Origin: an uncultured Saccharospirillaceae bacterium
GTDB lineage: Bacteria > Bacteroidota > Bacteroidia > Flavobacteriales_D > CAJJDF01
Direction of reading: 5' to 3'
NCBI GenBank assembly: GCA_950054195.1
Contig: CATLPG010000011.1
Location: 1 to 64,000 of the forward strand
DNA length: 64,000 bases
Shown: positions 1 to 64,000 of the stretch, one piece after another
Layout of the letters: every line of letters begins with the position of its first letter
Numbering within the stretch: the first letter of the stretch is position 1
Notes under the pieces: generated by a model
The model's database searches: none
What the model was told of the DNA's origin: nothing
Seen by the model: the letters and a program-made list of their open reading frames with translations, nothing else
Program-made: the position numbers and the translations under genes

Positions 1-2
1 CA

Positions 3-227
3 GAGTTAGTAAAAAAATATTTATCATGGGGAGCAGGTCCAAGAGCTTCTCAAAATTTAATCATTGGAGCAAAGTGCCATGCTGCAATTAATGGAAAATA
101 TTCTCCAGATATTGAAGATGTTAAGGCCGTAGCAATTCCAATTTTAAGACATCGTATCGTTAGAAATTACATAGCTGAAGCAGATGGCTATACTGTTGAG
201 CGAATAATTGATGAGTTAATGGATTAA
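3..227 (+). CDS. MoxR-family AAA+ ATPase, C-terminal fragment (5' end outside window)
   Basis: An open frame enters from the left edge and ends with TAA at 225-227, giving 74 residues. The residues match the C-terminal lid of MoxR-type AAA+ ATPases: a WGAGPRASQ motif followed by an ALxRHR-like IPILRHRIV segment and a short acidic tail ending in DELMD. MoxR ATPases act as chaperones for VWA-domain (Bat) proteins. The Walker motifs lie outside the window, so the assignment rests on the lid only. In many Bacteroidota moxR precedes a DUF58 gene and the bat genes; here the next gene is unrelated, and batD/batE lie about 16 kb away on the other strand. Confidence 0.82.
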   Translation, partial: ELVKKYLSWGAGPRASQNLIIGAKCHAAINGKYSPDIEDVKAVAIPILRHRIVRNYIAEADGYTVERIIDELMD

Positions 228-324
228 TTTAGTTAATCTCTCAACAATTATTAAAGTACTTTCACCTTCATATAATCAACCTTTATTAAAGCAACCAATT
301 GGGTGTGTTTTTCGTTATATATAT

Positions 325-2955
325 ATGTTGAGGTATCTAATAATAACGTGTATATTACTAATTACTAGTACGCCTTTCATTTTTAGCCAATGTGGAACAT
401 CTATTGACTATAATCAATGGAGTCCAGTAGGAAACAATGATGCAGAGTGGGCAGTGTCTACCGATGGATTAACTGTAACTCAATCTGAAAATACAGGAGC
501 AAGTGCTTTTTTAAGTGATGAAATCCTTTACAATGTAAAAATATCTGGAACTTTCCGATCCGATAATGGAGATGATGATTACTTAGGGTTTGTTATGGGC
601 CATCGAGGAGTTACTCCTTACAGCATGTACCTTTTTACTTGGAAGCAAGCACAGCAAGGTAGTAATCCAGAAGGATATTCCTTTTGGAATTTAACAAATA
701 GATATGCACCAATAGATTACAATGTAACAACCCCTCCAAATAGTATTTTATTAGATTCTAGCTATGGAGTTGGAAAAGGATGGACGAGAAGCTTTGATCA
801 TAATTTTGAGATGCTTTATACAGCTACTAATTCAACAATATTAATTGATGGAGATACTATTTTTGAGGTAGAAGATTGTTTTAATCCAGGAAGTTTTGGG
901 TTTTATAATAGCTCACAGGCATCCTGTACATACTCGAACTTTAATTTTGAAATATTAGCTAACTTTTTTATTGAAAAAGATACGATCTGTTTAGGAGATT
1001 CTGGAAGTTTTAGGATATTCTGTGACGAAATAGCCCCTAATTACTACGATTCTATCGTTTGGGATTTTGGAGATGGATCTCCTTTGAATATAGGAAGTAA
1101 TAATCATGCTGTAAAATATAAATATCCAGCCGTAGGAACATATACCGTAAATCTTTTTTTGAGACACAGAGGCTCAGGATGTACAGCATCTACAACTAAA
1201 ACAATTGTAGTTGAAGATCAATTTCAAGCCACGCTAGGAAACGATACAATAATTTGTCCTAACACATCCACCTTATTAAATGTAAATACTTCTTCTGAAA
1301 ATACAATTACTAGTTATTTATGGAGTGATAGTTCTACGAACAGTAGTATTATAGCAGATAGTACTGATTCTTATCATGTGGAAGTATATAATCAACATGG
1401 ATGCGTAGATAGAGATACACTGTTTTTAAATGTGCAATCCCCCTTTATGATTGACTATGACACAGTAGATGCTACTTGTTTTCAATCAGCAGATGGAGAA
1501 CTAAATATACTTTCTCCCTTAGGTAATTTCGACTATCAAATTAACAGTGATCCTTTTGTTACAACTCCTATTTTTTCTTCTTTAACCGCTGGAAATTATA
1601 GTTTGACTGTTAGGGATTCAGTTGGTTGTACCCAAGATACGAGCTTTGTAATTAATGAACCTCAGGCTTTGGATGTAAGTTTACTATCAACAAAAGAGGT
1701 AAGATGTTTTGGTTTATGTGATGGAAGAGTGCAATTGACAGCAACCGGAGGAAGTTTTCCTTATGGTTTTTACGTTCAAGGAAATCAATTAAATGATACG
1801 GTTACATCACCACTTTGTAGTGGAGTTTATAAGGGAATTGTTATTGACTCAAATTTCTGTGTAGATTCAGTGGATTTTACAATTAATGGTCCTTCTCCTA
1901 TAACAATATCTACAAATGATGATAGCATTTGTATTGGAGAACCAACAACGCTATCAGTTAGTGCTGGTGGGGGAAGTTTAAATCCGGGAAGTGATTATAC
2001 TTATAACTGGAATAACGCAGGAAGTGTACAAGGTGAAAATTTATCAAATGTTTATCCTTTAGAGGATACGATTTATCAAGTATACGCTTTAGACGATAGT
2101 TTATGTTCTTCAGATACCATATCTCTTAGAATAAATTTAAATCCAGTCTTTGATTTTAGTGCAACTGTAACCAGTGATTGTCCTATATTAACAACCGAGT
2201 TTATTCCTGATCTACAAAATAACATAGCCATTAGCACTGCCTTGTGGGATTTTGGAAATGGGAGTACTTCAGATAATTATAATGACAATATAGTATCTTA
2301 TTCAGAAGATGGTTTGTATACTCCAAGCTTAACTGTTACTTCTGATAAAGGATGTGTAGGTACAGTTACCAAAAATGATTATATAGAGGTTTTTGTTGAG
2401 CCTATCGCAGATTTTTCCTATTCTCCTTATCCAGAAAACGCAACGGTTCTTAACCCAGATTATTACTTTACAAATACAAGTTTGGATGCAGATAGTTACA
2501 TATGGGATATGGCTGGATTAGATACGTTGACAACTGATAATCCTTCTTTTAGATTTAGTGAATTAACTGAAAAATCTTATTTAATTACACTTATTGCAAA
2601 TACAGATAATGGTTGTTCAGATACAGTTTCAAAAACCGTTATCGTTGAAAATGAGTTTTTTGTGTATGTGCCTAGCGCTTTTTCACCCAATGGAGATGGA
2701 ATAAATGATCTTTTTAAGCCTACTACTAACGGAATTACTTTTGATAGTTATGAGTTTTTAGTGTTTAATAGGTGGGGACAAGTCATTTTTTCTACAAATC
2801 TCCAAGATCACCCAGGCTGGGATGGTACATTTAATAATGAATCTCCGGTTGCTGGAATATATTCGTGGAGGTTAGAAGGAATAACCTATTTAGAATATGG
2901 AACAGGTATTGAAAGTGAAGTTCTTTATAATGGAACAGTTACTCTTTTAAAATAG
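325..2955 (+). CDS. T9SS type B sorted surface protein with thrombospondin-C-like, PKD and SprB-like domains
   Basis: An 876-residue secreted protein with a signal peptide (about residues 1-21, ending FSQ). Residues 26-210 resemble the C-terminal L-lectin-like domain of thrombospondins: an acidic DDDYLGFVMG motif, then FTWKQ, and a closing FGFYNSSQ...SNFNF strand. PKD-like repeats follow near 245-300 (WDFGDGS), 645-690 (WDFGNGS) and 730-775. Two SprB-like repeats lie between about 378 and 530. From about 780 there is a gliding-motility-associated type B sorting domain (FSPNGDGINDLF, then FNRWGQVIF), which directs export by the type IX system. It is probably an adhesin or matrix protein; the ligand is unknown. 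No clear promoter motif was seen in the 97 bases upstream. Confidence 0.88.
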   Translation: MLRYLIITCILLITSTPFIFSQCGTSIDYNQWSPVGNNDAEWAVSTDGLTVTQSENTGASAFLSDEILYNVKISGTFRSDNGDDDYLGFVMGHRGVTPYSMYLFTWKQAQQGSNPEGYSFWNLTNRYAPIDYNVTTPPNSILLDSSYGVGKGWTRSFDHNFEMLYTATNSTILIDGDTIFEVEDCFNPGSFGFYNSSQASCTYSNFNFEILANFFIEKDTICLGDSGSFRIFCDEIAPNYYDSIVWDFGDGSPLNIGSNNHAVKYKYPAVGTYTVNLFLRHRGSGCTASTTKTIVVEDQFQATLGNDTIICPNTSTLLNVNTSSENTITSYLWSDSSTNSSIIADSTDSYHVEVYNQHGCVDRDTLFLNVQSPFMIDYDTVDATCFQSADGELNILSPLGNFDYQINSDPFVTTPIFSSLTAGNYSLTVRDSVGCTQDTSFVINEPQALDVSLLSTKEVRCFGLCDGRVQLTATGGSFPYGFYVQGNQLNDTVTSPLCSGVYKGIVIDSNFCVDSVDFTINGPSPITISTNDDSICIGEPTTLSVSAGGGSLNPGSDYTYNWNNAGSVQGENLSNVYPLEDTIYQVYALDDSLCSSDTISLRINLNPVFDFSATVTSDCPILTTEFIPDLQNNIAISTALWDFGNGSTSDNYNDNIVSYSEDGLYTPSLTVTSDKGCVGTVTKNDYIEVFVEPIADFSYSPYPENATVLNPDYYFTNTSLDADSYIWDMAGLDTLTTDNPSFRFSELTEKSYLITLIANTDNGCSDTVSKTVIVENEFFVYVPSAFSPNGDGINDLFKPTTNGITFDSYEFLVFNRWGQVIFSTNLQDHPGWDGTFNNESPVAGIYSWRLEGITYLEYGTGIESEVLYNGTVTLLK

Positions 2956-3016
2956 TAACAATATAAAAATCAATGAATAGAAGCCTTAAATAGATATTTT
3001 AAGTGTTTTTACTTAG

Positions 3017-3045
3017 TTGATTTATGTATATTTTTATTATACTTG
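3017..3045 (+). promoter_or_regulatory. Candidate Bacteroidota promoter of the first metalloprotease-barrel cassette
   Basis: TTG at 3017-3019, an 18-base spacer, and TATACTTG at 3038-3045, one mismatch from TAnnTTTG. Transcription would start near 3051, 12 bases before the ATG at 3063. The upstream in-frame ATG at 3024 would lie inside this promoter, which favours the later start. Confidence 0.45.
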
Positions 3046-3062
3046 CGGGACAAGTTAATAAT

Positions 3063-5273
3063 ATGTTAAAATTTTCTTTGCCAATAGCTTTATCACTGGC
3101 AATTTCAGTCACCTTCGGTCAAAATTATAATTTAAGTAATACCTACAAACCCTTATCCTGTAAAGGGGAGATACCATCTGATTTTTTCAAAACTTTTTCA
3201 GAAGAATTTGATAAAGATATTACAGAGCTAAGAGCAAGTGGAGATTCTCGTAAAGAAAAAAAAATCAAAGAAAAATTTTATTTAAGAGTAAACTTTGATT
3301 TAGATAACTTGCTGAATAGCGGTTATGTTTTGTTTGGTGATACGTTGTCTACTTATATTCAAAAGGTAGGAGACCGTGTGTTGTCATCAACTAAGCTGAA
3401 CGAAAAAATTAGATTTTACATATTAAAGAGTAGTGAGGTTAATGCTTTTGCAACTGATAAAAACATTGTTTTTGTTACCGTTGGTTTATTATCGCAAGTA
3501 GAAAATGAAGCTCAGTTGGCTTATATATTAGCTCATGAGGCTTCACACATAATTTTTAAGCATAGTATTGAGCGATATGAAAGAAGTGTAAATGAAAAAA
3601 ATAATGTAAGAAAAGGAAGAGAATCCTATGAAGGGCTAGTTGAAAAGCTGAGTGATTTTTCCCAAGAAAATGAATTTGAAGCAGACCGTAATGCACTTAA
3701 AATAATCAAAGAAGTTGGATATAATGAAAAGGCTAGTGTTGAATCGATGTATGTTTTAAAATATTCTCATTTACCTTTCGATGACGTTAAGTTTAATACA
3801 GATTATTTCAATACAAAAAACTTTACTGTTGCAGATTCTCTTTTTAAACCTATTAAAGAGGAAACTGAAGAAGAAATTGAATCAGGAATAGAATATAGAA
3901 CTCACCCAGAGATTGACGATAGAATTACCGAGTTAAGGGATCGTTTAACTGATAAGCCTGGAAAAACATTTTTATTATCGGAAAGTGATTTTAACAGTAT
4001 TCAAGAAATAGCAAGGATGGAAAACCTAAGATTAAACTTGCAAAGTAGGAGTTTAATTAGGGTAGTATATGAAGGAGCACTATTAGAAAAAAAGTATCCA
4101 AATAATCAATACGTTAAGGATTGTATTTCTAAAGCTGTTTATGGTATAGCAAAACTAAAAGTAACTGGTAATTCAGATAAATTTGATGAAGGTCTGATAG
4201 AGGATTATACAGAATACTATAAATTATATCAATTCTTTTATGATCGTTTAGATAAAGACAACGCGATGGCATTAAGTGTTTTGCATTTGTCAAAAGCAAG
4301 TCTTGATGACAATGAAAGAAAAGCTTTTATAAAAGATCTTGCTTCAAAATTTAAGTCTAAATACAGTATTACTTATAACGATTTTTATGATTGGACTCCA
4401 AAAATAGACTCAGTTAATGAGGCAATTGACACGACAAAATCATTATCAAAAGTTGAAAAGCTTGAACTTAAGAACAAGAAAGAAATAGTTGAGACTAATT
4501 CATTTGTTTACGCTGCTTTAAAAGAAAGTGTAAATGATTCACTAACAAAATTAGTTTTTGAGGAAGTTCAAGCCTACAGAGATACTGGAGATGACGGGGT
4601 AATAAGCCTTGATGGAATGTCATATGATGAGAGGTTAAAGTTTTTAAATAAATACAATAAAAAAAATAAAGTAGGTATCGATTCTTTACTTGTTCTAGAG
4701 CCAACAGTATTTTACATAAAAAACAATGTGAAAAAATCGCTGCTAGCATCTGAAAAGAAAAAACAAGTATTCGAAAAAAACCTTCGAACAAACCTTTCAA
4801 AAACAAACCTTAAAATTAAGTATATCTCTCGCTACGGTTTAGATACTCTTGATATTTCAGAATACAACGCAACTATGCTTATTAAAGAAACGTTGATGGA
4901 AATATTTGATGCAGAATCAGATGAAATTCTACCCCTTACCAAAAATCGATTGAATGATTTGCCTTCAGCTTATCAGGGATATAAAAATATTCTTATTAGT
5001 GGGTTTTATTCAGAAAAGGAAACTTTATATGAAGATCCAACATGGACACTAAATGTCGTTAAATATATATTTTTGGCTGTATATAACCCCTTAACAGTAC
5101 CTGCTGCAATAGCTACAGGTTATGGTAAATCAAGATGGAATTATTACTATTTAAGTATTTATGACGTTGAAAATGACTATACAATTTTTATAGATGAGCG
5201 TGTCACTAAGGGAGCTACAAGTAGTCAAACTCAAAGCAATGTATTAAGCCACACATTATCACCATTAAAATAA
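3063..5273 (+). CDS. Secreted M48-family zinc metalloprotease, copy 1
   Basis: The protein has 736 residues from ATG 3063. An upstream in-frame ATG at 3024 would bury the signal peptide (MLKFSLPIALSLAISVTFGQ) behind 13 extra residues. The M48 core has HEASH at about 158-162 and the third zinc ligand in ENEFEAD (Glu204, Asp208), so the site looks intact. After the protease domain come about 450 residues of charged, mostly helical sequence that I do not recognise. They contain an LSKVEKLE motif shared with copy 2 and a C-terminal YYYLSIYDVE motif, also shared. It is followed after 9 bases by a small barrel gene; the pair is repeated at 5975-8855. Predicted location is periplasm or outer membrane; the substrate is unknown. 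Confidence 0.85.
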   Translation: MLKFSLPIALSLAISVTFGQNYNLSNTYKPLSCKGEIPSDFFKTFSEEFDKDITELRASGDSRKEKKIKEKFYLRVNFDLDNLLNSGYVLFGDTLSTYIQKVGDRVLSSTKLNEKIRFYILKSSEVNAFATDKNIVFVTVGLLSQVENEAQLAYILAHEASHIIFKHSIERYERSVNEKNNVRKGRESYEGLVEKLSDFSQENEFEADRNALKIIKEVGYNEKASVESMYVLKYSHLPFDDVKFNTDYFNTKNFTVADSLFKPIKEETEEEIESGIEYRTHPEIDDRITELRDRLTDKPGKTFLLSESDFNSIQEIARMENLRLNLQSRSLIRVVYEGALLEKKYPNNQYVKDCISKAVYGIAKLKVTGNSDKFDEGLIEDYTEYYKLYQFFYDRLDKDNAMALSVLHLSKASLDDNERKAFIKDLASKFKSKYSITYNDFYDWTPKIDSVNEAIDTTKSLSKVEKLELKNKKEIVETNSFVYAALKESVNDSLTKLVFEEVQAYRDTGDDGVISLDGMSYDERLKFLNKYNKKNKVGIDSLLVLEPTVFYIKNNVKKSLLASEKKKQVFEKNLRTNLSKTNLKIKYISRYGLDTLDISEYNATMLIKETLMEIFDAESDEILPLTKNRLNDLPSAYQGYKNILISGFYSEKETLYEDPTWTLNVVKYIFLAVYNPLTVPAAIATGYGKSRWNYYYLSIYDVENDYTIFIDERVTKGATSSQTQSNVLSHTLSPLK

Positions 5274-5282
5274 ATTTAAAAC

Positions 5283-5963
5283 ATGAAATTACTGACCACA
5301 CATTCTCTCATCTTTACTTTTATTTTCTTTTTATCATTTAATAGTAATAGTCAATCTATATCAAAAAAAATATCAACATTTACAATAAATACATCTTTTA
5401 AACCAAGCCCTTTGTATGGATTGAGTCTAGGATACACTCTTTATGATGAGGACCCTAGCCTTGCTCCATTTGTAACCTTAGAGTTAGATTATAAAATTAA
5501 ACTATCTAGAAAAGTAGCATTTGGGATTATCTACACCAGAAGTTCACATAGTTTAGCACCAGAGGATAATGGATCAATACCAAAGTTTGCTCTTAATGAA
5601 TTTGGAGGAAGCATAAATTATTATCTAAGGGGCAATTTTGCTCCAGTAGGTAACTACTTTAGTTTTTTTATGAAATACTCTAATGCTTCAATAGAAGGTA
5701 TTAGAGGATATAAGAATAATCAATTCATAGATGGAGACTATAAACACAATGCTTTAGCATTTGGAGTTTCATGGAATGGCATGTGGTTTTTTACAGATAA
5801 TTCTCCTTTATACCTAAACTATGGATTTGGTTTTGCCTACAGAGATTATACTTCTGATCATTATTTTAATGAAAAAAAAACAGACGAATTTTACAATGTT
5901 GCATTTCAATTAGCAATAAGAGAGTCTGTTTTTGCTAATGTTGGCTTAGGAGTCTGGTTTTAA
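5283..5963 (+). CDS. Predicted outer-membrane beta-barrel protein, cassette copy 1
   Basis: A 226-residue protein with a signal peptide (cleavage probably after SNSQS, near residue 25). It has alternating aromatic/polar strands and ends in an aromatic residue (GLGVWF), as outer-membrane barrels often do. It starts 9 bases after the metalloprotease gene and is followed after 11 bases by the second one, so the four genes look co-transcribed. It is a paralogue of the protein at 8133-8855: both share SRKVAxG, NFAPxGN, an NA[ST]I segment and a W/YNGM motif at similar spacing. No specific family name is recognised; the barrel assignment is inference from composition and C-terminus. Confidence 0.7.
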   Translation: MKLLTTHSLIFTFIFFLSFNSNSQSISKKISTFTINTSFKPSPLYGLSLGYTLYDEDPSLAPFVTLELDYKIKLSRKVAFGIIYTRSSHSLAPEDNGSIPKFALNEFGGSINYYLRGNFAPVGNYFSFFMKYSNASIEGIRGYKNNQFIDGDYKHNALAFGVSWNGMWFFTDNSPLYLNYGFGFAYRDYTSDHYFNEKKTDEFYNVAFQLAIRESVFANVGLGVWF

Positions 5964-5974
5964 AATCAATTTTA

Positions 5975-8155
5975 ATGAATAATTTTTTATATACACTAGT
6001 ACTAGTCGTCTTTTTTAGTTTTTCAGGGTTTCAGCAAGCTCAAAACTTATCTGATAACTATAAACCTCTTACTTGTAAAGGCGCGTTAAGCACTGATTTG
6101 TCAACCGACTATATGGTTTTGGCTAATAAAGAAATTGATATTGCTCAATCAAAAGGAATGTTAATTACTGCAGATGTGAGAGATTTCTTTGTTGGTAATA
6201 ATGCCGATCTAAATAATTTGTTTTTTAGTGGTAAAGTACTTTTTGGAGATGAAGTAACAAAGTATGTACAATCTGTTGGGAACCGAATTTTAGAAAAAAA
6301 TGACATTAAAAGAGATATTAGGTTTTATGTTTTAAAATCAAGTGAGGTAAATGCATTTGCAAATCAAAATAATATCATTTTTATAACTATTGGCTTGCTT
6401 ACTCAGTTAGAAAATGAAAGTCAGTTAGCGTTTGTACTTGGTCATGAAATCACCCATATTGTTAAAGATCACAGTATTGTTGGCTATCAGCATACACAGG
6501 ATAAAAGTAGAGACTTTGCTAATGGTTTATCTACTTATGATGACCTTGTACAAAATTTGAGTGATTATTCTCAAGAAAATGAGCTTGAATCAGATAAAAT
6601 GGGGTTGGAATTAATCAATAAAGCTGGTTATACTTCATCAAGTTCTGTAGGTGTAATTAAAGTGCTAAAGTATGGATTACTCCCTTACGATGAACAAGTA
6701 TTTGATCGTTCGTTCTTCAATACGAGTAACTTTACTCTCGAAGAATCCAACTTTGCTAAAAATATTGAAGTAGTTCCTGATAAAGAGAGTGATTTTGAAA
6801 CGCACCCGGAAGAAAACGAACGAATTAATAAGCTAGAAAAAATGATAAAAGCTGATAATGGAGAAGAATATATGATCTCTAAAGATCAGTTTTTATACAT
6901 CCGTGATCTGGCAAGGTTCGAAAACCTTAAGGTTAATCTTTTAAAGAAAGAATTTATTCGATCATTATATGAATCCTACTTGTTACAACAAACATATCCT
7001 AACAATGAGTTTGTTAAAGATGTTCAAGCTAAATCAATATATGGTATTGCTAAAGTTATGAATTCTATTGATGAAGACATACTCGAAGAGTCAATCACCA
7101 AAGAATTATCTGTTAGTGAATACTATAATTTATATAGTCTACATTATTATAACCTAGAAGACAAAGAGCAGTTAGCCTTAGCCATATCTTATTTAGCACA
7201 CCAAAATGATAGTGACTATAATAAGTATATTGAAGATCTAATTGTTGATTTGAAAACTGAACATGAAGTTGTTTATAGTGATTTTAAATGGGCAATTGAT
7301 AAAGACAAAAAGAAAGAAGAAAAGGAGGAAGTTGATGAATCAAAATTAAGTAAAGTAGAAAAGCTAGAAAAACTCTCCTCAGAATCAGTAGAAAAAGAGA
7401 ATAGCATGATGGTAGCTGCTCTAGCAGCAAGTACAAAGAATAAGGATGTACTAGACTTATTTATTGATGTCCAAGATAGGAAGATTGACAAGGAATCAAA
7501 GTCAAATAAAAAATCTAATTTAACTAGCGCTGCAGAAAAAAAAGAAAGAAGAAAGAAAAATAGAAAGTTATCCCTTTCTGTTGATTCCCTTTCTCTAATA
7601 GATCCCTTCTTTTATTCGGATAAAAAGTCACTTGAACAAACGTTAGTTGGAAGTCGTAAACGAAAATCTGAATTTGTGGCCATGTTTAAGGATCAAATGG
7701 ATGATATGGATATTTACGTAAAATCTTACACCAAAGAAGACATTTCAATAGGTAATATAGATGACTTCAATGATCATGTAGTAAAGCGAGAGTATTTAAA
7801 AGAGTTCTTTGATTCAAAAGACTTCGACATGATACCATTGTTTAAAGAAGAACTTTTAGCCTCAATTAAAGACAACAACCAGCCTACTAAATTTATGTTA
7901 ACAGGTGCTGTTTCCTATAAAAATAATACACCAAATGCCACAGGGTTATTATTAGGTATTCTTAATCCAGTAATGGGGATAATGGCAGTAACAGTTCAAA
8001 ATTCACATTTTTACAAAAGTAATTATTATTACCTAGCTCTTTATGATATTGAAAAGGAAGATTTTGTCTTTTATGATGAATTGTATCTGGCGGGAAGACC
8101 AGACTATTTTAAAGAATTAAATATGTTACGAAATGTTTTGGAACCATTTAAATAA
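5975..8155 (+). CDS. Secreted M48-family zinc metalloprotease, copy 2
   Basis: A 726-residue paralogue of the protein at 3063-5273. The signal peptide is about residues 1-22 (ending QQAQ). The M48 zinc site is HEITH at 157-161 with the third ligand in ENELESD (Glu203, Asp207). Shared features with copy 1 include YKPL[ST]CKG near the N-terminus, LKSSEVNAFA, a THPE segment, LSKVEKLE and YYYL.[LI]YD.E near the C-terminus. The middle (about 440-535) is unusually rich in Lys, Glu and Ser. Both copies keep every catalytic residue, so neither looks like a decaying duplicate. The stop overlaps the start of the following barrel gene by 23 bases. Confidence 0.85.
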   Translation: MNNFLYTLVLVVFFSFSGFQQAQNLSDNYKPLTCKGALSTDLSTDYMVLANKEIDIAQSKGMLITADVRDFFVGNNADLNNLFFSGKVLFGDEVTKYVQSVGNRILEKNDIKRDIRFYVLKSSEVNAFANQNNIIFITIGLLTQLENESQLAFVLGHEITHIVKDHSIVGYQHTQDKSRDFANGLSTYDDLVQNLSDYSQENELESDKMGLELINKAGYTSSSSVGVIKVLKYGLLPYDEQVFDRSFFNTSNFTLEESNFAKNIEVVPDKESDFETHPEENERINKLEKMIKADNGEEYMISKDQFLYIRDLARFENLKVNLLKKEFIRSLYESYLLQQTYPNNEFVKDVQAKSIYGIAKVMNSIDEDILEESITKELSVSEYYNLYSLHYYNLEDKEQLALAISYLAHQNDSDYNKYIEDLIVDLKTEHEVVYSDFKWAIDKDKKKEEKEEVDESKLSKVEKLEKLSSESVEKENSMMVAALAASTKNKDVLDLFIDVQDRKIDKESKSNKKSNLTSAAEKKERRKKNRKLSLSVDSLSLIDPFFYSDKKSLEQTLVGSRKRKSEFVAMFKDQMDDMDIYVKSYTKEDISIGNIDDFNDHVVKREYLKEFFDSKDFDMIPLFKEELLASIKDNNQPTKFMLTGAVSYKNNTPNATGLLLGILNPVMGIMAVTVQNSHFYKSNYYYLALYDIEKEDFVFYDELYLAGRPDYFKELNMLRNVLEPFK

Positions 8156-8855
8156 AATAATAGTATTGATATTGTTGGTGTGTTCATTATCGAGCACAGC
8201 ACAATTTAACTTAGCTAAAAGAACGACTTTAGAGGCTCACTTAGGTGTTCGAGCACATGGATATTTATATTCTGATTTAGAAGAAGGTATTATACCAGAA
8301 AGATTTTTTAGTATCTACCCAGAAGTGCAAATTAAAACTAGAGTTTCCCGTAAAGTAGCTATAGGAGCTTTATACGGTTATAGTAAAAAGAAAGTATTAC
8401 AAGCGGATCGATTTAGAGAAGTTGTGCCTTCTAGTGACCATACTATTTCATTAGTGGAGTATGGGGTTACATTAAGTTACTTTACTCAAGATAATTTCGC
8501 ACCCATTGGGAATAATATATCATTTACCTACAAGCAATCAAATGCAACAATTGTAGATTTGGAAGTTTATGATATAAACACTAATACTACTACAAAAGCA
8601 GATGTAGTTAATAACACTTTTGCCTTAATACTATCGTATAACGGTATGCGTTTTCTTTCAAAAAAAGCACCTATCTATTTTCATTATAGTTTAGGGGTTG
8701 GATATCGGAATTTATATTCTGATGTAAGATTTGGAGGAAAGCTAATAGAAGAAGACGACAACACCGAAGTGGAAGACGCAGTATTACCCATCAGAGGACT
8801 ATTATATAAAAAACAACTTTTTGAGGCTAAACTAGGTTTAGGATATTGGTTTTAA
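8133..8855 (+). CDS. Predicted outer-membrane beta-barrel protein, cassette copy 2
   Basis: A 240-residue protein with a hydrophobic signal peptide ending STAQ (about residue 23). It ends GLGYWF, very like GLGVWF of the copy-1 barrel. Other shared motifs are SRKVAIG, NFAPIGN, SNATI and YNGMRF. The start overlaps the end of the metalloprotease gene by 23 bases, suggesting translational coupling and matched production of the two proteins. Its 3' end overlaps the convergent coaE by 18 bases. The function is unknown; it may be a membrane partner or anchor for the metalloprotease. Confidence 0.7.
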   Translation: MFWNHLNKIIVLILLVCSLSSTAQFNLAKRTTLEAHLGVRAHGYLYSDLEEGIIPERFFSIYPEVQIKTRVSRKVAIGALYGYSKKKVLQADRFREVVPSSDHTISLVEYGVTLSYFTQDNFAPIGNNISFTYKQSNATIVDLEVYDINTNTTTKADVVNNTFALILSYNGMRFLSKKAPIYFHYSLGVGYRNLYSDVRFGGKLIEEDDNTEVEDAVLPIRGLLYKKQLFEAKLGLGYWF

Positions 8856-9425
8856 ATCTTGTATTAATTTTAATACTTGCGGAATAACTAATTCATCCCC
8901 TTCATTGTTAATGATATAATCAGCTAATTGAATTTTCTTCTCTTGTGACCACTGGTTAGCCATGCGGCTTTCAACTGCCTCTCTAGTAGTTTGATCTCGA
9001 TTAATTACACGCCTAATTCGCTCTTCTTTAGAAGCCGTTACAAGTATCGTTTTATCAAAATATTTGTCAGAGCCGGTTTCAAATAAAATAGCGGCTTCTT
9101 CAAAAACAATTGAACTATCTTGCCTTGTACACCAAAGTTTGAAATCTCTTTTAACAGCTGGATGAACGAGCGAATTTAATTTTTCTAACGCCTTTTTATC
9201 TTTAAAAACAATAGATGCAAGTTTTTGACGATCAATAGTTCCATTAGATGAATAGATGTCTTCACCAAACACTTTTTTTATTGAAGAAACAAGCTCACTA
9301 TCCTTAACCATGAGTTCTTTGGCTCTGGTATCAGCAATATAAACAGGATAACCTAACGCTTGGAATATTTTGGCTACAGTAGATTTTCCCGAGCCAATAC
9401 CACCTGTTAGTCCAACTTTAATCAT
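8838..9425 (-). CDS. coaE: Dephospho-CoA kinase
   Basis: A 195-residue cytoplasmic enzyme that phosphorylates the 3'-hydroxyl of dephospho-CoA, the last step of coenzyme A synthesis. The P-loop GGIGSGKST lies at residues 8-16, and the protein has the family-typical YIADTRAKEL, LVHPAV and ILVTASKEERIRRV segments. Length is normal for CoaE. It is the last gene of a minus-strand run with yajC, a DUF1573 gene, nusB and leucine dehydrogenase, 16 bases after yajC. Its 3' end overlaps the convergent barrel gene by 18 bases. Confidence 0.95.
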   Translation of the reverse strand: MIKVGLTGGIGSGKSTVAKIFQALGYPVYIADTRAKELMVKDSELVSSIKKVFGEDIYSSNGTIDRQKLASIVFKDKKALEKLNSLVHPAVKRDFKLWCTRQDSSIVFEEAAILFETGSDKYFDKTILVTASKEERIRRVINRDQTTREAVESRMANQWSQEKKIQLADYIINNEGDELVIPQVLKLIQDLKPIS

Positions 9426-9441
9426 TTTAATAATGATTGAA

Positions 9442-9759
9442 CTATCGCTTAGATTGTATGTGCTCGTTAAAGTTACTAATAAGTGCAGTTTTCTCTACTC
9501 TCATGGTTGCTCCACTTTCTACTTTAATAGTAACCGTTGAATCACTCATAGAAGTGATTTTACCGTGTATTCCTCCAATAGTAACAACTGCTGAACCTAC
9601 AGCTAATGCTTCTCGGTATTGCTTTTGTTCTTTTTGCTTTTTTAACTGCGGACGAATAAAGAAGAAGTAAAAAACTAGAATAATAGCAACTATAAATAAA
9701 ATATTTGATAGTCCACCACCGCCCATAGCTGATTGTAATAGTATATAAGATGTATTCAT
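9442..9759 (-). CDS. yajC: Preprotein translocase subunit YajC
   Basis: A 105-residue inner-membrane protein of the SecDF-YajC complex that assists Sec export. It has one N-terminal membrane segment (about 19-37, ILFIVAIILVFYFFFIRPQ) and the family signature FIRPQLKKQKE, followed by a small soluble domain with VVTIGGIHGKI. It sits 12 bases after the DUF1573 gene and 16 bases before coaE, in a co-directional housekeeping operon. Confidence 0.94.
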   Translation of the reverse strand: MNTSYILLQSAMGGGGLSNILFIVAIILVFYFFFIRPQLKKQKEQKQYREALAVGSAVVTIGGIHGKITSMSDSTVTIKVESGATMRVEKTALISNFNEHIQSKR

Positions 9760-9771
9760 TTTCTTTTTTGT

Positions 9772-10206
9772 TTAATTTTTTTGTATTTCAGGTCCAACCA
9801 CTGTTCCTTCTATAAAAGCTTGAACCGAAGTTGGGTTAGTATTTGCTTTAATATCGATAGATTTTTTTACAATTCCTACTCGATTTTCACTGTTAAACAC
9901 AACGTCAATCTGTCCTTTTTCACCTGGCTTTATAGGTTTTTTAGGCCAGTTTTTAGGAATAGTACAGCCACAAGATCCATTAACAGATCCTATCACTAAT
10001 GTGCCCTTCCCTGTGTTAGTAAAAACAAAAGTATGTTTAACCACATCACCTTCTATAACCGTACCAAAGTTATAGGTTTGCTCATCAAATGTGATTTCAG
10101 GAGGATATTCTTGATCGATAATTTCTGCGTAATTATCATCAGTTATTGTTTTACCACCACAAGAAATAACTGACAGGAAAAATGTTGCGTAAAGAAAATA
10201 TCTCAT
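9772..10206 (-). CDS. DUF1573 domain lipoprotein
   Basis: The start at 10206 gives a 144-residue lipoprotein: a short hydrophobic stretch ends in the lipobox VISC, followed by Gly-Gly. A longer in-frame start at 10254 would put 16 charged residues ahead of it. The rest is a DUF1573 Ig/ASPM-like fold with the typical FGTVIEGDVVKH, FTNTGKGTLVI, CGCT and PxKPIKPGEKG segments. Proteins of this family are common cell-envelope components in Bacteroidota without a settled function. It lies between nusB and yajC in one operon. Confidence 0.85.
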   Translation of the reverse strand: MRYFLYATFFLSVISCGGKTITDDNYAEIIDQEYPPEITFDEQTYNFGTVIEGDVVKHTFVFTNTGKGTLVIGSVNGSCGCTIPKNWPKKPIKPGEKGQIDVVFNSENRVGIVKKSIDIKANTNPTSVQAFIEGTVVGPEIQKN

Positions 10207-10292
10207 GTGCTTAGAAAAATAATTGGTTCGTAATGTACTTTTTATTTTGTTCATAGCAGTAGGTATACCTATTTATTTCAACCCAATTGGGT

Positions 10293-11255
10293 TTACTTGA
10301 TGCTTTTGTTTATTAAGCCTCTTCCAGCTTTATTGATTCTTCCTGATTGTTTTAATTCGTTAAATACTTTGTCCAATAATCCGTTGATGAACTGTTTACT
10401 TTTAGGAGTACTATAAAACTTTGATATTTCAATGTACTCGTTAAGTGTAACTTTAATTGGGATTGAAGGGAAGTCAAGAGCTTCTGTGATTGCCATTTGC
10501 ATCAAAATTAAATCTGATTTTGCAAAACGGTCCAAGTCCCAATTTTCGGCTTGTGTATGAATCAATTTGGAACATTCTTCTTCATTTGCTAAGGTTCTCC
10601 TAAATAACTTTTTAGCAAAAGCTAAATCTTCTTCTCCTTTATATAAAGGGCGAAGTTTATAATGGGAATCAGTATCTGCTCCAATACCATCAATAGTAGA
10701 GGATATAGAAGAAAGTATGGTTTCTAAATCATCATTCCAATAGATACTTTTGTCCTCTAAAATGTCATAGAGTAATTCGTTTAAAGCAATATGATTTTTA
10801 AATATCCAAATTAAAAACTGTTTGTCCTCGTGTAAGCTATCCATCCCACTATTCATATACTCACGATACTCATCCGAAGCTTTAACACCTTGCCAAATTT
10901 GTTTAATAATATTAAAATCAGCCTCAGTTTCCCACCTTATTTTTCTCTTCTTAATGAAGTTGTTTAATTCAAGATTTTCTTCAAGAACACCAAACACCTT
11001 GTTTTCTACAAACTTCATGTTTGGATTTAACTCATCTTCAGTAGGGAAGTTTTTATTTTTCGCATCTTCAATTTTTTGAAGAGCAAAATCTCTTATTTCC
11101 TTGAATATAGTTAGGTAAGTAAGATAAAGCTCATGCGTCTTATCTAAATTAAATACCAGTTCTTTTTCTCCAATATGAACTTCTGTTTTATGAGAAAAAA
11201 TATAGGCATAAACAGTTTGAAAAACCTTAATTCGAATATGTCTTCTTGTTAGCAC
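10293..11255 (-). CDS. nusB: Transcription antitermination factor NusB (long Bacteroidota form)
   Basis: A 320-residue cytoplasmic RNA-binding factor involved in rRNA antitermination. The start is GTG, and the sequence begins MLTRRHIRIKVFQTVYAY, the usual NusB opening. The conserved NusB core lies at about 190-310 (FAKKLFRRTL, IPIKVTLNEYIEISKFYSTPKS, INGLLDKVF). It is about twice the length of E. coli NusB, as is normal for Bacteroidota. The start codon overlaps the stop of the leucine dehydrogenase gene (TAGTG), implying translational coupling. Confidence 0.93.
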   Translation of the reverse strand: MLTRRHIRIKVFQTVYAYIFSHKTEVHIGEKELVFNLDKTHELYLTYLTIFKEIRDFALQKIEDAKNKNFPTEDELNPNMKFVENKVFGVLEENLELNNFIKKRKIRWETEADFNIIKQIWQGVKASDEYREYMNSGMDSLHEDKQFLIWIFKNHIALNELLYDILEDKSIYWNDDLETILSSISSTIDGIGADTDSHYKLRPLYKGEEDLAFAKKLFRRTLANEEECSKLIHTQAENWDLDRFAKSDLILMQMAITEALDFPSIPIKVTLNEYIEISKFYSTPKSKQFINGLLDKVFNELKQSGRINKAGRGLINKSIK

Positions 11256-12346
11256 TAATAAGAAAGTTTAATTTTCCCGATTTGTTCAATACGTTCTTCA
11301 GCAAGTTTATTTGCAGCCAAATAGGTAGGAACACTGTCCTTTTCAGCCTTATCGAATATATTTAATGTAGTATCATAGATGTTTTCGGTTAATCCCATCA
11401 CATGATTTTTATCGTAACCAATTAATTCTGAGTAACAATTAATAACTCCACCTGCATTAATCAAATAATCAGGAGCATAAATAATGTCACGGTCAATTAA
11501 ATCTTGACCATGTTTTGATTCAATTTTTAATTGGTTGTTAGCTGCTCCAGCAATAATTTTGCATTTTAATCGATCAATCGTGTCATCATTAATCGTAGCT
11601 CCCAAAGCACAAGGCGAATAGATATCTACATCTAAGTCATAGATTTCATCAATTCCAACAATGTCTACTGGATACTCTTTTGAAATTCGTTCTAGCGTAG
11701 GCTCATATATGTCGGTTACATACACATTTGCACCTTCGTTAACTAAATGCTGAATAAGATATTCTCCAACATGTCCAGCTCCTTGAACGGCAACCTTTCT
11801 TTTTCCTAATGAATCGCTCCCGTATGCTTTTTTAGCAGCTGCTTTCATCCCCATGTAAACACCATAAGCGGTTAGGGGAGAAGGGTCACCACTAGTTCCA
11901 GGTAATCCAGTAACGTGTTTGGTTTCTAAACCAACCCAGGTCATTTCTTTTGGAGATACACCAACATCTTCTGCAGTAATGTATTTTCCATTTAGACTAT
12001 TTACAAATTTCCCAAACCTTCTAAAGAGGGCTTCTGATTTATCTTTTCTGGAATCTCCAATAATAACAGCTTTACCGCCTCCTAAGTTTAATCCAGAAAT
12101 AGAAGACTTGTATGTCATTCCTCTTGATAAACGTAAAACATCAGTAAGTGCTTCTTCTTCAGAGTTGTAATTCCACATTCTTGTACCTCCTAAACTAGGG
12201 CCAAGAACTGTGTTGTGAATAGCTATTATAGCTTTTAAACCAGTCGATTTGTCATTACAAAAAACAACTTGCTCGTGCCCCATCTCTTCCATTTTAGAAA
12301 GCAAAAATCCATGTTTTTGGGCTTTTTCTTCAACTATATTTTCCAT
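11255..12346 (-). CDS. Leucine (Glu/Leu/Phe/Val-type) dehydrogenase
   Basis: A 363-residue NAD-dependent amino-acid dehydrogenase that deaminates branched-chain amino acids to 2-oxo acids. Visible motifs are the substrate-binding GPSLGGTRMW, the catalytic-lysine region LGGGKAVIIGD, the Rossmann motif VAVQGAGHVGEYL, and CALGATIND. Length is right for bacterial leucine dehydrogenase (about 365 residues). It is the first gene of the minus-strand operon running through nusB to coaE. The 158-base upstream gap holds no promoter I can identify. Confidence 0.9.
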   Translation of the reverse strand: MENIVEEKAQKHGFLLSKMEEMGHEQVVFCNDKSTGLKAIIAIHNTVLGPSLGGTRMWNYNSEEEALTDVLRLSRGMTYKSSISGLNLGGGKAVIIGDSRKDKSEALFRRFGKFVNSLNGKYITAEDVGVSPKEMTWVGLETKHVTGLPGTSGDPSPLTAYGVYMGMKAAAKKAYGSDSLGKRKVAVQGAGHVGEYLIQHLVNEGANVYVTDIYEPTLERISKEYPVDIVGIDEIYDLDVDIYSPCALGATINDDTIDRLKCKIIAGAANNQLKIESKHGQDLIDRDIIYAPDYLINAGGVINCYSELIGYDKNHVMGLTENIYDTTLNIFDKAEKDSVPTYLAANKLAEERIEQIGKIKLSY

Positions 12347-12504
12347 ATGGTAAGAACTAACTATGTCAAATTAGATAGCTAAAATACTATAATTATTATG
12401 GATTAAATTGATTTTGAAAGAATATTTAGTATTCGAATTATTACTAGGTTGGTATACTTCATTAATTGAATTGATTTAAAAGATATTAGTAAATGAAGGG
12501 CTCA

Positions 12505-13128
12505 TTAAAATTTAAATAAATATCTCGTTACACCAATACGAAATGTTACACGATTAAACCAAATGCTGTAGTTAATATCATTTCCACCAACAACAGAAGT
12601 TTGTGATCCGTTTGTTTTTAGATTATATTGGTTCACTTCAAAAAAGTAATTCATTTTTCTACTTGTTTTAAGGGTTAAGCCTAAACCAGCTTCAAGCATA
12701 TAGCTACTATTTATTTCATTGAGGTTTTCATTTACTGAGTTATTGTAAGAACCATATCCAGCTGCAACTTTTGCGTACGGCATCAACCAACCATTAACAA
12801 AAAAGTATTTACCAGATAAGTAAACAGGAGTGCTTGTAACCATTACTGTTTCTTCAGAATTATTTATGGGAAGTAATAGCTGATTTCCGTGAGCACCTGT
12901 ACCAATAGCAATTTCAAACCCTTTGGGAAAGCGATAACCTAATTCACCATTCAAACTTGCATGATTTTTTCTCCATCCATAAGAGCCTGTTACTATTAAT
13001 CCTTGTTCAAAATTATTGCTTCTTTGAAAGATAGGTCCTTTTGGTTCATAATCTAAGTCGTCTAGCTGGCTAACTAAATGAAAATTAATGAATAAAAGAC
13101 ATGCTGTAAGTATAGTAAAAGTTTTCAT
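12505..13128 (-). CDS. Predicted outer-membrane beta-barrel protein (triplet member 3)
   Basis: A 207-residue protein from ATG 13128, where the signal peptide (MKTFTILTACLLFINFHLVSQ) begins; an in-frame ATG five codons earlier is also possible. Strand-rich sequence follows, with glycine/aromatic alternation and the C-terminus RYLFKF. It shares with the two upstream proteins an N-terminal PxGxIFxxxN-like opening, a FEVNQYNLKTNG motif near the end, and a final RIGV strand. It is the last gene of a four-gene minus-strand cluster headed by an LVIVD lipoprotein. The function is unknown. Confidence 0.65.
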   Translation of the reverse strand: MKTFTILTACLLFINFHLVSQLDDLDYEPKGPIFQRSNNFEQGLIVTGSYGWRKNHASLNGELGYRFPKGFEIAIGTGAHGNQLLLPINNSEETVMVTSTPVYLSGKYFFVNGWLMPYAKVAAGYGSYNNSVNENLNEINSSYMLEAGLGLTLKTSRKMNYFFEVNQYNLKTNGSQTSVVGGNDINYSIWFNRVTFRIGVTRYLFKF

Positions 13129-13182
13129 AGTATATGATTTCATAATAGAAAATACAAATACTATGCCATAGATGAATTAAGT

Positions 13183-13806
13183 TTAGTACAAGTAAATTGA
13201 AACACCTATTCGGTATAATAAAAACTCACTATATGTGCGGTAAATAAACTCGTTGCCATTACTCAAGGTATGTCTTCCTCTTAGGCGCATTACATGTTGA
13301 TTTGCTTCAAAGAATATTGAGAAAGTTTCTTTGGGTGTAATCATAATTCCTAATCCTACCTCAGCAAAATCAGAGCCGTTGGTGTTACTATCTAGATAGT
13401 TGTCATTAACTAAAGAGGAGAAACCAATACCAGCTCCTGCTCTTATATAGGGTGAAACCGGACCATCAAAAAAAGTATATTTTATTCCTGCGTTTAAATG
13501 GGCATTGAAAAAATGTGCATTCCTGTCTAAATTACTTAAAGGTATCTTGGTAATATTGTACATTAAACCAAAACCCATGTAGGGCTCTAATCCTTTATTG
13601 AACCTGTAAGATATTGTTGCCATATCCAGTTGAAAGTTACGCTTATTAAAGGCAAAAGAAGCATTGAAAATTGGTCCTGGAGTAAAGTTGTTTTTTGAAA
13701 ATAGGCGTTTGCGATCTTTAAACTCTAAATCTGGTAAATCTTGGGCAATAGAATAAAGACTAAAAAAGGAGAAATAAAGTAAAAAATAACGCTTTAGCAT
13801 AGACAA
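13183..13806 (-). CDS. Predicted outer-membrane beta-barrel protein (triplet member 2)
   Basis: A 207-residue protein with a signal peptide ending SIAQ (about residue 21); a second ATG two codons in is equally possible. The body is strand-rich, with YMGFGLMYNI, YIRAGAGIGFSS and an FEANQHVMRLRG motif matching the FEVNQYNLKTNG motif of its neighbour. It ends RIGVSIYLY, again aromatic. It lies 54 bases upstream of triplet member 3 and 36 bases downstream of member 1. It is probably a small 8-stranded barrel; no enzyme motif is seen. Confidence 0.65.
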   Translation of the reverse strand: MSMLKRYFLLYFSFFSLYSIAQDLPDLEFKDRKRLFSKNNFTPGPIFNASFAFNKRNFQLDMATISYRFNKGLEPYMGFGLMYNITKIPLSNLDRNAHFFNAHLNAGIKYTFFDGPVSPYIRAGAGIGFSSLVNDNYLDSNTNGSDFAEVGLGIMITPKETFSIFFEANQHVMRLRGRHTLSNGNEFIYRTYSEFLLYRIGVSIYLY

Positions 13807-13842
13807 GAAATTTGTTTATGTAAAGCAAATATCAAGCCAGAT

Positions 13843-14610
13843 TTACTTGCCAAAAACAAAGCCAAACCTTAACATCAAACGGTTGAGCCAGATGTCAAAT
13901 TCTGTTATAGGAGCTACTCCTTGATTGGTATTTACATTGTCAGTAAAAGTGCCGTTAATCTTCATGTTATACTGCGTTAATTCTACATACCACTTTGTTC
14001 TACTTTTAGATGAAAATGTGTAACCTAGTCCAAATTCAAGTACTGCGCTATTCTTAATAGTGGTATTCCCAGCAAAGTTTGGAATTGAGTTGCTTGCATG
14101 ACCAACAGAAGCTTTCACGTAAGGTCTTCTTAACGATGTTTGAAGTGGATAATATTTTATTAAACCAGAAACGGTAAATGAACTAACGTCAAGCCACACC
14201 CAGTTTGTAATAGCAGAAAAATCTACGAAATTTAAATGTGATCCTATATTCATGCCATATTCTATGCCGTGAAAATTTGGGGTATAGGTCACAGAAAGAT
14301 TGCTGCTAACATGATTAATACCAGAAGTAGCTTCCAGTCCAAATAGAAAACCTTTTTTGTAATTAAACTTACCATTAGAAAAAAGATAGATTTCTTCTGG
14401 CAGATATGCTTTCAGTGCATCGTATTTACTAAAGCTTAATACAGTTTTATTATATAAAGTTAAATGGTAAGCTGTATCAGAAACAAATAATTGTCCTTTA
14501 ACTGTATTGTCTCCTGGTAAATGGAATATAGCTCCATTAGGGATTTGACTAAAAGAAACAAATTTGGCTCCCATAAGGAGCCAAATAAGTAATATAAATT
14601 GTTTTTTCAA
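13843..14610 (-). CDS. Predicted outer-membrane beta-barrel protein (triplet member 1)
   Basis: A 255-residue protein with a signal peptide ending SFSQ (about residue 21). Residues 22-85 form a non-barrel N-terminal part, followed by a strand-rich region from about 88. It contains VELTQYNMKINGTF, matching the motif in the two downstream paralogues, and LMLRFGFVF at the C-terminus. It starts 9 bases after the LVIVD lipoprotein stop, so the two are almost certainly co-transcribed. The function is not recognised. Confidence 0.65.
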   Translation of the reverse strand: MKKQFILLIWLLMGAKFVSFSQIPNGAIFHLPGDNTVKGQLFVSDTAYHLTLYNKTVLSFSKYDALKAYLPEEIYLFSNGKFNYKKGFLFGLEATSGINHVSSNLSVTYTPNFHGIEYGMNIGSHLNFVDFSAITNWVWLDVSSFTVSGLIKYYPLQTSLRRPYVKASVGHASNSIPNFAGNTTIKNSAVLEFGLGYTFSSKSRTKWYVELTQYNMKINGTFTDNVNTNQGVAPITEFDIWLNRLMLRFGFVFGK

Positions 14611-14619
14611 GGCAAATAG

Positions 14620-15885
14620 TTATGGTAAATCAACGTTACTTAACTCAACTAGTGTATTAGTGTTTGGGTTAAACTGATATTGCTTTAAACCTGAGTTACC
14701 AGTTACTAAAATTACATCATTTAGAGAAGGGTGCTTTAATACATCGTATGCCTTAATTGAAGTATAAGTTACCAGTTTTACAGGGTTTGATGCATTTGTT
14801 ACATCTAGTATGCTAATTCCATTATTTCCTTCACCAACAAATAAGTGATTATCTAACATGGTCATACCGTAAGGACTAGCCATTGTTACATCTCCAATTT
14901 TCGTTGGGTTATTTTTATTTGTAATATCTATTACCTCTAAAAGGTTTACAAATCCATTACACCCATCAGCCTGTACAGATCTTAAAGTTAAATAAGCAAT
15001 GTTTCCATTAGGTAATACAGGGTCACAAGAAACTTCGTGTGTATATCTACCGCTAACAGTAGGAGAACTTGGGTTACTATTATTAACTACAATCATAGAA
15101 GATTTCGTTCCAACATATAAGTAGTCGCCTTCCTCGTAAATAGTTTCAATATCTGATCCAATTTCTTGCTCATTTACTTTAGACATGCTACCACCATTTT
15201 CTTGGAAAGTATATAGTTCTTCTCCACCAACAACATAAACATGAGAATTATCTAAAGCTATCTTGTTAATTGTTCCTTTTTCTTTTCTTCCACTACCAAT
15301 GAATGATGAAGGAACTTCGCTTACCGGTATTAATTTATCTTGATAATCATAGTACAGCTTATTGTTTTGTCTTAACATTTCCTCTTCTGGACTATTTAAT
15401 TTAAACTCTTCAGTTACTACCTCATAAGTGAATCCCATTAAAATTCTTCCTTGATTATCTTTAATAGGAGTTCCAAAAGCATTATCTAATCTAGATTCAA
15501 CTACTGGATTTGCTAAATCAGAAATATTGATTTTAACTAAATCATAATGTGAAATTGCGTATATCTGATTTCCATGTACATAAAACTCATTAGTGTAAGG
15601 TAAGTCAATAAATGAAACATTTACAGGATTACTCGGATTTGAGTTGTCAAAAACGTGTATTCCTTTATTTGGTTCACCAATTAATAAAACTGCATTTCCA
15701 AAATAAATTTTACCAGCTTTCTGAATGTTTTTAGCTGGAGCAGCAACTGCAGTATTTCTTACTTCATTAATATCTGCATATTGGGCCGTAGCTTTATTGT
15801 AGGTATGCGTTATAGTACCACTGTTTTTATTACAAGATGCTAATAAAATAGCGGCTGATGCGAGGTAGATAAAGTTCTTCTTCAT
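14620..15885 (-). CDS. LVIVD-repeat lipoprotein (predicted beta-propeller)
   Basis: A 421-residue lipoprotein: signal peptide with the lipobox LLASC (Cys18). It carries repeated beta-propeller-like units of the LVIVD type, for example NKGIHVFDNSNPSNPV, LVKINISDLANPV, MIVVNNSNPSSPT and GISILDVTNASNPV. LVIVD repeats are a Bacteroidota/archaeal surface-protein motif of unknown role. It heads the cluster with the three barrel genes, so it could be the surface-exposed partner of one of them (inference). The 184-base upstream gap holds only a near-match promoter with a wrong internal spacing, not called here. Confidence 0.84.
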   Translation of the reverse strand: MKKNFIYLASAAILLASCNKNSGTITHTYNKATAQYADINEVRNTAVAAPAKNIQKAGKIYFGNAVLLIGEPNKGIHVFDNSNPSNPVNVSFIDLPYTNEFYVHGNQIYAISHYDLVKINISDLANPVVESRLDNAFGTPIKDNQGRILMGFTYEVVTEEFKLNSPEEEMLRQNNKLYYDYQDKLIPVSEVPSSFIGSGRKEKGTINKIALDNSHVYVVGGEELYTFQENGGSMSKVNEQEIGSDIETIYEEGDYLYVGTKSSMIVVNNSNPSSPTVSGRYTHEVSCDPVLPNGNIAYLTLRSVQADGCNGFVNLLEVIDITNKNNPTKIGDVTMASPYGMTMLDNHLFVGEGNNGISILDVTNASNPVKLVTYTSIKAYDVLKHPSLNDVILVTGNSGLKQYQFNPNTNTLVELSNVDLP

Positions 15886-16069
15886 TTTTTTTAAAATTTA
15901 ATTCTTTGATACAGTTTGTAAAACAACTACCATGCCAAAGTCTAGTTTTTTGAATGTTTTTTTAACAGATAATTAACTAACGTAAATCATTATTAAAAAG
16001 TATTCTATTCATATACAATTTACTAAAAAAACATTAGCTATTTGATTTTTAGTAAGAAGAATTAAGATC

Positions 16070-16825
16070 TTATATTTCTGAAATGTCCTCTTGTTTAATC
16101 CAACCTTCGGAGGATCCAAAACGAATATTTATCCAGCCATCTTTTTCTCCAAGTAAAACAACTTTGCTGCCAGCGTGTAATACTCTAATGCTTTCTGAGC
16201 TATAGTCGGCAGAAGATTTAATTGTACTTGCTGTTACCATAACAATTCCAGAAAAGCTATTTTTAGATATATAGTATTTGATGCTAGCTAAACCTGTAAA
16301 AACAAGAAATAAACTTAAAAATATAAATGCTTTAGCATTAGCCAATTTGTATAAAAACATGTTAGTAATTAAGGGTTTAACCACACGAGCAATAACAAAA
16401 AATAATAAACTTAAAACTCCTAATATTGCCCAGAAGTCAAAGGTGTAGCCCACAAAAGATGATATCCAGTTAAAAAAGCCAGCTCTAGTTTTTTCGGGTT
16501 TGTCGGTAATACGCTCTTGCGCTAGTTGGATATTATTATTTATTTTTTCTGATAGGGGAGAAGCTACTTTTTTTGCTTTTTCATAATAAAGTATAGCACG
16601 TGCATAATCATGAAGTTGAAAAGCAGTATTACCAGCATTATAATAAATCTCTTTTGAATCATATCCCTGCTCTAATAGCGTTTTAAAAAGCTCGTCTGCT
16701 TGTCGATAATTGGTAGAATCGTAAGCATTAATCGCTTCGTTAAAAGTGTTTTCTGGGCTAAACGTTTGACCAAAAACATTAAGCGATAAAATAAGAATAA
16801 ATGATATGTTTAGTAATATGTTCAT
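16070..16825 (-). CDS. batE: BatE: TPR and SH3-domain membrane protein
   Basis: 252 residues from ATG 16825, one base after the batD stop; an in-frame GTG at 16834 would overlap batD. A signal peptide ending FGQ is followed by TPR repeats (about 20-90, with YYNAGNTAFQL and AILYYEKAKK). Two membrane segments lie near 128-148 and 163-183, and a bacterial SH3-like domain (about 195-251, VLLGEKDGWINIRFGSSEGWI) closes the protein. Bat proteins are envelope proteins linked to aerotolerance and stress in Bacteroides and Leptospira. It is coupled to batD; batA/B/C are not in the window. Confidence 0.83.
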   Translation of the reverse strand: MNILLNISFILILSLNVFGQTFSPENTFNEAINAYDSTNYRQADELFKTLLEQGYDSKEIYYNAGNTAFQLHDYARAILYYEKAKKVASPLSEKINNNIQLAQERITDKPEKTRAGFFNWISSFVGYTFDFWAILGVLSLLFFVIARVVKPLITNMFLYKLANAKAFIFLSLFLVFTGLASIKYYISKNSFSGIVMVTASTIKSSADYSSESIRVLHAGSKVVLLGEKDGWINIRFGSSEGWIKQEDISEI

Positions 16826-16826
16826 T

Positions 16827-18626
16827 TTAAGCACTAATTTCCTGATCTATTCTTTCGATTGTTTGAATGCATTTATCATAAGTATTTTCACTAGCGTCAA
16901 CAGAAAATGGTGCGAATTGAGCCATTTCACAGTTTTCTATCAAGGCAATAAGTTCTTTTGCAGAAGATTTGTTAACACGCTTTGCAATTAGCTGGTTTTG
17001 TATAGCTTGTTTAGATAGTTCAGCAGTTTGAATGCCTATCTTATTTTCAAGATACTTATAGATGCAGTTCAAGGTAATGCTGTAAAATTTATCTGTTTGA
17101 TTTTGATCTAAAGCTGTTTTAGCTTGTTCAAATTGTTGTAAAGCAACTTTTTTTGCTCTTTTTTTTCTGTTTTCTTCTGTGTCAGCAGTTGCGTTAGAAA
17201 TTTTTGTTCGTACAAACACAAAGGCAAACATTCCTAGAATTATTCCTCCAATAGATACATAGTAAAGTGGCGATAAGAAAAAAGCTTTCTTTTTATTATC
17301 AAAGGTTGTTGATGTTTCAAGATTAGCTAATGATAAACGACTTTCATTCTTTTCAGAGCTTATTATATTTTGATTATTATCTTCATCAATTGAACCATCT
17401 TGTTTTAATACAGTTATTACAAAACGATCAGTGCTTAATGTTATATATTCTTTTTTATTTGGGTTAAAGTAAGTGAATTCGATTGGATCAATAACATATT
17501 TTCCAGAATGTCTAGGGATTAACAAATAAGAGGTGGTTTGACTACCAGATACTCCACCACCAGATACACTAATATTGTCTTTTATTTGAGGATCATAAGC
17601 TTCAAAATCTGAAGGAAATTGAACATCAAAACCACTCAGTTGCTTTAAATTACCACTTCCTTGAACAATTAGCTTTAAGTCTATCGATTCATCTACTTTA
17701 ACAGTATCTTTTGATAAATTACCCTTAAATATATATGAACCAACCTGATTATTGAATGAAGATGGAGCAGGTTGAGGTAATTCTTTTACTTGAATTGTCC
17801 CTCCATTACTAGTGATTTCTTTTTTTACTCCAGGACTAAAGAATGATCGGTTAATGATGCCTGTTACACTAAATGGCTTAATTGTTAAAGCTCCAGATTT
17901 TTGAGGAAATAACACTTCTTTTTTTAGCGTGTACACTTGGTATTGTTTACCATCCAAAATCTCAGTTTTAGGTACTAGTTGCTGTGGAAGTTCAATATTC
18001 TCTGCCCAAAAGTTTTCCTGTGTAGGAAAGTCATAATCATTTAATGAATTGATAGGTAGATTTCTAGAGTATATTTTATAAGAAGCTACTATTTGTTCTC
18101 CTGGATAAACATTTTGTTTAGAGAATGTGATTTTAGCAAAAAAGTCTTCATCGGTAATTTGTTGAGGTTGCTGTCTTGTATTGCCAAAAAAATCATCGAA
18201 ATCATCGAAAGGACTTCTTCTTCGCTGTTTTTGTTTAATTAATTTACCTTGAACAACAGTTAGTTGAACCGATTTAGATTCGTAAGTAGCATTTCCGATT
18301 TTAAGTTTTGCTCCCGGAATTAAAAAAGTACCAGTTTGTTTTGGCTGGAGAGTATAAGTAAATGACTTTTCCATGCTCTGAGTCATTTTACCATTAACTA
18401 TGTTTATGCTTGAGCTAGAGCTTTGAAATGGACCACTAACAACATTAAAATCTTTAAACGTTGGCTGTATGAAACTACCATCCTTATTGGTTGAGTAAGT
18501 AACATTAAATACATCTTCAATACCAATTTTTGAGTAACTCACCTTAGTGTTAAAGTCTACTTGAGCATAAAAACTTACACTCACGATGCAAAGTAAAAAG
18601 TACAATATGTATTTATTCAAAATCAC
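16827..18626 (-). CDS. batD: BatD family protein
   Basis: A 599-residue envelope protein with a GTG start. The signal peptide ends FYAQ (about residue 22). Consecutive Ig-like BatD domains follow, with the family pattern YSKIGIEDVFNVTY, a Gln-rich RRRSPFDDFDDFF linker near 138-150, QNVYPGEQIV and LIPRHSGKYVI. A membrane segment near 450-470 and a cytoplasmic C-terminal helical part follow. BatD is thought to act in the cell envelope with VWA proteins and a MoxR ATPase. It is directly followed by batE. Confidence 0.87.
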   Translation of the reverse strand: MILNKYILYFLLCIVSVSFYAQVDFNTKVSYSKIGIEDVFNVTYSTNKDGSFIQPTFKDFNVVSGPFQSSSSSINIVNGKMTQSMEKSFTYTLQPKQTGTFLIPGAKLKIGNATYESKSVQLTVVQGKLIKQKQRRRSPFDDFDDFFGNTRQQPQQITDEDFFAKITFSKQNVYPGEQIVASYKIYSRNLPINSLNDYDFPTQENFWAENIELPQQLVPKTEILDGKQYQVYTLKKEVLFPQKSGALTIKPFSVTGIINRSFFSPGVKKEITSNGGTIQVKELPQPAPSSFNNQVGSYIFKGNLSKDTVKVDESIDLKLIVQGSGNLKQLSGFDVQFPSDFEAYDPQIKDNISVSGGGVSGSQTTSYLLIPRHSGKYVIDPIEFTYFNPNKKEYITLSTDRFVITVLKQDGSIDEDNNQNIISSEKNESRLSLANLETSTTFDNKKKAFFLSPLYYVSIGGIILGMFAFVFVRTKISNATADTEENRKKRAKKVALQQFEQAKTALDQNQTDKFYSITLNCIYKYLENKIGIQTAELSKQAIQNQLIAKRVNKSSAKELIALIENCEMAQFAPFSVDASENTYDKCIQTIERIDQEISA

Positions 18627-18646
18627 TCGTATGCATTTGTTTTAAC

Positions 18647-18677
18647 CAAAAGTATTGGCTTCTATTTTTACTTGCAA
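18647..18677 (-). promoter_or_regulatory. Candidate promoter of batD-batE
   Basis: On the minus strand, TTG (18677-18675), a 20-base spacer, then TACTTTTG (18654-18647), a full match to the Bacteroidota -7 element TAnnTTTG. Predicted transcription start is about 15 bases before the GTG start of batD. Confidence 0.55.
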
Positions 18678-18703
18678 AAAAGAGGGGGCGTTTTTAACAA
18701 AAT

Positions 18704-19417
18704 TTAATTTTTCCGTTTAGGCTCTGCAAAGAAGTAATAATCACTATTTTCTTCATAAACCTTAATAAAGTCACCTTTGCTTAATGCATTTTTCTTTTTT
18801 AACCAATTATCTAGAAGGTATAAATTATATTGAGAAGACTCGAAAAAATCATAAACATCAGTAGGTGAAGTATTATAATATTCACTAGCACCTAAGCCAC
18901 ATTCAAATAAAATTGAGGGAGTATATTTTTCGATGGTTTTTTTAGCACCCTCTAAAACTTTCAGTTCAGCACCTTCAACATCAATTTTAATAAAAGATAC
19001 TGGAGATGTTATTATATTATCCAAGCGTTCTACGCTAACATTAATTTCTTCTATTTCAGGGTTTTTAGTGGCATATTTCCTGTTTTTTAAACCACTGTAG
19101 GCAGGAGCATTTTTAACATATTGGAAACTAGTTGATCCCGTTTCGTTTGAAAGGGCATAATTAAGGATGTGATGATATGAATATTTGTTTTTTAGGCACT
19201 GGTAAAATGATGGAATTGGTTCAAAACCGTAATGCTTTTCAGAAGATTCACTAATAAATAAGTCTAAAATTTCGCCTTTATGACACCCTACATCAACACA
19301 AACATCTCCCTCCTTAACCGATGTTTTTATCACTTCTCGAGTTAATCGATCATACTTGATGTTTTTTGTTACATCAAGTTTCAGGTTAATAAAGATATTT
19401 CTTAAAACTTCTTTCAT
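18704..19417 (-). CDS. FkbM family methyltransferase
   Basis: A 237-residue cytoplasmic SAM-dependent methyltransferase. The SAM-binding motif VCVDVGCHKGEIL is near residues 35-47, and the FkbM signature FIKIDVEGAELKVLEGA is near 133-149. Members methylate hydroxyl groups on sugars, lipids or secondary metabolites; nothing nearby indicates the substrate. It is a single gene with its own upstream promoter and is separated from batD by 77 bases that contain the batD promoter. Confidence 0.88.
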   Translation of the reverse strand: MKEVLRNIFINLKLDVTKNIKYDRLTREVIKTSVKEGDVCVDVGCHKGEILDLFISESSEKHYGFEPIPSFYQCLKNKYSYHHILNYALSNETGSTSFQYVKNAPAYSGLKNRKYATKNPEIEEINVSVERLDNIITSPVSFIKIDVEGAELKVLEGAKKTIEKYTPSILFECGLGASEYYNTSPTDVYDFFESSQYNLYLLDNWLKKKNALSKGDFIKVYEENSDYYFFAEPKRKN

Positions 19418-19427
19418 CTAAGGGCTA

Positions 19428-19457
19428 CAAAGTTAATTTTATTCGTAAATCTATCAA
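19428..19457 (-). promoter_or_regulatory. Candidate promoter of the FkbM methyltransferase gene
   Basis: On the minus strand, TTG (19457-19455), a 19-base spacer, then TAACTTTG (19435-19428), a full match to TTG-N19-TAnnTTTG. The -7 box ends 10 bases before the start codon, so the leader would be very short. Confidence 0.55.
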
Positions 19458-19538
19458 GTAAAACTGTAGGGCAACTTTGCATTAAAACAAAAAAATGAAA
19501 TTTTTAAAATCCGAAGTTTGGTTTATAGCGTTTATATC

Positions 19539-20108
19539 ATGAAGCAAAAAATATATTTGTTATCTTCGCTTCCGGAAGTGAAAAAACAACAAGCAGACAT
19601 ATTAAAGCTGGTATCCTTGTTAAAGCAAGGCAACCAAAAGGCTGTATCTAAACTTTATGATGCTTACAGTGAAGCTCTTTATGGGGTGATCTATAAGATA
19701 GTAGGCAGAGAAGATGTGGCACAGGATATTCTGCAAGATACTTTCGTTACCATCTGGAAGAAAATTAAAGCTTACGATGAAACAAAAGGTAGTTTTTTTA
19801 CGTGGATGATGAATATTGCTCGTAATAAATCAATTGATCAAATTAGAAAGAATAAACGAATTAATGATGGTCAAGATAGATTTAAAAATGAGTTGAAGAA
19901 TGGAAGTGGAGAAAGTAGTATTAATATTAATACCATTGGGTTAAAAGAGTTAACCAAGGAAATTGATAAAGACCGATTAGATATATTAGAGTTGGTTTAT
20001 TTTAAAGGTTATACGCAAAAAGAAGTTTCCGAAGAGTTAGAAATACCTCTAGGAACTGTTAAGACACGTGTAAGATTAGGGTTGAAGGAATTAAGAAAGT
20101 TTTTTTAG
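19539..20108 (+). CDS. ECF-type RNA polymerase sigma factor
   Basis: 189 residues from ATG 19539; a TTG seven codons upstream is less likely. Sigma region 2 spans about 30-105 (LYDAYSEALYGVIYKI, DILQDTFVTIWKKI, FFTWMMNIARNKSIDQIRK). Region 4 spans about 135-186, with the helix-turn-helix YTQKEVSEELEIPLGTVKTRV. It is followed after 8 bases by a membrane anti-sigma factor with an RskA domain, a standard sigma/anti-sigma pair. The signal and regulon are not visible. Confidence 0.92.
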   Translation: MKQKIYLLSSLPEVKKQQADILKLVSLLKQGNQKAVSKLYDAYSEALYGVIYKIVGREDVAQDILQDTFVTIWKKIKAYDETKGSFFTWMMNIARNKSIDQIRKNKRINDGQDRFKNELKNGSGESSININTIGLKELTKEIDKDRLDILELVYFKGYTQKEVSEELEIPLGTVKTRVRLGLKELRKFF

Positions 20109-20116
20109 TTTAATTT

Positions 20117-20950
20117 TTGGATATAAAAGAATACATATCATCTGGAATACTTGAAACTTATGTTTTAGGAGAAGCTACTGAGCAGGAAAGGGCAGAGGTG
20201 GAGCAAATGGCAGCTAAGCATCCTGAAGTAAGTCAAGAAATTGCTAAAATAGAACAGCAAATGGAAGCTTATGCGTTTAGTATTAGTAAACCAATGCCAG
20301 TTGATTTGAAAGCAAAAGTTTTGACTAAAATTAAAGAGACTAAACAAGATAAATCTTCATTGAAAGTGGTAAAAAATAGTAGTTCAAAAAAAGCATCGAA
20401 AAAATCAGGAGGATTAGTCTACAAGCTTAGTTTGGCTGCCTCAGTTCTTATATTATTAGGTGTTGGGTTTCTTTTTTACATGGAAATGGAAAAAGTGAAA
20501 GAGTTAAACAATGAATTAGCTGAAACTAAGAAAACTTATAAAAAGGAAGCTGAAGCTAATGCAACTAAGTTTAAAGAAGTTGAAGCTGAATTGGCAATTT
20601 TAACAGATAAGCAAAGATTAATCATGGGAGAATCTACCATCAAAACCTTGTTGGTGCCTACTGATTTTCGTCCAGAAGCTAAGGCTGAGATATACTGGGA
20701 GCCTAAAGAAAATAAAGCTTTATTGGTCAGAAAGGATTTGCCAGGACTAAAAGAAGATCAAGATTATCAGTTATGGGCAATTGTGGATGGAAAACCACTT
20801 GATTTAGGAACGTTTGATATGTCAAGTGATCAATCAGAAATCGTTCGCGTTGAAATGACTAAAGTAGACGCATTTGGTATTACTGTTGAACCTAAAGGTG
20901 GAAGTCCAGAACCTAGCCTAGAGCAACTGGTTGTTATAGGGAATGTTTAA
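20117..20950 (+). CDS. Membrane anti-sigma factor, RskA-type domain
   Basis: 277 residues from a TTG start, the only start close behind the sigma gene. The cytoplasmic N-terminal part (1-98) begins with the anti-sigma pattern YISSGILETYVLGEATEQE. A single membrane helix spans 101-121, then a coiled-coil stretch (about 124-170). The periplasmic RskA-like domain (about 185-275) includes AEIYWEPKENKALL and YQLWAIVDGKPLDLG. No HxxxCxxC zinc motif is present, so it is not a ZAS-type anti-sigma. It should sequester the ECF factor encoded immediately upstream. Confidence 0.88.
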   Translation: MDIKEYISSGILETYVLGEATEQERAEVEQMAAKHPEVSQEIAKIEQQMEAYAFSISKPMPVDLKAKVLTKIKETKQDKSSLKVVKNSSSKKASKKSGGLVYKLSLAASVLILLGVGFLFYMEMEKVKELNNELAETKKTYKKEAEANATKFKEVEAELAILTDKQRLIMGESTIKTLLVPTDFRPEAKAEIYWEPKENKALLVRKDLPGLKEDQDYQLWAIVDGKPLDLGTFDMSSDQSEIVRVEMTKVDAFGITVEPKGGSPEPSLEQLVVIGNV

Positions 20951-20969
20951 TAATCATTTTAGTTAGGTA

Positions 20970-20992
20970 TTAACGCTTTTTTATAGCGTTAA
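20970..20992 (+). terminator. Hairpin after the sigma/anti-sigma pair, possible terminator
   Basis: TTAACGCT (20970-20977) pairs with AGCGTTAA (20985-20992) across a 7-base T-rich loop, 20 bases after the anti-sigma stop. The downstream T-tract is interrupted (AATTTATTCTTTT), so termination would be weak at best. Confidence 0.4.
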
Positions 20993-21034
20993 ATTTATTC
21001 TTTTGATATTGCTTTTAGATCATTCTGTTCTTAA

Positions 21035-21065
21035 TTGCAAATCCATCCTGTTTTCAATACCTTTG
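21035..21065 (+). promoter_or_regulatory. Promoter of rocD
   Basis: TTG at 21035-21037, a 20-base spacer and TACCTTTG at 21058-21065, a full match to the Bacteroidota -7 consensus. The rocD start codon lies 29 bases downstream of the -7 box. Confidence 0.6.
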
Positions 21066-21094
21066 TAGTAATTATAATCATTTAATATTTATAT

Positions 21095-22363
21095 ATGACT
21101 ACAGATACACTTACTTCAGAAAGTTTAATACAAATAGAAGATCAATACGGGGCTCACAATTACCATCCATTGCCTGTTGTATTATCCAAAGGAGAGGGAG
21201 TGTATGTATGGGATGTAGAAGGAAAAAAATATTTTGATTTTTTATCAGCCTATTCAGCAGTTAATCAAGGTCATTGCCATCCAAGAATTATTGGAGCTCT
21301 AGAAAAGCAAGCTAGGAGGTTAACATTAACCTCACGAGCATTTTATAACGACAAACTTGGAGAGTTTGAAAAGTTTGCTTCAGAGTTATTTGGTTTTGAT
21401 AAACTTCTTCCTATGAATACAGGAGCTGAAGCTGTTGAAACTGCTCTTAAAATTGCTCGTAGATGGGGATACGAAAAGAAAGGTATAGCTGAAAATGAAG
21501 CACAGATTATTGTTTGTAAGAATAACTTCCATGGAAGAACTACAACTATTATTTCTTTTTCTAATGATCCTGTTGCAAGAAAAAATTTCGGGCCTTATAC
21601 CAATGGCTTTATAAAAATTGAATACGATAATATCGCTGATTTAGAAGATGCCATTGCTAATAATAAGAATGTAGTAGCCTTTATGGCCGAGCCAATTCAA
21701 GGTGAGGCAGGAGTTTATGTTCCTCAAGAAGGATATTTAGCTAAAGCAAAACAAATTTGCGAGGAAAACAACGTTCTTTTCATCGCAGATGAAGTACAAA
21801 CAGGTATTGCCAGAACGGGTAAGTTATTAGCTACTTGTGGAAACTGTTCTTGTAATGTTAGCTGTGAAAAGAAGCCAGAAGTTAAACCTGATATTTTAAT
21901 ATTGGGTAAAGCAATAAGTGGAGGAGTGTATCCAGTATCAGGAGTTTTAGCTAATAATGATATTATGAATGTAATTACTCCTGGATCTCATGGTTCTACT
22001 TTTGGAGGTAATCCACTGGCTGCAGTTGTAGCTATTGAGGCTTTAAAAGTTATTCAAGATGAGAAATTAGCAGAGAATGCAGCTCGTTTAGGAGAAATAT
22101 TTAGAAGTGAACTTAATGCATTTATTGAAACCTGCGATTTAGTCAAATTAGTAAGAGGTAAAGGACTACTTAATGCTATTGTAATTAATGACAGCGAAGA
22201 AAGTGATACAGCTTGGAATATCTGTTTAAAACTAAGAGATAACGGTTTATTAGCTAAACCAACTCATGGAAACATTATTCGTTTTGCTCCACCTCTTGTA
22301 ATGACAGAGGATGAGTTAATGGAATGTATAGCTATTATTAAAAACACGCTTTCTTCTTTCTAA
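21095..22363 (+). CDS. rocD: Ornithine--oxo-acid aminotransferase
   Basis: A 422-residue cytoplasmic PLP-dependent class III aminotransferase that converts ornithine and 2-oxoglutarate to glutamate semialdehyde and glutamate. Motifs include [55 protein letters not shown] and the PLP lysine in [11 protein letters not shown]. An insert with four cysteines ([12 protein letters not shown], about 250-261) is, as I recall, typical of Bacteroidota RocD. Together with the arginase at 53605-54582 it could form an arginine-to-glutamate route, although the genes are 31 kb apart. Confidence 0.92.
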
Positions 22364-22367
22364 ATCA

Positions 22368-23639
22368 TTGAAAGAAGACTTTCTACATTATTGTTGGAAA
22401 TTTAAAAAATTCTCTTCACTAGTTTTTGAATTGACTACTGGAGAGAATTTACATATTATTAGTTTTGGTATTCATAATCATGATCAAGGCCCAGATTTTT
22501 TAAATGCAGAAATTGAAATAGAAGGCATTAAATGGATTGGTAATATTGAAATCCATGTGAATTCTTCGGATTGGAACAATCATAATCATCATCACGACTC
22601 GAAGTATAATAATGTCATTTTACACGTTGTGTTTAATCATAATAAAGACATCATCAATTCAAATGGAAGTCAAATCCCAACTTTAGAGCTTAAAAACTAT
22701 ATAGATAGTTCACTCATTGATTCTTATAATGAGTTTATTAAACCTAGCTTACCTTGTGCTTCATTTTTACCAGAGATAGATCATTTAACTTTGCTTCAGT
22801 TTAAAGATAGATTTTTTGTAGAGCGTTTAGATTATAAGTCAAAGCTAGTTAACGAACTTTTAATAGAGAATAATGGTGACTGGCTAGAAACTTTTTTTCA
22901 GTTGTTAGCCAAGTCTTTTGGAATTAAAGTAAATCAACAAGCTTTTTTAGAGTTATCACAAACTGTATCCATAAAAATAGTGCAAAGATTAGGAGATGAA
23001 TTCAAAACTGAAGCTGTTTTATTGGGTAATTCAGGATTGCTAAATGTTTCTTCTGATGATAGCTATATTAAAGATTTACAAAAAGAATATAATTATCAAA
23101 AGGGGAAATTTTCGTTTTACTGTATGCCCTATGATACATGGAAATTTTCTAAAATGCGACCATCTAACTTTCCTACAATAAGAATTGTTCAATTAGCAAA
23201 ACTAATTACTTCTTCTCAAAATTTACTTGATGACTTGGTGATATCAAAGCCCAGCTATGAAAAGATATTTTCTAGATTAAATATAGTTATTGAAGAAGGG
23301 TATTGGTTAGATCATTATACAATAGATAATATAAGTAAGCCAGCCCCTAAAAGTATAGGTAAACAGATGGTAAATTCAATAATTATCAATACAATCGTGC
23401 CCTTTGCATATTGGTACGGCAAGCTAAATAAAGTTGAGTATTTAAATTGGATAGACTCAGTAATGGAAGAGATTAGCTATGAAAATAATAAGGTTACTCG
23501 TTTGTTTTCACAGATACAGTTAGAACATGCTAAAGATTCACAAGCAGTAATACATTGTTACAATACGATGTGCATAAACAAAAAATGTTTGGATTGTGTT
23601 ATAGGATCAAACATATTAAGAAAAAAGCAAGATCAATAA
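22368..23639 (+). CDS. DUF2851 family protein
   Basis: 423 residues from a TTG start, 4 bases after rocD, so probably co-transcribed. The sequence matches DUF2851: MKEDFLHYCWKFKKF at the start, GPDFLNAEIEI, WIGNIEIHVNSSDW, then PCASFLPEI, and KMRPSNFPTIRI in the second half. A His-rich patch (NHNHHHD) follows near residue 70. The function of the family is unknown; no catalytic motif is assigned. Its last 15 bases overlap the 3' end of rnpB on the opposite strand. Confidence 0.85.
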   Translation: MKEDFLHYCWKFKKFSSLVFELTTGENLHIISFGIHNHDQGPDFLNAEIEIEGIKWIGNIEIHVNSSDWNNHNHHHDSKYNNVILHVVFNHNKDIINSNGSQIPTLELKNYIDSSLIDSYNEFIKPSLPCASFLPEIDHLTLLQFKDRFFVERLDYKSKLVNELLIENNGDWLETFFQLLAKSFGIKVNQQAFLELSQTVSIKIVQRLGDEFKTEAVLLGNSGLLNVSSDDSYIKDLQKEYNYQKGKFSFYCMPYDTWKFSKMRPSNFPTIRIVQLAKLITSSQNLLDDLVISKPSYEKIFSRLNIVIEEGYWLDHYTIDNISKPAPKSIGKQMVNSIIINTIVPFAYWYGKLNKVEYLNWIDSVMEEISYENNKVTRLFSQIQLEHAKDSQAVIHCYNTMCINKKCLDCVIGSNILRKKQDQ

Positions 23640-23982
23640 GCCGGGTTCTGTATACGCTAAGCGTACTCTATCATTTATCTAGGTTAGCAATCGCTCACTA
23701 ACTCAATCAACCTACCCGCTAAAATAAGGCGAGCAGCCCTCAATTTTTAGCCTATTTGGTCTTTCAACTCATAAGGTTTACCCATTAATTATGTTACCAT
23801 AATTAATTGTGAGCTCTTACCTCACATTTTCACCCTTACCACGCCAAAGGAGTGGCGGTAATTTTCTGTGGCACTTTCTGTCGTTTATATGAAACGCCTT
23901 CCCGTTAGGAAGTATGATGCTCTGTGTTGCCCGGACTTTCCTCTTGCTAGAAAAACTAACAAGCGATAGAGTAATCTTGCTT
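23625..23982 (-). ncRNA. rnpB: RNase P RNA component (class A)
   Basis: On the minus strand the sequence contains the RNase P hallmark GAGGAAAGTCCGGGC (23943-23929, helix P4 5' side) followed by the usual ACACAGAGCATC-like run. Near the 3' end is ACAGAACCCGGCTTAT, the matching P4/J region. The ends are set by the terminal helix P1: AAGCAAGAT at 23982-23974 pairs with ATCTTGCTT at 23633-23625, giving about 358 nucleotides. This is the catalytic RNA that processes tRNA 5' ends. It fills the only long gap in the window and overlaps the DUF2851 stop by 15 bases. Confidence 0.95.
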
Positions 23983-24014
23983 AATTAAATATATGTGTAA
24001 AATTCTTCTGGGAA

Positions 24015-25316
24015 TTATAAACGGATAGTTACATCTCCAACATAAGGATCTACACCTGGAATCCCTAAATCAATTACGTAAAAATAAGTTCCTGAAGGTA
24101 AGTAGTCGCTACCTAATACAACGTTAGCTCCTTTGTTAATATTTGCTTTACCAACAAAAACATTATTTACGTTATCATATCCTTCCATTTCGTATACGAT
24201 ATTACCGTAACGATTGAATATTTGTACTTTGTTTTCAGGGAAGTAATCTATATTCTCGATATCCCAAAAATCGTTAAGACCATTCATATCCTCTGGTGTT
24301 AAGAATTGAGGAATTTGAACCATATCTTTCACATCAGATAAAATAAAACCATCATGAACAAAATCATCAACACTTTCTTTAGAAACTTTCATGTCTACAT
24401 TAGAAAATGAGGCTGGTAAGGGATCTGTGTTATTTACAATAGCAAACAATGCATCCTCCCAAGAAGGAGTTCCATTTTGCCATGAAGTAGAAGAATCTTG
24501 CCACTGAGCCATAGTTTCAAAGTCTCCGTCATTGCTTTCATAGTACATGCTAATATCAACTGGAGTTGCACCAGATAGTCTATAAATGTTGTGATAATAA
24601 TTATCATTTAAATTATCTAAAACATCAGATTTAGCTGATCTATCATAAGCTCCGTTGTATCCTGACATAGAAATACCGAAATCATTAGATGCATCAATAC
24701 CAGCTAAACGAACCGCATATTCATTTACATTAGCATCGTTGGGTCTAAGAGAAACTGGACGGTAATTTCCTGCACCAGTTATGTTTTGCGATCCTACAGG
24801 ATACCAGTATAAAGAATCATAGGAAGTAACTCTTGAGAAATAACCTCCTTGAAAATCACTAGAAATGTAACCATCAGCAAAAGTTAATGAACTAGGCAGA
24901 GGATTTCTTAAACGCATGTTGTTACCCCAAGTTTCTAGTTGATCATTTCTTAGATCCAATAGATTAGTAACTTCTGAATTAACTTGAAGTTCTTTACGGC
25001 CGTAGTTCCCATCTAAAATTAGCGTATAAAATTCAGTAAGGTCGAGTCCTCCAATAACCTGACTAGGACCGTTGAGAATAACATCTCCAGGTCTGCCATT
25101 GATTAAAGCAGTGTTTCCTCCGTTGTTAGTCCAATCGCCACCAACGTATATTTGTCCAGAGTTTTCAATTGTTCCTCCAGTCTCATTTGTAAGGTATGCT
25201 TCAGAATAAACTATTGCCCCTGCATCAACAACAACAGCTGCTCCATCAATAGTTATTTGTGCTTGAGTACCTATTGCTAAGGCTACACCAATGCTTGTTA
25301 AAATAAAACGTTTCAT
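24015..25316 (-). CDS. T9SS-type cargo protein with degenerate type B sorting domain
   Basis: 433 residues from ATG 25316, where a signal peptide (MKRFILTSIGVALAIGTQAQ) begins. The frame stays open 55 codons further upstream, but that stretch overlaps murQ and encodes no plausible N-terminus. The N-terminal third has repeated strand-rich segments about gain or loss of labels (GAIVYSEAYLTNETGGTIEN, GQIYVGGDWTNNGGN) like filamentous-surface beta-helix repeats. The last 100 residues resemble the gliding-motility-associated C-terminal domain (VQIFNRYGNIVYEMEGYDN, PSGTYFYVIDL), but TPEDMNGLNDFW replaces the usual SPNGDGxND motif. Confidence 0.8.
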   Translation of the reverse strand: MKRFILTSIGVALAIGTQAQITIDGAAVVVDAGAIVYSEAYLTNETGGTIENSGQIYVGGDWTNNGGNTALINGRPGDVILNGPSQVIGGLDLTEFYTLILDGNYGRKELQVNSEVTNLLDLRNDQLETWGNNMRLRNPLPSSLTFADGYISSDFQGGYFSRVTSYDSLYWYPVGSQNITGAGNYRPVSLRPNDANVNEYAVRLAGIDASNDFGISMSGYNGAYDRSAKSDVLDNLNDNYYHNIYRLSGATPVDISMYYESNDGDFETMAQWQDSSTSWQNGTPSWEDALFAIVNNTDPLPASFSNVDMKVSKESVDDFVHDGFILSDVKDMVQIPQFLTPEDMNGLNDFWDIENIDYFPENKVQIFNRYGNIVYEMEGYDNVNNVFVGKANINKGANVVLGSDYLPSGTYFYVIDLGIPGVDPYVGDVTIRL

Positions 25317-25448
25317 AATACGGTCAGTATAATTTAGATACAAGATACAAACTTTTCGCCTCTTGTTCAAACAATTATACGTGTTATTGCGTAAAAAAGT
25401 TCTCAAAAAATTGATGTTAAAAAATATGCAGACCATTATATTTACACC

Positions 25449-26249
25449 ATGAAACGAATTACAGAAACAGAATCCCTGCATATAAATCTTGAAAACAAGT
25501 CTGTTAACGAGTTGTTGTTAGGTATAAATCAAGAAGACAAGAAGGTTGCGTTAGCAGTAGAAAAAGAAATAACGTCTATTGAAAACCTAGTTAATCAAAT
25601 TGTTAAAAAGATGAAAGCTGGCGGAAGATTATTTTATCTTGGAGCTGGAACAAGTGGTCGGTTAGGTGTGGTTGATGCATCTGAGTGTCCTCCTACTTTT
25701 GGTGTTGAACATGGTTTAGTTGTTGGGATTATGGCTGGAGGAGATCAAGCAATTAGAAAAGCTGTTGAATTTGCAGAAGATGATATCAATCAAGGGTGGA
25801 AAGATCTTCAGGGGTATAACATCACAAAAAATGATGTTGTTATTGGAATTGCAGCATCAGGAACTACTCCGTATGTTATTGGTGCATTAGAGAAATGCAA
25901 CATTGAGGGAATAATCACAGGAGGAATTACCTGTAATCCAGGTAGTCCATTAAGTCAAGTTGCTAGCTATCCTATTGTTCCAATCGTAGGACCAGAATTT
26001 GTTACAGGAAGCACTAGAATGAAGTCTGGGACTGCTCAAAAATTAGTGCTTAATATGATCTCTACAACTGTAATGATTAAACTTGGGAAAGTGAAGGGTA
26101 ATCGTATGGTGGATATGCAGTTAAGTAATGATAAGTTAGTGGATAGAGGAACTAAAATGGTTCAAGACCAAACAGGACTTTCTTATGAAAAATCAAAAGA
26201 GTTGCTATTGAAGTTTGGTAGTGTTAGAAAGGCTGTTGAGAGTTTGTAA
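25449..26249 (+). CDS. murQ: N-acetylmuramic acid 6-phosphate etherase
   Basis: A 266-residue cytoplasmic SIS-domain enzyme that cleaves the lactyl ether of MurNAc-6-phosphate in cell-wall recycling. Clear motifs are LFYLGAGTSGRLGVVDASECPPTFG, the glutamate-containing VEFAEDD, IAASGTTPYVIGAL and GSTRMKSGTAQKLVLNM. It is slightly shorter than E. coli MurQ (about 298), as usual for Bacteroidota. It is divergent from the T9SS protein gene, with 132 bases between the two starts, and stands alone. MurB further on is in a different context. Confidence 0.95.
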   Translation: MKRITETESLHINLENKSVNELLLGINQEDKKVALAVEKEITSIENLVNQIVKKMKAGGRLFYLGAGTSGRLGVVDASECPPTFGVEHGLVVGIMAGGDQAIRKAVEFAEDDINQGWKDLQGYNITKNDVVIGIAASGTTPYVIGALEKCNIEGIITGGITCNPGSPLSQVASYPIVPIVGPEFVTGSTRMKSGTAQKLVLNMISTTVMIKLGKVKGNRMVDMQLSNDKLVDRGTKMVQDQTGLSYEKSKELLLKFGSVRKAVESL

Positions 26250-26355
26250 ATTATAATACAGTTTTTATTGTTTTCTATGTATTTAAAGTTAAAAGCACTT
26301 ACTCTTTTTAAAGCGTTCTCCAATTAATAGCGTATGTTTTTATGACCTAAGCGAA

Positions 26356-27003
26356 TTAATCACTAATTTTTCGTGCTATCATTAGTCCGTCTCTAATAGG
26401 GAACAGTATGTTTTCTACTCTAGGGTCATTTTGGACCTTTTCATTAAATGCTACTAATGCTTTAGTATCAGGATCAGTGTTAGCTTCCTCTGTTGTTACT
26501 TTTCCGCTCCACAATACATTGTCAGCTATAAAGTATCCTCCTTTTGATAGCTTATTAAATGTCAAATCAAAATAGTTGCTATAGTTTGTTTTATCAGCAT
26601 CAATAAAAATTAAATCAAATGTTTCGTTTAGTGAGGGAATAATTTGAGTTGCATCGCCTACTACCATCTCAATTTGACTATCATAACCAGCTTTTTTGAA
26701 ATAGGATTTGGCCATAGTTTCTAACTCTTCATTTTTATCGATTGTAATGAGTTTTCCATCTTTTTGCAATCCTTCGGCCATACAAATTGCAGAGTAGCCT
26801 GTATAAGTGCCAATTTCTAAAATATTTTTTGGCTTTATCATGTTGGAAAACATATTTAATGCTTTTCCTTGTAGGTGTCCGCTAAGCATCCTTGGGATAA
26901 GCACTTTTAAATGAGTTTCGCGATTTAATTCCTTTAAAACATCAGATTCTTCTGATGTGTGATTTTCGCTGTATTTTTCTATTTCTTTTGGTAAAAATTC
27001 CAT
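26356..27003 (-). CDS. Class I SAM-dependent O-methyltransferase
   Basis: A 215-residue member of the catechol/caffeoyl-CoA O-methyltransferase-like family. Motifs are ILEIGTYTGYSAICMAEGL (SAM motif I), ITIDKNEE, FDLIFIDADKTNYSNYFD (metal-binding Asp region) and GGYFIADNVLWSGKV. The acceptor substrate is unknown. It is the last gene of a minus-strand run beginning with cystathionine beta-synthase, 10 bases after a DinB gene. No terminator is visible in the 106 bases between it and the convergent murQ. Confidence 0.9.
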   Translation of the reverse strand: MEFLPKEIEKYSENHTSEESDVLKELNRETHLKVLIPRMLSGHLQGKALNMFSNMIKPKNILEIGTYTGYSAICMAEGLQKDGKLITIDKNEELETMAKSYFKKAGYDSQIEMVVGDATQIIPSLNETFDLIFIDADKTNYSNYFDLTFNKLSKGGYFIADNVLWSGKVTTEEANTDPDTKALVAFNEKVQNDPRVENILFPIRDGLMIARKISD

Positions 27004-27013
27004 CTTAAATTAG

Positions 27014-27469
27014 TTATTTGATAAATCTTTTCATACTCATAATATACCCTAAATGTAAACCTTCATGAAAATCATTGAAAGAAATGGCATCGTGGATTGT
27101 ATTTAAGGCGACACCGAGCGTATTAGTATATGATTGGTAGGAAGTGAAAATTCCTGATTGTAAATCTTTTTCGAATTGAGTGATTGTTTCTTTAGCTAAA
27201 AGTTCAATTTCTTTTTTATCTGCTTCCGTGTAGGTTTTAGAAGGAACTGTCCCTTTTTTATATTCTTCTATAAAATTAACAGGTATAGTCATTTCTAAGC
27301 CAGAAAGTTTATAGCATAATAACTGTTGTGTCACAACTATATGTCCGTAATTCCAAAGTAAATTATTTTTAAACCCGGTCGGGATGTAATTAAGTTGCGC
27401 TAACGAATATTGGTTTATTATTAACGAGAAGTTTTCGCGTGTTTTTTTTAGGATATCTATATCAATCAT
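27014..27469 (-). CDS. DinB superfamily protein
   Basis: A 151-residue four-helix-bundle protein of the DinB/YfiT type. The three metal-ligand histidines are visible in order: LLWNYGHIVVTQQ (about 43), AISFNDFHEGLHLGYI (His near 136 and 140). DinB proteins in Bacteroidota are often thiol-dependent (bacillithiol) transferases or of unknown function; bshC is present in this window at 61710. It lies between the O-methyltransferase and a small membrane protein, with 6-10 base gaps. Confidence 0.82.
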   Translation of the reverse strand: MIDIDILKKTRENFSLIINQYSLAQLNYIPTGFKNNLLWNYGHIVVTQQLLCYKLSGLEMTIPVNFIEEYKKGTVPSKTYTEADKKEIELLAKETITQFEKDLQSGIFTSYQSYTNTLGVALNTIHDAISFNDFHEGLHLGYIMSMKRFIK

Positions 27470-27475
27470 AAGTAT

Positions 27476-27952
27476 TTAGTTGACATCAGCTAAAATCACA
27501 GAAATAAATAAGCTGAAATAAGTTATTTGAGACCAGACCTTATCTTTTTTAAGACTAAAATAGTTGCGGTTAAAAGAATAAAGTAGGATGGAAATCAAAA
27601 AAAAGCTGAAAGGTATAATAATGTCTAAAATATCATAAGTACCATCAGTGATGGCTAAGTATTGTAATATTTCTAGAATAACAATAAAGCTTAAAGGGGC
27701 TAAAAAAAATAGCAAACGCAACTTTTGAATATTAAAAGAGATTAATGTGAGGCTAAACACCCATAATCCAGCAGGCAAATTATAAATAATAATATCATTT
27801 TTGATCCAATGAAACGATTGATGAATATGTAGAAATTCTTTTGCTAATGTTCCAGATGGTCTAAAAAATAAAGCAATCAAACAACAAAATAGGAAGGGAG
27901 CAAAAATGCCGAAATAATATTTAAAAGGACTGTATGTTAAAGCCCTTGTCAT
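27476..27952 (-). CDS. Small integral membrane protein, possibly VanZ-like
   Basis: 158 residues with about four or five hydrophobic segments (near 13-28, 55-72, 80-96, 112-126 and 141-156). The segment EILQYLAITDGTYDILDIIIPFSF loosely recalls the VanZ-like pattern of a Gln after a helix and an Asp before the next, but the match is weak and the usual surrounding residues are missing. The start overlaps the end of the upstream YggS gene by 4 bases (ATGA), indicating coupling. The function is not recognised. Confidence 0.6.
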   Translation of the reverse strand: MTRALTYSPFKYYFGIFAPFLFCCLIALFFRPSGTLAKEFLHIHQSFHWIKNDIIIYNLPAGLWVFSLTLISFNIQKLRLLFFLAPLSFIVILEILQYLAITDGTYDILDIIIPFSFFLISILLYSFNRNYFSLKKDKVWSQITYFSLFISVILADVN

Positions 27953-28605
27953 TTACGAGAACCAAATATTTTACTGCCAACTCTAATCATTGTACTTCCT
28001 TCTTTGATAGCTATATCATAATCGCCACTCATTCCCATAGATAACGTATCTATATGAGGCCATTTATTCTTTTTTAGTAAATCGAACACTTGTTTTAAGT
28101 TACGAAATTCTTCTTGGACTTGATTTGTATTATTAGTGAAAGTAGCCATGCCCATAATACCTTTTATATGGACGTGCTTAAGATTTAATTCATTTATTTT
28201 TTCTGCTAGTTCAATGGCATCATTAGGTAAAAAACCATATTTGCTTTCTTCTTCCGCAATATGAAATTGGATTAAGCAATCAATAACTCTATTGTTTTTC
28301 TCAGCTTCTTTATTAATAACCTTTAGAAGTTTTATTGAGTCAACAGAATGTATTAATGAAATAAAAGGAGCAATGTATTTCGTTTTTTTTGATTGTAGAT
28401 GACCAATCATGTGCCACTCAATATCTTTAGGTAATGCTTCGTGCTTGTCTACTACCTCTTGAACCCTGTTTTCCCCAAAGGTGCGAACACCAGCGTTGTA
28501 TGCTTCTAACAACTGTTCAGTGGGCTTTGTTTTTGATACAGCTACTAAAGTAACATCATTTGGAATGCTAGATTTTATCTGTTGATATGCCTTTTCAATG
28601 TCCAA
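27949..28605 (-). CDS. YggS/PLPBP family pyridoxal phosphate homeostasis protein
   Basis: A 218-residue single-domain PLP-binding barrel. The PLP lysine is in LVAVSKTKP (about residue 24). Other family motifs are FGENRVQEVVDKH, WHMIGHLQSKKTKYI, IHSVDSIKLL and LSMGMSGDYDIAIKEGSTMIRVG. These proteins bind PLP without a known reaction and keep PLP-enzyme metabolism balanced. It sits 6 bases after the ABC exporter and overlaps the next gene by 4 bases. Confidence 0.94.
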   Translation of the reverse strand: MDIEKAYQQIKSSIPNDVTLVAVSKTKPTEQLLEAYNAGVRTFGENRVQEVVDKHEALPKDIEWHMIGHLQSKKTKYIAPFISLIHSVDSIKLLKVINKEAEKNNRVIDCLIQFHIAEEESKYGFLPNDAIELAEKINELNLKHVHIKGIMGMATFTNNTNQVQEEFRNLKQVFDLLKKNKWPHIDTLSMGMSGDYDIAIKEGSTMIRVGSKIFGSRK

Positions 28606-28611
28606 GCTAAG

Positions 28612-30399
28612 TTAATTTTTATCAAATTGAATGTTATAGAGTTGGTGATAGTACCCCTCTTTTTTTAATAACTCGTCATGAGAACCTTGCTCAATAATTT
28701 CTCCTTTATCTAAAACAATGATTTTATCAGCGTTTTTTATTGTTGATAAACGATGTGCAATAACAATAGAAGTCCTTCCTTTTGTTAATTTGTTGATAGC
28801 ATTTTGAATGAGTTCTTCCGTTTCAGTGTCAATGGATGATGTGGCCTCATCTAGTATTAAAATCTTTGGGTTAAAAACATAAGCTCGTAAAAAAGATAAT
28901 AATTGCCTTTGACCAGTACTTAGCACACTTCCTCTTTCTTTAACATCAAAATCATAATCACCAGGAAGTTTGGATATGAAATCGTGTACGCCTACAATTT
29001 TAGCAGCCTCAATAACATCATCTTTTGTAATATCCTTGTTGTATAACGTAATATTGTTATAAATACTGTCAGAAAAGAGAAAAACATCTTGTAAAACAAC
29101 TGAAATAGAGTTTCTAATAGAATCAATAGAGTAGGAGCGGATATCTTTCCCATCTACTAAAACTTCTCCTTTTTGAAACTCATAAAACCGCCCTAGAATA
29201 TTAATGATAGTAGATTTACCAGCACCAGTAGCACCTACAAAAGCAATAGTTTCTCCTTCTTTTATGTCAAAAGAAACATCTTTTAATACATACTCAGGTT
29301 CGTTGTAAGCAAAACTTACATGTTTAAAAGATAATTCCCCTTTGAAATCTTTAACAAGCGTTGCTTCTCCATCATCGTGTATTGTTTGCTCGTCATCAAG
29401 CACACCAAATATATTTTTTGAACGAACAATTCCTCTTTGTAGTACGTTGAACTTATCTGCTAACATACGTATAGGACGATAAAGCATTTGAACCCATAAA
29501 ATAAATGTAAACAATTGACCTCCACTTACTTCGTCAACAGGGTTGTCAATTAGTTGATAAGTAGCATAAAAAATAATAAATGCGATTGATATACTGCTTA
29601 ATATCTCTACGATAGGAAAAAAGATAGAGTATGCCCAAACTGTTCTAATATGAGCATTTCTATGTTCTCGATTTATCTCAGTAAACTTTTTGTATTCGAT
29701 AGATTCTCTGGTAAAAAGTTGTACCAAATTCATACCAATAATTCGCTCTTGAACGAAAGTGTTAAGTCTTGAAACCTGTTTACTTTCCGTTTGATAAGCC
29801 TTTTTTATAGCATTTTTAAAAACCTTTGTTGCGTATAACAGCAAAGGTATTGGTATGAGTACGAGTAGTGAAAATTTCCAGTTTAATACAAACATGAAAA
29901 CTATCACAACCACTAGCATGAGTATGTCTCCAATGATATTGATAATACCATCTGAAAATATTTGGGCAAAAGCTTCTGTGTCTGAAACCAATCGCGTAAC
30001 AACTCTTCCTATTGGATTTTTGTCGAAATATTGTGTTTTGAAACTTTGGAGTTTACTAAAAAGCTTTCTACGTATATCTTGAATGATAACCTGTCCTAAG
30101 AAGTTAGAATAATAAACAACAACGAACCTTAAAGCAGCTTCAAAAATTAAAGTAACGAGTGCTACAATTGTCCAATACAAAAAGCCATTTTCTGAAGTGA
30201 AATAGGTGTTGTCTATAGAGTTTAGTAGATGATTACTATCAACAAACGTTGAACTCATGATGTACTTATCTACCATAAAACCTATAATCAAAGGTCGTAC
30301 GGTTGGGATCAAAGCTAAAACGATTGTACTTATTAAAGTAAATACAAAAATACCTTTATGAGGCCCAATAAATGATAATATCCGTTTAAAATCTTTCAA
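28612..30399 (-). CDS. ABC exporter, fused permease and ATPase (type IV, MsbA-like)
   Basis: A 595-residue half-transporter. About six membrane helices lie within residues 15-320. The nucleotide-binding domain starts near 350: Walker A GATGAGKST, the Q-loop in SVVLQDVFLFSDS, the signature LSTGQRQ (Thr for the usual first Gly of LSGGQ), Walker B ILILDEATSSID and the H-loop in VIAHRLST. It probably exports lipid or drug-like substrates as a homodimer, although this family also forms heterodimers. It lies 3 bases after cystathionine beta-synthase, as part of a long minus-strand operon. Confidence 0.9.
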   Translation of the reverse strand: MKDFKRILSFIGPHKGIFVFTLISTIVLALIPTVRPLIIGFMVDKYIMSSTFVDSNHLLNSIDNTYFTSENGFLYWTIVALVTLIFEAALRFVVVYYSNFLGQVIIQDIRRKLFSKLQSFKTQYFDKNPIGRVVTRLVSDTEAFAQIFSDGIINIIGDILMLVVVIVFMFVLNWKFSLLVLIPIPLLLYATKVFKNAIKKAYQTESKQVSRLNTFVQERIIGMNLVQLFTRESIEYKKFTEINREHRNAHIRTVWAYSIFFPIVEILSSISIAFIIFYATYQLIDNPVDEVSGGQLFTFILWVQMLYRPIRMLADKFNVLQRGIVRSKNIFGVLDDEQTIHDDGEATLVKDFKGELSFKHVSFAYNEPEYVLKDVSFDIKEGETIAFVGATGAGKSTIINILGRFYEFQKGEVLVDGKDIRSYSIDSIRNSISVVLQDVFLFSDSIYNNITLYNKDITKDDVIEAAKIVGVHDFISKLPGDYDFDVKERGSVLSTGQRQLLSFLRAYVFNPKILILDEATSSIDTETEELIQNAINKLTKGRTSIVIAHRLSTIKNADKIIVLDKGEIIEQGSHDELLKKEGYYHQLYNIQFDKN

Positions 30400-30402
30400 T
30401 GG

Positions 30403-31761
30403 TTAAGCTAAAGCTTTGATAATGTCTTGTTTTGTTATGATTTGACGCTGGTCTTCATTTGTTTTAACTATAACAGCTCCATTTTCTTTGTTGATGAGTT
30501 TAGAAATGTCTTCTATGCTTGTAGTAGTGTTAACTTCAGGAAAAGGAGGATTCATAATCGATGATATAACTTCTTTTCTCTTATCTGGATGCTCAAATAA
30601 AAAGCTAAAAATTTTTGATTCATTAACTGAACCTATAATTTTTCCGTCTTCGATAACAGGCATTTGAGAGATATCAAAATTTGTCATTCTTTCAATCGCA
30701 CTTTGTATGGTGTCATTCGAATCTATTGTTATTAATTTATCATTGGCATGTTGCATGATGTCAATGGCAGAGGATGGTTTAGTATCAATAAAACCTCGAT
30801 CTCGCATCCAATCATCATTAAAAAATTTACCAACATATCTACTTCCATGATCGTGAAACAAAACTACTACAACATCCCCTTCTTTAAATTTATCTTTCAA
30901 TTGCTTTATTCCGCATATAGCTGCACCTGCTGAATTTCCAACAAATATACCTTCTTCTTTCGCTAGCTTTCGAGTGTAAATAGCTGCGTCTTTATCGGTC
31001 ACTTTCTCAAAATGATCAATAATATCAAAATCAACATTTTTAGGTAAAATGTCTTCTCCAATACCTTCGGTTATGTATGGGTAGATTTCATTTTCATCAA
31101 AAACACCCGTTTCGTGGTATTTTTTGAATACAGAACCATAGGTGTCTATACCTATAATTTGAATATTAGGATTTTTCTCCTTTAAGTATTTGCCAACTCC
31201 AGAAATAGTTCCTCCAGTACCTACACCAACAACAAAATGTGTTATTTTACCTTCTGTTTGTTCCCATATTTCAGGACCAGTACTTTCATAATGAGCAGCT
31301 CTGTTAGATAAATTGTCATATTGGTTCACATACCATGAATTAGGAATCTCAGTCGAAAGTCTTTTAGATACAGAGTAATATGATCTAGGATCTTCTGGTT
31401 CTACAGCAGTTGGACAAACCACTACTTCAGCTCCAACAGCCCTTAAGATATCCATTTTCTCTTTGGATTGCTTGTCGCTTAAAACACAAATAAGTTTATA
31501 TCCTTTAATGATGCATGCTAAAGCAAGTCCCATTCCTGTGTTTCCAGATGTTCCTTCGATAACCGTACCTCCTGGTTTTAATAAACCAGCTTTTTCTGCA
31601 TCTTCAATCATACGAACAGCCATACGATCTTTTACAGAGTTACCAGGATTAGTAGTTTCTACTTTAGCTAATATAGTTGCTGATGTGCCACCATGTAGCT
31701 TGTTAATTTTAACTAAGGGAGTATTCCCTATGGTTTCTAAGATATTATTGTAGTACTTCAT
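30403..31761 (-). CDS. Cystathionine beta-synthase (PLP enzyme with C-terminal CBS pair)
   Basis: A 452-residue enzyme that joins homocysteine and serine, or acts as a cysteine-synthase-like lyase. The PLP fold has the lysine motif GNSVKDRMAVRM near residue 41, EGTSGNTGMGLA, the phosphate-binding GVGTGGTISGVGKYL and EGIFVGNSAGAA. A pair of CBS domains follows (about 335-452; HANDKLITIDSNDTIQSAI and MPVIEDGKIIGSV), which regulate such enzymes in other species. It heads the minus-strand operon and is divergent from nqr. A consensus promoter lies about 100 bases upstream. Confidence 0.9.
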   Translation of the reverse strand: MKYYNNILETIGNTPLVKINKLHGGTSATILAKVETTNPGNSVKDRMAVRMIEDAEKAGLLKPGGTVIEGTSGNTGMGLALACIIKGYKLICVLSDKQSKEKMDILRAVGAEVVVCPTAVEPEDPRSYYSVSKRLSTEIPNSWYVNQYDNLSNRAAHYESTGPEIWEQTEGKITHFVVGVGTGGTISGVGKYLKEKNPNIQIIGIDTYGSVFKKYHETGVFDENEIYPYITEGIGEDILPKNVDFDIIDHFEKVTDKDAAIYTRKLAKEEGIFVGNSAGAAICGIKQLKDKFKEGDVVVVLFHDHGSRYVGKFFNDDWMRDRGFIDTKPSSAIDIMQHANDKLITIDSNDTIQSAIERMTNFDISQMPVIEDGKIIGSVNESKIFSFLFEHPDKRKEVISSIMNPPFPEVNTTTSIEDISKLINKENGAVIVKTNEDQRQIITKQDIIKALA

Positions 31762-31863
31762 AGATTAATTTTCAAAGTGTTATCATAAATCAAGCTTAAA
31801 AAATAGAGCTTTAATGTAAAATAATTCATCTATTTTATGCCTATGAGTATGACAACTTCTAAC

Positions 31864-31894
31864 CAAAGATACAAGTAAAGCCGATAGTATCAAA
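31864..31894 (-). promoter_or_regulatory. Consensus Bacteroidota promoter of the cystathionine beta-synthase operon
   Basis: On the minus strand, TTTG (31894-31891), a 19-base spacer, then TATCTTTG (31871-31864): an exact match to TTTG-N19-TAnnTTTG. The predicted leader to the ATG at 31761 is about 95 bases. It is the best promoter match I found in the window. Confidence 0.65.
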
Positions 31895-31978
31895 CCAGAT
31901 CAGAAGTCAAAAGTTATAAACCGAAAAAAAACAAAAAAAACTTTAACAAGATTTAGGAATAAACTTTCAAATCTTTAC

Positions 31979-32004
31979 TTTTACTCAATAATTTTCGAGT
32001 AAAA
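31979..32004 (+). repeat. 8-bp inverted repeat just before nqrA start
   Basis: TTTTACTC (31979-31986) and GAGTAAAA (31997-32004) are perfect reverse complements around a 10-base AT-rich loop. The right arm ends 4 bases before the nqrA ATG, where the ribosome would bind. It could be a leader hairpin affecting translation or an operator; an 8-bp AT-rich stem is also possible by chance. Confidence 0.45.
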
Positions 32005-32008
32005 CTCT

Positions 32009-33349
32009 ATGGGTAAAACAATACGTATTCGAAAAGGTCTGAATATCAATATTAAAGGACAGGCCAAGGAAGATATAGTAGAAACATCGTTGCCAACTAA
32101 GTTTGCAATAAAGCCAGAAGACTTTCCTGGTTTAATTCCAAAACTAGTAGCAAAAGAAGGTGAATTAGTTAAAGTTGGTTCTGTCTTATTCTATGATAAA
32201 GGAAGAGAAGAAATAAAATTCACTTCTCCTGTATCTGGTAAGGTTTCAGCGATAGTGCGAGGGGCTAAAAGAAAGATTCTAGCAATTGAGTTGGAATCAG
32301 ATGGAGCTTTCACTCCTGTTTCTTTTGATACAAATAAAGACATTAAGGAATTGTTGCTTTCGTCTGGAATGTGGACATTTATAAAACAAAGACCACTAGA
32401 TAAAATTGCAAATCCAGCAGTAGCACCCAAAGCTATATTTGTTACAGGATTTAATTCCGCTCCTTTAGCTCCTAACTACGAGTTTCTACTTAAAGGAAAA
32501 GAAAAAGAAATTCAAAAAGGAATTGAAGCACTAAAAACACTTACTAAAGGTAAAGTTCATGTTACTGTTGAACATGCTAACGGAAGTGCAGGAGTTTTTT
32601 CAAAGGTTTCTGGGATTGAATTGCATAAAATAGCAGGTAAACATCCTAAAGGGAATGTAGGTACTCAAATTCATCATATAGACCCTGTCAATAAGGGGGA
32701 GACTGTTTATACATTAAATGCACTAGATGTTGCTAGAATTGGAGATTTCATACTGACAGGTCAAACTAATTTTGATCGAGTATTACCTGTTACAGGTTCA
32801 GAAGTTAGTGCCCCACAATATGTGAAAACTAAAGTTGGTGCTCAAATGAGTTCAATTATTAGTGGAAATGTATCATCAAATCATGTAAGAATTATATCAG
32901 GAAATGTGCTTACAGGTAAAACATCTAGTGAAGATGATTACCTCGGTTATTACAGCGATCAAGTTACTGTTATTCCAGAGGGTGATAAACATAAGTTTTT
33001 TATTACTGAAGGTTGGTTAGCACCAGGCTTCAATAAGTTAAGTGCGAATCCAGTGTTTCCATCTGCTTTATTCAAGAATAAAAAGTTTGATGTAGACACG
33101 AACACAAATGGAGAAGAAAGAGCATTTGTAATGTCGGGTCACTATGAAAAAGTTTTTCCATTTGATATCTATCCAGTTCAATTGTTAAAAGCAATTATAA
33201 CAAATGATATTGACGGAATGGAAAATTTAGGTATATATGAAGTAGCTCCTGAAGATTTTGCTTTATGTGAGTTTGTATGTGTGTCTAAAATCAATTCTCA
33301 GCAAATCGTTAGAGAAGGGTTAGCAGTAGTTGAAAAAGAATGTATGTAA
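32009..33349 (+). CDS. nqrA: Na(+)-translocating NADH:quinone reductase subunit A
   Basis: A 446-residue soluble subunit of the sodium-pumping NADH:quinone reductase. It opens with the family pattern IRIRKGLNINIKGQ, followed by KPEDFPGLIPKLVAKEGE and FTSPVSGKVSAIVRGAKRKILAI. The middle holds IHHIDPVNKGETVYTLN, and the C-terminal part ends in a Cys-containing segment (FALCEFVCVSKINSQQIVREGL). It is the first gene of nqrABCDEF, with a hairpin directly ahead of its start. The complex couples NADH oxidation to Na+ export. Confidence 0.96.
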   Translation: MGKTIRIRKGLNINIKGQAKEDIVETSLPTKFAIKPEDFPGLIPKLVAKEGELVKVGSVLFYDKGREEIKFTSPVSGKVSAIVRGAKRKILAIELESDGAFTPVSFDTNKDIKELLLSSGMWTFIKQRPLDKIANPAVAPKAIFVTGFNSAPLAPNYEFLLKGKEKEIQKGIEALKTLTKGKVHVTVEHANGSAGVFSKVSGIELHKIAGKHPKGNVGTQIHHIDPVNKGETVYTLNALDVARIGDFILTGQTNFDRVLPVTGSEVSAPQYVKTKVGAQMSSIISGNVSSNHVRIISGNVLTGKTSSEDDYLGYYSDQVTVIPEGDKHKFFITEGWLAPGFNKLSANPVFPSALFKNKKFDVDTNTNGEERAFVMSGHYEKVFPFDIYPVQLLKAIITNDIDGMENLGIYEVAPEDFALCEFVCVSKINSQQIVREGLAVVEKECM

Positions 33350-33366
33350 TTTATTAGGAAAGTATT

Positions 33367-34563
33367 ATGATAAAAGGACTAAGAAGAGTATTTGATCATT
33401 TATACAAAACGGTTGATCATAAATATCACCCGGTAGTAGAATCGTTTGATACAATTCATTTTACACCAAATTTGATTACAAAATCTGGTTCTCATATCCG
33501 TGATGCAGCGGATTTAAAAAGAACGATGATGTTTGTGATTTTTGCGATGATTCCATGCTTATTATTTGGAATGTGGAACGTTGGAGATCAACATGTACAA
33601 GCAGCAATGGCTAATGGTGCTGAACTTGAAGGGTGGATTTTACCAACCTTCGGCAGTGGTTTCTGGGGCAAATTCTTATATGGAGCTTCTGGAGTGTTAC
33701 CGCTTGTAATTGTATCATATGTTGTTGGTTTAGCGGTAGAATTCGTTTTTGGAATTATTAAAGGGCACTCATTACACGAGGGATATTTAGTTTCAGGTTT
33801 ATTAATTCCTTTAATCATGCCAATCGAAGTTCCTCTATGGCAAGTAGCAATAGCTGTTATCTTTGCAGTTGTAGTAGCTAAAGAGGTTTTTGGAGGTACA
33901 GGAATGAATGTGATTAATGTGGCCTTGACAGCTAGAGCATTTATCTTCTTTGCTCATCCAAATTCAATGATTGGAGACAAGGTTTGGGTAGATGGTTTCT
34001 CAGGTGAAACTTCATTAGGTAAATTAGCAACTAAAATAAATGATTCCGCAGCTCTCGAGCAATTTTCAAATGATACTTTTATGAGTACAATCTTGGGGGT
34101 TGAAGCAGGATCAATAGGAGAAACCTCTGTTGTGGCAATTTTATTAGGAGCAGCATTTCTTCTGATCACAGGTGTTGGAAGTTGGAGAATAATGTTGTCA
34201 TTCTTTTTAGGTGGACTTTCATTAGCTTACATCTTCAACTTAGTAGGGCCAGGTATTGATAACTACTACATGCAGTTGAACCCTTTCCATTTATTATTCC
34301 TTGGAAGTTTCATGTTTGGAATGGTATTCATGGTAACAGATCCTGTATCAGCTGCTCAAACTAATACTGGAAAATATATTTATGGCTTTTTAGCAGGTTT
34401 CTTATCCATCTTAATAAGAGTATTAAACCCAGCTTACCCTGAGGGAGTTATGTTAGGTATTTTAATCGCTAATGTATTTGCTCCAACAATCGATCACTAT
34501 GTGATTCAAGCGAACATTAATAAAAGAAAAAAACGTGCAAAATTAGCTGCTACAGCAGCATAA
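33367..34563 (+). CDS. nqrB: Na(+)-NQR subunit B
   Basis: A 398-residue integral membrane subunit with about ten helices, carrying covalently bound FMN and riboflavin in the family. The FMN-threonine motif is SGETS, with Thr215 as the expected attachment site (family form SGAT; here Glu replaces Ala). Other conserved parts are GGTGMNVINVALTARAFIFFAHP and FMFGMVFMVTDPVSAAQTNTGK. It lies 17 bases after nqrA and 12 before nqrC. Confidence 0.96.
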   Translation: MIKGLRRVFDHLYKTVDHKYHPVVESFDTIHFTPNLITKSGSHIRDAADLKRTMMFVIFAMIPCLLFGMWNVGDQHVQAAMANGAELEGWILPTFGSGFWGKFLYGASGVLPLVIVSYVVGLAVEFVFGIIKGHSLHEGYLVSGLLIPLIMPIEVPLWQVAIAVIFAVVVAKEVFGGTGMNVINVALTARAFIFFAHPNSMIGDKVWVDGFSGETSLGKLATKINDSAALEQFSNDTFMSTILGVEAGSIGETSVVAILLGAAFLLITGVGSWRIMLSFFLGGLSLAYIFNLVGPGIDNYYMQLNPFHLLFLGSFMFGMVFMVTDPVSAAQTNTGKYIYGFLAGFLSILIRVLNPAYPEGVMLGILIANVFAPTIDHYVIQANINKRKKRAKLAATAA

Positions 34564-34575
34564 ACTATTACAATA

Positions 34576-35601
34576 ATGAATAAAGAAGGTAACGTTTATA
34601 CGATCATATTTGCTTCTATTATGGTAATTATAGTAGGAGGTTTGTTAGCTTTCATAGCTTCGTCACTTAGACCAGCTCAAATTGGTAACGTTAAGAACGA
34701 AAAAATGAGAAATATTCTTGAGGCTATTGATCCATCATTTGAAGGAGATGAATTGGCAGCAATGAAAAGAAAGGAAGTAGAAAAACTATTTTCTCAACAT
34801 GTGAAGAAAAGAATCATTCTTAACGCAAAAGGAGAGGTTGTATCTGAGCTCAATAGTGAAGACCCAATTGAAAAAGGAAATGAAAAAGATGCTTTTAATC
34901 TTAACCCTAGAGATCAATACGCAAAGATTTCTAATATTAAAAAGGAATGCGAAGGTGATGATGAGTGTGTAACCCAAAAGTTAATTGAACAAGAAATTCA
35001 TGCTCCAATGTTTGTTTGTGAACTTAAAGGAAAGAAAATTTATGTCGCTCATTTCAGTGGAAAAGGTTTATGGGATGATATTTGGGGATATGCAGGTATA
35101 AAACCAACAAGAAATATTAATGCAGCGGTGTTTGACCATAAAGCTGAAACGCCAGGTTTAGGATCAAAAATTACAGAAGATTGGTTTCAAAATCAATTTA
35201 TTGGTAAAACCATGGCAAATAAGAAAGATGAGTATAAGCCAATTAGTGTAAAAAAGCCCGGTTTAGAAACAAACAAATACGAAGTGAATGGAATTAGTGG
35301 GGCTACTTTTACAGGTAATGGTGTAGCTGAAATGATGGCTAGGGCCTTGAAAGCAACACATAACTACATGGAAAAAAATGTAGAGCCAGTTGAATCTCCA
35401 TACAAGGCAGAAGAAACAGAAAAAAGTTTGTCTGTAAACTCAGATAATATTCAAGGATTTTCGTTATCAGGAGGTTATACCCTTAAAGGAGATACTTTAT
35501 TGTGGGGAGATGGAACTTATGCTGTTGTAACATACGTTGACGAAAACAGATTGTTAGTTAAAGAAGAAGGAAAAGAATTTACAACGGTTTACACAAAGTA
35601 A
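34576..35601 (+). CDS. nqrC: Na(+)-NQR subunit C with C-terminal extension
   Basis: A 341-residue subunit with one N-terminal membrane helix (about 9-30) and a periplasmic FMN-binding domain. The FMN attachment motif SGATFT is at residues 241-246, preceded by HKAETPGLGSKITEDWF. Vibrio NqrC is about 257 residues; here the FMN domain carries a longer insert near 85-140 (acidic, with two Cys at 125 and 131), and about 70 residues follow the last family helix (from about 270). The tail is strand-rich (GFSLSGGYTLKGDTLLWGDG). Its role is unknown. Confidence 0.94.
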   Translation: MNKEGNVYTIIFASIMVIIVGGLLAFIASSLRPAQIGNVKNEKMRNILEAIDPSFEGDELAAMKRKEVEKLFSQHVKKRIILNAKGEVVSELNSEDPIEKGNEKDAFNLNPRDQYAKISNIKKECEGDDECVTQKLIEQEIHAPMFVCELKGKKIYVAHFSGKGLWDDIWGYAGIKPTRNINAAVFDHKAETPGLGSKITEDWFQNQFIGKTMANKKDEYKPISVKKPGLETNKYEVNGISGATFTGNGVAEMMARALKATHNYMEKNVEPVESPYKAEETEKSLSVNSDNIQGFSLSGGYTLKGDTLLWGDGTYAVVTYVDENRLLVKEEGKEFTTVYTK

Positions 35602-35622
35602 AAAGAATTTAATTGAAACAAA

Positions 35623-36282
35623 ATGGCTGAAAGAGAAGCATTATTTTCGAAAAAAAATAAAAAGTTGATCACAGATCCGATCAATTTTAACAACCCTGTT
35701 ACCATACAAGTATTAGGTATCTGTTCTGCACTTGCAGTAACTGTACAGATGGACAATGCTATAATTATGTCGTTAGCCGTTATTTTTGTAATGGTTATTG
35801 GAAACTTGGTTGTGTCTTTAATGAGAAATATCATACCAAGTAGGATTAAGATTATTGTACAGTTAGTTATTGTAGCATCACTGGTTATTATAGTTGATCA
35901 GGTTCTGCAGGCTTATGTGTATTCTGTATCTAAGCAATTATCCGTTTTTGTAGGATTGATTATTACAAACTGTATTATCATGGGACGTTTAGAGGCTTAT
36001 GCGTTAGGTAACAAGCCATGGGGCTCTATTCTGGATGGTTTAGGTAACGGTTTAGGTTATGGGTTGGTTCTATTAGTGGTTGCTTTCTTTAAAGAAGTTT
36101 TTGGTTCTGGAACTTTAACTATTCCAGGTTTAGGCAAAATGACTGTAATACCACCAGCAGTTTACGAGGCAGGTTATGAGAATAACGGATTAATGTTATT
36201 GCCTCCATCATCACTAATTATTGTTGCTATTTATATATGGGTACAAAAGAGTAAAAACCCAGAATTAATAGAAGATCACTAA
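35623..36282 (+). CDS. nqrD: Na(+)-NQR subunit D
   Basis: A 219-residue integral membrane subunit with about six helices. It has the family start LITDPINFNNPVTIQVLGICSALAVT, and the paired-helix motif TNCIIMGRLEAYAL, whose Cys belongs to the intramembrane iron site shared with NqrE. Later GNGLGYGLVLL and FKEVFGSGTL are conserved. It lies 21 bases after nqrC and 29 before nqrE. Confidence 0.96.
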   Translation: MAEREALFSKKNKKLITDPINFNNPVTIQVLGICSALAVTVQMDNAIIMSLAVIFVMVIGNLVVSLMRNIIPSRIKIIVQLVIVASLVIIVDQVLQAYVYSVSKQLSVFVGLIITNCIIMGRLEAYALGNKPWGSILDGLGNGLGYGLVLLVVAFFKEVFGSGTLTIPGLGKMTVIPPAVYEAGYENNGLMLLPPSSLIIVAIYIWVQKSKNPELIEDH

Positions 36283-36311
36283 TAAATAATTAAAAGTTTA
36301 AATAAAGTATA

Positions 36312-36950
36312 ATGGAATTATTAAATCTATTTATTAAAAGTGCTTTTGCTGAGAACATGGTATTTACCTTCTTCTTTGGTATGTGTTCTTACTTGGCAGT
36401 ATCTAAAACTGTAAAAACGGCAGTAGGTTTAGGAGCAGCGGTAATATTTGTATTATTAATTACAGTTCCCGTTAACTATTGGTTGAACTACTATATCTTA
36501 TCTGATGGAGCATTGTCTTGGTTGGGAGATAAAGAAGGTATTGGGTTATTACCTCAAGCAGAAGCGAGTGCAATCAATTTAAGTTTCTTAAGTTTTATCA
36601 TGTTTATTGCTGTGATTGCAGCCATGGTTCAACTTGTGGAGATGGTAGTTGAAAAATTTGCACCAGCACTTTACGGTGCACTTGGTATTTTCTTACCATT
36701 AATAGCAGTAAACTGTGCTATTCTTGGGGGGTCTTTATTTATGCAACAAAAAAACTTTCCTAATGGAGGTTATGCTGCTGTCTATGGACTAGGTTCTGGT
36801 TTTGGATGGTTTTTAGCTATTGTTTTAATTGCAGCTATTAGAGAGAAAATTAGATATTCAAACGTACCAGGTCCACTTCGAGGAGTAGGTATGGCATTTA
36901 TTTTAACAGGTTTAATGGGACTAGCGTTCCTTGGATTTTTAGGATTTTAA
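36312..36950 (+). CDS. nqrE: Na(+)-NQR subunit E
   Basis: A 212-residue integral membrane subunit, homologous to NqrD in inverted topology. Conserved parts are [26 protein letters not shown] and the helix with [13 protein letters not shown]; the two Cys residues (GMCSYLA and VNCAILGG) are the family's iron ligands. [27 protein letters not shown] follows. The order and spacing fit one operon with the other five nqr genes. Confidence 0.96.
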
Positions 36951-36980
36951 AAAAAAAAACTATAAAGTAAAAACTATCGT

Positions 36981-38279
36981 ATGGAAGTTATTTTAACCAT
37001 TGCATTTTTCTTATTTGTAATCCTTTTATTGGTGGCATTGCTTTTATTTGTTAAGGCAAAACTATCACCATCTGGGAAAATTAAAATCTCCATTAATGGA
37101 GGTGAAAGAGAACTTGAGGTTGATGGAGGAAACACCTTGTTAAACACATTAGGAGCTGAGGGAATATTTTTACCTTCTGCTTGTGGTGGTGGTGGAACTT
37201 GTATTCAATGTATTTGTCAAGTACATGAAGGCGGAGGTTCTATTTTACCAACTGAAGAACCACACTTTTCAAGAAAGGAAATTGCCACAAATCATCGTCT
37301 TGGTTGCCAAGTTAAGGTGAAAGAAGACATGGAAATTGAAATCGAGGAAGAAATTCTAGGTATAAAAGAATGGGAAGCAACTGTAGTTTCAAATTATAAT
37401 GTTGCAACTTATATCAAAGAGTTTGTTGTGGAAATTCCTGAGGATATGGATTATAAGGCTGGTGGATACATTCAAATTAAGATACCACCATGCGAAGTTA
37501 AATATTCTGAAATGGATGTTACAGCACATCCTAAAGATCATCCAGGTGAACCTAAAAAGTTTGAAGATGATTGGGCTAATGGACCATTCGCTATTAGAGG
37601 GTTAGTAATGAAAAACCCAGAAGAAGTTGTAAGAGCTTATTCAATGGCTTCTTACCCTGCAGAAGGTAGAAACGTAATGTTAAACGTGCGTGTGGCTACA
37701 CCACCTTTTGATAGAAAAGCTGGTACTTGGATGAATGTTAATCCTGGTATTGCTTCGTCTTATATTTTTAACCTCAAACCAGGTGATAAGTGTACTATTT
37801 CTGGTCCTTATGGTGAATTCTTCATTAACCACTCAGATGCTGAGATGCTGTATATTGGTGGAGGTGCCGGAATGGCTCCAATGAGATCTCATTTATATGA
37901 GCTTTTTAAAACATTAAAAACGGATAGAAAAGTAACGTATTGGTATGGAGGACGTTCTAAAGCAGAACTTTTTTACATTCACTACTTTAGAGAGCTAGAA
38001 GAAAACTTTCCTAATTTTAAGTTTTATATGGTTCTTTCTGATGCAAAACCTGAAGATAATTGGGTTCCTAAAAAAGATATCCATGATGAAAAAGGGGATG
38101 GATTTGTTGGATTTGTACATAATGCAGTAATTAATGAATATCTTGAAAAGCATGATGCTCCAGAAGATTTAGAAGTTTATTTTTGTGGACCTCCTTTGAT
38201 GAATCAAGCAGTTGTAAAAATGTGTGATGATTGGGGAATTCCAGACGAGAATGTACGTTTCGATGATTTCGGAGGTTAG
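36981..38279 (+). CDS. nqrF: Na(+)-NQR subunit F (NADH dehydrogenase, 2Fe-2S, FAD)
   Basis: 432 residues: an N-terminal membrane helix (about 3-25), then a ferredoxin-type 2Fe-2S domain with ligands Cys68, Cys74, Cys77 and Cys109 (ACGGGGTCIQC motif). A ferredoxin-reductase-like FAD/NADH domain follows, with RAYSMASYP (FAD), GPYGEFF, GGGAGMAPMRSHL and, near the end, YFCGPPLMNQAVVKM. It is the electron entry point of Na(+)-NQR. It is the last gene of the operon, followed by a clear terminator. Confidence 0.97.
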   Translation: MEVILTIAFFLFVILLLVALLLFVKAKLSPSGKIKISINGGERELEVDGGNTLLNTLGAEGIFLPSACGGGGTCIQCICQVHEGGGSILPTEEPHFSRKEIATNHRLGCQVKVKEDMEIEIEEEILGIKEWEATVVSNYNVATYIKEFVVEIPEDMDYKAGGYIQIKIPPCEVKYSEMDVTAHPKDHPGEPKKFEDDWANGPFAIRGLVMKNPEEVVRAYSMASYPAEGRNVMLNVRVATPPFDRKAGTWMNVNPGIASSYIFNLKPGDKCTISGPYGEFFINHSDAEMLYIGGGAGMAPMRSHLYELFKTLKTDRKVTYWYGGRSKAELFYIHYFRELEENFPNFKFYMVLSDAKPEDNWVPKKDIHDEKGDGFVGFVHNAVINEYLEKHDAPEDLEVYFCGPPLMNQAVVKMCDDWGIPDENVRFDDFGG

Positions 38280-38295
38280 TCTATAATATAATTTT

Positions 38296-38321
38296 AAAAG
38301 TCAGCATTTGCTGGCTTTTTT
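38296..38321 (+). terminator. Rho-independent terminator of the nqr operon
   Basis: GTCAGC (38300-38305) pairs with GCTGGC (38310-38315, one G-U pair) across an ATTT loop, flanked by AAAA upstream and a run of six T downstream. It lies 16 bases after the nqrF stop. It also abuts the following gene, which starts at 38328, so that gene must use a promoter overlapping this region or depend on read-through. Confidence 0.8.
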
Positions 38322-38327
38322 AGTTTA

Positions 38328-39752
38328 ATGACCATTTGTAAAATGTCTATAAGGTTCATTTATTCTCTCATTTTCCTATATACTTTAGGCTTAAATACAC
38401 TCTTTGGACAAGATTATGAAGAGATATATAACCTAACATCACAAAAAATTGATTTTTATTGGTCATTACGTACAGGTAAAAAAGAAATAAAAGATAATGT
38501 TCTAAAATACATAGACACTGTTAGTAATACTGAAAAGTTATCTCCTCAAGAAAAACACCTACTTCAATTAAATGCAAAAGCAGAAATTGAGTTTATTTTT
38601 TCAAATAAAAATGAAGCTCATAAACTACTTTTAGAAGCAGTAGTCTACTCTGATAAGAATAAACTAAACCCTTTAAGTATGGTGAACATTTACCAATTAC
38701 TATTTGGGATTAATGTTTCTATATTCAACTTAGATAAAGCAAAATTATACTCAGACAAACTCAACCAAAATTTTGATTTATACTCATCAGGTAGGTACAA
38801 GTTTGCAGCTTGTAAATCAAGAGAAATTTTGGGAAGATTATCTAACGATACTACACTTGTATTGAAAGCTTTTAAGCAAAGAGCTTCTATTGATATTACA
38901 GACTCGTCACTTTATTACGATGTACAACTTGACAAGTTTATATTTTTAAATAATAAGGACTCTGTTTCAAAATATACTCATTTAGCTTTTAGAACTACAG
39001 ATTCAAGTATTTTAATGACTAGATATATGAGGCTTCTTAAATTTTATTCCCAAAATGAAGAGAATGACTCAGCTTATAAATATGCTTCACTTTTGCTAAA
39101 TGATGAATATGCTAAACAGGTTGTTAAATATCAAGAAAAGTCTTTAGAAAAGCTCATAGAAGTAAAAATTGAAAGAGGAGATACATCCAAGTTAAAACAG
39201 CTCCAATCTAAGTTAAAAGACTTAAAAAAAGGTATATCCAAAAAACAAGCAATCGATATCGCTAACAGAGAAACAAAATATAATAATAGCACTAATACAA
39301 TACCGTTTTGGTTTTATCTAGTATTGACTATTTTTATTTCAATAGTTTTAGGAGTGATTTTCTTCAAGTCTAATAAGAAAATAGAGAAAGAAGAGTTTAA
39401 AAGGTATATAATCCCTAATGAACATGAGGAAAAAATTAAAGAAGCTCTAAATAAATTGAAAGCCGATTACTTCTATCTAAATAGAAATATATCTTTAACT
39501 AGTCTTGGAGAAAAATATGGAATTATTAACGTAAATTATATCAGTAAATATATTAGTAACAACTTCTCTGACAGCTTTCCTAATTGGATCGCTAAACTTC
39601 GATTAAATTATTTTTTAACTCATAGAGAAGAGTTTAGAGATTGTGATGAAGATGAAGTTTCTTTTAAGTTAGGTTTTGGGTCAGTTAGAACCTTTAGAAA
39701 GCATCTTAAGCTAAATGGTTATGAAACTTTTGATTCCTTATCAAGGAAATAA
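38328..39752 (+). CDS. Membrane-bound TPR-like protein with AraC-type DNA-binding domain
   Basis: 474 residues. An N-terminal signal-like hydrophobic segment (ending LFGQ, about residue 28) is followed by a helical, TPR-like region (about 50-300). A membrane helix spans about 325-347. The cytoplasmic C-terminal part (about 375-474) resembles an AraC-type helix-turn-helix: ISLTSLGEKYGIINVNYISKYI, then a second HTH-like part with VSFKLGFGSVRTFRKHLKLNGY. This layout suggests a one-component sensor that binds DNA from the membrane. An ATG at 38343 gives a slightly shorter form. It precedes two surface-fibre genes, which may be targets (inference). It has no kinase or receiver domain. Confidence 0.75.
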   Translation: MTICKMSIRFIYSLIFLYTLGLNTLFGQDYEEIYNLTSQKIDFYWSLRTGKKEIKDNVLKYIDTVSNTEKLSPQEKHLLQLNAKAEIEFIFSNKNEAHKLLLEAVVYSDKNKLNPLSMVNIYQLLFGINVSIFNLDKAKLYSDKLNQNFDLYSSGRYKFAACKSREILGRLSNDTTLVLKAFKQRASIDITDSSLYYDVQLDKFIFLNNKDSVSKYTHLAFRTTDSSILMTRYMRLLKFYSQNEENDSAYKYASLLLNDEYAKQVVKYQEKSLEKLIEVKIERGDTSKLKQLQSKLKDLKKGISKKQAIDIANRETKYNNSTNTIPFWFYLVLTIFISIVLGVIFFKSNKKIEKEEFKRYIIPNEHEEKIKEALNKLKADYFYLNRNISLTSLGEKYGIINVNYISKYISNNFSDSFPNWIAKLRLNYFLTHREEFRDCDEDEVSFKLGFGSVRTFRKHLKLNGYETFDSLSRK

Positions 39753-39905
39753 TTTTTTTTCAAAATAATCACCTGAAAATCAACCAATTGTTTTTTTTTG
39801 TGATGATTGGCTTTTATGGGCTATAATCATTATTTTTATAGAACTTCATATTTATATCATTCGTGAAATAAGTGGTGAATTACAATAATTTAAACATAAT
39901 GTCTT

Positions 39906-41687
39906 ATGAAAACATGGTTGTCGTTAATTGCTATTAGTTTTTTTAATTTTGCTGTAATTGCTCAAAATATTGGTGTAGGTACAACAACCCCTACCAACTT
40001 TTTTCATGTGAGCCCTTCTGGGCCAGGTAATCCTGTAAGAATCGAAGGGTTGCAAATTACAAATAATGAGAGAGATATATTAATAACTGATGCATCTAAT
40101 GGAGAATTAAAATATATTCCTATTAATCAATTAGCCGATAGTATAGCTGCTAGCATAGGGGGGCTTTTTACAGACAATCAAAACATAGACAGTATAACTC
40201 TTAATGGAACAACATTAACAGTTTATATAGAATCTGGTTTGAGTTCATCTGTCAACCTACAATCATTAATTGATTCTGCTGTAGCCAATACACCATCTGG
40301 AGGCGATGACAATCAAAATTTAACCGTGCTTGGAGGTACACCTACGTCAAGTGTAATAGATATTGAAGATGGAGATAGTATTATCATCCAGGCAGGATCA
40401 AACATAAATCTGTCAGAAAGTGGTAATACAATTACTATCTCTTCTACTGGTGATGGTACTGGAACTGACGATCAAAATTTAGATAGTTTAACATTAAATG
40501 GAACAATATTGACAGGCTATATCGAATCTGGTGCTAGTGCTTCTATCGATTTACAGCCAATTATCGACAGTGCATCAAATAGTGCAGGTAATGCATGGTT
40601 GATAAACGGAAACTCTAATACAAATTCAACTGTAAACTTTTTAGGAACTACTAACAATGAAGAGTTAGTTTTTAGAACAAACAACGTTTTTTCAGGAATC
40701 ATAGGTCTTGGATCAAACGGTAATTTATATCTCGGACAAAGAGCTAATTTTTCACAAAGTGGAACAGGAGGTTCTCGTAATATAGGTATAGGATATGAGG
40801 CTTTGCATGGCCCAACAACAGGATTAGGAAATATTGCTTTAGGTAGATTTGCCTTAAGAAATAGTGCAGGAGGTAGCAGTAACATAGCTATAGGACTAAA
40901 TGCAATGTATGAAAATGCAGGAGGAAGTGATAATATTGCAATAGGAGAAAATGTTTTATATAATATAGGTGTTTCAGGTGGGGGAGCATCTAGGAATGTA
41001 GCTATTGGTAATGGAGCAATGATTAATACTGGAACAGGTGGTGGTGGACCGATAAGAAACGTTGCTATTGGTCAAGATGCTTTCCCTGATTTAGGAATTG
41101 GGGGTGCTGGCCCTATCGGATCCACTGGAGTAGGAGGACAAGTTGTAGCTACAGGTAACCCAAGTAACGCTATGGCCTTAGGTTATCAAGCAACAGTGAA
41201 TGCTTCTAATCAGGTAAGGGTTGGAAATGCTTCTGTTTCTTCAATTGGAGGTTTTGCCAACTGGAGTAATGTTTCAGATGTTAGATTTAAGAGAAATATA
41301 AATGAAAATGTACCAGGATTAGAGTTTATTCTAGGATTAAAACCAGTTACTTATACATTAGATATTGATAAAATTAACCAGCATTTAGGAGTAGAAGATG
41401 CCTTTGATAACAAGGAAAAGAAAAAACAAATTCAGTCGGGTTTCTTAGCACAAGATGTTGAAGACTTAGCTCAAAAAATAGGTTATGACTTTAGCGGTAT
41501 CGATAAACCTCAAAATGAACATGGGCACTACGGTTTAAAATACGCTGAGTTTGTAGTTCCTTTAGTAAAAGCAATGCAGGAGCAACAAGAAGAAATACAA
41601 AATTTGAAGAAAAAACTAGCCGAACAAGAAGCTATATTTAAGGCAGAATTAGATGAAATAAAGTTGTTGATTAAAGAAAAAGAATAG
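39906..41687 (+). CDS. Secreted fibre/adhesin-like protein with peptidase S74 chaperone domain
   Basis: 593 residues with a signal peptide ending VIAQ (about residue 19), followed directly by NIGVGTTTP, the usual opening of this Bacteroidota family. The middle has YadA-head-like repeats (about 295-405, e.g. RNIGIGYEAL, SNIAIGLNAM, DNIAIGENVL). An S74 intramolecular chaperone domain starts at about Ser457 with SDVRFKRNI, then GLKPVTYTLD, SGFLAQDVEDLA and YGLKYAEFVVPLVKAMQE. A coiled coil closes the protein (about 560-593). S74 domains trimerise phage tail spikes and related fibres and are then cleaved off. Probably a trimeric surface fibre; no T9SS domain is seen. Confidence 0.85.
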   Translation: MKTWLSLIAISFFNFAVIAQNIGVGTTTPTNFFHVSPSGPGNPVRIEGLQITNNERDILITDASNGELKYIPINQLADSIAASIGGLFTDNQNIDSITLNGTTLTVYIESGLSSSVNLQSLIDSAVANTPSGGDDNQNLTVLGGTPTSSVIDIEDGDSIIIQAGSNINLSESGNTITISSTGDGTGTDDQNLDSLTLNGTILTGYIESGASASIDLQPIIDSASNSAGNAWLINGNSNTNSTVNFLGTTNNEELVFRTNNVFSGIIGLGSNGNLYLGQRANFSQSGTGGSRNIGIGYEALHGPTTGLGNIALGRFALRNSAGGSSNIAIGLNAMYENAGGSDNIAIGENVLYNIGVSGGGASRNVAIGNGAMINTGTGGGGPIRNVAIGQDAFPDLGIGGAGPIGSTGVGGQVVATGNPSNAMALGYQATVNASNQVRVGNASVSSIGGFANWSNVSDVRFKRNINENVPGLEFILGLKPVTYTLDIDKINQHLGVEDAFDNKEKKKQIQSGFLAQDVEDLAQKIGYDFSGIDKPQNEHGHYGLKYAEFVVPLVKAMQEQQEEIQNLKKKLAEQEAIFKAELDEIKLLIKEKE

Positions 41688-41765
41688 TAACTTGTAGTTC
41701 ATTGATATAAAAAATTATAGACGTTTTCAAATTTTCATCTTCCTTTACTAATAATAGATTTATCT

Positions 41766-44333
41766 ATGTTGAGAATCCCTATTTTAATTACCATAATATT
41801 ATTACTAACTCATAATGGACATACACAGTATGGATTTGGTACAAACACACCAAATAGTAATGCTGTAGTTCATTTTACTTCTTCTGATAGTACAAAAGGA
41901 GTTTTATTACCTGTTACAACAACAGCAAAACTTCCTATAGCAGCTAATGCTTTAAAAGGAATGGTAGTATATAATTTAGACGAAAACTGCTTTCAGTTGT
42001 GCAATGGAACTAATTGGAAATGTTTAACAATCAATGATAGCAGTGAATGGGTGGATGGTAGTTTGGTAGGATTAACAGCTGGTAATATTTATGCACGACA
42101 GTCACTAACACGAGGAGATACAGTAACTATTGATACTAATGGTAAATTTGGAATTGGAACTAATACTCCTTTACAAAATTTAGAGGTTTCAGGAACAGGA
42201 ACAGTGGTAGCTCATGTTATGACTAAGGATTCAACAGCGTCAGATAGAGCTGTGTTTGGAATCAAAAGAGGAACCAAACTTTGGGATTTAGGAATAAATA
42301 CTCAGTTAAATAATAATAATAATTTAAACTTCAGAGAAGGAGCAATCATACGATTTACCATGGCAGAAGGAGGAAATGTGGGGGTTGGTACTAATGCTCC
42401 TACTTTTCGTTTAGATGTAGATTCAGCTATTAATGCAGGTTACCATTACTACCAAAAGGGAGAAAGAATAGTAACTGCTATACCTAATAATACAGCTATA
42501 GCAAGCGGTAATGTTGCTGTTGGAGTAAATACCTTAAGAAATGTTTCAGGTATATTAAATACAGCAGTTGGTAATTTAACATTAGATAGCAATACAACTG
42601 GTAATTTAAATACCGCAATTGGAGCAAGCTCATTAAGATCTAATTTAACAGGATCATTTAATACCGGGGTTGGATATAATACGTTAACTAGTAATAGTTC
42701 AGGTGATGATAATACAGCAATGGGAAGAAGTGCATTATCTCAAAATACTATCGGAGATTCAAATACTGCTGTTGGTGTTGTTTCGTTAGGAGATAATATT
42801 AATGGTAGACTAAATGTCGCTTTAGGAACTGGAGCTCTAGCAAATAATATTAGTGGAAATGGAAACACTTCAGTTGGTACAGATGCACTTCGTTCATCAC
42901 TTAACGGGAATAATAATATAGCTATAGGAGTAGATGCTGGGGATAACCTATCTGCTGGTGACAATAATATTATTATTGGTTCTAATATCGACTTTCCAAG
43001 TAATACTAACAGCTATCAGTTAAATATAGGAAATATTATATATGGGACAGATATAGATGGTTCAGGTAGCACATTATCGACAGGAAATATTGGAATAGGG
43101 ACGACCACTCCATCAGCAAAATTAGATGTTGAAAATATAGTAGATGGTGATACATCTGAAATTACAACAGAGTTAAACACATATACAACTGGTGCTACCC
43201 TAACGCAAAATAGAAGCCATACACCACTTTCAATAACTTATACAGCTAATAACGTTGTAGGTGCTCAAACCAATGGTCAAAGGCACACAGTTTTAGGAAT
43301 TAATAGCCGAGTAACAGCTTCTGGTACCACAAGAGGATATAGCTATTCTAGTTTGTTTGGTCGTACCATTCATAATTCATCTGGAGATATGACAGATATG
43401 TTTGGATCATATAGCTTAGCTGAAACTCAAAATGCAGCAACGAGCTCAGGAAATATTGATAACTTAAGAGGTATCTATGGAGGAGCCACCATAAACTCAG
43501 GTAGTACTGGAGTTGTAAACAGTGCAGTTGGTGTCAGGGCCAATGCTTTGAATAACAATAATAATAATACGCTAAATAACTTAACAGGTACATCTAGTCA
43601 GGCTAACAATGATAATGGAGGAACTGTTATAAATGCTTACGGAAGTAACAACCTTGTTTTCAATAACGATGCAAGTACAATTTCTAATGCTTATGGAAAT
43701 TATTCACGAATTATTCAAGACGATGCAGGAGGTACCATAAACAACTCCTATGGTTACTATTCATATATTGATCATGATGCAGGTACTTCAACAAATGGTT
43801 ATTTATTTAGAGGTGATTATGATGGTATACATACGAATAAATGGGGAATTTATTTAACAGGTGAAGATTCTTCTTACTTGTCAGGTTCACTAGGAATTGG
43901 GACGACAAATATTACAGAAAAGCTGGATGTTAATGGAAATATAAGAGCCAGCGGTAATTTTATTTCTGGAGCTACAACTTTAACTGTACCTGATTATGTT
44001 TTTGAAAAATATTACAAAGGAGAGTCTAAACTTAAAAAAGATTATACCTTTTTAAGCCTTGAGGAAATTGAGAGCTTTACTCGTGAAAACGGTCACTTAC
44101 CAGGTGTTACTTCTGCTGGCGAGGTAAAGAGTAAAAATCAATTTAATATAACACAATCCTCACTAACCAATCTAGAAAAAATAGAGGAACTTTATTTGCA
44201 CGTAATTGAAGTGAATAAATCAAATAAAAGCTTGATCGAGCAAAACAAAAAGCAACAAGAGTTAATCAACTTATTACTTGAGCAAAATCAATCATTAAAT
44301 AAGAGAGTAGAAGCTTTAGAAAATAAAGAATAA
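41766..44333 (+). CDS. Secreted YadA-head-like repeat protein with C-terminal coiled coil
   Basis: 855 residues with a signal peptide ending GHTQ (about residue 21). Residues 241-405 are regular YadA-like head repeats of about 14 residues (N-TA[VI]G-x-x-[ST]L pattern). Residues 480-700 are a second, Asn/Ser/Thr-rich repeat region with alternating SYG/NAYG segments. The C-terminal 120 residues carry a segment common in Bacteroidota surface proteins (DYVFEKYY, YTFLSLEEIESFTRENGHLPGV, then IEELYLHVIEVNK) and end in a coiled coil. Unlike its upstream neighbour, it has no S74 SDxRxK motif. Its stop abuts the stop of the convergent gene with no base between. Confidence 0.82.
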   Translation: MLRIPILITIILLLTHNGHTQYGFGTNTPNSNAVVHFTSSDSTKGVLLPVTTTAKLPIAANALKGMVVYNLDENCFQLCNGTNWKCLTINDSSEWVDGSLVGLTAGNIYARQSLTRGDTVTIDTNGKFGIGTNTPLQNLEVSGTGTVVAHVMTKDSTASDRAVFGIKRGTKLWDLGINTQLNNNNNLNFREGAIIRFTMAEGGNVGVGTNAPTFRLDVDSAINAGYHYYQKGERIVTAIPNNTAIASGNVAVGVNTLRNVSGILNTAVGNLTLDSNTTGNLNTAIGASSLRSNLTGSFNTGVGYNTLTSNSSGDDNTAMGRSALSQNTIGDSNTAVGVVSLGDNINGRLNVALGTGALANNISGNGNTSVGTDALRSSLNGNNNIAIGVDAGDNLSAGDNNIIIGSNIDFPSNTNSYQLNIGNIIYGTDIDGSGSTLSTGNIGIGTTTPSAKLDVENIVDGDTSEITTELNTYTTGATLTQNRSHTPLSITYTANNVVGAQTNGQRHTVLGINSRVTASGTTRGYSYSSLFGRTIHNSSGDMTDMFGSYSLAETQNAATSSGNIDNLRGIYGGATINSGSTGVVNSAVGVRANALNNNNNNTLNNLTGTSSQANNDNGGTVINAYGSNNLVFNNDASTISNAYGNYSRIIQDDAGGTINNSYGYYSYIDHDAGTSTNGYLFRGDYDGIHTNKWGIYLTGEDSSYLSGSLGIGTTNITEKLDVNGNIRASGNFISGATTLTVPDYVFEKYYKGESKLKKDYTFLSLEEIESFTRENGHLPGVTSAGEVKSKNQFNITQSSLTNLEKIEELYLHVIEVNKSNKSLIEQNKKQQELINLLLEQNQSLNKRVEALENKE
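42487..42980 (+). repeat. In-frame YadA-head-like repeat array
   Basis: About eleven consecutive units of 14-15 codons within the 855-residue protein, each with an NTA[VI]G / NVALG / NIAIG core and an [AS]L or TL spaced five residues later. The repeats are visible at protein level; the DNA has diverged, so it is old repetition rather than a recent expansion. Confidence 0.7.
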
Positions 44334-47300
44334 TTATCGGATAACATTTACATGTCCGATCAGTTTTTGGTTAGTGCTATTAACATCCGAATAAGTAATC
44401 TTCCATACATAAGTGTCCATCTTTACTTTTTCACCTTTGAAGTTGCCATTCCAGCCAACAGCTATATCTTCAGTTTCAAAAATTAACTGTCCCCAGCGAT
44501 TATAAATACTCATTTCAAACTTGGTTAGGTCTAAAGCATTCACTTTAAAAACATCATTAACGCCATCACCATCAGGAGTAAAAGAATTAGGTACATAAAT
44601 AACTCCATCTAAACTTATTGTAACACTGTCTCTAGCAATACAACCATAATGATCCAATATATTAGCATAAAACGTGGTAGTAGCTTCTGGAAAAGCAGCT
44701 GTGTTTTCACAACTTAAACAATTCAAGTAAGCAGACGAATCCCAAAAGAATGAACCACCACTGTGTGTTGCACCTAAGGTTACATCTTGCCCATAGATAA
44801 TAATTTTATCTTCTCCAGCATCTATTGTAGGTATAGGAAAGTAGCTAATTGAAGTATTTGCAGTATCTGTACATCCCAACGAGTCTGTAACGATTACATA
44901 ATACTCTTGGGGTTGATAAGGAAAACCTAAAGTAGAATCATTTAATGGACTTGCTAAATTATTTTTTGGAAACCAGTTATAACCAACTCCACCAGATGCA
45001 GTTAACAAAAAGGTGTCGTTATAACAAATAGTTAGAGGTGGAGATGCTATAGCAGTAGGTTTAATGATCTCAACTGTTACGTTATCAGTTACGGTTCCAC
45101 ATGCGTTTGTAAAATCTACAGAATAGGTAGTTGTTTGTTGAGGAGTAGCAATAACATTATTTCCTGCATTAGTATCTAATGTTGAACTAGGGTTCCATAG
45201 ATATGACCGTGCTCCACCAGCAAGTAAAGGCATACTTTCTCCATTACACATGGCTGTGTCATTGGTTAACGTATTGATGGGTAATGTTTGGTCAACTGCT
45301 ATGTAAACCGAATCCATTGTAGGGCAACCATCAGGTGTTATTATACTAACATAATATTGTGTACTCTGATTAGGAAAAGCCCCAGTGGAGCCATTATTTG
45401 GTTGAGTAACAAAGTTAGCAGGACTCCATGTATAAGTACCACCACCAGTAGCAGTTATAGGAACTGTATCTCCTAAGCAAACAATCGTATCTGCTGTTGC
45501 GGAAGTAGTAATGTCGAAAATGCCTATGGTTACTTCAGCAGTATCAGCCCCACATTGATCGGAAACAATTACTTGGTAGGTTGTATTAGTTGTACCTGGA
45601 GAGGCTACTGGATTAGCTATAGTAGCATCACTCAAAGAATTAGCAGGAGACCACAAATAAGATGTTCCACCAGAAGCATTTAACTGTATTGTTTCATTTG
45701 GACAAATGAAAGTTGTTGGTGTTACTTGTGCTTGTATTGGGTTGTACAACTCAATAGTAATAGTATTTGAGTCTGGTAAAACACATCCTGTGGAATCAGA
45801 AACAACAAGCTTAACTTGATAAGTTCCTCCAGAGGCATAAGCATGAGTAGGTTCAAAATCTGTAGAAGTATTACCATCTCCAAAGTCCCAGAAATAGGTG
45901 TTTCCACCATTACTTTGATTATCAAAAGTTACAGGAGCAGGCCAACAATAAAAAGCTTGAGGAGTACTTGCAATAGCATAAACAATTTCTACATTGAATT
46001 TAAATATAGCTAAGTTACATCCAGTACTGTTATTCGTATTTGACCAAACACCAGCAGTGGTTGGAAAATCAGAGTTACCTCCACACCCAGCACAAACCGC
46101 TTGATAAACATTCCCATCTTTATCAAACCTACTGGTTCCTCCATCAACATGTTCAGAAGATGTACCTCCACCAAAGAAGGTTCCATATAGTAGATTTTGT
46201 GCATCTCTTGAAAGCACCATCAAGTAAAAATCATCACCATCAGTTGTTGCTTGAAAGGCATCATTAGTAACAGGTAGTCCAGAAGTTGTACTCGTTGGTA
46301 TATTTCCTGTATTTGAGGAACCTCCCCAACCACATACATATACCAATCCACAATCATTTACTAAAAAGGCGGTCAATGAAATATCAATATTCCCCGAACT
46401 TCTTCCAAAAACAGTACTCCATTCCATCGTAGTAATAGTATTGTCAAATTTTTGAATAAACTGACCACTGTTAGGATTATTATATTTACCTGGTGTAACA
46501 GGCATACTACCCCTTGATTGCCCCACTACATATACATCGTCATAAATATCTACTTGAATTAAAAACGTTTGATCATAGGCTCCAGTACCTATATGTCGTG
46601 AGGTTAATAGACTTCCATTAGGATCATACTTGGCAATATATCCATCAACTCCACCATTTCCACTAGTTGAAGCACTTGGTAAGCTAACGCTTGTTGAACC
46701 TCCAGTAACAAAAATATTATTACTACCATCCAGTTGTATACCATAACCACTTTCACTACCTGTACTACCAAAGTAAGTACCCCATAAGATGTTACTTAAA
46801 TTAGCGTTCATTTTAAAAAATACGGCATCTACATTTCCAGCAAGTGAAGAACCATCAGTTACTGGGAAATTGGATGAAGTTGAGCTTGTACTGATATAAC
46901 AATTATCATTATTGTCCACTATAATTTCTCCCCTAAACCAATCACCATAATTCATGGTTAAACCTGAAGGATTTAAAGTGCCATCGTCCCCTGATCCACC
47001 AACATATGTAGAACTTAGCATTGTTGTTCCTGTAGCATTTAGTTTACTTATGAATATATCTGTACCATTAGGATGCTCAATAGCTGCTCCAGCAATTCCA
47101 ATATTTCCCCCTCCATTAAATGTACCGTCATAAGCACCTGCAGTTGTTGGAAAATTAGATGATCCAGTAGAACCAAAAATATACAGTTCGTAATTATCGT
47201 TCACAACTAAACTTTGAGGAGTTTCTGCCAGAGAACCTCCTATGTAAGTAGAGTATATGAGTGCTCCTCCATTTGCATTAAATTTACTGATACCTACATC

Positions 47301-48242
47301 AGGGTGAGCTAATCCGTAAATCGAAGTTCCTGAACCATTAAAAGTAACATCATAAGCTCCAGAGGTTGTAGGATAACCTGTTCCAAAAATAGTTCCAGCA
47401 GCATATGTATTTCCATCGATATCATAAGTTGCCGTTGAACCAAAATTGTTGGCTGTTGACCCTGTATAGGTTGAAAATATAAGAATAGGGTCTATAATTA
47501 AAGGGTGATTTTTATCGTAACCTTCGGGAAATTCAAAAGAAACTTCATTTCTATTAAGAACGAAATTGCACGAAACTGTTACTTTTTGACCATCAATTTC
47601 TTGATAAGCAACAGGTTTTTGTTCAATAACATCGGATATGGATGTTTTTACCACTAACATCCCATGTTTTATTTTCAGTTTATCAGCTCCCTCATAATCC
47701 AAAATGATCTTTGTGGGATCTCCACTAGGTTGGATGATAAAGTCGTATTTTAAATTTCCATCTTGTTCGTAGATACTAAAATCGATGTTGTCATAAACAT
47801 TCTGATAATATAATTCGTGGTATGCTCTAACATTAGAAGCCCACTTGGAAGAATCATTTCCAATAAAGTAGTTCTCATAAGAAATTGAAGCATGTTTTTT
47901 TGAAATGGATGGATTTTTATTTGCTCCCTTAAATTTCATTTTCAACCCATGCGCTTTAATTTTCTTAGGAAACTTTTTTCTAGTTCCAACATGTAGTTCA
48001 CTAATAAATGAACGATCTACAAAGTGGTAAGTTAATCCTGTTTTTTCCAAAAAAAGTGCTCCTTGTTGTAAATCGACTTTAAATTCACAGTTTGGATGCC
48101 ATTGACCTTTGTTTTCTTTAAATAAATATGCAGGGAATAAAGCTTCTTCATTATGGTCGTGCATATGATCATGCTGACTATTGAGAGGGAGGAAATTCAA
48201 CATCCATGCACTAAACAAAATTATATGTAATTTATTAATCAT
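44334..48242 (-). CDS. Large T9SS type B cargo protein with SBBP and PKD repeats
   Basis: 1302 residues. The signal peptide ends LNSQ, followed by the His-rich HDHMHDHN. Residues about 38-270 form the N-terminal domain typical of Bacteroidota SBBP proteins (LFKENKGQWHPNCEFKVDL, YHELYYQNVYDNIDFSIYE, YDFIIQPSGDPTKI). From about 270 to 765 there are SBBP beta-propeller repeats (FSTYTGSTANNFG, YSTYIGGSLAETPQ, WGTYFGSTGSESGYG). A PKD domain lies near 770-835 (YFWDFGDGNTSTDFEPTHAY), followed by four Ig-like repeats with C..D/Y-LWSP patterns. A type B sorting domain closes the protein (about 1215-1302; FTPDGDGVNDVF, YNRWGQLIF). Confidence 0.88.
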   Translation of the reverse strand: MINKLHIILFSAWMLNFLPLNSQHDHMHDHNEEALFPAYLFKENKGQWHPNCEFKVDLQQGALFLEKTGLTYHFVDRSFISELHVGTRKKFPKKIKAHGLKMKFKGANKNPSISKKHASISYENYFIGNDSSKWASNVRAYHELYYQNVYDNIDFSIYEQDGNLKYDFIIQPSGDPTKIILDYEGADKLKIKHGMLVVKTSISDVIEQKPVAYQEIDGQKVTVSCNFVLNRNEVSFEFPEGYDKNHPLIIDPILIFSTYTGSTANNFGSTATYDIDGNTYAAGTIFGTGYPTTSGAYDVTFNGSGTSIYGLAHPDVGISKFNANGGALIYSTYIGGSLAETPQSLVVNDNYELYIFGSTGSSNFPTTAGAYDGTFNGGGNIGIAGAAIEHPNGTDIFISKLNATGTTMLSSTYVGGSGDDGTLNPSGLTMNYGDWFRGEIIVDNNDNCYISTSSTSSNFPVTDGSSLAGNVDAVFFKMNANLSNILWGTYFGSTGSESGYGIQLDGSNNIFVTGGSTSVSLPSASTSGNGGVDGYIAKYDPNGSLLTSRHIGTGAYDQTFLIQVDIYDDVYVVGQSRGSMPVTPGKYNNPNSGQFIQKFDNTITTMEWSTVFGRSSGNIDISLTAFLVNDCGLVYVCGWGGSSNTGNIPTSTTSGLPVTNDAFQATTDGDDFYLMVLSRDAQNLLYGTFFGGGTSSEHVDGGTSRFDKDGNVYQAVCAGCGGNSDFPTTAGVWSNTNNSTGCNLAIFKFNVEIVYAIASTPQAFYCWPAPVTFDNQSNGGNTYFWDFGDGNTSTDFEPTHAYASGGTYQVKLVVSDSTGCVLPDSNTITIELYNPIQAQVTPTTFICPNETIQLNASGGTSYLWSPANSLSDATIANPVASPGTTNTTYQVIVSDQCGADTAEVTIGIFDITTSATADTIVCLGDTVPITATGGGTYTWSPANFVTQPNNGSTGAFPNQSTQYYVSIITPDGCPTMDSVYIAVDQTLPINTLTNDTAMCNGESMPLLAGGARSYLWNPSSTLDTNAGNNVIATPQQTTTYSVDFTNACGTVTDNVTVEIIKPTAIASPPLTICYNDTFLLTASGGVGYNWFPKNNLASPLNDSTLGFPYQPQEYYVIVTDSLGCTDTANTSISYFPIPTIDAGEDKIIIYGQDVTLGATHSGGSFFWDSSAYLNCLSCENTAAFPEATTTFYANILDHYGCIARDSVTISLDGVIYVPNSFTPDGDGVNDVFKVNALDLTKFEMSIYNRWGQLIFETEDIAVGWNGNFKGEKVKMDTYVWKITYSDVNSTNQKLIGHVNVIR

Positions 48243-48362
48243 ATACTACCAATAATATAACGCAACAATTAAGCCAAGGATGCCTTTTTAAGTAAAAAAA
48301 TAACCTTTATTTTTATTGTTAATTATTATAAGGGTGTTTCACTTAAATGTACGATTAAATAC

Positions 48363-49379
48363 GTGGAAATTTTAACAAACCAATCTGTTTTTCAATACAA
48401 TACTTTTGGAATAGATGTAAAAACAAAATATTTAGCTTCTTTTAAAAATATTGAAGAGTTAAAAGAGTTGCTGCAAAGCCCACTAATTCAAGAGGAGAAA
48501 AAACTTATTATTGGAGGAGGAAGCAATGTTTTGTTTACAAAGAATTATGAGGGCGTAATTTTAGTCAATAAAATTACTGGTATTGATATAGTTGAGGAAA
48601 ACGAAGAGCATGTTTTAGTTAAAGTTGGAGCGGGTGAAAATTGGCATGAATTTGTTATGTGGTCTATCAATAATCAATATGCAGGAATTGAAAACCTATC
48701 ATTAATACCTGGGAGTGTTGGTGCTAGCCCGATGCAAAATATTGGAGCTTATGGTGTAGAAATTAAAGATGTGTTCCATCAATTAGAAGCAGTAGAAATA
48801 AAAACAGGCAATACTCAAGTTTTTAATCACAAAGAATGTGCTTTTGGTTACCGTGAAAGTGTGTTTAAAAATGTACTTAAAGATCAGTTTGTTATTACTT
48901 CAGTGACCTACAAGCTAAATAAGAAACCAGTTTATAACATTTCTTATGGAGCAATTAAACAGCAATTAGAAGAAAACAATGTGGAAGATTTAAGCATAAA
49001 GGAAGTAGCTAATGCTGTTATTCAAATAAGACAAAGTAAACTACCCGATCCTCAAAAAATTGGAAATGCAGGTAGTTTTTTTAAAAATCCTATAGTATCC
49101 CAAGCTAAATTTGAAGAGTTAAAACAGAAATTTCCAGAAATAGCTCATTACCTATTACCAGATAGTACAGTCAAACTCGCTGCAGGCTGGTTAATTGATA
49201 ATTTGGGATGGAAAGGAAAAAGGGTTAACAATCATGGTGTTCATAGCAAACAAGCATTGGTTCTTGTTAATTACGGAGGAAGCAGTGGAGAAGATATATA
49301 TAATCTTTCAGAAGATATCATTGCTTCAGTAAAGGAAGCTTATGGAGTAGAGTTAGAACGAGAAGTTAATATTTACTAA
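48363..49379 (+). CDS. murB: UDP-N-acetylenolpyruvoylglucosamine reductase
   Basis: 338 residues from a GTG start, since no ATG lies close ahead. It reduces UDP-GlcNAc-enolpyruvate to UDP-MurNAc in peptidoglycan synthesis. FAD-binding motifs are LIIGGGSNVLFT and GIENLSLIPGSVGASPMQNIGAYGVE. The catalytic CAFGYRESVFK, and KIGNAGSFFKNP with the proton-donor Ser, are present. It is the long MurB type, as in E. coli. It is followed after 2 bases by a WbqC gene. Confidence 0.96.
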   Translation: MEILTNQSVFQYNTFGIDVKTKYLASFKNIEELKELLQSPLIQEEKKLIIGGGSNVLFTKNYEGVILVNKITGIDIVEENEEHVLVKVGAGENWHEFVMWSINNQYAGIENLSLIPGSVGASPMQNIGAYGVEIKDVFHQLEAVEIKTGNTQVFNHKECAFGYRESVFKNVLKDQFVITSVTYKLNKKPVYNISYGAIKQQLEENNVEDLSIKEVANAVIQIRQSKLPDPQKIGNAGSFFKNPIVSQAKFEELKQKFPEIAHYLLPDSTVKLAAGWLIDNLGWKGKRVNNHGVHSKQALVLVNYGGSSGEDIYNLSEDIIASVKEAYGVELEREVNIY

Positions 49380-49381
49380 AT

Positions 49382-49993
49382 ATGATTTTACCAATAGTTT
49401 ATGCAGGGAATATCGAATACTTTTCGTTATTACTTAATAGTGAATCACCGATATTTTTAGATGGTTATGAGCATTTTGTCAAACAAACTTATCGTAATAG
49501 AACAGAAATTTACGGAGCAAATGGGAAATTGTCTTTAATTATACCATTAATTAAACGTAACAAACGTACTCCAATGAATGAGGTGCTCATAGATTATAGT
49601 CAAAATTGGCAAAAATTACATTGGAAATCGTTTGAATCAGCTTATCGTTCTTCAGCTTATTTTGAGTATTATGAACATCAATTGATTGCATTTTACAAAG
49701 AAAAAAAGTATCAAAAATTAGTTGATTTTAATTTAGCCTTGCTCGAAAGAATATTGACGTTATTAAAACAAGAGGTAAATATAGGTTTCACAACAAGCTA
49801 TACTGAAGTAGAGGGAACTGATTATCGTAAAGAAATAAATCCCAAAAACTCAAAAACCAAAAACTATCCTAAAAAGGATTATTTTCAGGTATTTGATTCG
49901 AGACATGGGTTTATACCTAACCTTTCAATTTTTGATTTATTATTTAATGAGGGACCTAATGCTATAAATATGATTAATCATGGAAAAAATTAG
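49382..49993 (+). CDS. WbqC family protein
   Basis: 203 residues. WbqC proteins, first named in O-antigen clusters, have no settled reaction. Here the family pattern is recognisable from QTYRNRTEIYGANGKLSLIIPLI, DYSQNWQKLHWKSFESAYRSSAYFEYY and the closing IFDLLFNEGPNAI. It lies 2 bases after murB and overlaps the next gene by 14 bases, so the three are a likely operon. Confidence 0.85.
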   Translation: MILPIVYAGNIEYFSLLLNSESPIFLDGYEHFVKQTYRNRTEIYGANGKLSLIIPLIKRNKRTPMNEVLIDYSQNWQKLHWKSFESAYRSSAYFEYYEHQLIAFYKEKKYQKLVDFNLALLERILTLLKQEVNIGFTTSYTEVEGTDYRKEINPKNSKTKNYPKKDYFQVFDSRHGFIPNLSIFDLLFNEGPNAINMINHGKN

Positions 49994-50834
49994 AGTAGGA
50001 GGAGTACCAGAGCATTTTAATTTGCCTTGGCATTTAGCAATAGAGAATAATTTATTCGCTAGCCAAGGATTAGAGATTGAGTGGGTTGTTTTTAAAGGGG
50101 GAACAGGAGCGATGACTCAAGCCCTTAGAAATAATGAGATTGATGTTTGTATTTTGCTTACCGAAGGTATTGTAGCAGATATTGTTAATAGTAACCCAAG
50201 TAAAATCATCGGGCAGTATATCAAAACTCCTCTTATTTGGGGAGTATTTTCGGGGGCTAAAAACCCAATTAGTCACTACGGAGAGATATATAAGAAGCAA
50301 TATGCAATTAGTAGGTATGGTTCTGGGTCACATCTAATGCCACAGGTAGATGCTTTTAATAAAGGTCTTAGATTAAATGATGATCAATTTACTATTATCA
50401 AAAACTTAGACGGTGCATTGAAATCATTAAGTAATATAGAAACAGATGTTTTTTATTGGGAAAAGTATACTACAAAACCGTATGTTGATCAGGGTATTTT
50501 AAAACATTTAGGTGATTACGTAACACCTTGGCCGTGCTTTATGATTACAGCTACTGATGATGCAATAGCAACAAAAGAAGATGCTTTATCCAAAATGTTA
50601 GATGTTATTTATTTTACCACTAAACAGTTTATGAGTGCTGTTAATACGATTGAAGAAGTTTCAAAAAGATACAATCAGAAAATTGAAGACGTTGAGAATT
50701 GGTTTTATAGTACCGAATGGGCAATTGATAGAAAAGTAAGTACTAAAATGGTCGACAATGTACTTTACACATTAAAAAAAGCGGGAATTATTGAACAAAC
50801 TGTACCAATTAAAGAAATTCTTAAACTTGTTTAA
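49980..50834 (+). CDS. Cytoplasmic periplasmic-binding-protein-like (NMT1/Ca3427-like) protein
   Basis: 284 residues with the type 2 periplasmic-binding fold of NMT1/SsuA proteins: IRVGGVPEHFNLPWHLAIENNLF, then GLEIEWVVFKGGTGAMTQALRNNEIDVCILLTEGI and YAISRYGSGSHLMPQVDAF. There is no signal peptide or lipobox, and no permease or ATPase gene is near, so it is unlikely to serve an importer. From memory, the closest named relatives are the fungal Ca3427-like group, whose ligand is not established. Its start overlaps WbqC by 14 bases. Function is open: perhaps a ligand-sensing or small-molecule enzyme. Confidence 0.78.
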   Translation: MEKIRVGGVPEHFNLPWHLAIENNLFASQGLEIEWVVFKGGTGAMTQALRNNEIDVCILLTEGIVADIVNSNPSKIIGQYIKTPLIWGVFSGAKNPISHYGEIYKKQYAISRYGSGSHLMPQVDAFNKGLRLNDDQFTIIKNLDGALKSLSNIETDVFYWEKYTTKPYVDQGILKHLGDYVTPWPCFMITATDDAIATKEDALSKMLDVIYFTTKQFMSAVNTIEEVSKRYNQKIEDVENWFYSTEWAIDRKVSTKMVDNVLYTLKKAGIIEQTVPIKEILKLV

Positions 50835-50867
50835 CAATCAAAAAGTGTTAAGGAAAGTTACATGCAT

Positions 50868-50900
50868 AAAAAAAGACCATCTGGAAGATGGTCTTTTTTT
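50868..50900. terminator. Bidirectional rho-independent terminator
   Basis: GACCATCT (50875-50882) pairs perfectly with AGATGGTC (50886-50893) across a GGA loop, with seven A upstream and seven T downstream, so it works in both directions. It sits between the convergent genes ending at 50834 (+) and 50920 (-) and is the strongest terminator in the window. Confidence 0.9.
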
Positions 50901-50919
50901 GTATATGAATAATTATTAA

Positions 50920-51684
50920 TTAGTCTAATCTAAATTCTACTCTTCTGTTTCTGGCTCTACCTTCTTCTGTATCATTAGTAGCTACAGGCATTGTTTCTCC
51001 ATACCCTTTCTTCGTTAATCTGCTAGCATCAATACCTTGATCTGTAATGTATTTAACAACTGAAGCGGCTCTGTCTTCTGATAATTTTTGATTGTAAGCA
51101 TCTTCTCCTTGGCTATCGGTATGTCCTCTAACTTCAAATTTTACAGTAGGGAATCTTTTCATGAAAGCAACTACTTCATTCAACTCATCATAAGATGATG
51201 TTTTAATCACAGCTTTATCTAATTCAAAATATAAATTTTCAATTTCAAAAACTTCTCCTCTATATAATTCAATGTCATCCTCAGTCATTTTTGACCAATA
51301 AACAGAACTAGATCTATAATCAACATCTTCTTGATCAAATGCTTTCCATTTACCTGTTTGATGATCAACTATCATTGGAATCCAACCAAAAGCAACAGCT
51401 CCCATAAAGAAATCTCCTGCTACATATTTTGGCTGTATACGCCCTTCTAATTCAAATTTGTTAGGTAAATATCCTCTTTTCGTATATTTTACATCGTAAG
51501 TTTCTCTTGAATCTAATTCTAAAGTTACCGGAGTAACACCTTTGTATTCTCCATTTATATATAAATAAGCTTCTTTTGGTTCAACAGAAGCAAAAGTAAT
51601 TTCCTGTGTAAATTCCTTTCTTACTAATGTAGCACAACTAGTAAATACAAGCGTAGCTAATGATAATGTAATAATTTTTTTCAT
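50920..51684 (-). CDS. OmpA-family lipoprotein with PEGA domain
   Basis: 254 residues. The signal peptide has the lipobox VFTSC (about Cys17). A PEGA-like domain follows (about 30-90; EAYLYINGEYKGVTPVTLELDSRETYDVKYTKRGYLP). The C-terminal OmpA/MotB peptidoglycan-binding domain (about 145-254) has LYFELDKAVIKTSS, VRGHTDSQGEDAYNQKLSEDRAASVVKYI and GYGETMPVATNDTEEGRARNRRVEF, including the Asp and Arg residues that bind diaminopimelate. It anchors the outer membrane to the wall. A consensus promoter lies about 75 bases upstream. Confidence 0.92.
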   Translation of the reverse strand: MKKIITLSLATLVFTSCATLVRKEFTQEITFASVEPKEAYLYINGEYKGVTPVTLELDSRETYDVKYTKRGYLPNKFELEGRIQPKYVAGDFFMGAVAFGWIPMIVDHQTGKWKAFDQEDVDYRSSSVYWSKMTEDDIELYRGEVFEIENLYFELDKAVIKTSSYDELNEVVAFMKRFPTVKFEVRGHTDSQGEDAYNQKLSEDRAASVVKYITDQGIDASRLTKKGYGETMPVATNDTEEGRARNRRVEFRLD

Positions 51685-51757
51685 TGATTTAATATTTAAA
51701 GACTTATCTATCTAATATAGAAGACCCTTTTGTTAAAGCTTTCTTTTTTTGACTCGA

Positions 51758-51786
51758 CAAAATTAGCTAAAAAAAAGAATCTTCAA
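51758..51786 (-). promoter_or_regulatory. Candidate promoter of the OmpA-family lipoprotein gene
   Basis: On the minus strand, TTG (51786-51784), an 18-base spacer, then TAATTTTG (51765-51758), a full match to TAnnTTTG. The predicted leader is about 70 bases. Confidence 0.5.
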
Positions 51787-51816
51787 AAAGAATGGATTTT
51801 TAATTAAATTTGATTT

Positions 51817-52668
51817 ATGACAAAACAAATGTTGATAAGCTTAACTTCGTTAGTGTTTTTTTGTTCATTAACTAACAAAAGCATAGGTCAAGAAGAATCA
51901 AAAAGATTGAGATTGGGCTTAACAATGGGCGCATTTTTGCCCTCTAAGGCTTATGCACGCTTCTTAGATGGGTCTCATCCTAATGGAGTAAATCGTGTTT
52001 TAACAGACCCTAATATCCGTCCTCAACTCGAAGAGCTGTTTGGATATGAAATTATTAATTGGACATATCCAGGTAACATGCGGTATGACATCAACTTATA
52101 TTTAGGAGGGCACTTTTCATTAAGAATGGATGAGGATTTTTCATTTATTATGAATGTGAACTTGATGAAAACAAGTGTGAATCAAGTTTTACTTATTTCG
52201 TTAAACAATCCTCAAAACATAGGAGGGACATTTGAACAAGCCATGATTAATGCAGTAGAACAACGATTTGATTTAATGTTGGGTTTAGAAAATGAATTTG
52301 GAGATTATCAAGGCATTGAATTTTATGCAGCTGGAGGCGGACTGTTTAATTATAATCAATTAGAAAGGCATCAGCTTGTAATAAGAAATTCTTTAAGGTA
52401 TGACATCATGAGGCCTCAATTTATTGGAGGACAAGGCCAAAGACAGCGATATAACGGTTACGGTTATGGTTTTTTTGCTAACCTTGGTTTGAGATACCCC
52501 GTTAGTCAAAAATTTACTTTGGATTTAGGAGTTGAAGTAAACCTAACTCAAAACAAACAGTATGTAAGCGATTTAGTTGAAAATACAGGTTATCCAACAG
52601 CTTGGGCCGAAGAAGCTGGAGGATTTAAGTTAAATGGAGGAGCTTATTTACGAATGATTTGGAATTAA
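51817..52668 (+). CDS. Predicted outer-membrane beta-barrel protein
   Basis: 283 residues with a signal peptide ending SIGQ (about residue 24); an ATG four codons in would give a cleaner signal. The rest is strand-rich (LRLGLTMGAFLPS, YDINLYLGGHFSLRMD, FTLDLGVEVNLTQN) and ends AYLRMIWN. It is divergent from the OmpA gene and starts 9 bases before a nitroreductase gene. No specific family is recognised. Confidence 0.68.
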   Translation: MTKQMLISLTSLVFFCSLTNKSIGQEESKRLRLGLTMGAFLPSKAYARFLDGSHPNGVNRVLTDPNIRPQLEELFGYEIINWTYPGNMRYDINLYLGGHFSLRMDEDFSFIMNVNLMKTSVNQVLLISLNNPQNIGGTFEQAMINAVEQRFDLMLGLENEFGDYQGIEFYAAGGGLFNYNQLERHQLVIRNSLRYDIMRPQFIGGQGQRQRYNGYGYGFFANLGLRYPVSQKFTLDLGVEVNLTQNKQYVSDLVENTGYPTAWAEEAGGFKLNGGAYLRMIWN

Positions 52669-52677
52669 TACATTTTT

Positions 52678-53262
52678 ATGAAACATAATTTAAGTGACAT
52701 TACTAGCTTAATTAAAGATAGAAGAACCATCTATCCAGAGCAATATACAGAACGGAAAGTCCATCGAGAAATAGTTGAAGATGTACTAAAAAATGCTATT
52801 TGGGCACCAACTCATGGAAAAACTGAACCTTGGAGGTTTCAAGTGTTTTTATCCGAAGATTCTAGAGAAAAACTATCCGAATTTCAATCAAAGTGGTATA
52901 ACGATAATACTACCGAAGAAACTTTCAATCAAATGAAATTCAATAAATTAAAAAACAGACCATTGATGTCATCGGTAGTTATTGCTGTTAATATGATTCC
53001 TGATCCCAAAGGTAGAATTAGTGAAATTGACGAGATTTCAGCTGTTTCATGTGCTGTGCAAAACATGTATTTAACGGCTACTGCTTACGGAATAGGGGGC
53101 TTTTGGGCAACACCAAAAATTATTTACACAGATGAATTTAAGGCGTTTTTAGGTATTGAAAAAAACGATAAATGTTTAGGATTGTTTTACATGGGATATC
53201 CTTCCATTGATTGGCCTAAAGGACATAGAAAACCGATTGAGTACGTTACCCAATGGCAATAA
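52678..53262 (+). CDS. Nitroreductase family protein
   Basis: A 194-residue FMN-dependent oxidoreductase. Motifs are IKDRRTIYPEQYTERKV, NAIWAPTHGKTEPWRFQVF (FMN-contacting region), AVSCAVQNMYLTATAYGIGGFWATP and LGLFYMGYPS. The natural substrate is unknown; such enzymes reduce quinones, flavins or nitro compounds with NAD(P)H. Its stop overlaps the next small gene by 10 bases. Confidence 0.9.
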   Translation: MKHNLSDITSLIKDRRTIYPEQYTERKVHREIVEDVLKNAIWAPTHGKTEPWRFQVFLSEDSREKLSEFQSKWYNDNTTEETFNQMKFNKLKNRPLMSSVVIAVNMIPDPKGRISEIDEISAVSCAVQNMYLTATAYGIGGFWATPKIIYTDEFKAFLGIEKNDKCLGLFYMGYPSIDWPKGHRKPIEYVTQWQ

Positions 53263-53594
53263 TTGACTATTTACCTAATTATAAAGAGCATCCCACAAAG
53301 GATCATTATTTAATCTTTTCCTTTACCAAAAGGCAAACTGCTGCTACGTTTGAAGATAATCTTAATCAGAATAATATACCTTTTGAAAAGGATGAAGACG
53401 AGCATGGAGTTGAAGAAGTGTTTTTTTATGCTATTAGAACCTATTACAGGAAAGAGGCTGTTAAACAAAACTTATTAGCGCTAGCCAAACATAGGAAGCC
53501 TCTAATAGCCAATAAAATATTAAAGTACGTTATACTAGCTATATTCTTTTTACTACTTTTGGGCGTAATTGTAGGAGCTATTAGTAAAAGTTAA
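53253..53594 (+). CDS. Small membrane protein with DUF2007-like N-terminal part
   Basis: 113 residues: a soluble N-terminal part (FSFTKRQTAATFEDNLNQNNIPFEKD, about 23-48) that resembles short signal-transducing DUF2007-type folds, and one C-terminal membrane helix (about 88-110). The start overlaps the nitroreductase stop by 10 bases and arginase starts 10 bases later, so it is part of an operon. I cannot assign a function, and the DUF2007 likeness is weak. Confidence 0.6.
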   Translation: MAIIDYLPNYKEHPTKDHYLIFSFTKRQTAATFEDNLNQNNIPFEKDEDEHGVEEVFFYAIRTYYRKEAVKQNLLALAKHRKPLIANKILKYVILAIFFLLLLGVIVGAISKS

Positions 53595-53604
53595 TTACCC
53601 CATT

Positions 53605-54582
53605 ATGAATACACCTATTGAACTATTAGAAGTAACTTCAGAATTAGGAGCAGGCACTAGAGGCGCAGCATTAGGAGTAGGCGCACTAAAAGTAGCTGCA
53701 TATAATCAAAAGTCTGATTTTTTTAGTAGATACCCTATCGTACATGTTAGGGATTTTAATGAGTTTTTATTTCAACCGTACACCACAAAAAATGCTATTC
53801 GTATAGAGCATATCCTCAAAGAGTTTGTACAAATTTCAGGATCTGTTTGTTCTACGATGGAAAGAGGTATGTTTCCATTTTTATTATCAGGAGACCATAG
53901 TACTGCTGCAGCAACTATTGGAGGAATCAAAAAGTATAATCCAACCTTGCGTTTAGGGGTTGTTTGGATTGATGCTCACGCAGATATTCATTCTCCTTAT
54001 ACTTCTCCAAGCGGAAATGTTCATGGTATGCCTTTAGGTATTGCTACGCAAATAGATAACCTAGATAAAAAAATTAATGATATCACTCCAGAAACAAAAG
54101 ATTATTGGGAAAAGCTTAAGAAGATTGGAGGGAGAGAACCAAATGTTAAACCAGAAGATATTGTTTATGTTGGAGTTAGAGATACTGAAGCTCCAGAAGA
54201 TTACTTAATAAAAAAGCATAACATAAAGCTTATCTCTGTTGATGAAGTAAAAAAATCAACCACAGCATCAATAGTAGAACAAATAACCAATTATTTAACT
54301 GATTGCGATTTAATTTATATTTCGTTTGATGTGGATTCAATGGATCCTAATGAAGTTTCTCACGGTACAGGTACACCAGTTGAAAATGGACTACCATTAA
54401 ACAAAACACAAAGTCTTTTAAACCAGTTAGTAGCAAATGAAAAAGTATGTTGTTTCGAAATTGTAGAGATCAACCCTTGTTTGGACAACAAACGAAATAA
54501 AATGGCAGAAACTGCGTTTAACATAGTCGATTCGGTAGCTAGAATCATAGAAACTAAGTCAAATACTTACAACCTTTCTTAG
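53605..54582 (+). CDS. Arginase/ureohydrolase, probable arginase
   Basis: 325 residues of the arginase-agmatinase-formiminoglutamase family. Metal-ligand motifs are all present: SGDHSTA (His), WIDAHADIH (three Asp/His ligands) and ISFDVDSMDP (two Asp). The GTGTPVENGLPL loop is closest to arginase rather than agmatinase. It would give ornithine and urea from arginine, feeding the ornithine aminotransferase encoded at 21095. A formimidoylglutamase role cannot be excluded from sequence alone. Confidence 0.85.
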   Translation: MNTPIELLEVTSELGAGTRGAALGVGALKVAAYNQKSDFFSRYPIVHVRDFNEFLFQPYTTKNAIRIEHILKEFVQISGSVCSTMERGMFPFLLSGDHSTAAATIGGIKKYNPTLRLGVVWIDAHADIHSPYTSPSGNVHGMPLGIATQIDNLDKKINDITPETKDYWEKLKKIGGREPNVKPEDIVYVGVRDTEAPEDYLIKKHNIKLISVDEVKKSTTASIVEQITNYLTDCDLIYISFDVDSMDPNEVSHGTGTPVENGLPLNKTQSLLNQLVANEKVCCFEIVEINPCLDNKRNKMAETAFNIVDSVARIIETKSNTYNLS

Positions 54583-54616
54583 TTTTTACCGTATAAGCTA
54601 AAAAAAGAGATTTGTG

Positions 54617-55150
54617 ATGAAAGAATTTGTATTCCGAGTATTGATAGATACTGTTGATGATACAGACGTTTTTAGAGATATAAGTATTCGATCAACTGAT
54701 ACCTTTGAATTATTACACAGAGCTATAATTAATGCTTTTTCGTTTGAAGGAGGTCAAATGGCTTCTTTTTACATGAGTGATGAGGAGTGGAATAAAGGTG
54801 ATGAGATTGGTTTACTAGATATGAGCGGGGAAGATACTGGTTTCCAATTGATGGAACAAACCATTATTGGTGATAAAGTAGAAGAAATAGGTCAAAAACT
54901 AATCTATGTTTACGATTTCTTAAATATGTGGTGCTTTTATGTAGAGCTAAATAAAATTAACGAAGTCTCCTCAGAAAAATTATATCCTAACTTAGAATTA
55001 TCTTTTGGTAAAGCACCTCAAGAATCATCAAAGAGTATCATGGATGATATTGATTTTCCTACTATCGATGAAGATGATTATGGCATTGAAGATGAATTTG
55101 ATGAATGGGAATCACACCAGTTCGAAAATATTGATGATTTAGACATCTGA
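54617..55150 (+). CDS. Plasmid pRiA4b ORF-3-like / IS1096 TnpR-like family protein
   Basis: 177 residues from ATG 54617; the preceding GTG is also in frame. It carries the PRiA4 ORF-3 fold: FVFRVLIDTVDDTDVFRDISIRSTDTFELLHRAI near the N-terminus, then ASFYMSDEEWNKGDEIGL and LIYVYDFLNMWCFYVELNKI. The last 45 residues are very acidic (DEDDYGIEDEFDEWES). The family name comes from mobile elements, but this copy has no transposase or repeats around it and looks like a resident gene of unknown function. Confidence 0.82.
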   Translation: MKEFVFRVLIDTVDDTDVFRDISIRSTDTFELLHRAIINAFSFEGGQMASFYMSDEEWNKGDEIGLLDMSGEDTGFQLMEQTIIGDKVEEIGQKLIYVYDFLNMWCFYVELNKINEVSSEKLYPNLELSFGKAPQESSKSIMDDIDFPTIDEDDYGIEDEFDEWESHQFENIDDLDI

Positions 55151-55239
55151 TCCGTTTAAGGTTTAATTTATTCCTTAAAATAAAACAAGTGCATCACTTC
55201 TAGTTTCTTTTTATATACTTGTTTTATAACTAGCCAATA

Positions 55240-56898
55240 ATGAAAAAATTATTTTACTCTCTTATTTTAATACTATTTATTTTTTCAGCTTATAGTCAAG
55301 AAAACTATCTGAAAGGAGAAGTTTTAGTTATGCTTAACAAGGATGTTAAAGCAACAACTTTTATAGAAAGTTTGAATCAAGAAACTTCATACGATTTTTC
55401 TTTAGTAGAAAACCTATCTAAAAATTTAAATATTGCTAGAATGTCATTTGATGTAGCTTATTCAAATGATGAAGTATTAGATTATTTATTTAAACAGGAA
55501 GAAGTTATAAATGTTCAAAATAATCATACAAATGTAGTGTTGCGAGATAGCTGTATAAACGACAGTTTATTTGCTTCCAATCAATGGGCATTGGAAAATA
55601 CAGGGCAAACAGGCGGAACAATCGATGCTGATATTGATGCTTGTGAAGCTTGGAGTTTTTATGCACCTGACGATCAACCAGATTCTACAGCTTTAGGAGA
55701 TGAGATTGTAGTAGCAGTGATTGATGCAGGATTTGACTTAAATCATTCGGAACTTAACTTTTACACAAACAATCAAGAAGTACCAGGCGATAGTATAGAT
55801 AATGACGGGAATGGTTTTATAGATGACGTAAGTGGATGGAATTTTTATTCTGGCTCAGGTAATGTTACACCTGTTGCTCATGGTATGCATGTAAGTGGTA
55901 TTGTTGGAGCAAAAGCAAATAATGGTACAGGGGTTTCAGGAGTTGCTCCAGGTGTTAAAATTTTACCTGTTCAAGGATCTTCAACACTTGAGTCTATTGT
56001 TATTCAATCGTACGATTATGTACTCACGATGAGAAAGTTATATGATTCCACCGATGGAGCAAAAGGAGCATATGTTGTTGTTACTAATTCTTCCTTTGGT
56101 GTTGATTTTGCTTTTGAAAGTGATGTCCCTCTTTGGTGTGCATTTTATGATAGCTTGGGGAAAGCAGGGATACTAAATGTTGGAGCTACAGCTAATGCTA
56201 ATAGAGATGTTGATTATTTAGGAGACATTCCCTCTCAATGTTCTAGTGATTATTTGATTATGGCTACTACTACAAACAATAATGATATGAAAACAGCAGG
56301 AGCAGCCTTTGGTGACACTACCATTGACATTGGAGCTCCAGGAGTTGCTATTTTGTCAACGGGAGTTTCTAATGGTTTTTATACTTCATCTGGCACATCA
56401 ATGGCAGCACCATTTGTTGCTGGTGCAATTTCTTTCATGTATGCAGCAGCTTGCGAAAATTTCATTAATAGCTATCAGCTTAATCCAGACAGTGTAGCAT
56501 TAGCTGTTAAAGATTTTATTTTGAATAATGGTGACCTCAATACCTCCTTAGAAGGAATTACCTCTTCAGAATCTAGATTAAATGTATACGAATCAGTTAA
56601 TGCATTGATGAGTAGTGGTTATTGTGTATTTACAGATATAGATGAAACTAAGCATAAATTCAGTTTAAAGTTATATCCCAACCCAAATCAAGGACAGTTT
56701 ACTTTAGAATTAACTTCTCTTGATCAAGAAAGTAAATATGTAACGATTTACAATAGTTTAGGAGAGGTTGTGTATAATGAAAGTACATCTAACAAGTCAA
56801 TATCTATAGATTTACAGCAGAAACCATCAGGTGTTTATTTTTTATCTGTACAAAATAATCAAGGTAAAATATATTCTACTACCTTTATAGTAGAATGA
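55240..56898 (+). CDS. Secreted subtilisin-like (S8) protease with T9SS type A sorting domain
   Basis: 552 residues. The signal peptide ends AYSQ (residue 20). An inhibitor-like propeptide (about 22-100) precedes the S8 domain, whose catalytic triad is Asp162 (VAVIDAGFD), His214 (HGMHVSG) and Ser387 (GTSMAAP). The C-terminal 80 residues are a type A (Por) sorting domain: LKLYPNPNQGQFTLEL, VTIYNSLGEVVY, LSIDLQQKPSGVYFLSV-type ending. It is exported by the type IX system. The stop overlaps the next gene by 4 bases (ATGA), which links the protease to the copper-like operon. A TATACTTG -7-like element lies at 55214-55221 without a good partner. Confidence 0.92.
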   Translation: MKKLFYSLILILFIFSAYSQENYLKGEVLVMLNKDVKATTFIESLNQETSYDFSLVENLSKNLNIARMSFDVAYSNDEVLDYLFKQEEVINVQNNHTNVVLRDSCINDSLFASNQWALENTGQTGGTIDADIDACEAWSFYAPDDQPDSTALGDEIVVAVIDAGFDLNHSELNFYTNNQEVPGDSIDNDGNGFIDDVSGWNFYSGSGNVTPVAHGMHVSGIVGAKANNGTGVSGVAPGVKILPVQGSSTLESIVIQSYDYVLTMRKLYDSTDGAKGAYVVVTNSSFGVDFAFESDVPLWCAFYDSLGKAGILNVGATANANRDVDYLGDIPSQCSSDYLIMATTTNNNDMKTAGAAFGDTTIDIGAPGVAILSTGVSNGFYTSSGTSMAAPFVAGAISFMYAAACENFINSYQLNPDSVALAVKDFILNNGDLNTSLEGITSSESRLNVYESVNALMSSGYCVFTDIDETKHKFSLKLYPNPNQGQFTLELTSLDQESKYVTIYNSLGEVVYNESTSNKSISIDLQQKPSGVYFLSVQNNQGKIYSTTFIVE

Positions 56899-57275
56899 TT
56901 AAACTTGTTCAATTAGGAATAGCTAGTTTATTAATCATTTTTTTATTTAATCTATTCACTCCCAGTGGTATTTGGTTGAATTTTAAAATGAATCAGTCAT
57001 TCATTGCTAAAAATCTTTGTGTAAAAAAAGAGATTAAAGAAAACACATGTAAAGGAAAGTGTCATCTTAAAAAAGAGCTAGAAAAAGTTCAAACACAAGA
57101 AAATCATCAAGATAAAGAGCCTTCTTTCCCAGTAAATACGTTAGATCATTTATTTAATCAAACGGTTGAAAAGTTTAACTTTTTAATTGTGAGAAGAATA
57201 AATTCTCACCACAATAAGACCTTTAACATACTTAAAGGTTTTACCCAAATCACAAATCCACCACCGCAAGTTTAA
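56895..57275 (+). CDS. Small membrane protein with CxxxxxxxxCxGxC-type motif, copper-operon associated
   Basis: 126 residues: one membrane helix (about 6-25) and then a periplasmic stretch with three clustered cysteines in the pattern LCVKKEIKENTCKGKCHLKKEL (about 42-63, shown in two parts: LCVKKEIKEN and TCKGKCHLKK). The rest is charged and His-containing. Short proteins with this NxxFIAxNLCxNK..CxGKCxLKK pattern occur, as I recall, beside metal-related genes in Flavobacteria. The four-base overlap with the protease and the following barrel/MbnP genes suggest metal handling, but no function is established. Confidence 0.65.
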   Translation: MIKLVQLGIASLLIIFLFNLFTPSGIWLNFKMNQSFIAKNLCVKKEIKENTCKGKCHLKKELEKVQTQENHQDKEPSFPVNTLDHLFNQTVEKFNFLIVRRINSHHNKTFNILKGFTQITNPPPQV

Positions 57276-57326
57276 CTGTTTATAGAAAAGCTGTAGAAGC
57301 AGTATAAATAAAAATTAACAGTTAAA
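57271..57326 (+). repeat. 10-bp inverted repeat upstream of the copper-like barrel gene
   Basis: TTTAACTGTT (57271-57280) and AACAGTTAAA (57317-57326) are perfect reverse complements separated by 36 bases. The left arm covers the stop codon of the small Cys-motif gene; the right arm ends 10 bases before the ATG at 57337. It could be a regulator-binding pair or a loose hairpin. Confidence 0.45.
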
Positions 57327-57336
57327 AAATCATAAA

Positions 57337-58287
57337 ATGAGCAACTCTATTTTGGTTGTGTTCGTTTGTATGTGTGTAGAGCTAATGGCTTGTGATATAT
57401 GCAATATGGACATCAACCTGATACCAGAGAATAATAAAAATACACTTTCGCTTACTTACAGAAGTAGATTTACTTCGGGAAGGTACAATGCATTTGGTAC
57501 AATGATGGAAAGTCCGTACCGTATGTTTATGCACACAGGGCCACAGTCAAGAAATCATTACAATAAAACGGTGAATGAAGTATTTGAAGTGTATACATTA
57601 AGTGGAAATTATTTCGTTTCTGAGCGTTTAAATATAAATGTCCGTTTGCCATTCTCTCATAATGTACAGTATATGGATAACCAAAAAACGGTGGAAACAC
57701 ATGGTGTTGGTGATCTAATTTTATTGGGTAATTATGAAATAATCAATACCAAAAGAATAGAAAATTCTCTAACTTCTTTTCGTTGGACAATAGGAGGAGG
57801 TGTTAAACTTCCTCTAGGAAAATGGAACCATAAAAAGGAAGAAGAATTTCTTGATATTGATTTACAAAACGGAACAGGTAGCACCGATGCAATACTTACT
57901 TCTGAATATACGTTGAGGTATAATAAAGTAGGAATGTTAGTTTCAACTAATGTTAAATTCAACACAACAAATAGCAGAGGCTATAAGTATGGTAATTCAT
58001 GGAATCAGCAACTAACATTATTTTACTTACAAAAAATAGGTAAAATAAACGTAATGCCTCATTTGGCTTTGTATCATGAAATAGCAAGGCAAGATGTTGA
58101 AAATAAGCAGCTATTGTTACAAAGTGGAGGGGAGGTAATGCTTGCTTCTGGTGGACTAAATTTGTATTTTAATAAAATAAGAATTGATTTTACCTACCAA
58201 CACGGTGTAAGAAATAATTTAAACGGAATCACACAATTAAACACAACACATCGATGGTTAACAGGACTTGTTTACTATCTAAATTAA
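57337..58287 (+). CDS. Predicted outer-membrane barrel/transporter-like protein with N-terminal Cys motif
   Basis: 316 residues with a short signal peptide followed at once by ACDICNMD (about 18-25), a Cys-x-x-Cys motif of the kind seen at the mature N-terminus of barrel proteins next to MbnP and copper genes. The rest is strand-rich (SLTYRSRFTSGRY, NYFVSERLNINVRLPF, RWTIGGGVKLPLGKW) and ends WLTGLVYYLN. Between the small Cys-motif gene and the MbnP gene, it probably serves metal or metallo-protein traffic across the outer membrane (inference from context). No exact family is named. Confidence 0.72.
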   Translation: MSNSILVVFVCMCVELMACDICNMDINLIPENNKNTLSLTYRSRFTSGRYNAFGTMMESPYRMFMHTGPQSRNHYNKTVNEVFEVYTLSGNYFVSERLNINVRLPFSHNVQYMDNQKTVETHGVGDLILLGNYEIINTKRIENSLTSFRWTIGGGVKLPLGKWNHKKEEEFLDIDLQNGTGSTDAILTSEYTLRYNKVGMLVSTNVKFNTTNSRGYKYGNSWNQQLTLFYLQKIGKINVMPHLALYHEIARQDVENKQLLLQSGGEVMLASGGLNLYFNKIRIDFTYQHGVRNNLNGITQLNTTHRWLTGLVYYLN

Positions 58288-58342
58288 AAATAAAGCCCAT
58301 CAGGGAATTAAATAAAGACTTTAAGAATTAAATTTTAATAAA

Positions 58343-59110
58343 ATGAAAACAATAAATAAATTTTTAGGAATAGCACTTTTACTTAGTTTGTTTATTATAG
58401 GGTGTAAAAAAGAAAAAGCAGATGATCCTAAGGATGAACATGATCATCACCATTCTGATGGAACAGGAACAGTTTCATTGGCAACTACTTTTAAGGTAGG
58501 AACAAATCCTTATTCAACAGATTCAACTTACACGAATGGATTTGGAGATGATTATAAATTTACATTTGTTCGTATCTATCTATCAGGATTTAATTTAACG
58601 GATCATGATTCTGTTGAGCAAGCATTACCAAATCAGTACCTATTGGTTGATCCTCAAACAAGTTCTTATGGCTTAGGAACAATAGATGCTGGTCATTACC
58701 ATGATTTCAACTTAACGATAGGTATTGATAGTGCTACTAACCATTCAGATCCTAATACATATCCTATTGAAAGCCCATTATATCCACAATCACCAGCTAT
58801 GCATTGGTCTTGGAACTCTGGATATATCTTTTACAAGTTAGAAGGAGTTGCTGATACTAACAATGATGGTACATTCGAAACTACTTTTTCTTATCATATA
58901 GGAATGGATGCGCTTAAACGTCAAGTATCTAAAACTATTCATAAAGACGTGATGAAAGATCAAGATAACCCAATTCAAGTAACTATTGATTTAGGAAAAT
59001 TCTTGACAAATGTTGATTTTGAAACCGAGAGAACTACGCATACAATGAATGATATGCCTTTGGCTACAAAAATTGCAGATAACGCTGTTACAGCTATTGA
59101 GATACAATAA
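58343..59110 (+). CDS. MbnP-family copper-binding lipoprotein
   Basis: 255 residues. The signal peptide ends in the lipobox IIGC (Cys21), followed by an acidic His-rich linker (DEHDHHHSDG). The MbnP core has the pattern FTFVRIYLSGFNL, YLLVDP, AGHYHDFNLTIGID and the hallmark MHWSWNSGYIFYKLEG at 153-168. MbnP proteins bind copper through a kynurenine made from Trp by the diheme enzyme MbnH. The only Trp residues here are Trp155 and Trp157, so one of them must be the target if the chemistry is conserved. Two diheme enzyme genes follow directly. Confidence 0.9.
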   Translation: MKTINKFLGIALLLSLFIIGCKKEKADDPKDEHDHHHSDGTGTVSLATTFKVGTNPYSTDSTYTNGFGDDYKFTFVRIYLSGFNLTDHDSVEQALPNQYLLVDPQTSSYGLGTIDAGHYHDFNLTIGIDSATNHSDPNTYPIESPLYPQSPAMHWSWNSGYIFYKLEGVADTNNDGTFETTFSYHIGMDALKRQVSKTIHKDVMKDQDNPIQVTIDLGKFLTNVDFETERTTHTMNDMPLATKIADNAVTAIEIQ

Positions 59111-59116
59111 TTAAAA

Positions 59117-60130
59117 ATGTCACACAGGAATAAATATGTATTATTTTGTATTCTTGTGTGGCTATTTTCTTGTTCACAACCGAAGAAAGATGTAAAAGAT
59201 AAGCCACATACATTTCACATCCCTGTAGGTTTTAAGCATCCAGATCTTTTAGGTGTTGATAGCATAACTGATTTTAAAGTTAAGATTGGAAAGCGTATGT
59301 TTTTTGATAAAAACCTATCAAGTACAAAAGAGCTTTCGTGTGCATCTTGTCATATTCCTAGTCAGGCTTTTTCGGATACGATAGCCATTAGTGATGGTGT
59401 TTTGGGTAGAAAGGGATTTAGAAATGCTCCTAGTTTGGCAAATGTAGCCTACCAACCAGTTATGTTTGTTGATGGAGGATCTCCAACGATAGAAATGCAA
59501 GTTGTAGCACCAATTACTGATTCGAACGAAATGAATATGGACTATTTAGAAGCTATTAACTATTTGGCAAATGATTCTATTTATCGTTCATGGAGTATGG
59601 TTGCTTATGGGAGAGTTCCTGATGCTTATGTGTTTACGCGTTCGATAGCAGCATATCAACGGACATTACTGTCGGGAGATGCTAAGTATGATCAAGTAGT
59701 GCAAGGGGATGCTTCCTTTACAGAAGAAGAGCAGAGAGGTTATGACCTGTTTTTCAGTGATAAAACGAATTGTAGTAGTTGCCATTCGGGCAATTTATTT
59801 ACGAATTACACGTATCAAAATATAGGGTTGTACACTACTTATAGTGATTCAGGCAGAATGAGAATCACATTAAATGAAGAAGATAGGGGAAAGTTTAAAG
59901 TTCCATCACTTAGAAACGTAGCATTAACATATCCATATATGCATGATGGATCAAAGGCAACTTTAGAGGAAGTAGTTTCGTTTTTTGATAGAGGAGGAAA
60001 AGATCATCCCAACAAAAGTGAATTAATTAAACCACTGCATTTAACAGAACAAGAACAAAAAGATATTGTATCATTTTTGCATACATTAACAGATAAAAAA
60101 TTTATAGAAAGACATGCGGTTAATTATTAA
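59117..60130 (+). CDS. Diheme cytochrome c peroxidase/MauG-family lipoprotein, first copy
   Basis: 337 residues; lipobox LFSC (Cys19). Two heme-binding motifs: CASCH at 75-79 and CSSCH at 219-223, and the family PYMHDG at 273-278. Aligned by spacing to Pseudomonas CcpA, the Glu corresponding to Glu114 is kept (Glu138), but the inter-heme Trp (Trp94) is Val118 (FVDG instead of FWDG), and the Met/Tyr axial-ligand position (Met275) is Phe290 (TLEEVVSFF). It lies 6 bases after the MbnP gene. The electron route or product of this copy may differ from a normal MbnH. Confidence 0.88.
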   Translation: MSHRNKYVLFCILVWLFSCSQPKKDVKDKPHTFHIPVGFKHPDLLGVDSITDFKVKIGKRMFFDKNLSSTKELSCASCHIPSQAFSDTIAISDGVLGRKGFRNAPSLANVAYQPVMFVDGGSPTIEMQVVAPITDSNEMNMDYLEAINYLANDSIYRSWSMVAYGRVPDAYVFTRSIAAYQRTLLSGDAKYDQVVQGDASFTEEEQRGYDLFFSDKTNCSSCHSGNLFTNYTYQNIGLYTTYSDSGRMRITLNEEDRGKFKVPSLRNVALTYPYMHDGSKATLEEVVSFFDRGGKDHPNKSELIKPLHLTEQEQKDIVSFLHTLTDKKFIERHAVNY

Positions 60131-61187
60131 CATATTAGTAGCACTGTTGGCTGTTTTTATGTTTAGTTGTAAAGAAAAAGAAGACAACATTACTCAAACA
60201 ACTAAACAACCTCAAGGCTATACACCAACGCCTTATCAGCTAAACTTGCCACAGCATTTTCCACAGATGCCTTTACCAATGGATAATCCATTAACAGAAG
60301 AAGGAGTGGAGCTTGGAAGGTATTTATTCTACGAAAAGAAATTGTCAGGAGATAATACCATGTCATGTGGTTCTTGTCATAAGCCAGATGCTGGATTTTC
60401 TGATGATCGACAATTTAGTATAGGAATTGACGGAATGCAAGGTAATAGACAAGCAATGCCTATTGTAAATTTAGGGTATGCACAAAAATTCTTTTGGGAC
60501 GGTCGATCTAACTCATTAACCGAACAGGCTTTGGAACCGGTTAGAGATCCTATTGAATTTCATGAAAATTGGGTAAATGCAGTAAGTGAGTTGCAAGCGG
60601 ACCCATTGTATCCGCCTATGTTTGAGAAGGCTTTTGGAACTTCTACGATAGATTCAATTTTAGTGGCAAAGGCAATAGCTCAATTCGAATTAACGATGAT
60701 TTCTGGAAATTCTAAATTTGATCAATGGATTAAGAGGGAAGTAGCTTTTACAACGGATGAGTTGAATGGATATAATCTTTTTAACGCTTTAGGAGGAGGA
60801 GATTGTTTACACTGTCATGGCGGTACATTAACAACAGATCATAGTTTTCAAAATAATGGTTTAGATGAGTTTCTTACAGATTTAGGTTTGGGAGCAGTAA
60901 CTGGAGATCCGTCCGATAATGGGAAGTTTAAAGTCCCATCATTAAGAAATATAGCTTTAACAGCACCGTATATGCATGATGGAAGATTTAACACGTTGGA
61001 CGAAGTGATTGATTTTTACAGCACGGGAGTTCACGCTAATTCACCTAACATTAGTCCAAACATGGAGTTTGCTGCTGATGGAGGGGTTAACTTAACTCCT
61101 CAAGAAAAGGTTGAGTTAAAAGCCTTCTTGTTAACGTTAACCGATACAAGTTTTATCAATAATCCAGACTTTCAAGATCCGCATTAA
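60114..61187 (+). CDS. Diheme cytochrome c peroxidase/MauG (MbnH)-like lipoprotein, second copy
   Basis: 357 residues; lipobox MFSC (Cys19). Heme motifs CGSCH at 85-89 and CLHCH at 231-235; PYMHDG at 285-290. The inter-heme Trp is present (Trp128, FFWDGRS), Glu148 matches the conserved Glu, and the axial-ligand position is Tyr302 (TLDEVIDFY), the MauG/MbnH state rather than the Met of classical peroxidases. It is therefore the better candidate for oxidising the MbnP Trp. It overlaps the first copy by 17 bases and the convergent DinB gene by 4. Confidence 0.88.
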   Translation: MRLIINILVALLAVFMFSCKEKEDNITQTTKQPQGYTPTPYQLNLPQHFPQMPLPMDNPLTEEGVELGRYLFYEKKLSGDNTMSCGSCHKPDAGFSDDRQFSIGIDGMQGNRQAMPIVNLGYAQKFFWDGRSNSLTEQALEPVRDPIEFHENWVNAVSELQADPLYPPMFEKAFGTSTIDSILVAKAIAQFELTMISGNSKFDQWIKREVAFTTDELNGYNLFNALGGGDCLHCHGGTLTTDHSFQNNGLDEFLTDLGLGAVTGDPSDNGKFKVPSLRNIALTAPYMHDGRFNTLDEVIDFYSTGVHANSPNISPNMEFAADGGVNLTPQEKVELKAFLLTLTDTSFINNPDFQDPH

Positions 61188-61699
61188 AGACTTTGCTTGA
61201 TGCTTTCTATTTGTTTAATGTGATGGTTGATATGGTGCGCCATAAACGAAAGCGTCTGCTTAATATTTAAATAGCCAACTCTTGGATGTTTAAACAATTG
61301 CTTTTTATGAGCACTTTTTGGAAGCTTTTCGATGACTGATAAAAACCTTTTTCGAGTTTCTTCCCATCGCTGTGTTAATTCTTCAAATGATTCGGTGTTG
61401 GGAGGGCTTGAAACTACTTTAGGAGCTTTAAACTTTTTATCAGACTTTAAATTTTTGTTTAGTTGATAGCTCATAAAGCTATTTTTGATACCAGTATTCT
61501 TTAATTCATCTAACTCTTGAGACTTCTTGTGAATGTATTTGCTAATGCCAGTTTCAGAATCAATAAGGTGTGCTACAACTTGAGTTAATGACCACTCATC
61601 CTCACTAGGTTTCTTAGTGAGTTTATCTTTGTCAATACCTTTTATAAGATTGATTATTTCTTCTTTAGATTGGTTGAAAAGTGCTAGTTCTTTTTCCAT
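61184..61699 (-). CDS. DinB superfamily protein
   Basis: 171 residues of the DinB_2 type: LTKKPSEDEWSLTQVVAHLIDSE near the N-terminus (first His about 45) and the C-terminal HHINHHIKQIE with the other metal ligands. Its 3' end overlaps the convergent peroxidase gene by 4 bases. It lies 10 bases after bshC, the bacillithiol gene, which fits the thiol-transferase role known for some DinB proteins (BstA-like), although that is inference. Confidence 0.84.
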   Translation of the reverse strand: MEKELALFNQSKEEIINLIKGIDKDKLTKKPSEDEWSLTQVVAHLIDSETGISKYIHKKSQELDELKNTGIKNSFMSYQLNKNLKSDKKFKAPKVVSSPPNTESFEELTQRWEETRKRFLSVIEKLPKSAHKKQLFKHPRVGYLNIKQTLSFMAHHINHHIKQIESIKQSL

Positions 61700-61709
61700 A
61701 ATTTTTATG

Positions 61710-63251
61710 TTATAGCTCGATTACATTTAAGTTGTAGTCAAATGGGGTAAATCTTTTTAGAAGTAAATCTATTAAATCTTCATCATAGTAGTTTAGTAGA
61801 TTATCATGTCGTTCTTGGGGAGTATCATCAGGAAAGAGAGTGTCTTTAATCGAAGATAATTGATTAACTAACGTCTCATTGTTTTTCTTTTCAGCTCTAA
61901 TAGCTTTAGATTTTATTTGCTGAATTGCATTTTGTGCCTTTTTTAGCTCTGCAATAACCGTTTTCTCTAAAGAGAAATCAATATTAACTACTTTTTCTTT
62001 AGCCAAAGAGAATACTTCCTCTAGTCCTTTTATCTCTTCATCAAAGGTTATTTCAGAGTTTTCAACGATATACTTTTTAATTAAAGCATCTTTATCTAAG
62101 AAAATATCTTCTGGAGAAATACCTGTTTTTTCTATCTTTTTTTGAATGTAAGAAGGAATCAATAAACCAAAATTTCTTGGGATTACTATTGGATAAGGAA
62201 TTTTATATAAATCAAACGTAGGTTTTAATTGAAGCCAGTAACTTATTTCTCCTGGTCCGCCAATATAAGCTATGTTAGGAAGAATTGTTTCCTGATAAAC
62301 TGGACGTAACACAACATTCGGACTAAAACGTTCAGGGTTGTTCTCTAATTCCTTTAAAATTTCAGACTCTGAAAATGTTAGGTCTGTATTCAGTACTTTA
62401 TACAAATCATCTTCAAATATAATTCGCTCTCTAATGTTTCCTTTTAAATAAAAGAGATTAATTTCTCTTGGGTGTACAAGTGTTTTATGGTCTAATTCAT
62501 CTAGCTTATGGGAAGCTTCATTTACTTTCTCAACACTTTCTCTTTTTAGAAGTTCATTCTTGAAAATGGGGAGCATTAGCTTTTTGAGATCTTTACTATC
62601 TCCATCAATGACTACTATTCCTTTACTTTCAAATAAGTGATAAACTAGCTTTTGTGTTGCTTCAGTAAGTGTTGCTGAGTTTTCGTAAATGGCTATTAGT
62701 TTTGAAACTTCTGTAGGAATTTCTCTATAGCTATCTTTTATTTCATCTAAAAAAGGAGCAATATCAGAAAGGTTAAACCTTCCAACAGCTCCAGTTTGAT
62801 CTGTATTCCAAGTGATTTTTTTCCCGAATAGGTAAACATGATCAACTTCCTCTTTATCATGATCTTCACTGGCCATCCAAAATACCGGAACAAAGTTTTT
62901 GTCGGGATATTCTGCACTTAGTTTTTTAGCAAGATTAATGGTGCTAATAATTTTAAATACAAAATATAGAGGACCTCCGAACACCCCTAACTGATGACCA
63001 GTTGTTACAGTATACGTATTAGACTTTTCAAGTAGGTTAATGTTTTTAATTACTGAAGGGTGAGTTGAAGAGGTTTGTTTTTTTAAAGCTTCAATAAGCT
63101 CTTTGCGATAAATAAAATCCCTAGAGATGTTTTTAAAGGAAGAGAGTTTTGGAGTGTTTGTATAGAGCTGTTTTAATTCAGGTTTCTCAGCAATATAGTC
63201 TTCAACCAACGTTGGAAGATGATTAGTTATGTCTTTAGAAATTTCAATCAT
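61710..63251 (-). CDS. bshC: Bacillithiol biosynthesis cysteine-adding enzyme BshC
   Basis: A 513-residue cytoplasmic ligase that adds cysteine to glucosaminyl-malate, the last step of bacillithiol synthesis. It has the family pattern TVTTGHQLGVFGGPLYFVFKI, FVPVFWMASEDHDKEEVDHV, LRPVYQETILPNIAYIGGPGEISYWLQL and PIVIPRNFGLL. It overlaps the upstream QEGLA-motif gene by 4 bases and is followed after 10 bases by a DinB gene. bshA and bshB are not in the window. Confidence 0.94.
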   Translation of the reverse strand: MIEISKDITNHLPTLVEDYIAEKPELKQLYTNTPKLSSFKNISRDFIYRKELIEALKKQTSSTHPSVIKNINLLEKSNTYTVTTGHQLGVFGGPLYFVFKIISTINLAKKLSAEYPDKNFVPVFWMASEDHDKEEVDHVYLFGKKITWNTDQTGAVGRFNLSDIAPFLDEIKDSYREIPTEVSKLIAIYENSATLTEATQKLVYHLFESKGIVVIDGDSKDLKKLMLPIFKNELLKRESVEKVNEASHKLDELDHKTLVHPREINLFYLKGNIRERIIFEDDLYKVLNTDLTFSESEILKELENNPERFSPNVVLRPVYQETILPNIAYIGGPGEISYWLQLKPTFDLYKIPYPIVIPRNFGLLIPSYIQKKIEKTGISPEDIFLDKDALIKKYIVENSEITFDEEIKGLEEVFSLAKEKVVNIDFSLEKTVIAELKKAQNAIQQIKSKAIRAEKKNNETLVNQLSSIKDTLFPDDTPQERHDNLLNYYDEDLIDLLLKRFTPFDYNLNVIEL

Positions 63252-64000
63252 AATTTGGTATCGTAAACCAATCCATCGATTATATATTCATAAATGGAGT
63301 GGTTACCTTTTAAATTTGGGGTTTGAAAACAGCTTGTAATGTATTTAGGTTGATTCAAATATTCTCGATCAATCATTTCTACGATGGTGTTGTAGTATTT
63401 TGTTGAGGTTTTTCCAATTAATAGAGGCTCTAAATCATAACCCGACTTCCACTTGTGATAAATTTCGGTAAATCCAGCTAGGTATAGGTAGTCCTTTGTA
63501 AAACCACCACCTCTAAAAACACGAGCAACTAAATTGAATGTTTCTCTTTTATCTTCTTTGTAATCGTTAAGAATGGTGTTGTAAACTTCAACAAAATCAG
63601 CACCTAAACACATCATATCTATCGCAATAACTCGAAGGGCTAAGGTTCTTAATCGTCTTAATGTAATGTTTCCTGATAAATATTCAGCTAATACGGCCAG
63701 TCCTTCTTGGGTTTTTGTATTAACGGGTAAACCAAGATTAAATACTTTTAGAGGTTGATCAATAGAGTTCATGGTTGTAACCATATGCACGCCTATTTCA
63801 TGGTGAACTAAATAATTTAACTCTTTGATAGAAAACTTAGAGTTTCTCTTTATTAAAACCTTTTTTTCACTATTAATAACCATTACATCAGAGGCCATAT
63901 CTGAAGTAACTCCAATTTTAGATCCTTTAAAACCATAATCCTTAAAGCTTCTTTGAAAAGCTTCTTTGGCTTCCTTAACACCTACTTGAAGGTTAACTGT
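63248..64000 (-). CDS. QEGLA-motif (DUF1704) metalloprotein, C-terminal part (5' end outside window)
   Basis: The frame is open to the right edge, so the gene continues outside the window; an internal ATG at 63898 is not the true start, because 34 more in-frame codons without a stop lie before the edge. The 250 visible residues contain the zinc-type motif HHEIGVH and, about 35 residues later, the QEGLAVLAEYLSG motif that names the flavohemoglobin expression-modulating QEGLA family. The fold resembles a gluzincin-like peptidase, and the role is not established. It is coupled to bshC by a 4-base overlap. Confidence 0.85.
   Translation of the reverse strand, partial: TVNLQVGVKEAKEAFQRSFKDYGFKGSKIGVTSDMASDVMVINSEKKVLIKRNSKFSIKELNYLVHHEIGVHMVTTMNSIDQPLKVFNLGLPVNTKTQEGLAVLAEYLSGNITLRRLRTLALRVIAIDMMCLGADFVEVYNTILNDYKEDKRETFNLVARVFRGGGFTKDYLYLAGFTEIYHKWKSGYDLEPLLIGKTSTKYYNTIVEMIDREYLNQPKYITSCFQTPNLKGNHSIYEYIIDGLVYDTKL

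Follow-up and report, generated by a model that had tools for sequence, protein, structure and literature searches.

Three consecutive genes on the + strand of the window, that is, the whole stretch of 64,000 nucleotides that was analyzed, lie in the order mbnP, E1 and E2, in direct succession. They code for an MbnP-family lipoprotein, a diheme lipoprotein devoid of the inter-heme Trp and a diheme lipoprotein resembling MbnH. E1 is an old, widely conserved partner and no decayed copy; its place in the gene order, its residues, its clade, its co-occurrence and the purifying selection acting on it are matters of observation. MbnH oxidizes a Trp residue of MbnP to kynurenine. We consider it moderately probable that the three genes form a cassette that matures the copper site of MbnP, in which E2 would be the Trp oxidase and E1 a peroxide-reactive accessory partner.

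The mbnP locus and its neighbors

The mbnP gene (positions 58343 to 59110, + strand) codes for a protein of 255 residues that matched PF20243 (E 1.2e-34; 120.3 bits, cut-off 27) and scored below the cut-off of the MbnP equivalog model TIGR04052 (49.1 bits, cut-off 140). A search of the PDB with its sequence gave no match at E values up to 1. As the first-pass annotation of this DNA had stated, the protein has exactly two Trp residues, W155 and W157, both in the stretch MHWSW, which contains the WxW motif. W155 (codon at 58805-58807), the first Trp of the motif, is the expected kynurenine site. In the MbnP proteins of E1-type loci, W155 and W157 were kept in 47 of 47 sequences, H185 also in 47, H233 in 46 and M153 in 43 of the 47. 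The conserved M153, H185 and H233 are candidate copper-site residues. At D136, H144 and H233, MbnP differs according to whether E1 is present, a difference whose significance was lost in a tree-controlled test.

Variations on this gene were seen elsewhere. Five loci (L052, L057, L066, L079 and L169) have two tandem mbnP genes, which precede the diheme genes in all of them except L066, where no diheme gene was recognized. A simple pattern found no WxW in the MbnP-family proteins of L146, L152, L156, L158, L160, L161, L163 and L165, several of which adjoin Trp-type diheme enzymes.

Downstream of mbnP, E1 (59117 to 60130, +; 337 residues) and E2 (60114 to 61187, +; 357 residues) both matched PF03150 (CCP_MauG), E1 with 157 bits (E 6e-46) and E2 with 185 bits (E 1e-54). 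Each has two CxxCH motifs, located at 59339-59353 and 59771-59785 in E1 and at 60366-60380 and 60804-60818 in E2, which places both in the CCP_MauG superfamily. The last 17 bp of E1 are shared with the start of E2, and a lipobox cysteine is present in all three products (3/3), in agreement with the initial description of two overlapping diheme lipoproteins 3' of MbnP. E1 and E2 are the only diheme PF03150 genes of the window genome; a third, weak match falls inside E1.

Two conserved operon neighbors lie upstream of mbnP, and neither product matched a Pfam or NCBIfam model. The gene at 57337 to 58287 (+) codes for a probable outer-membrane beta-barrel protein, as predicted from sequence, and its homologues were found near mbnP in 37 examined loci, the window included. 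The gene at 56895 to 57275 (+) codes for a small protein with three Cys residues, C42, C52 and C56 (C-x9-C-x-G-x-C), each of which is kept in 39 of 39 homologues, and with a C-terminal PP. The homologues lie upstream of many mbnP genes, whether E1 is present or absent, and the protein is a candidate metal-handling partner. No methanobactin genes were found adjoining the mbnP-E1-E2 genes of the window, and no methylamine dehydrogenase context was seen among the genes examined around E1 and E2.

Key residues of the two diheme enzymes

Both enzymes had 6e1c as their best PDB match, E1 with an E value of 9e-53 and E2 with one of 6e-58; this entry, named "Di-heme enzyme" in the PDB, is MbnH. The MbnH model TIGR04039 was likewise the best NCBIfam match of both, with scores of 248.3 bits for E1 and 259.2 bits for E2, below its cut-off of 362.85. 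Against the MauG model TIGR03791, E1 scored 186 bits and E2 177 bits, far below the cut-off of 443.85.

E2 has W128 (codon at 60495-60497) as inter-heme Trp, Q138, E148 (60555-60557) as catalytic Glu and Y302 (61017-61019) as axial Tyr. The assignment of Trp128, Glu148 and Tyr302 in the first-pass annotation was thus borne out by alignment with E1 and MbnH, and its view that E2 has the full residue set of an active MauG/MbnH-type enzyme stands. The degenerate copy that it offered as one option for E1 is not supported, for reasons given below.

In E1, the peroxide pocket residues Glu138 (codon at 59528-59530), Gln128 and Pro132 are present. V118 (59468-59470) occupies the inter-heme Trp position and F290 (59984-59986) the Tyr/Met position, in the same alignment columns as the corresponding residues of E2, as had also been deduced at the outset from motif spacing. 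The counterpart of F290 is the axial Tyr in MbnH (6e1c) and the Met position in the Nitrosomonas cytochrome c peroxidase (1iqc). E1 therefore lacks both the Met ligand on the second heme that marks a classical bacterial cytochrome c peroxidase and the inter-heme Trp and axial Tyr that mark an MbnH-type enzyme. W159 is the sole Trp of E1 outside the signal peptide, so that no Trp is free to lie between its hemes; with F290 in the aligned column, we found neither an inter-heme Trp nor a Tyr/Met ligand elsewhere in the protein. The AlphaFold model of E1, built with five sequences, had a pLDDT of 50, too low for use in a fold search, and the comparison rests on aligning E1 with 6e1c and 1iqc.

In MbnH, E1 and E2 alike, 15 residues lead from the Asn of the RNAPS motif (Gln in E2) to the Trp position, and because of this equal spacing V118 corresponds to the Trp of MbnH without any gap. 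A phmmer alignment that placed F117 at the MbnH Trp position by means of a one-residue gap was read as an artefact, given the same spacing. Both enzymes have Gln at +10 and Glu at +20 from the Trp position (V118/Q128/E138 and W128/Q138/E148). MauG (Trp93/Gln103/Glu113) has the same fold family and the same Trp/Gln/Glu spacing, and E2 also shares its Tyr ligand, whereas the E1 of the window has neither the Trp nor the Tyr.

The clade of Trp-less enzymes

A search for PF20243 gave matches in 93 of 100 relatives and 67 of 247 genomes sampled from the phylum, and about 140 DNA stretches were read, nearly all of them around MbnP matches. We built a tree from 158 diheme proteins of at least 250 residues, nearly all from MbnP loci of the phylum of the window, to which the sampling was confined and in which many genomes were fragmented. 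Forty-four of the 158 proteins have no Trp at the inter-heme position. E1 belongs to a clade of 42 proteins, 41 of them Trp-less and one with Trp, with a support of 98 (SH-aLRT, here and below from a quick tree search only); outside the clade there were 113 Trp proteins and three non-Trp proteins. When the Trp and Tyr columns were masked, the same 42 proteins remained on one side of a branch in two runs on an 86-protein subset, with supports of 94 and 87. The clade spans at least 14 family codes. Most of these fall in the order of the window, one lies beyond that order but within its class, and two lie beyond the class but within the phylum. A search for loci related to E1 yielded only three distant loci.

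The Trp position in the 42 members is filled by Arg (23), Met (6), Ala (4), Phe (3), Lys (3), Val (1), Tyr (1) or Trp (1), and the ligand position by Tyr (31), Phe (9) or Lys (2). The Tyr/non-Tyr state changed at least six times in the masked tree. The replacement of the Tyr by Phe came later and more than once within the clade, and the Phe of the window is one of several losses. The idea that the Arg at the Trp position substitutes for the Arg of the HDGR motif of E2 was dropped, as MbnH combines HDGS with a Trp.

The loss of two key residues in E1, and its longer branches compared with E2, are what one would see in a duplicate of E2 that is decaying and no longer has a function. That E1 is such a duplicate is largely refuted and appears very improbable to us. 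E1 groups with the E1 proteins of other genomes, apart from the E2 of its own genome, and the clade is old and common to at least 14 family groups. Its pocket and heme motifs are invariant, with Glu138, Pro132, Asp192 and the second CxxCH present in 42 of 42 members and Gln or His at position 128 in 42 of 42. In the closest genome pair, L068/L086, dN/dS was 0.070 for E1, 0.165 for E2 and 0.025 for MbnP, and it was 0.082 for E1 in L054/L171; most other genome pairs were saturated at silent sites. The values of 0.07 to 0.08 in close pairs speak against decay and for purifying selection on E1, and the earlier suggestion that E1 might be degenerate is, on all these grounds, not supported.

Partnership and possible roles of E1 and E2

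The layout of mbnP with two diheme genes recurs in related genomes, a Trp/Tyr-type enzyme adjoining E1 in 33 of the 42 loci, in the usual order MbnP-E1-E2. E1 precedes E2 in 30 pairs and follows it in 4, and the median gap from E1 to E2 is 6.5 bp (n = 30). Nine of the 42 E1 loci have no adjacent E2, so that the pair is not obligatory. The adjacency of E1 and MbnP is partly by design, because the loci were collected via MbnP. As an unbiased check, PF03150 was searched genome-wide in 13 genomes, and all 11 of the 11 recognized E1-type genes adjoined an mbnP, the one in G289 being counted through a truncated MbnP match at a contig end. An aromatic residue (Phe or Tyr) at the Trp position was found in 4 of the 9 unpaired E1 proteins and in 1 of the 33 paired ones (Fisher p 0.005), a hint only because the three Phe cases are closely related. 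A literature search turned up no account of MbnP operons in which a Trp-less enzyme is one of a pair, a weak negative as the main MbnP/MbnH papers were outside its coverage.

The presence of E1 alone beside MbnP in nine loci might mean that E1 and E2 divide the labor by substrate, each processing its own MbnP or its own Trp. In G156 and G329, the sole diheme gene linked to MbnP is E1, which fits such a division even though each genome also has an unlinked WQEY enzyme; the tandem mbnP genes fit it as well. However, the window genome has a single MbnP with a single WxW, and the MbnP residues that tracked E1 did so only before correction for the tree. We regard this division as quite improbable.

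The MbnP/MbnH pair has been described in Methylosinus trichosporium OB3b (PMC3621798). The window resembles that system in having a WxW MbnP beside a diheme CCP/MauG enzyme, E2 aligning with MbnH at the Trp and Tyr, and differs from it in that a Trp-less second diheme gene sits between mbnP and the MbnH-like gene. The CorA/CorB and MopE/SACCP pairs of methanotrophs also combine a copper protein that has a kynurenine copper site with a co-transcribed diheme peroxidase-like gene (PMC3912023), but one diheme partner is described there versus two in the window. Neither CorA nor MopE shows marked sequence similarity to MbnP (PMC3621798).

In a cassette that matures the copper site, MbnP would be the substrate and W155 the kynurenine precursor, while E2, with its Trp, Glu and Tyr, would act like MbnH as a peroxide-driven Trp oxidase. 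E1, with an intact peroxide pocket on its first heme, would be heme loaded and able to react with peroxide. The E1 of the window would be unable to make the charge-resonance bis-Fe(IV) state of the MauG/MbnH type. Beside E2, it would act on the same MbnP in an accessory step, be it a second oxidation, the handling of peroxide or of an intermediate, or electron delivery, and MbnP, E1 and E2 would presumably be in physical contact.

Two known systems offer analogies. BthA of Burkholderia (PMC6405878) has Ser257 between its hemes, yet it forms bis-Fe(IV), and the Y463H substitution abolishes its near-infrared feature while peroxide reduction is retained. As described there, BthA resembles E1 in the lack of an inter-heme Trp, the conserved Glu (Glu277) and the +20 distance between the Trp site and the Glu (Ser257/Glu277). 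It has kept the Tyr ligand, which the E1 of the window has lost, and no MbnP partner was noted for it. Thus, loss of the Trp need not mean inactivity, since BthA with Ser still forms bis-Fe(IV). By analogy, a high-valent diheme state could remain accessible to most E1 members, in which the Tyr is kept; the E1 of the window, in which it is lost, probably forms no such state and may still be peroxide reactive. PA2077 and PA2078 of Pseudomonas aeruginosa are a tandem diheme pair performing successive steps (PMC4496055). Like E1 and E2, they are adjacent paralogues, one with an inter-heme Trp (W251) and the other with Ser (S243), but they are about twice as large, act on fatty acids and have no copper protein. 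Because of these two analogies, we favor an accessory, peroxide-linked step for E1. Among the degenerate partner, the electron relay and the differently acting enzyme initially put forward for E1, the last is our preferred option.

The main rival is that E1 is a redox-silent or electron-relay subunit, its hemes only passing electrons or the protein only docking MbnP, in a complex with E2, which would carry out the peroxide chemistry alone. This is a serious if rather less probable proposal, as an E1 without the Trp and Tyr could be a structural or electron-transfer subunit only. The inter-heme Trp is lost, the axial Tyr is also lost in 11 of the 42 members, and E1 adjoins E2 near-constantly with short gaps; moreover, the known reaction of PA2078, the nearest analogy to E1, proceeds without need for its hemes (PMC4496055). 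A pure relay, however, would not need the pocket Glu and Pro (42/42) or the Gln/His (42/42), and it would have no neighboring E2 to serve in nine E1 loci.

Going further than an accessory step, the Trp-less clade might constitute a second class of catalysts among the diheme enzymes that modify MbnP, carrying out a different peroxide-dependent modification. Many of its members have Arg or Lys at the inter-heme Trp site. We consider such a class unlikely; if it did exist, two dedicated oxidases would build a doubly processed copper site.

Among the questions about MauG-type enzymes, what the inter-heme Trp does is a central one. Here, Trp and Trp-less versions are paired in one operon with one substrate in many genomes, and the Tyr has been lost separately in several lines. 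These natural pairs provide ready comparisons for the requirement for the Trp and Tyr and for the assembly of a kynurenine copper site of the Bacteroidota type.

A few enzymes depart from the two common types. The sole member of the E1 clade with a Trp, L059 4769, adjoins a normal E2, and its Trp is possibly the ancestral state. In two E1-type enzymes, L049 5731 and L064 3962, the Tyr-ligand position holds a Lys with a Met after it (FKM), and the heme ligand is possibly a different one. Outside the clade, the MbnP-linked Trp-type enzymes of L143 and L145 have Phe at the Tyr position (WQEF).
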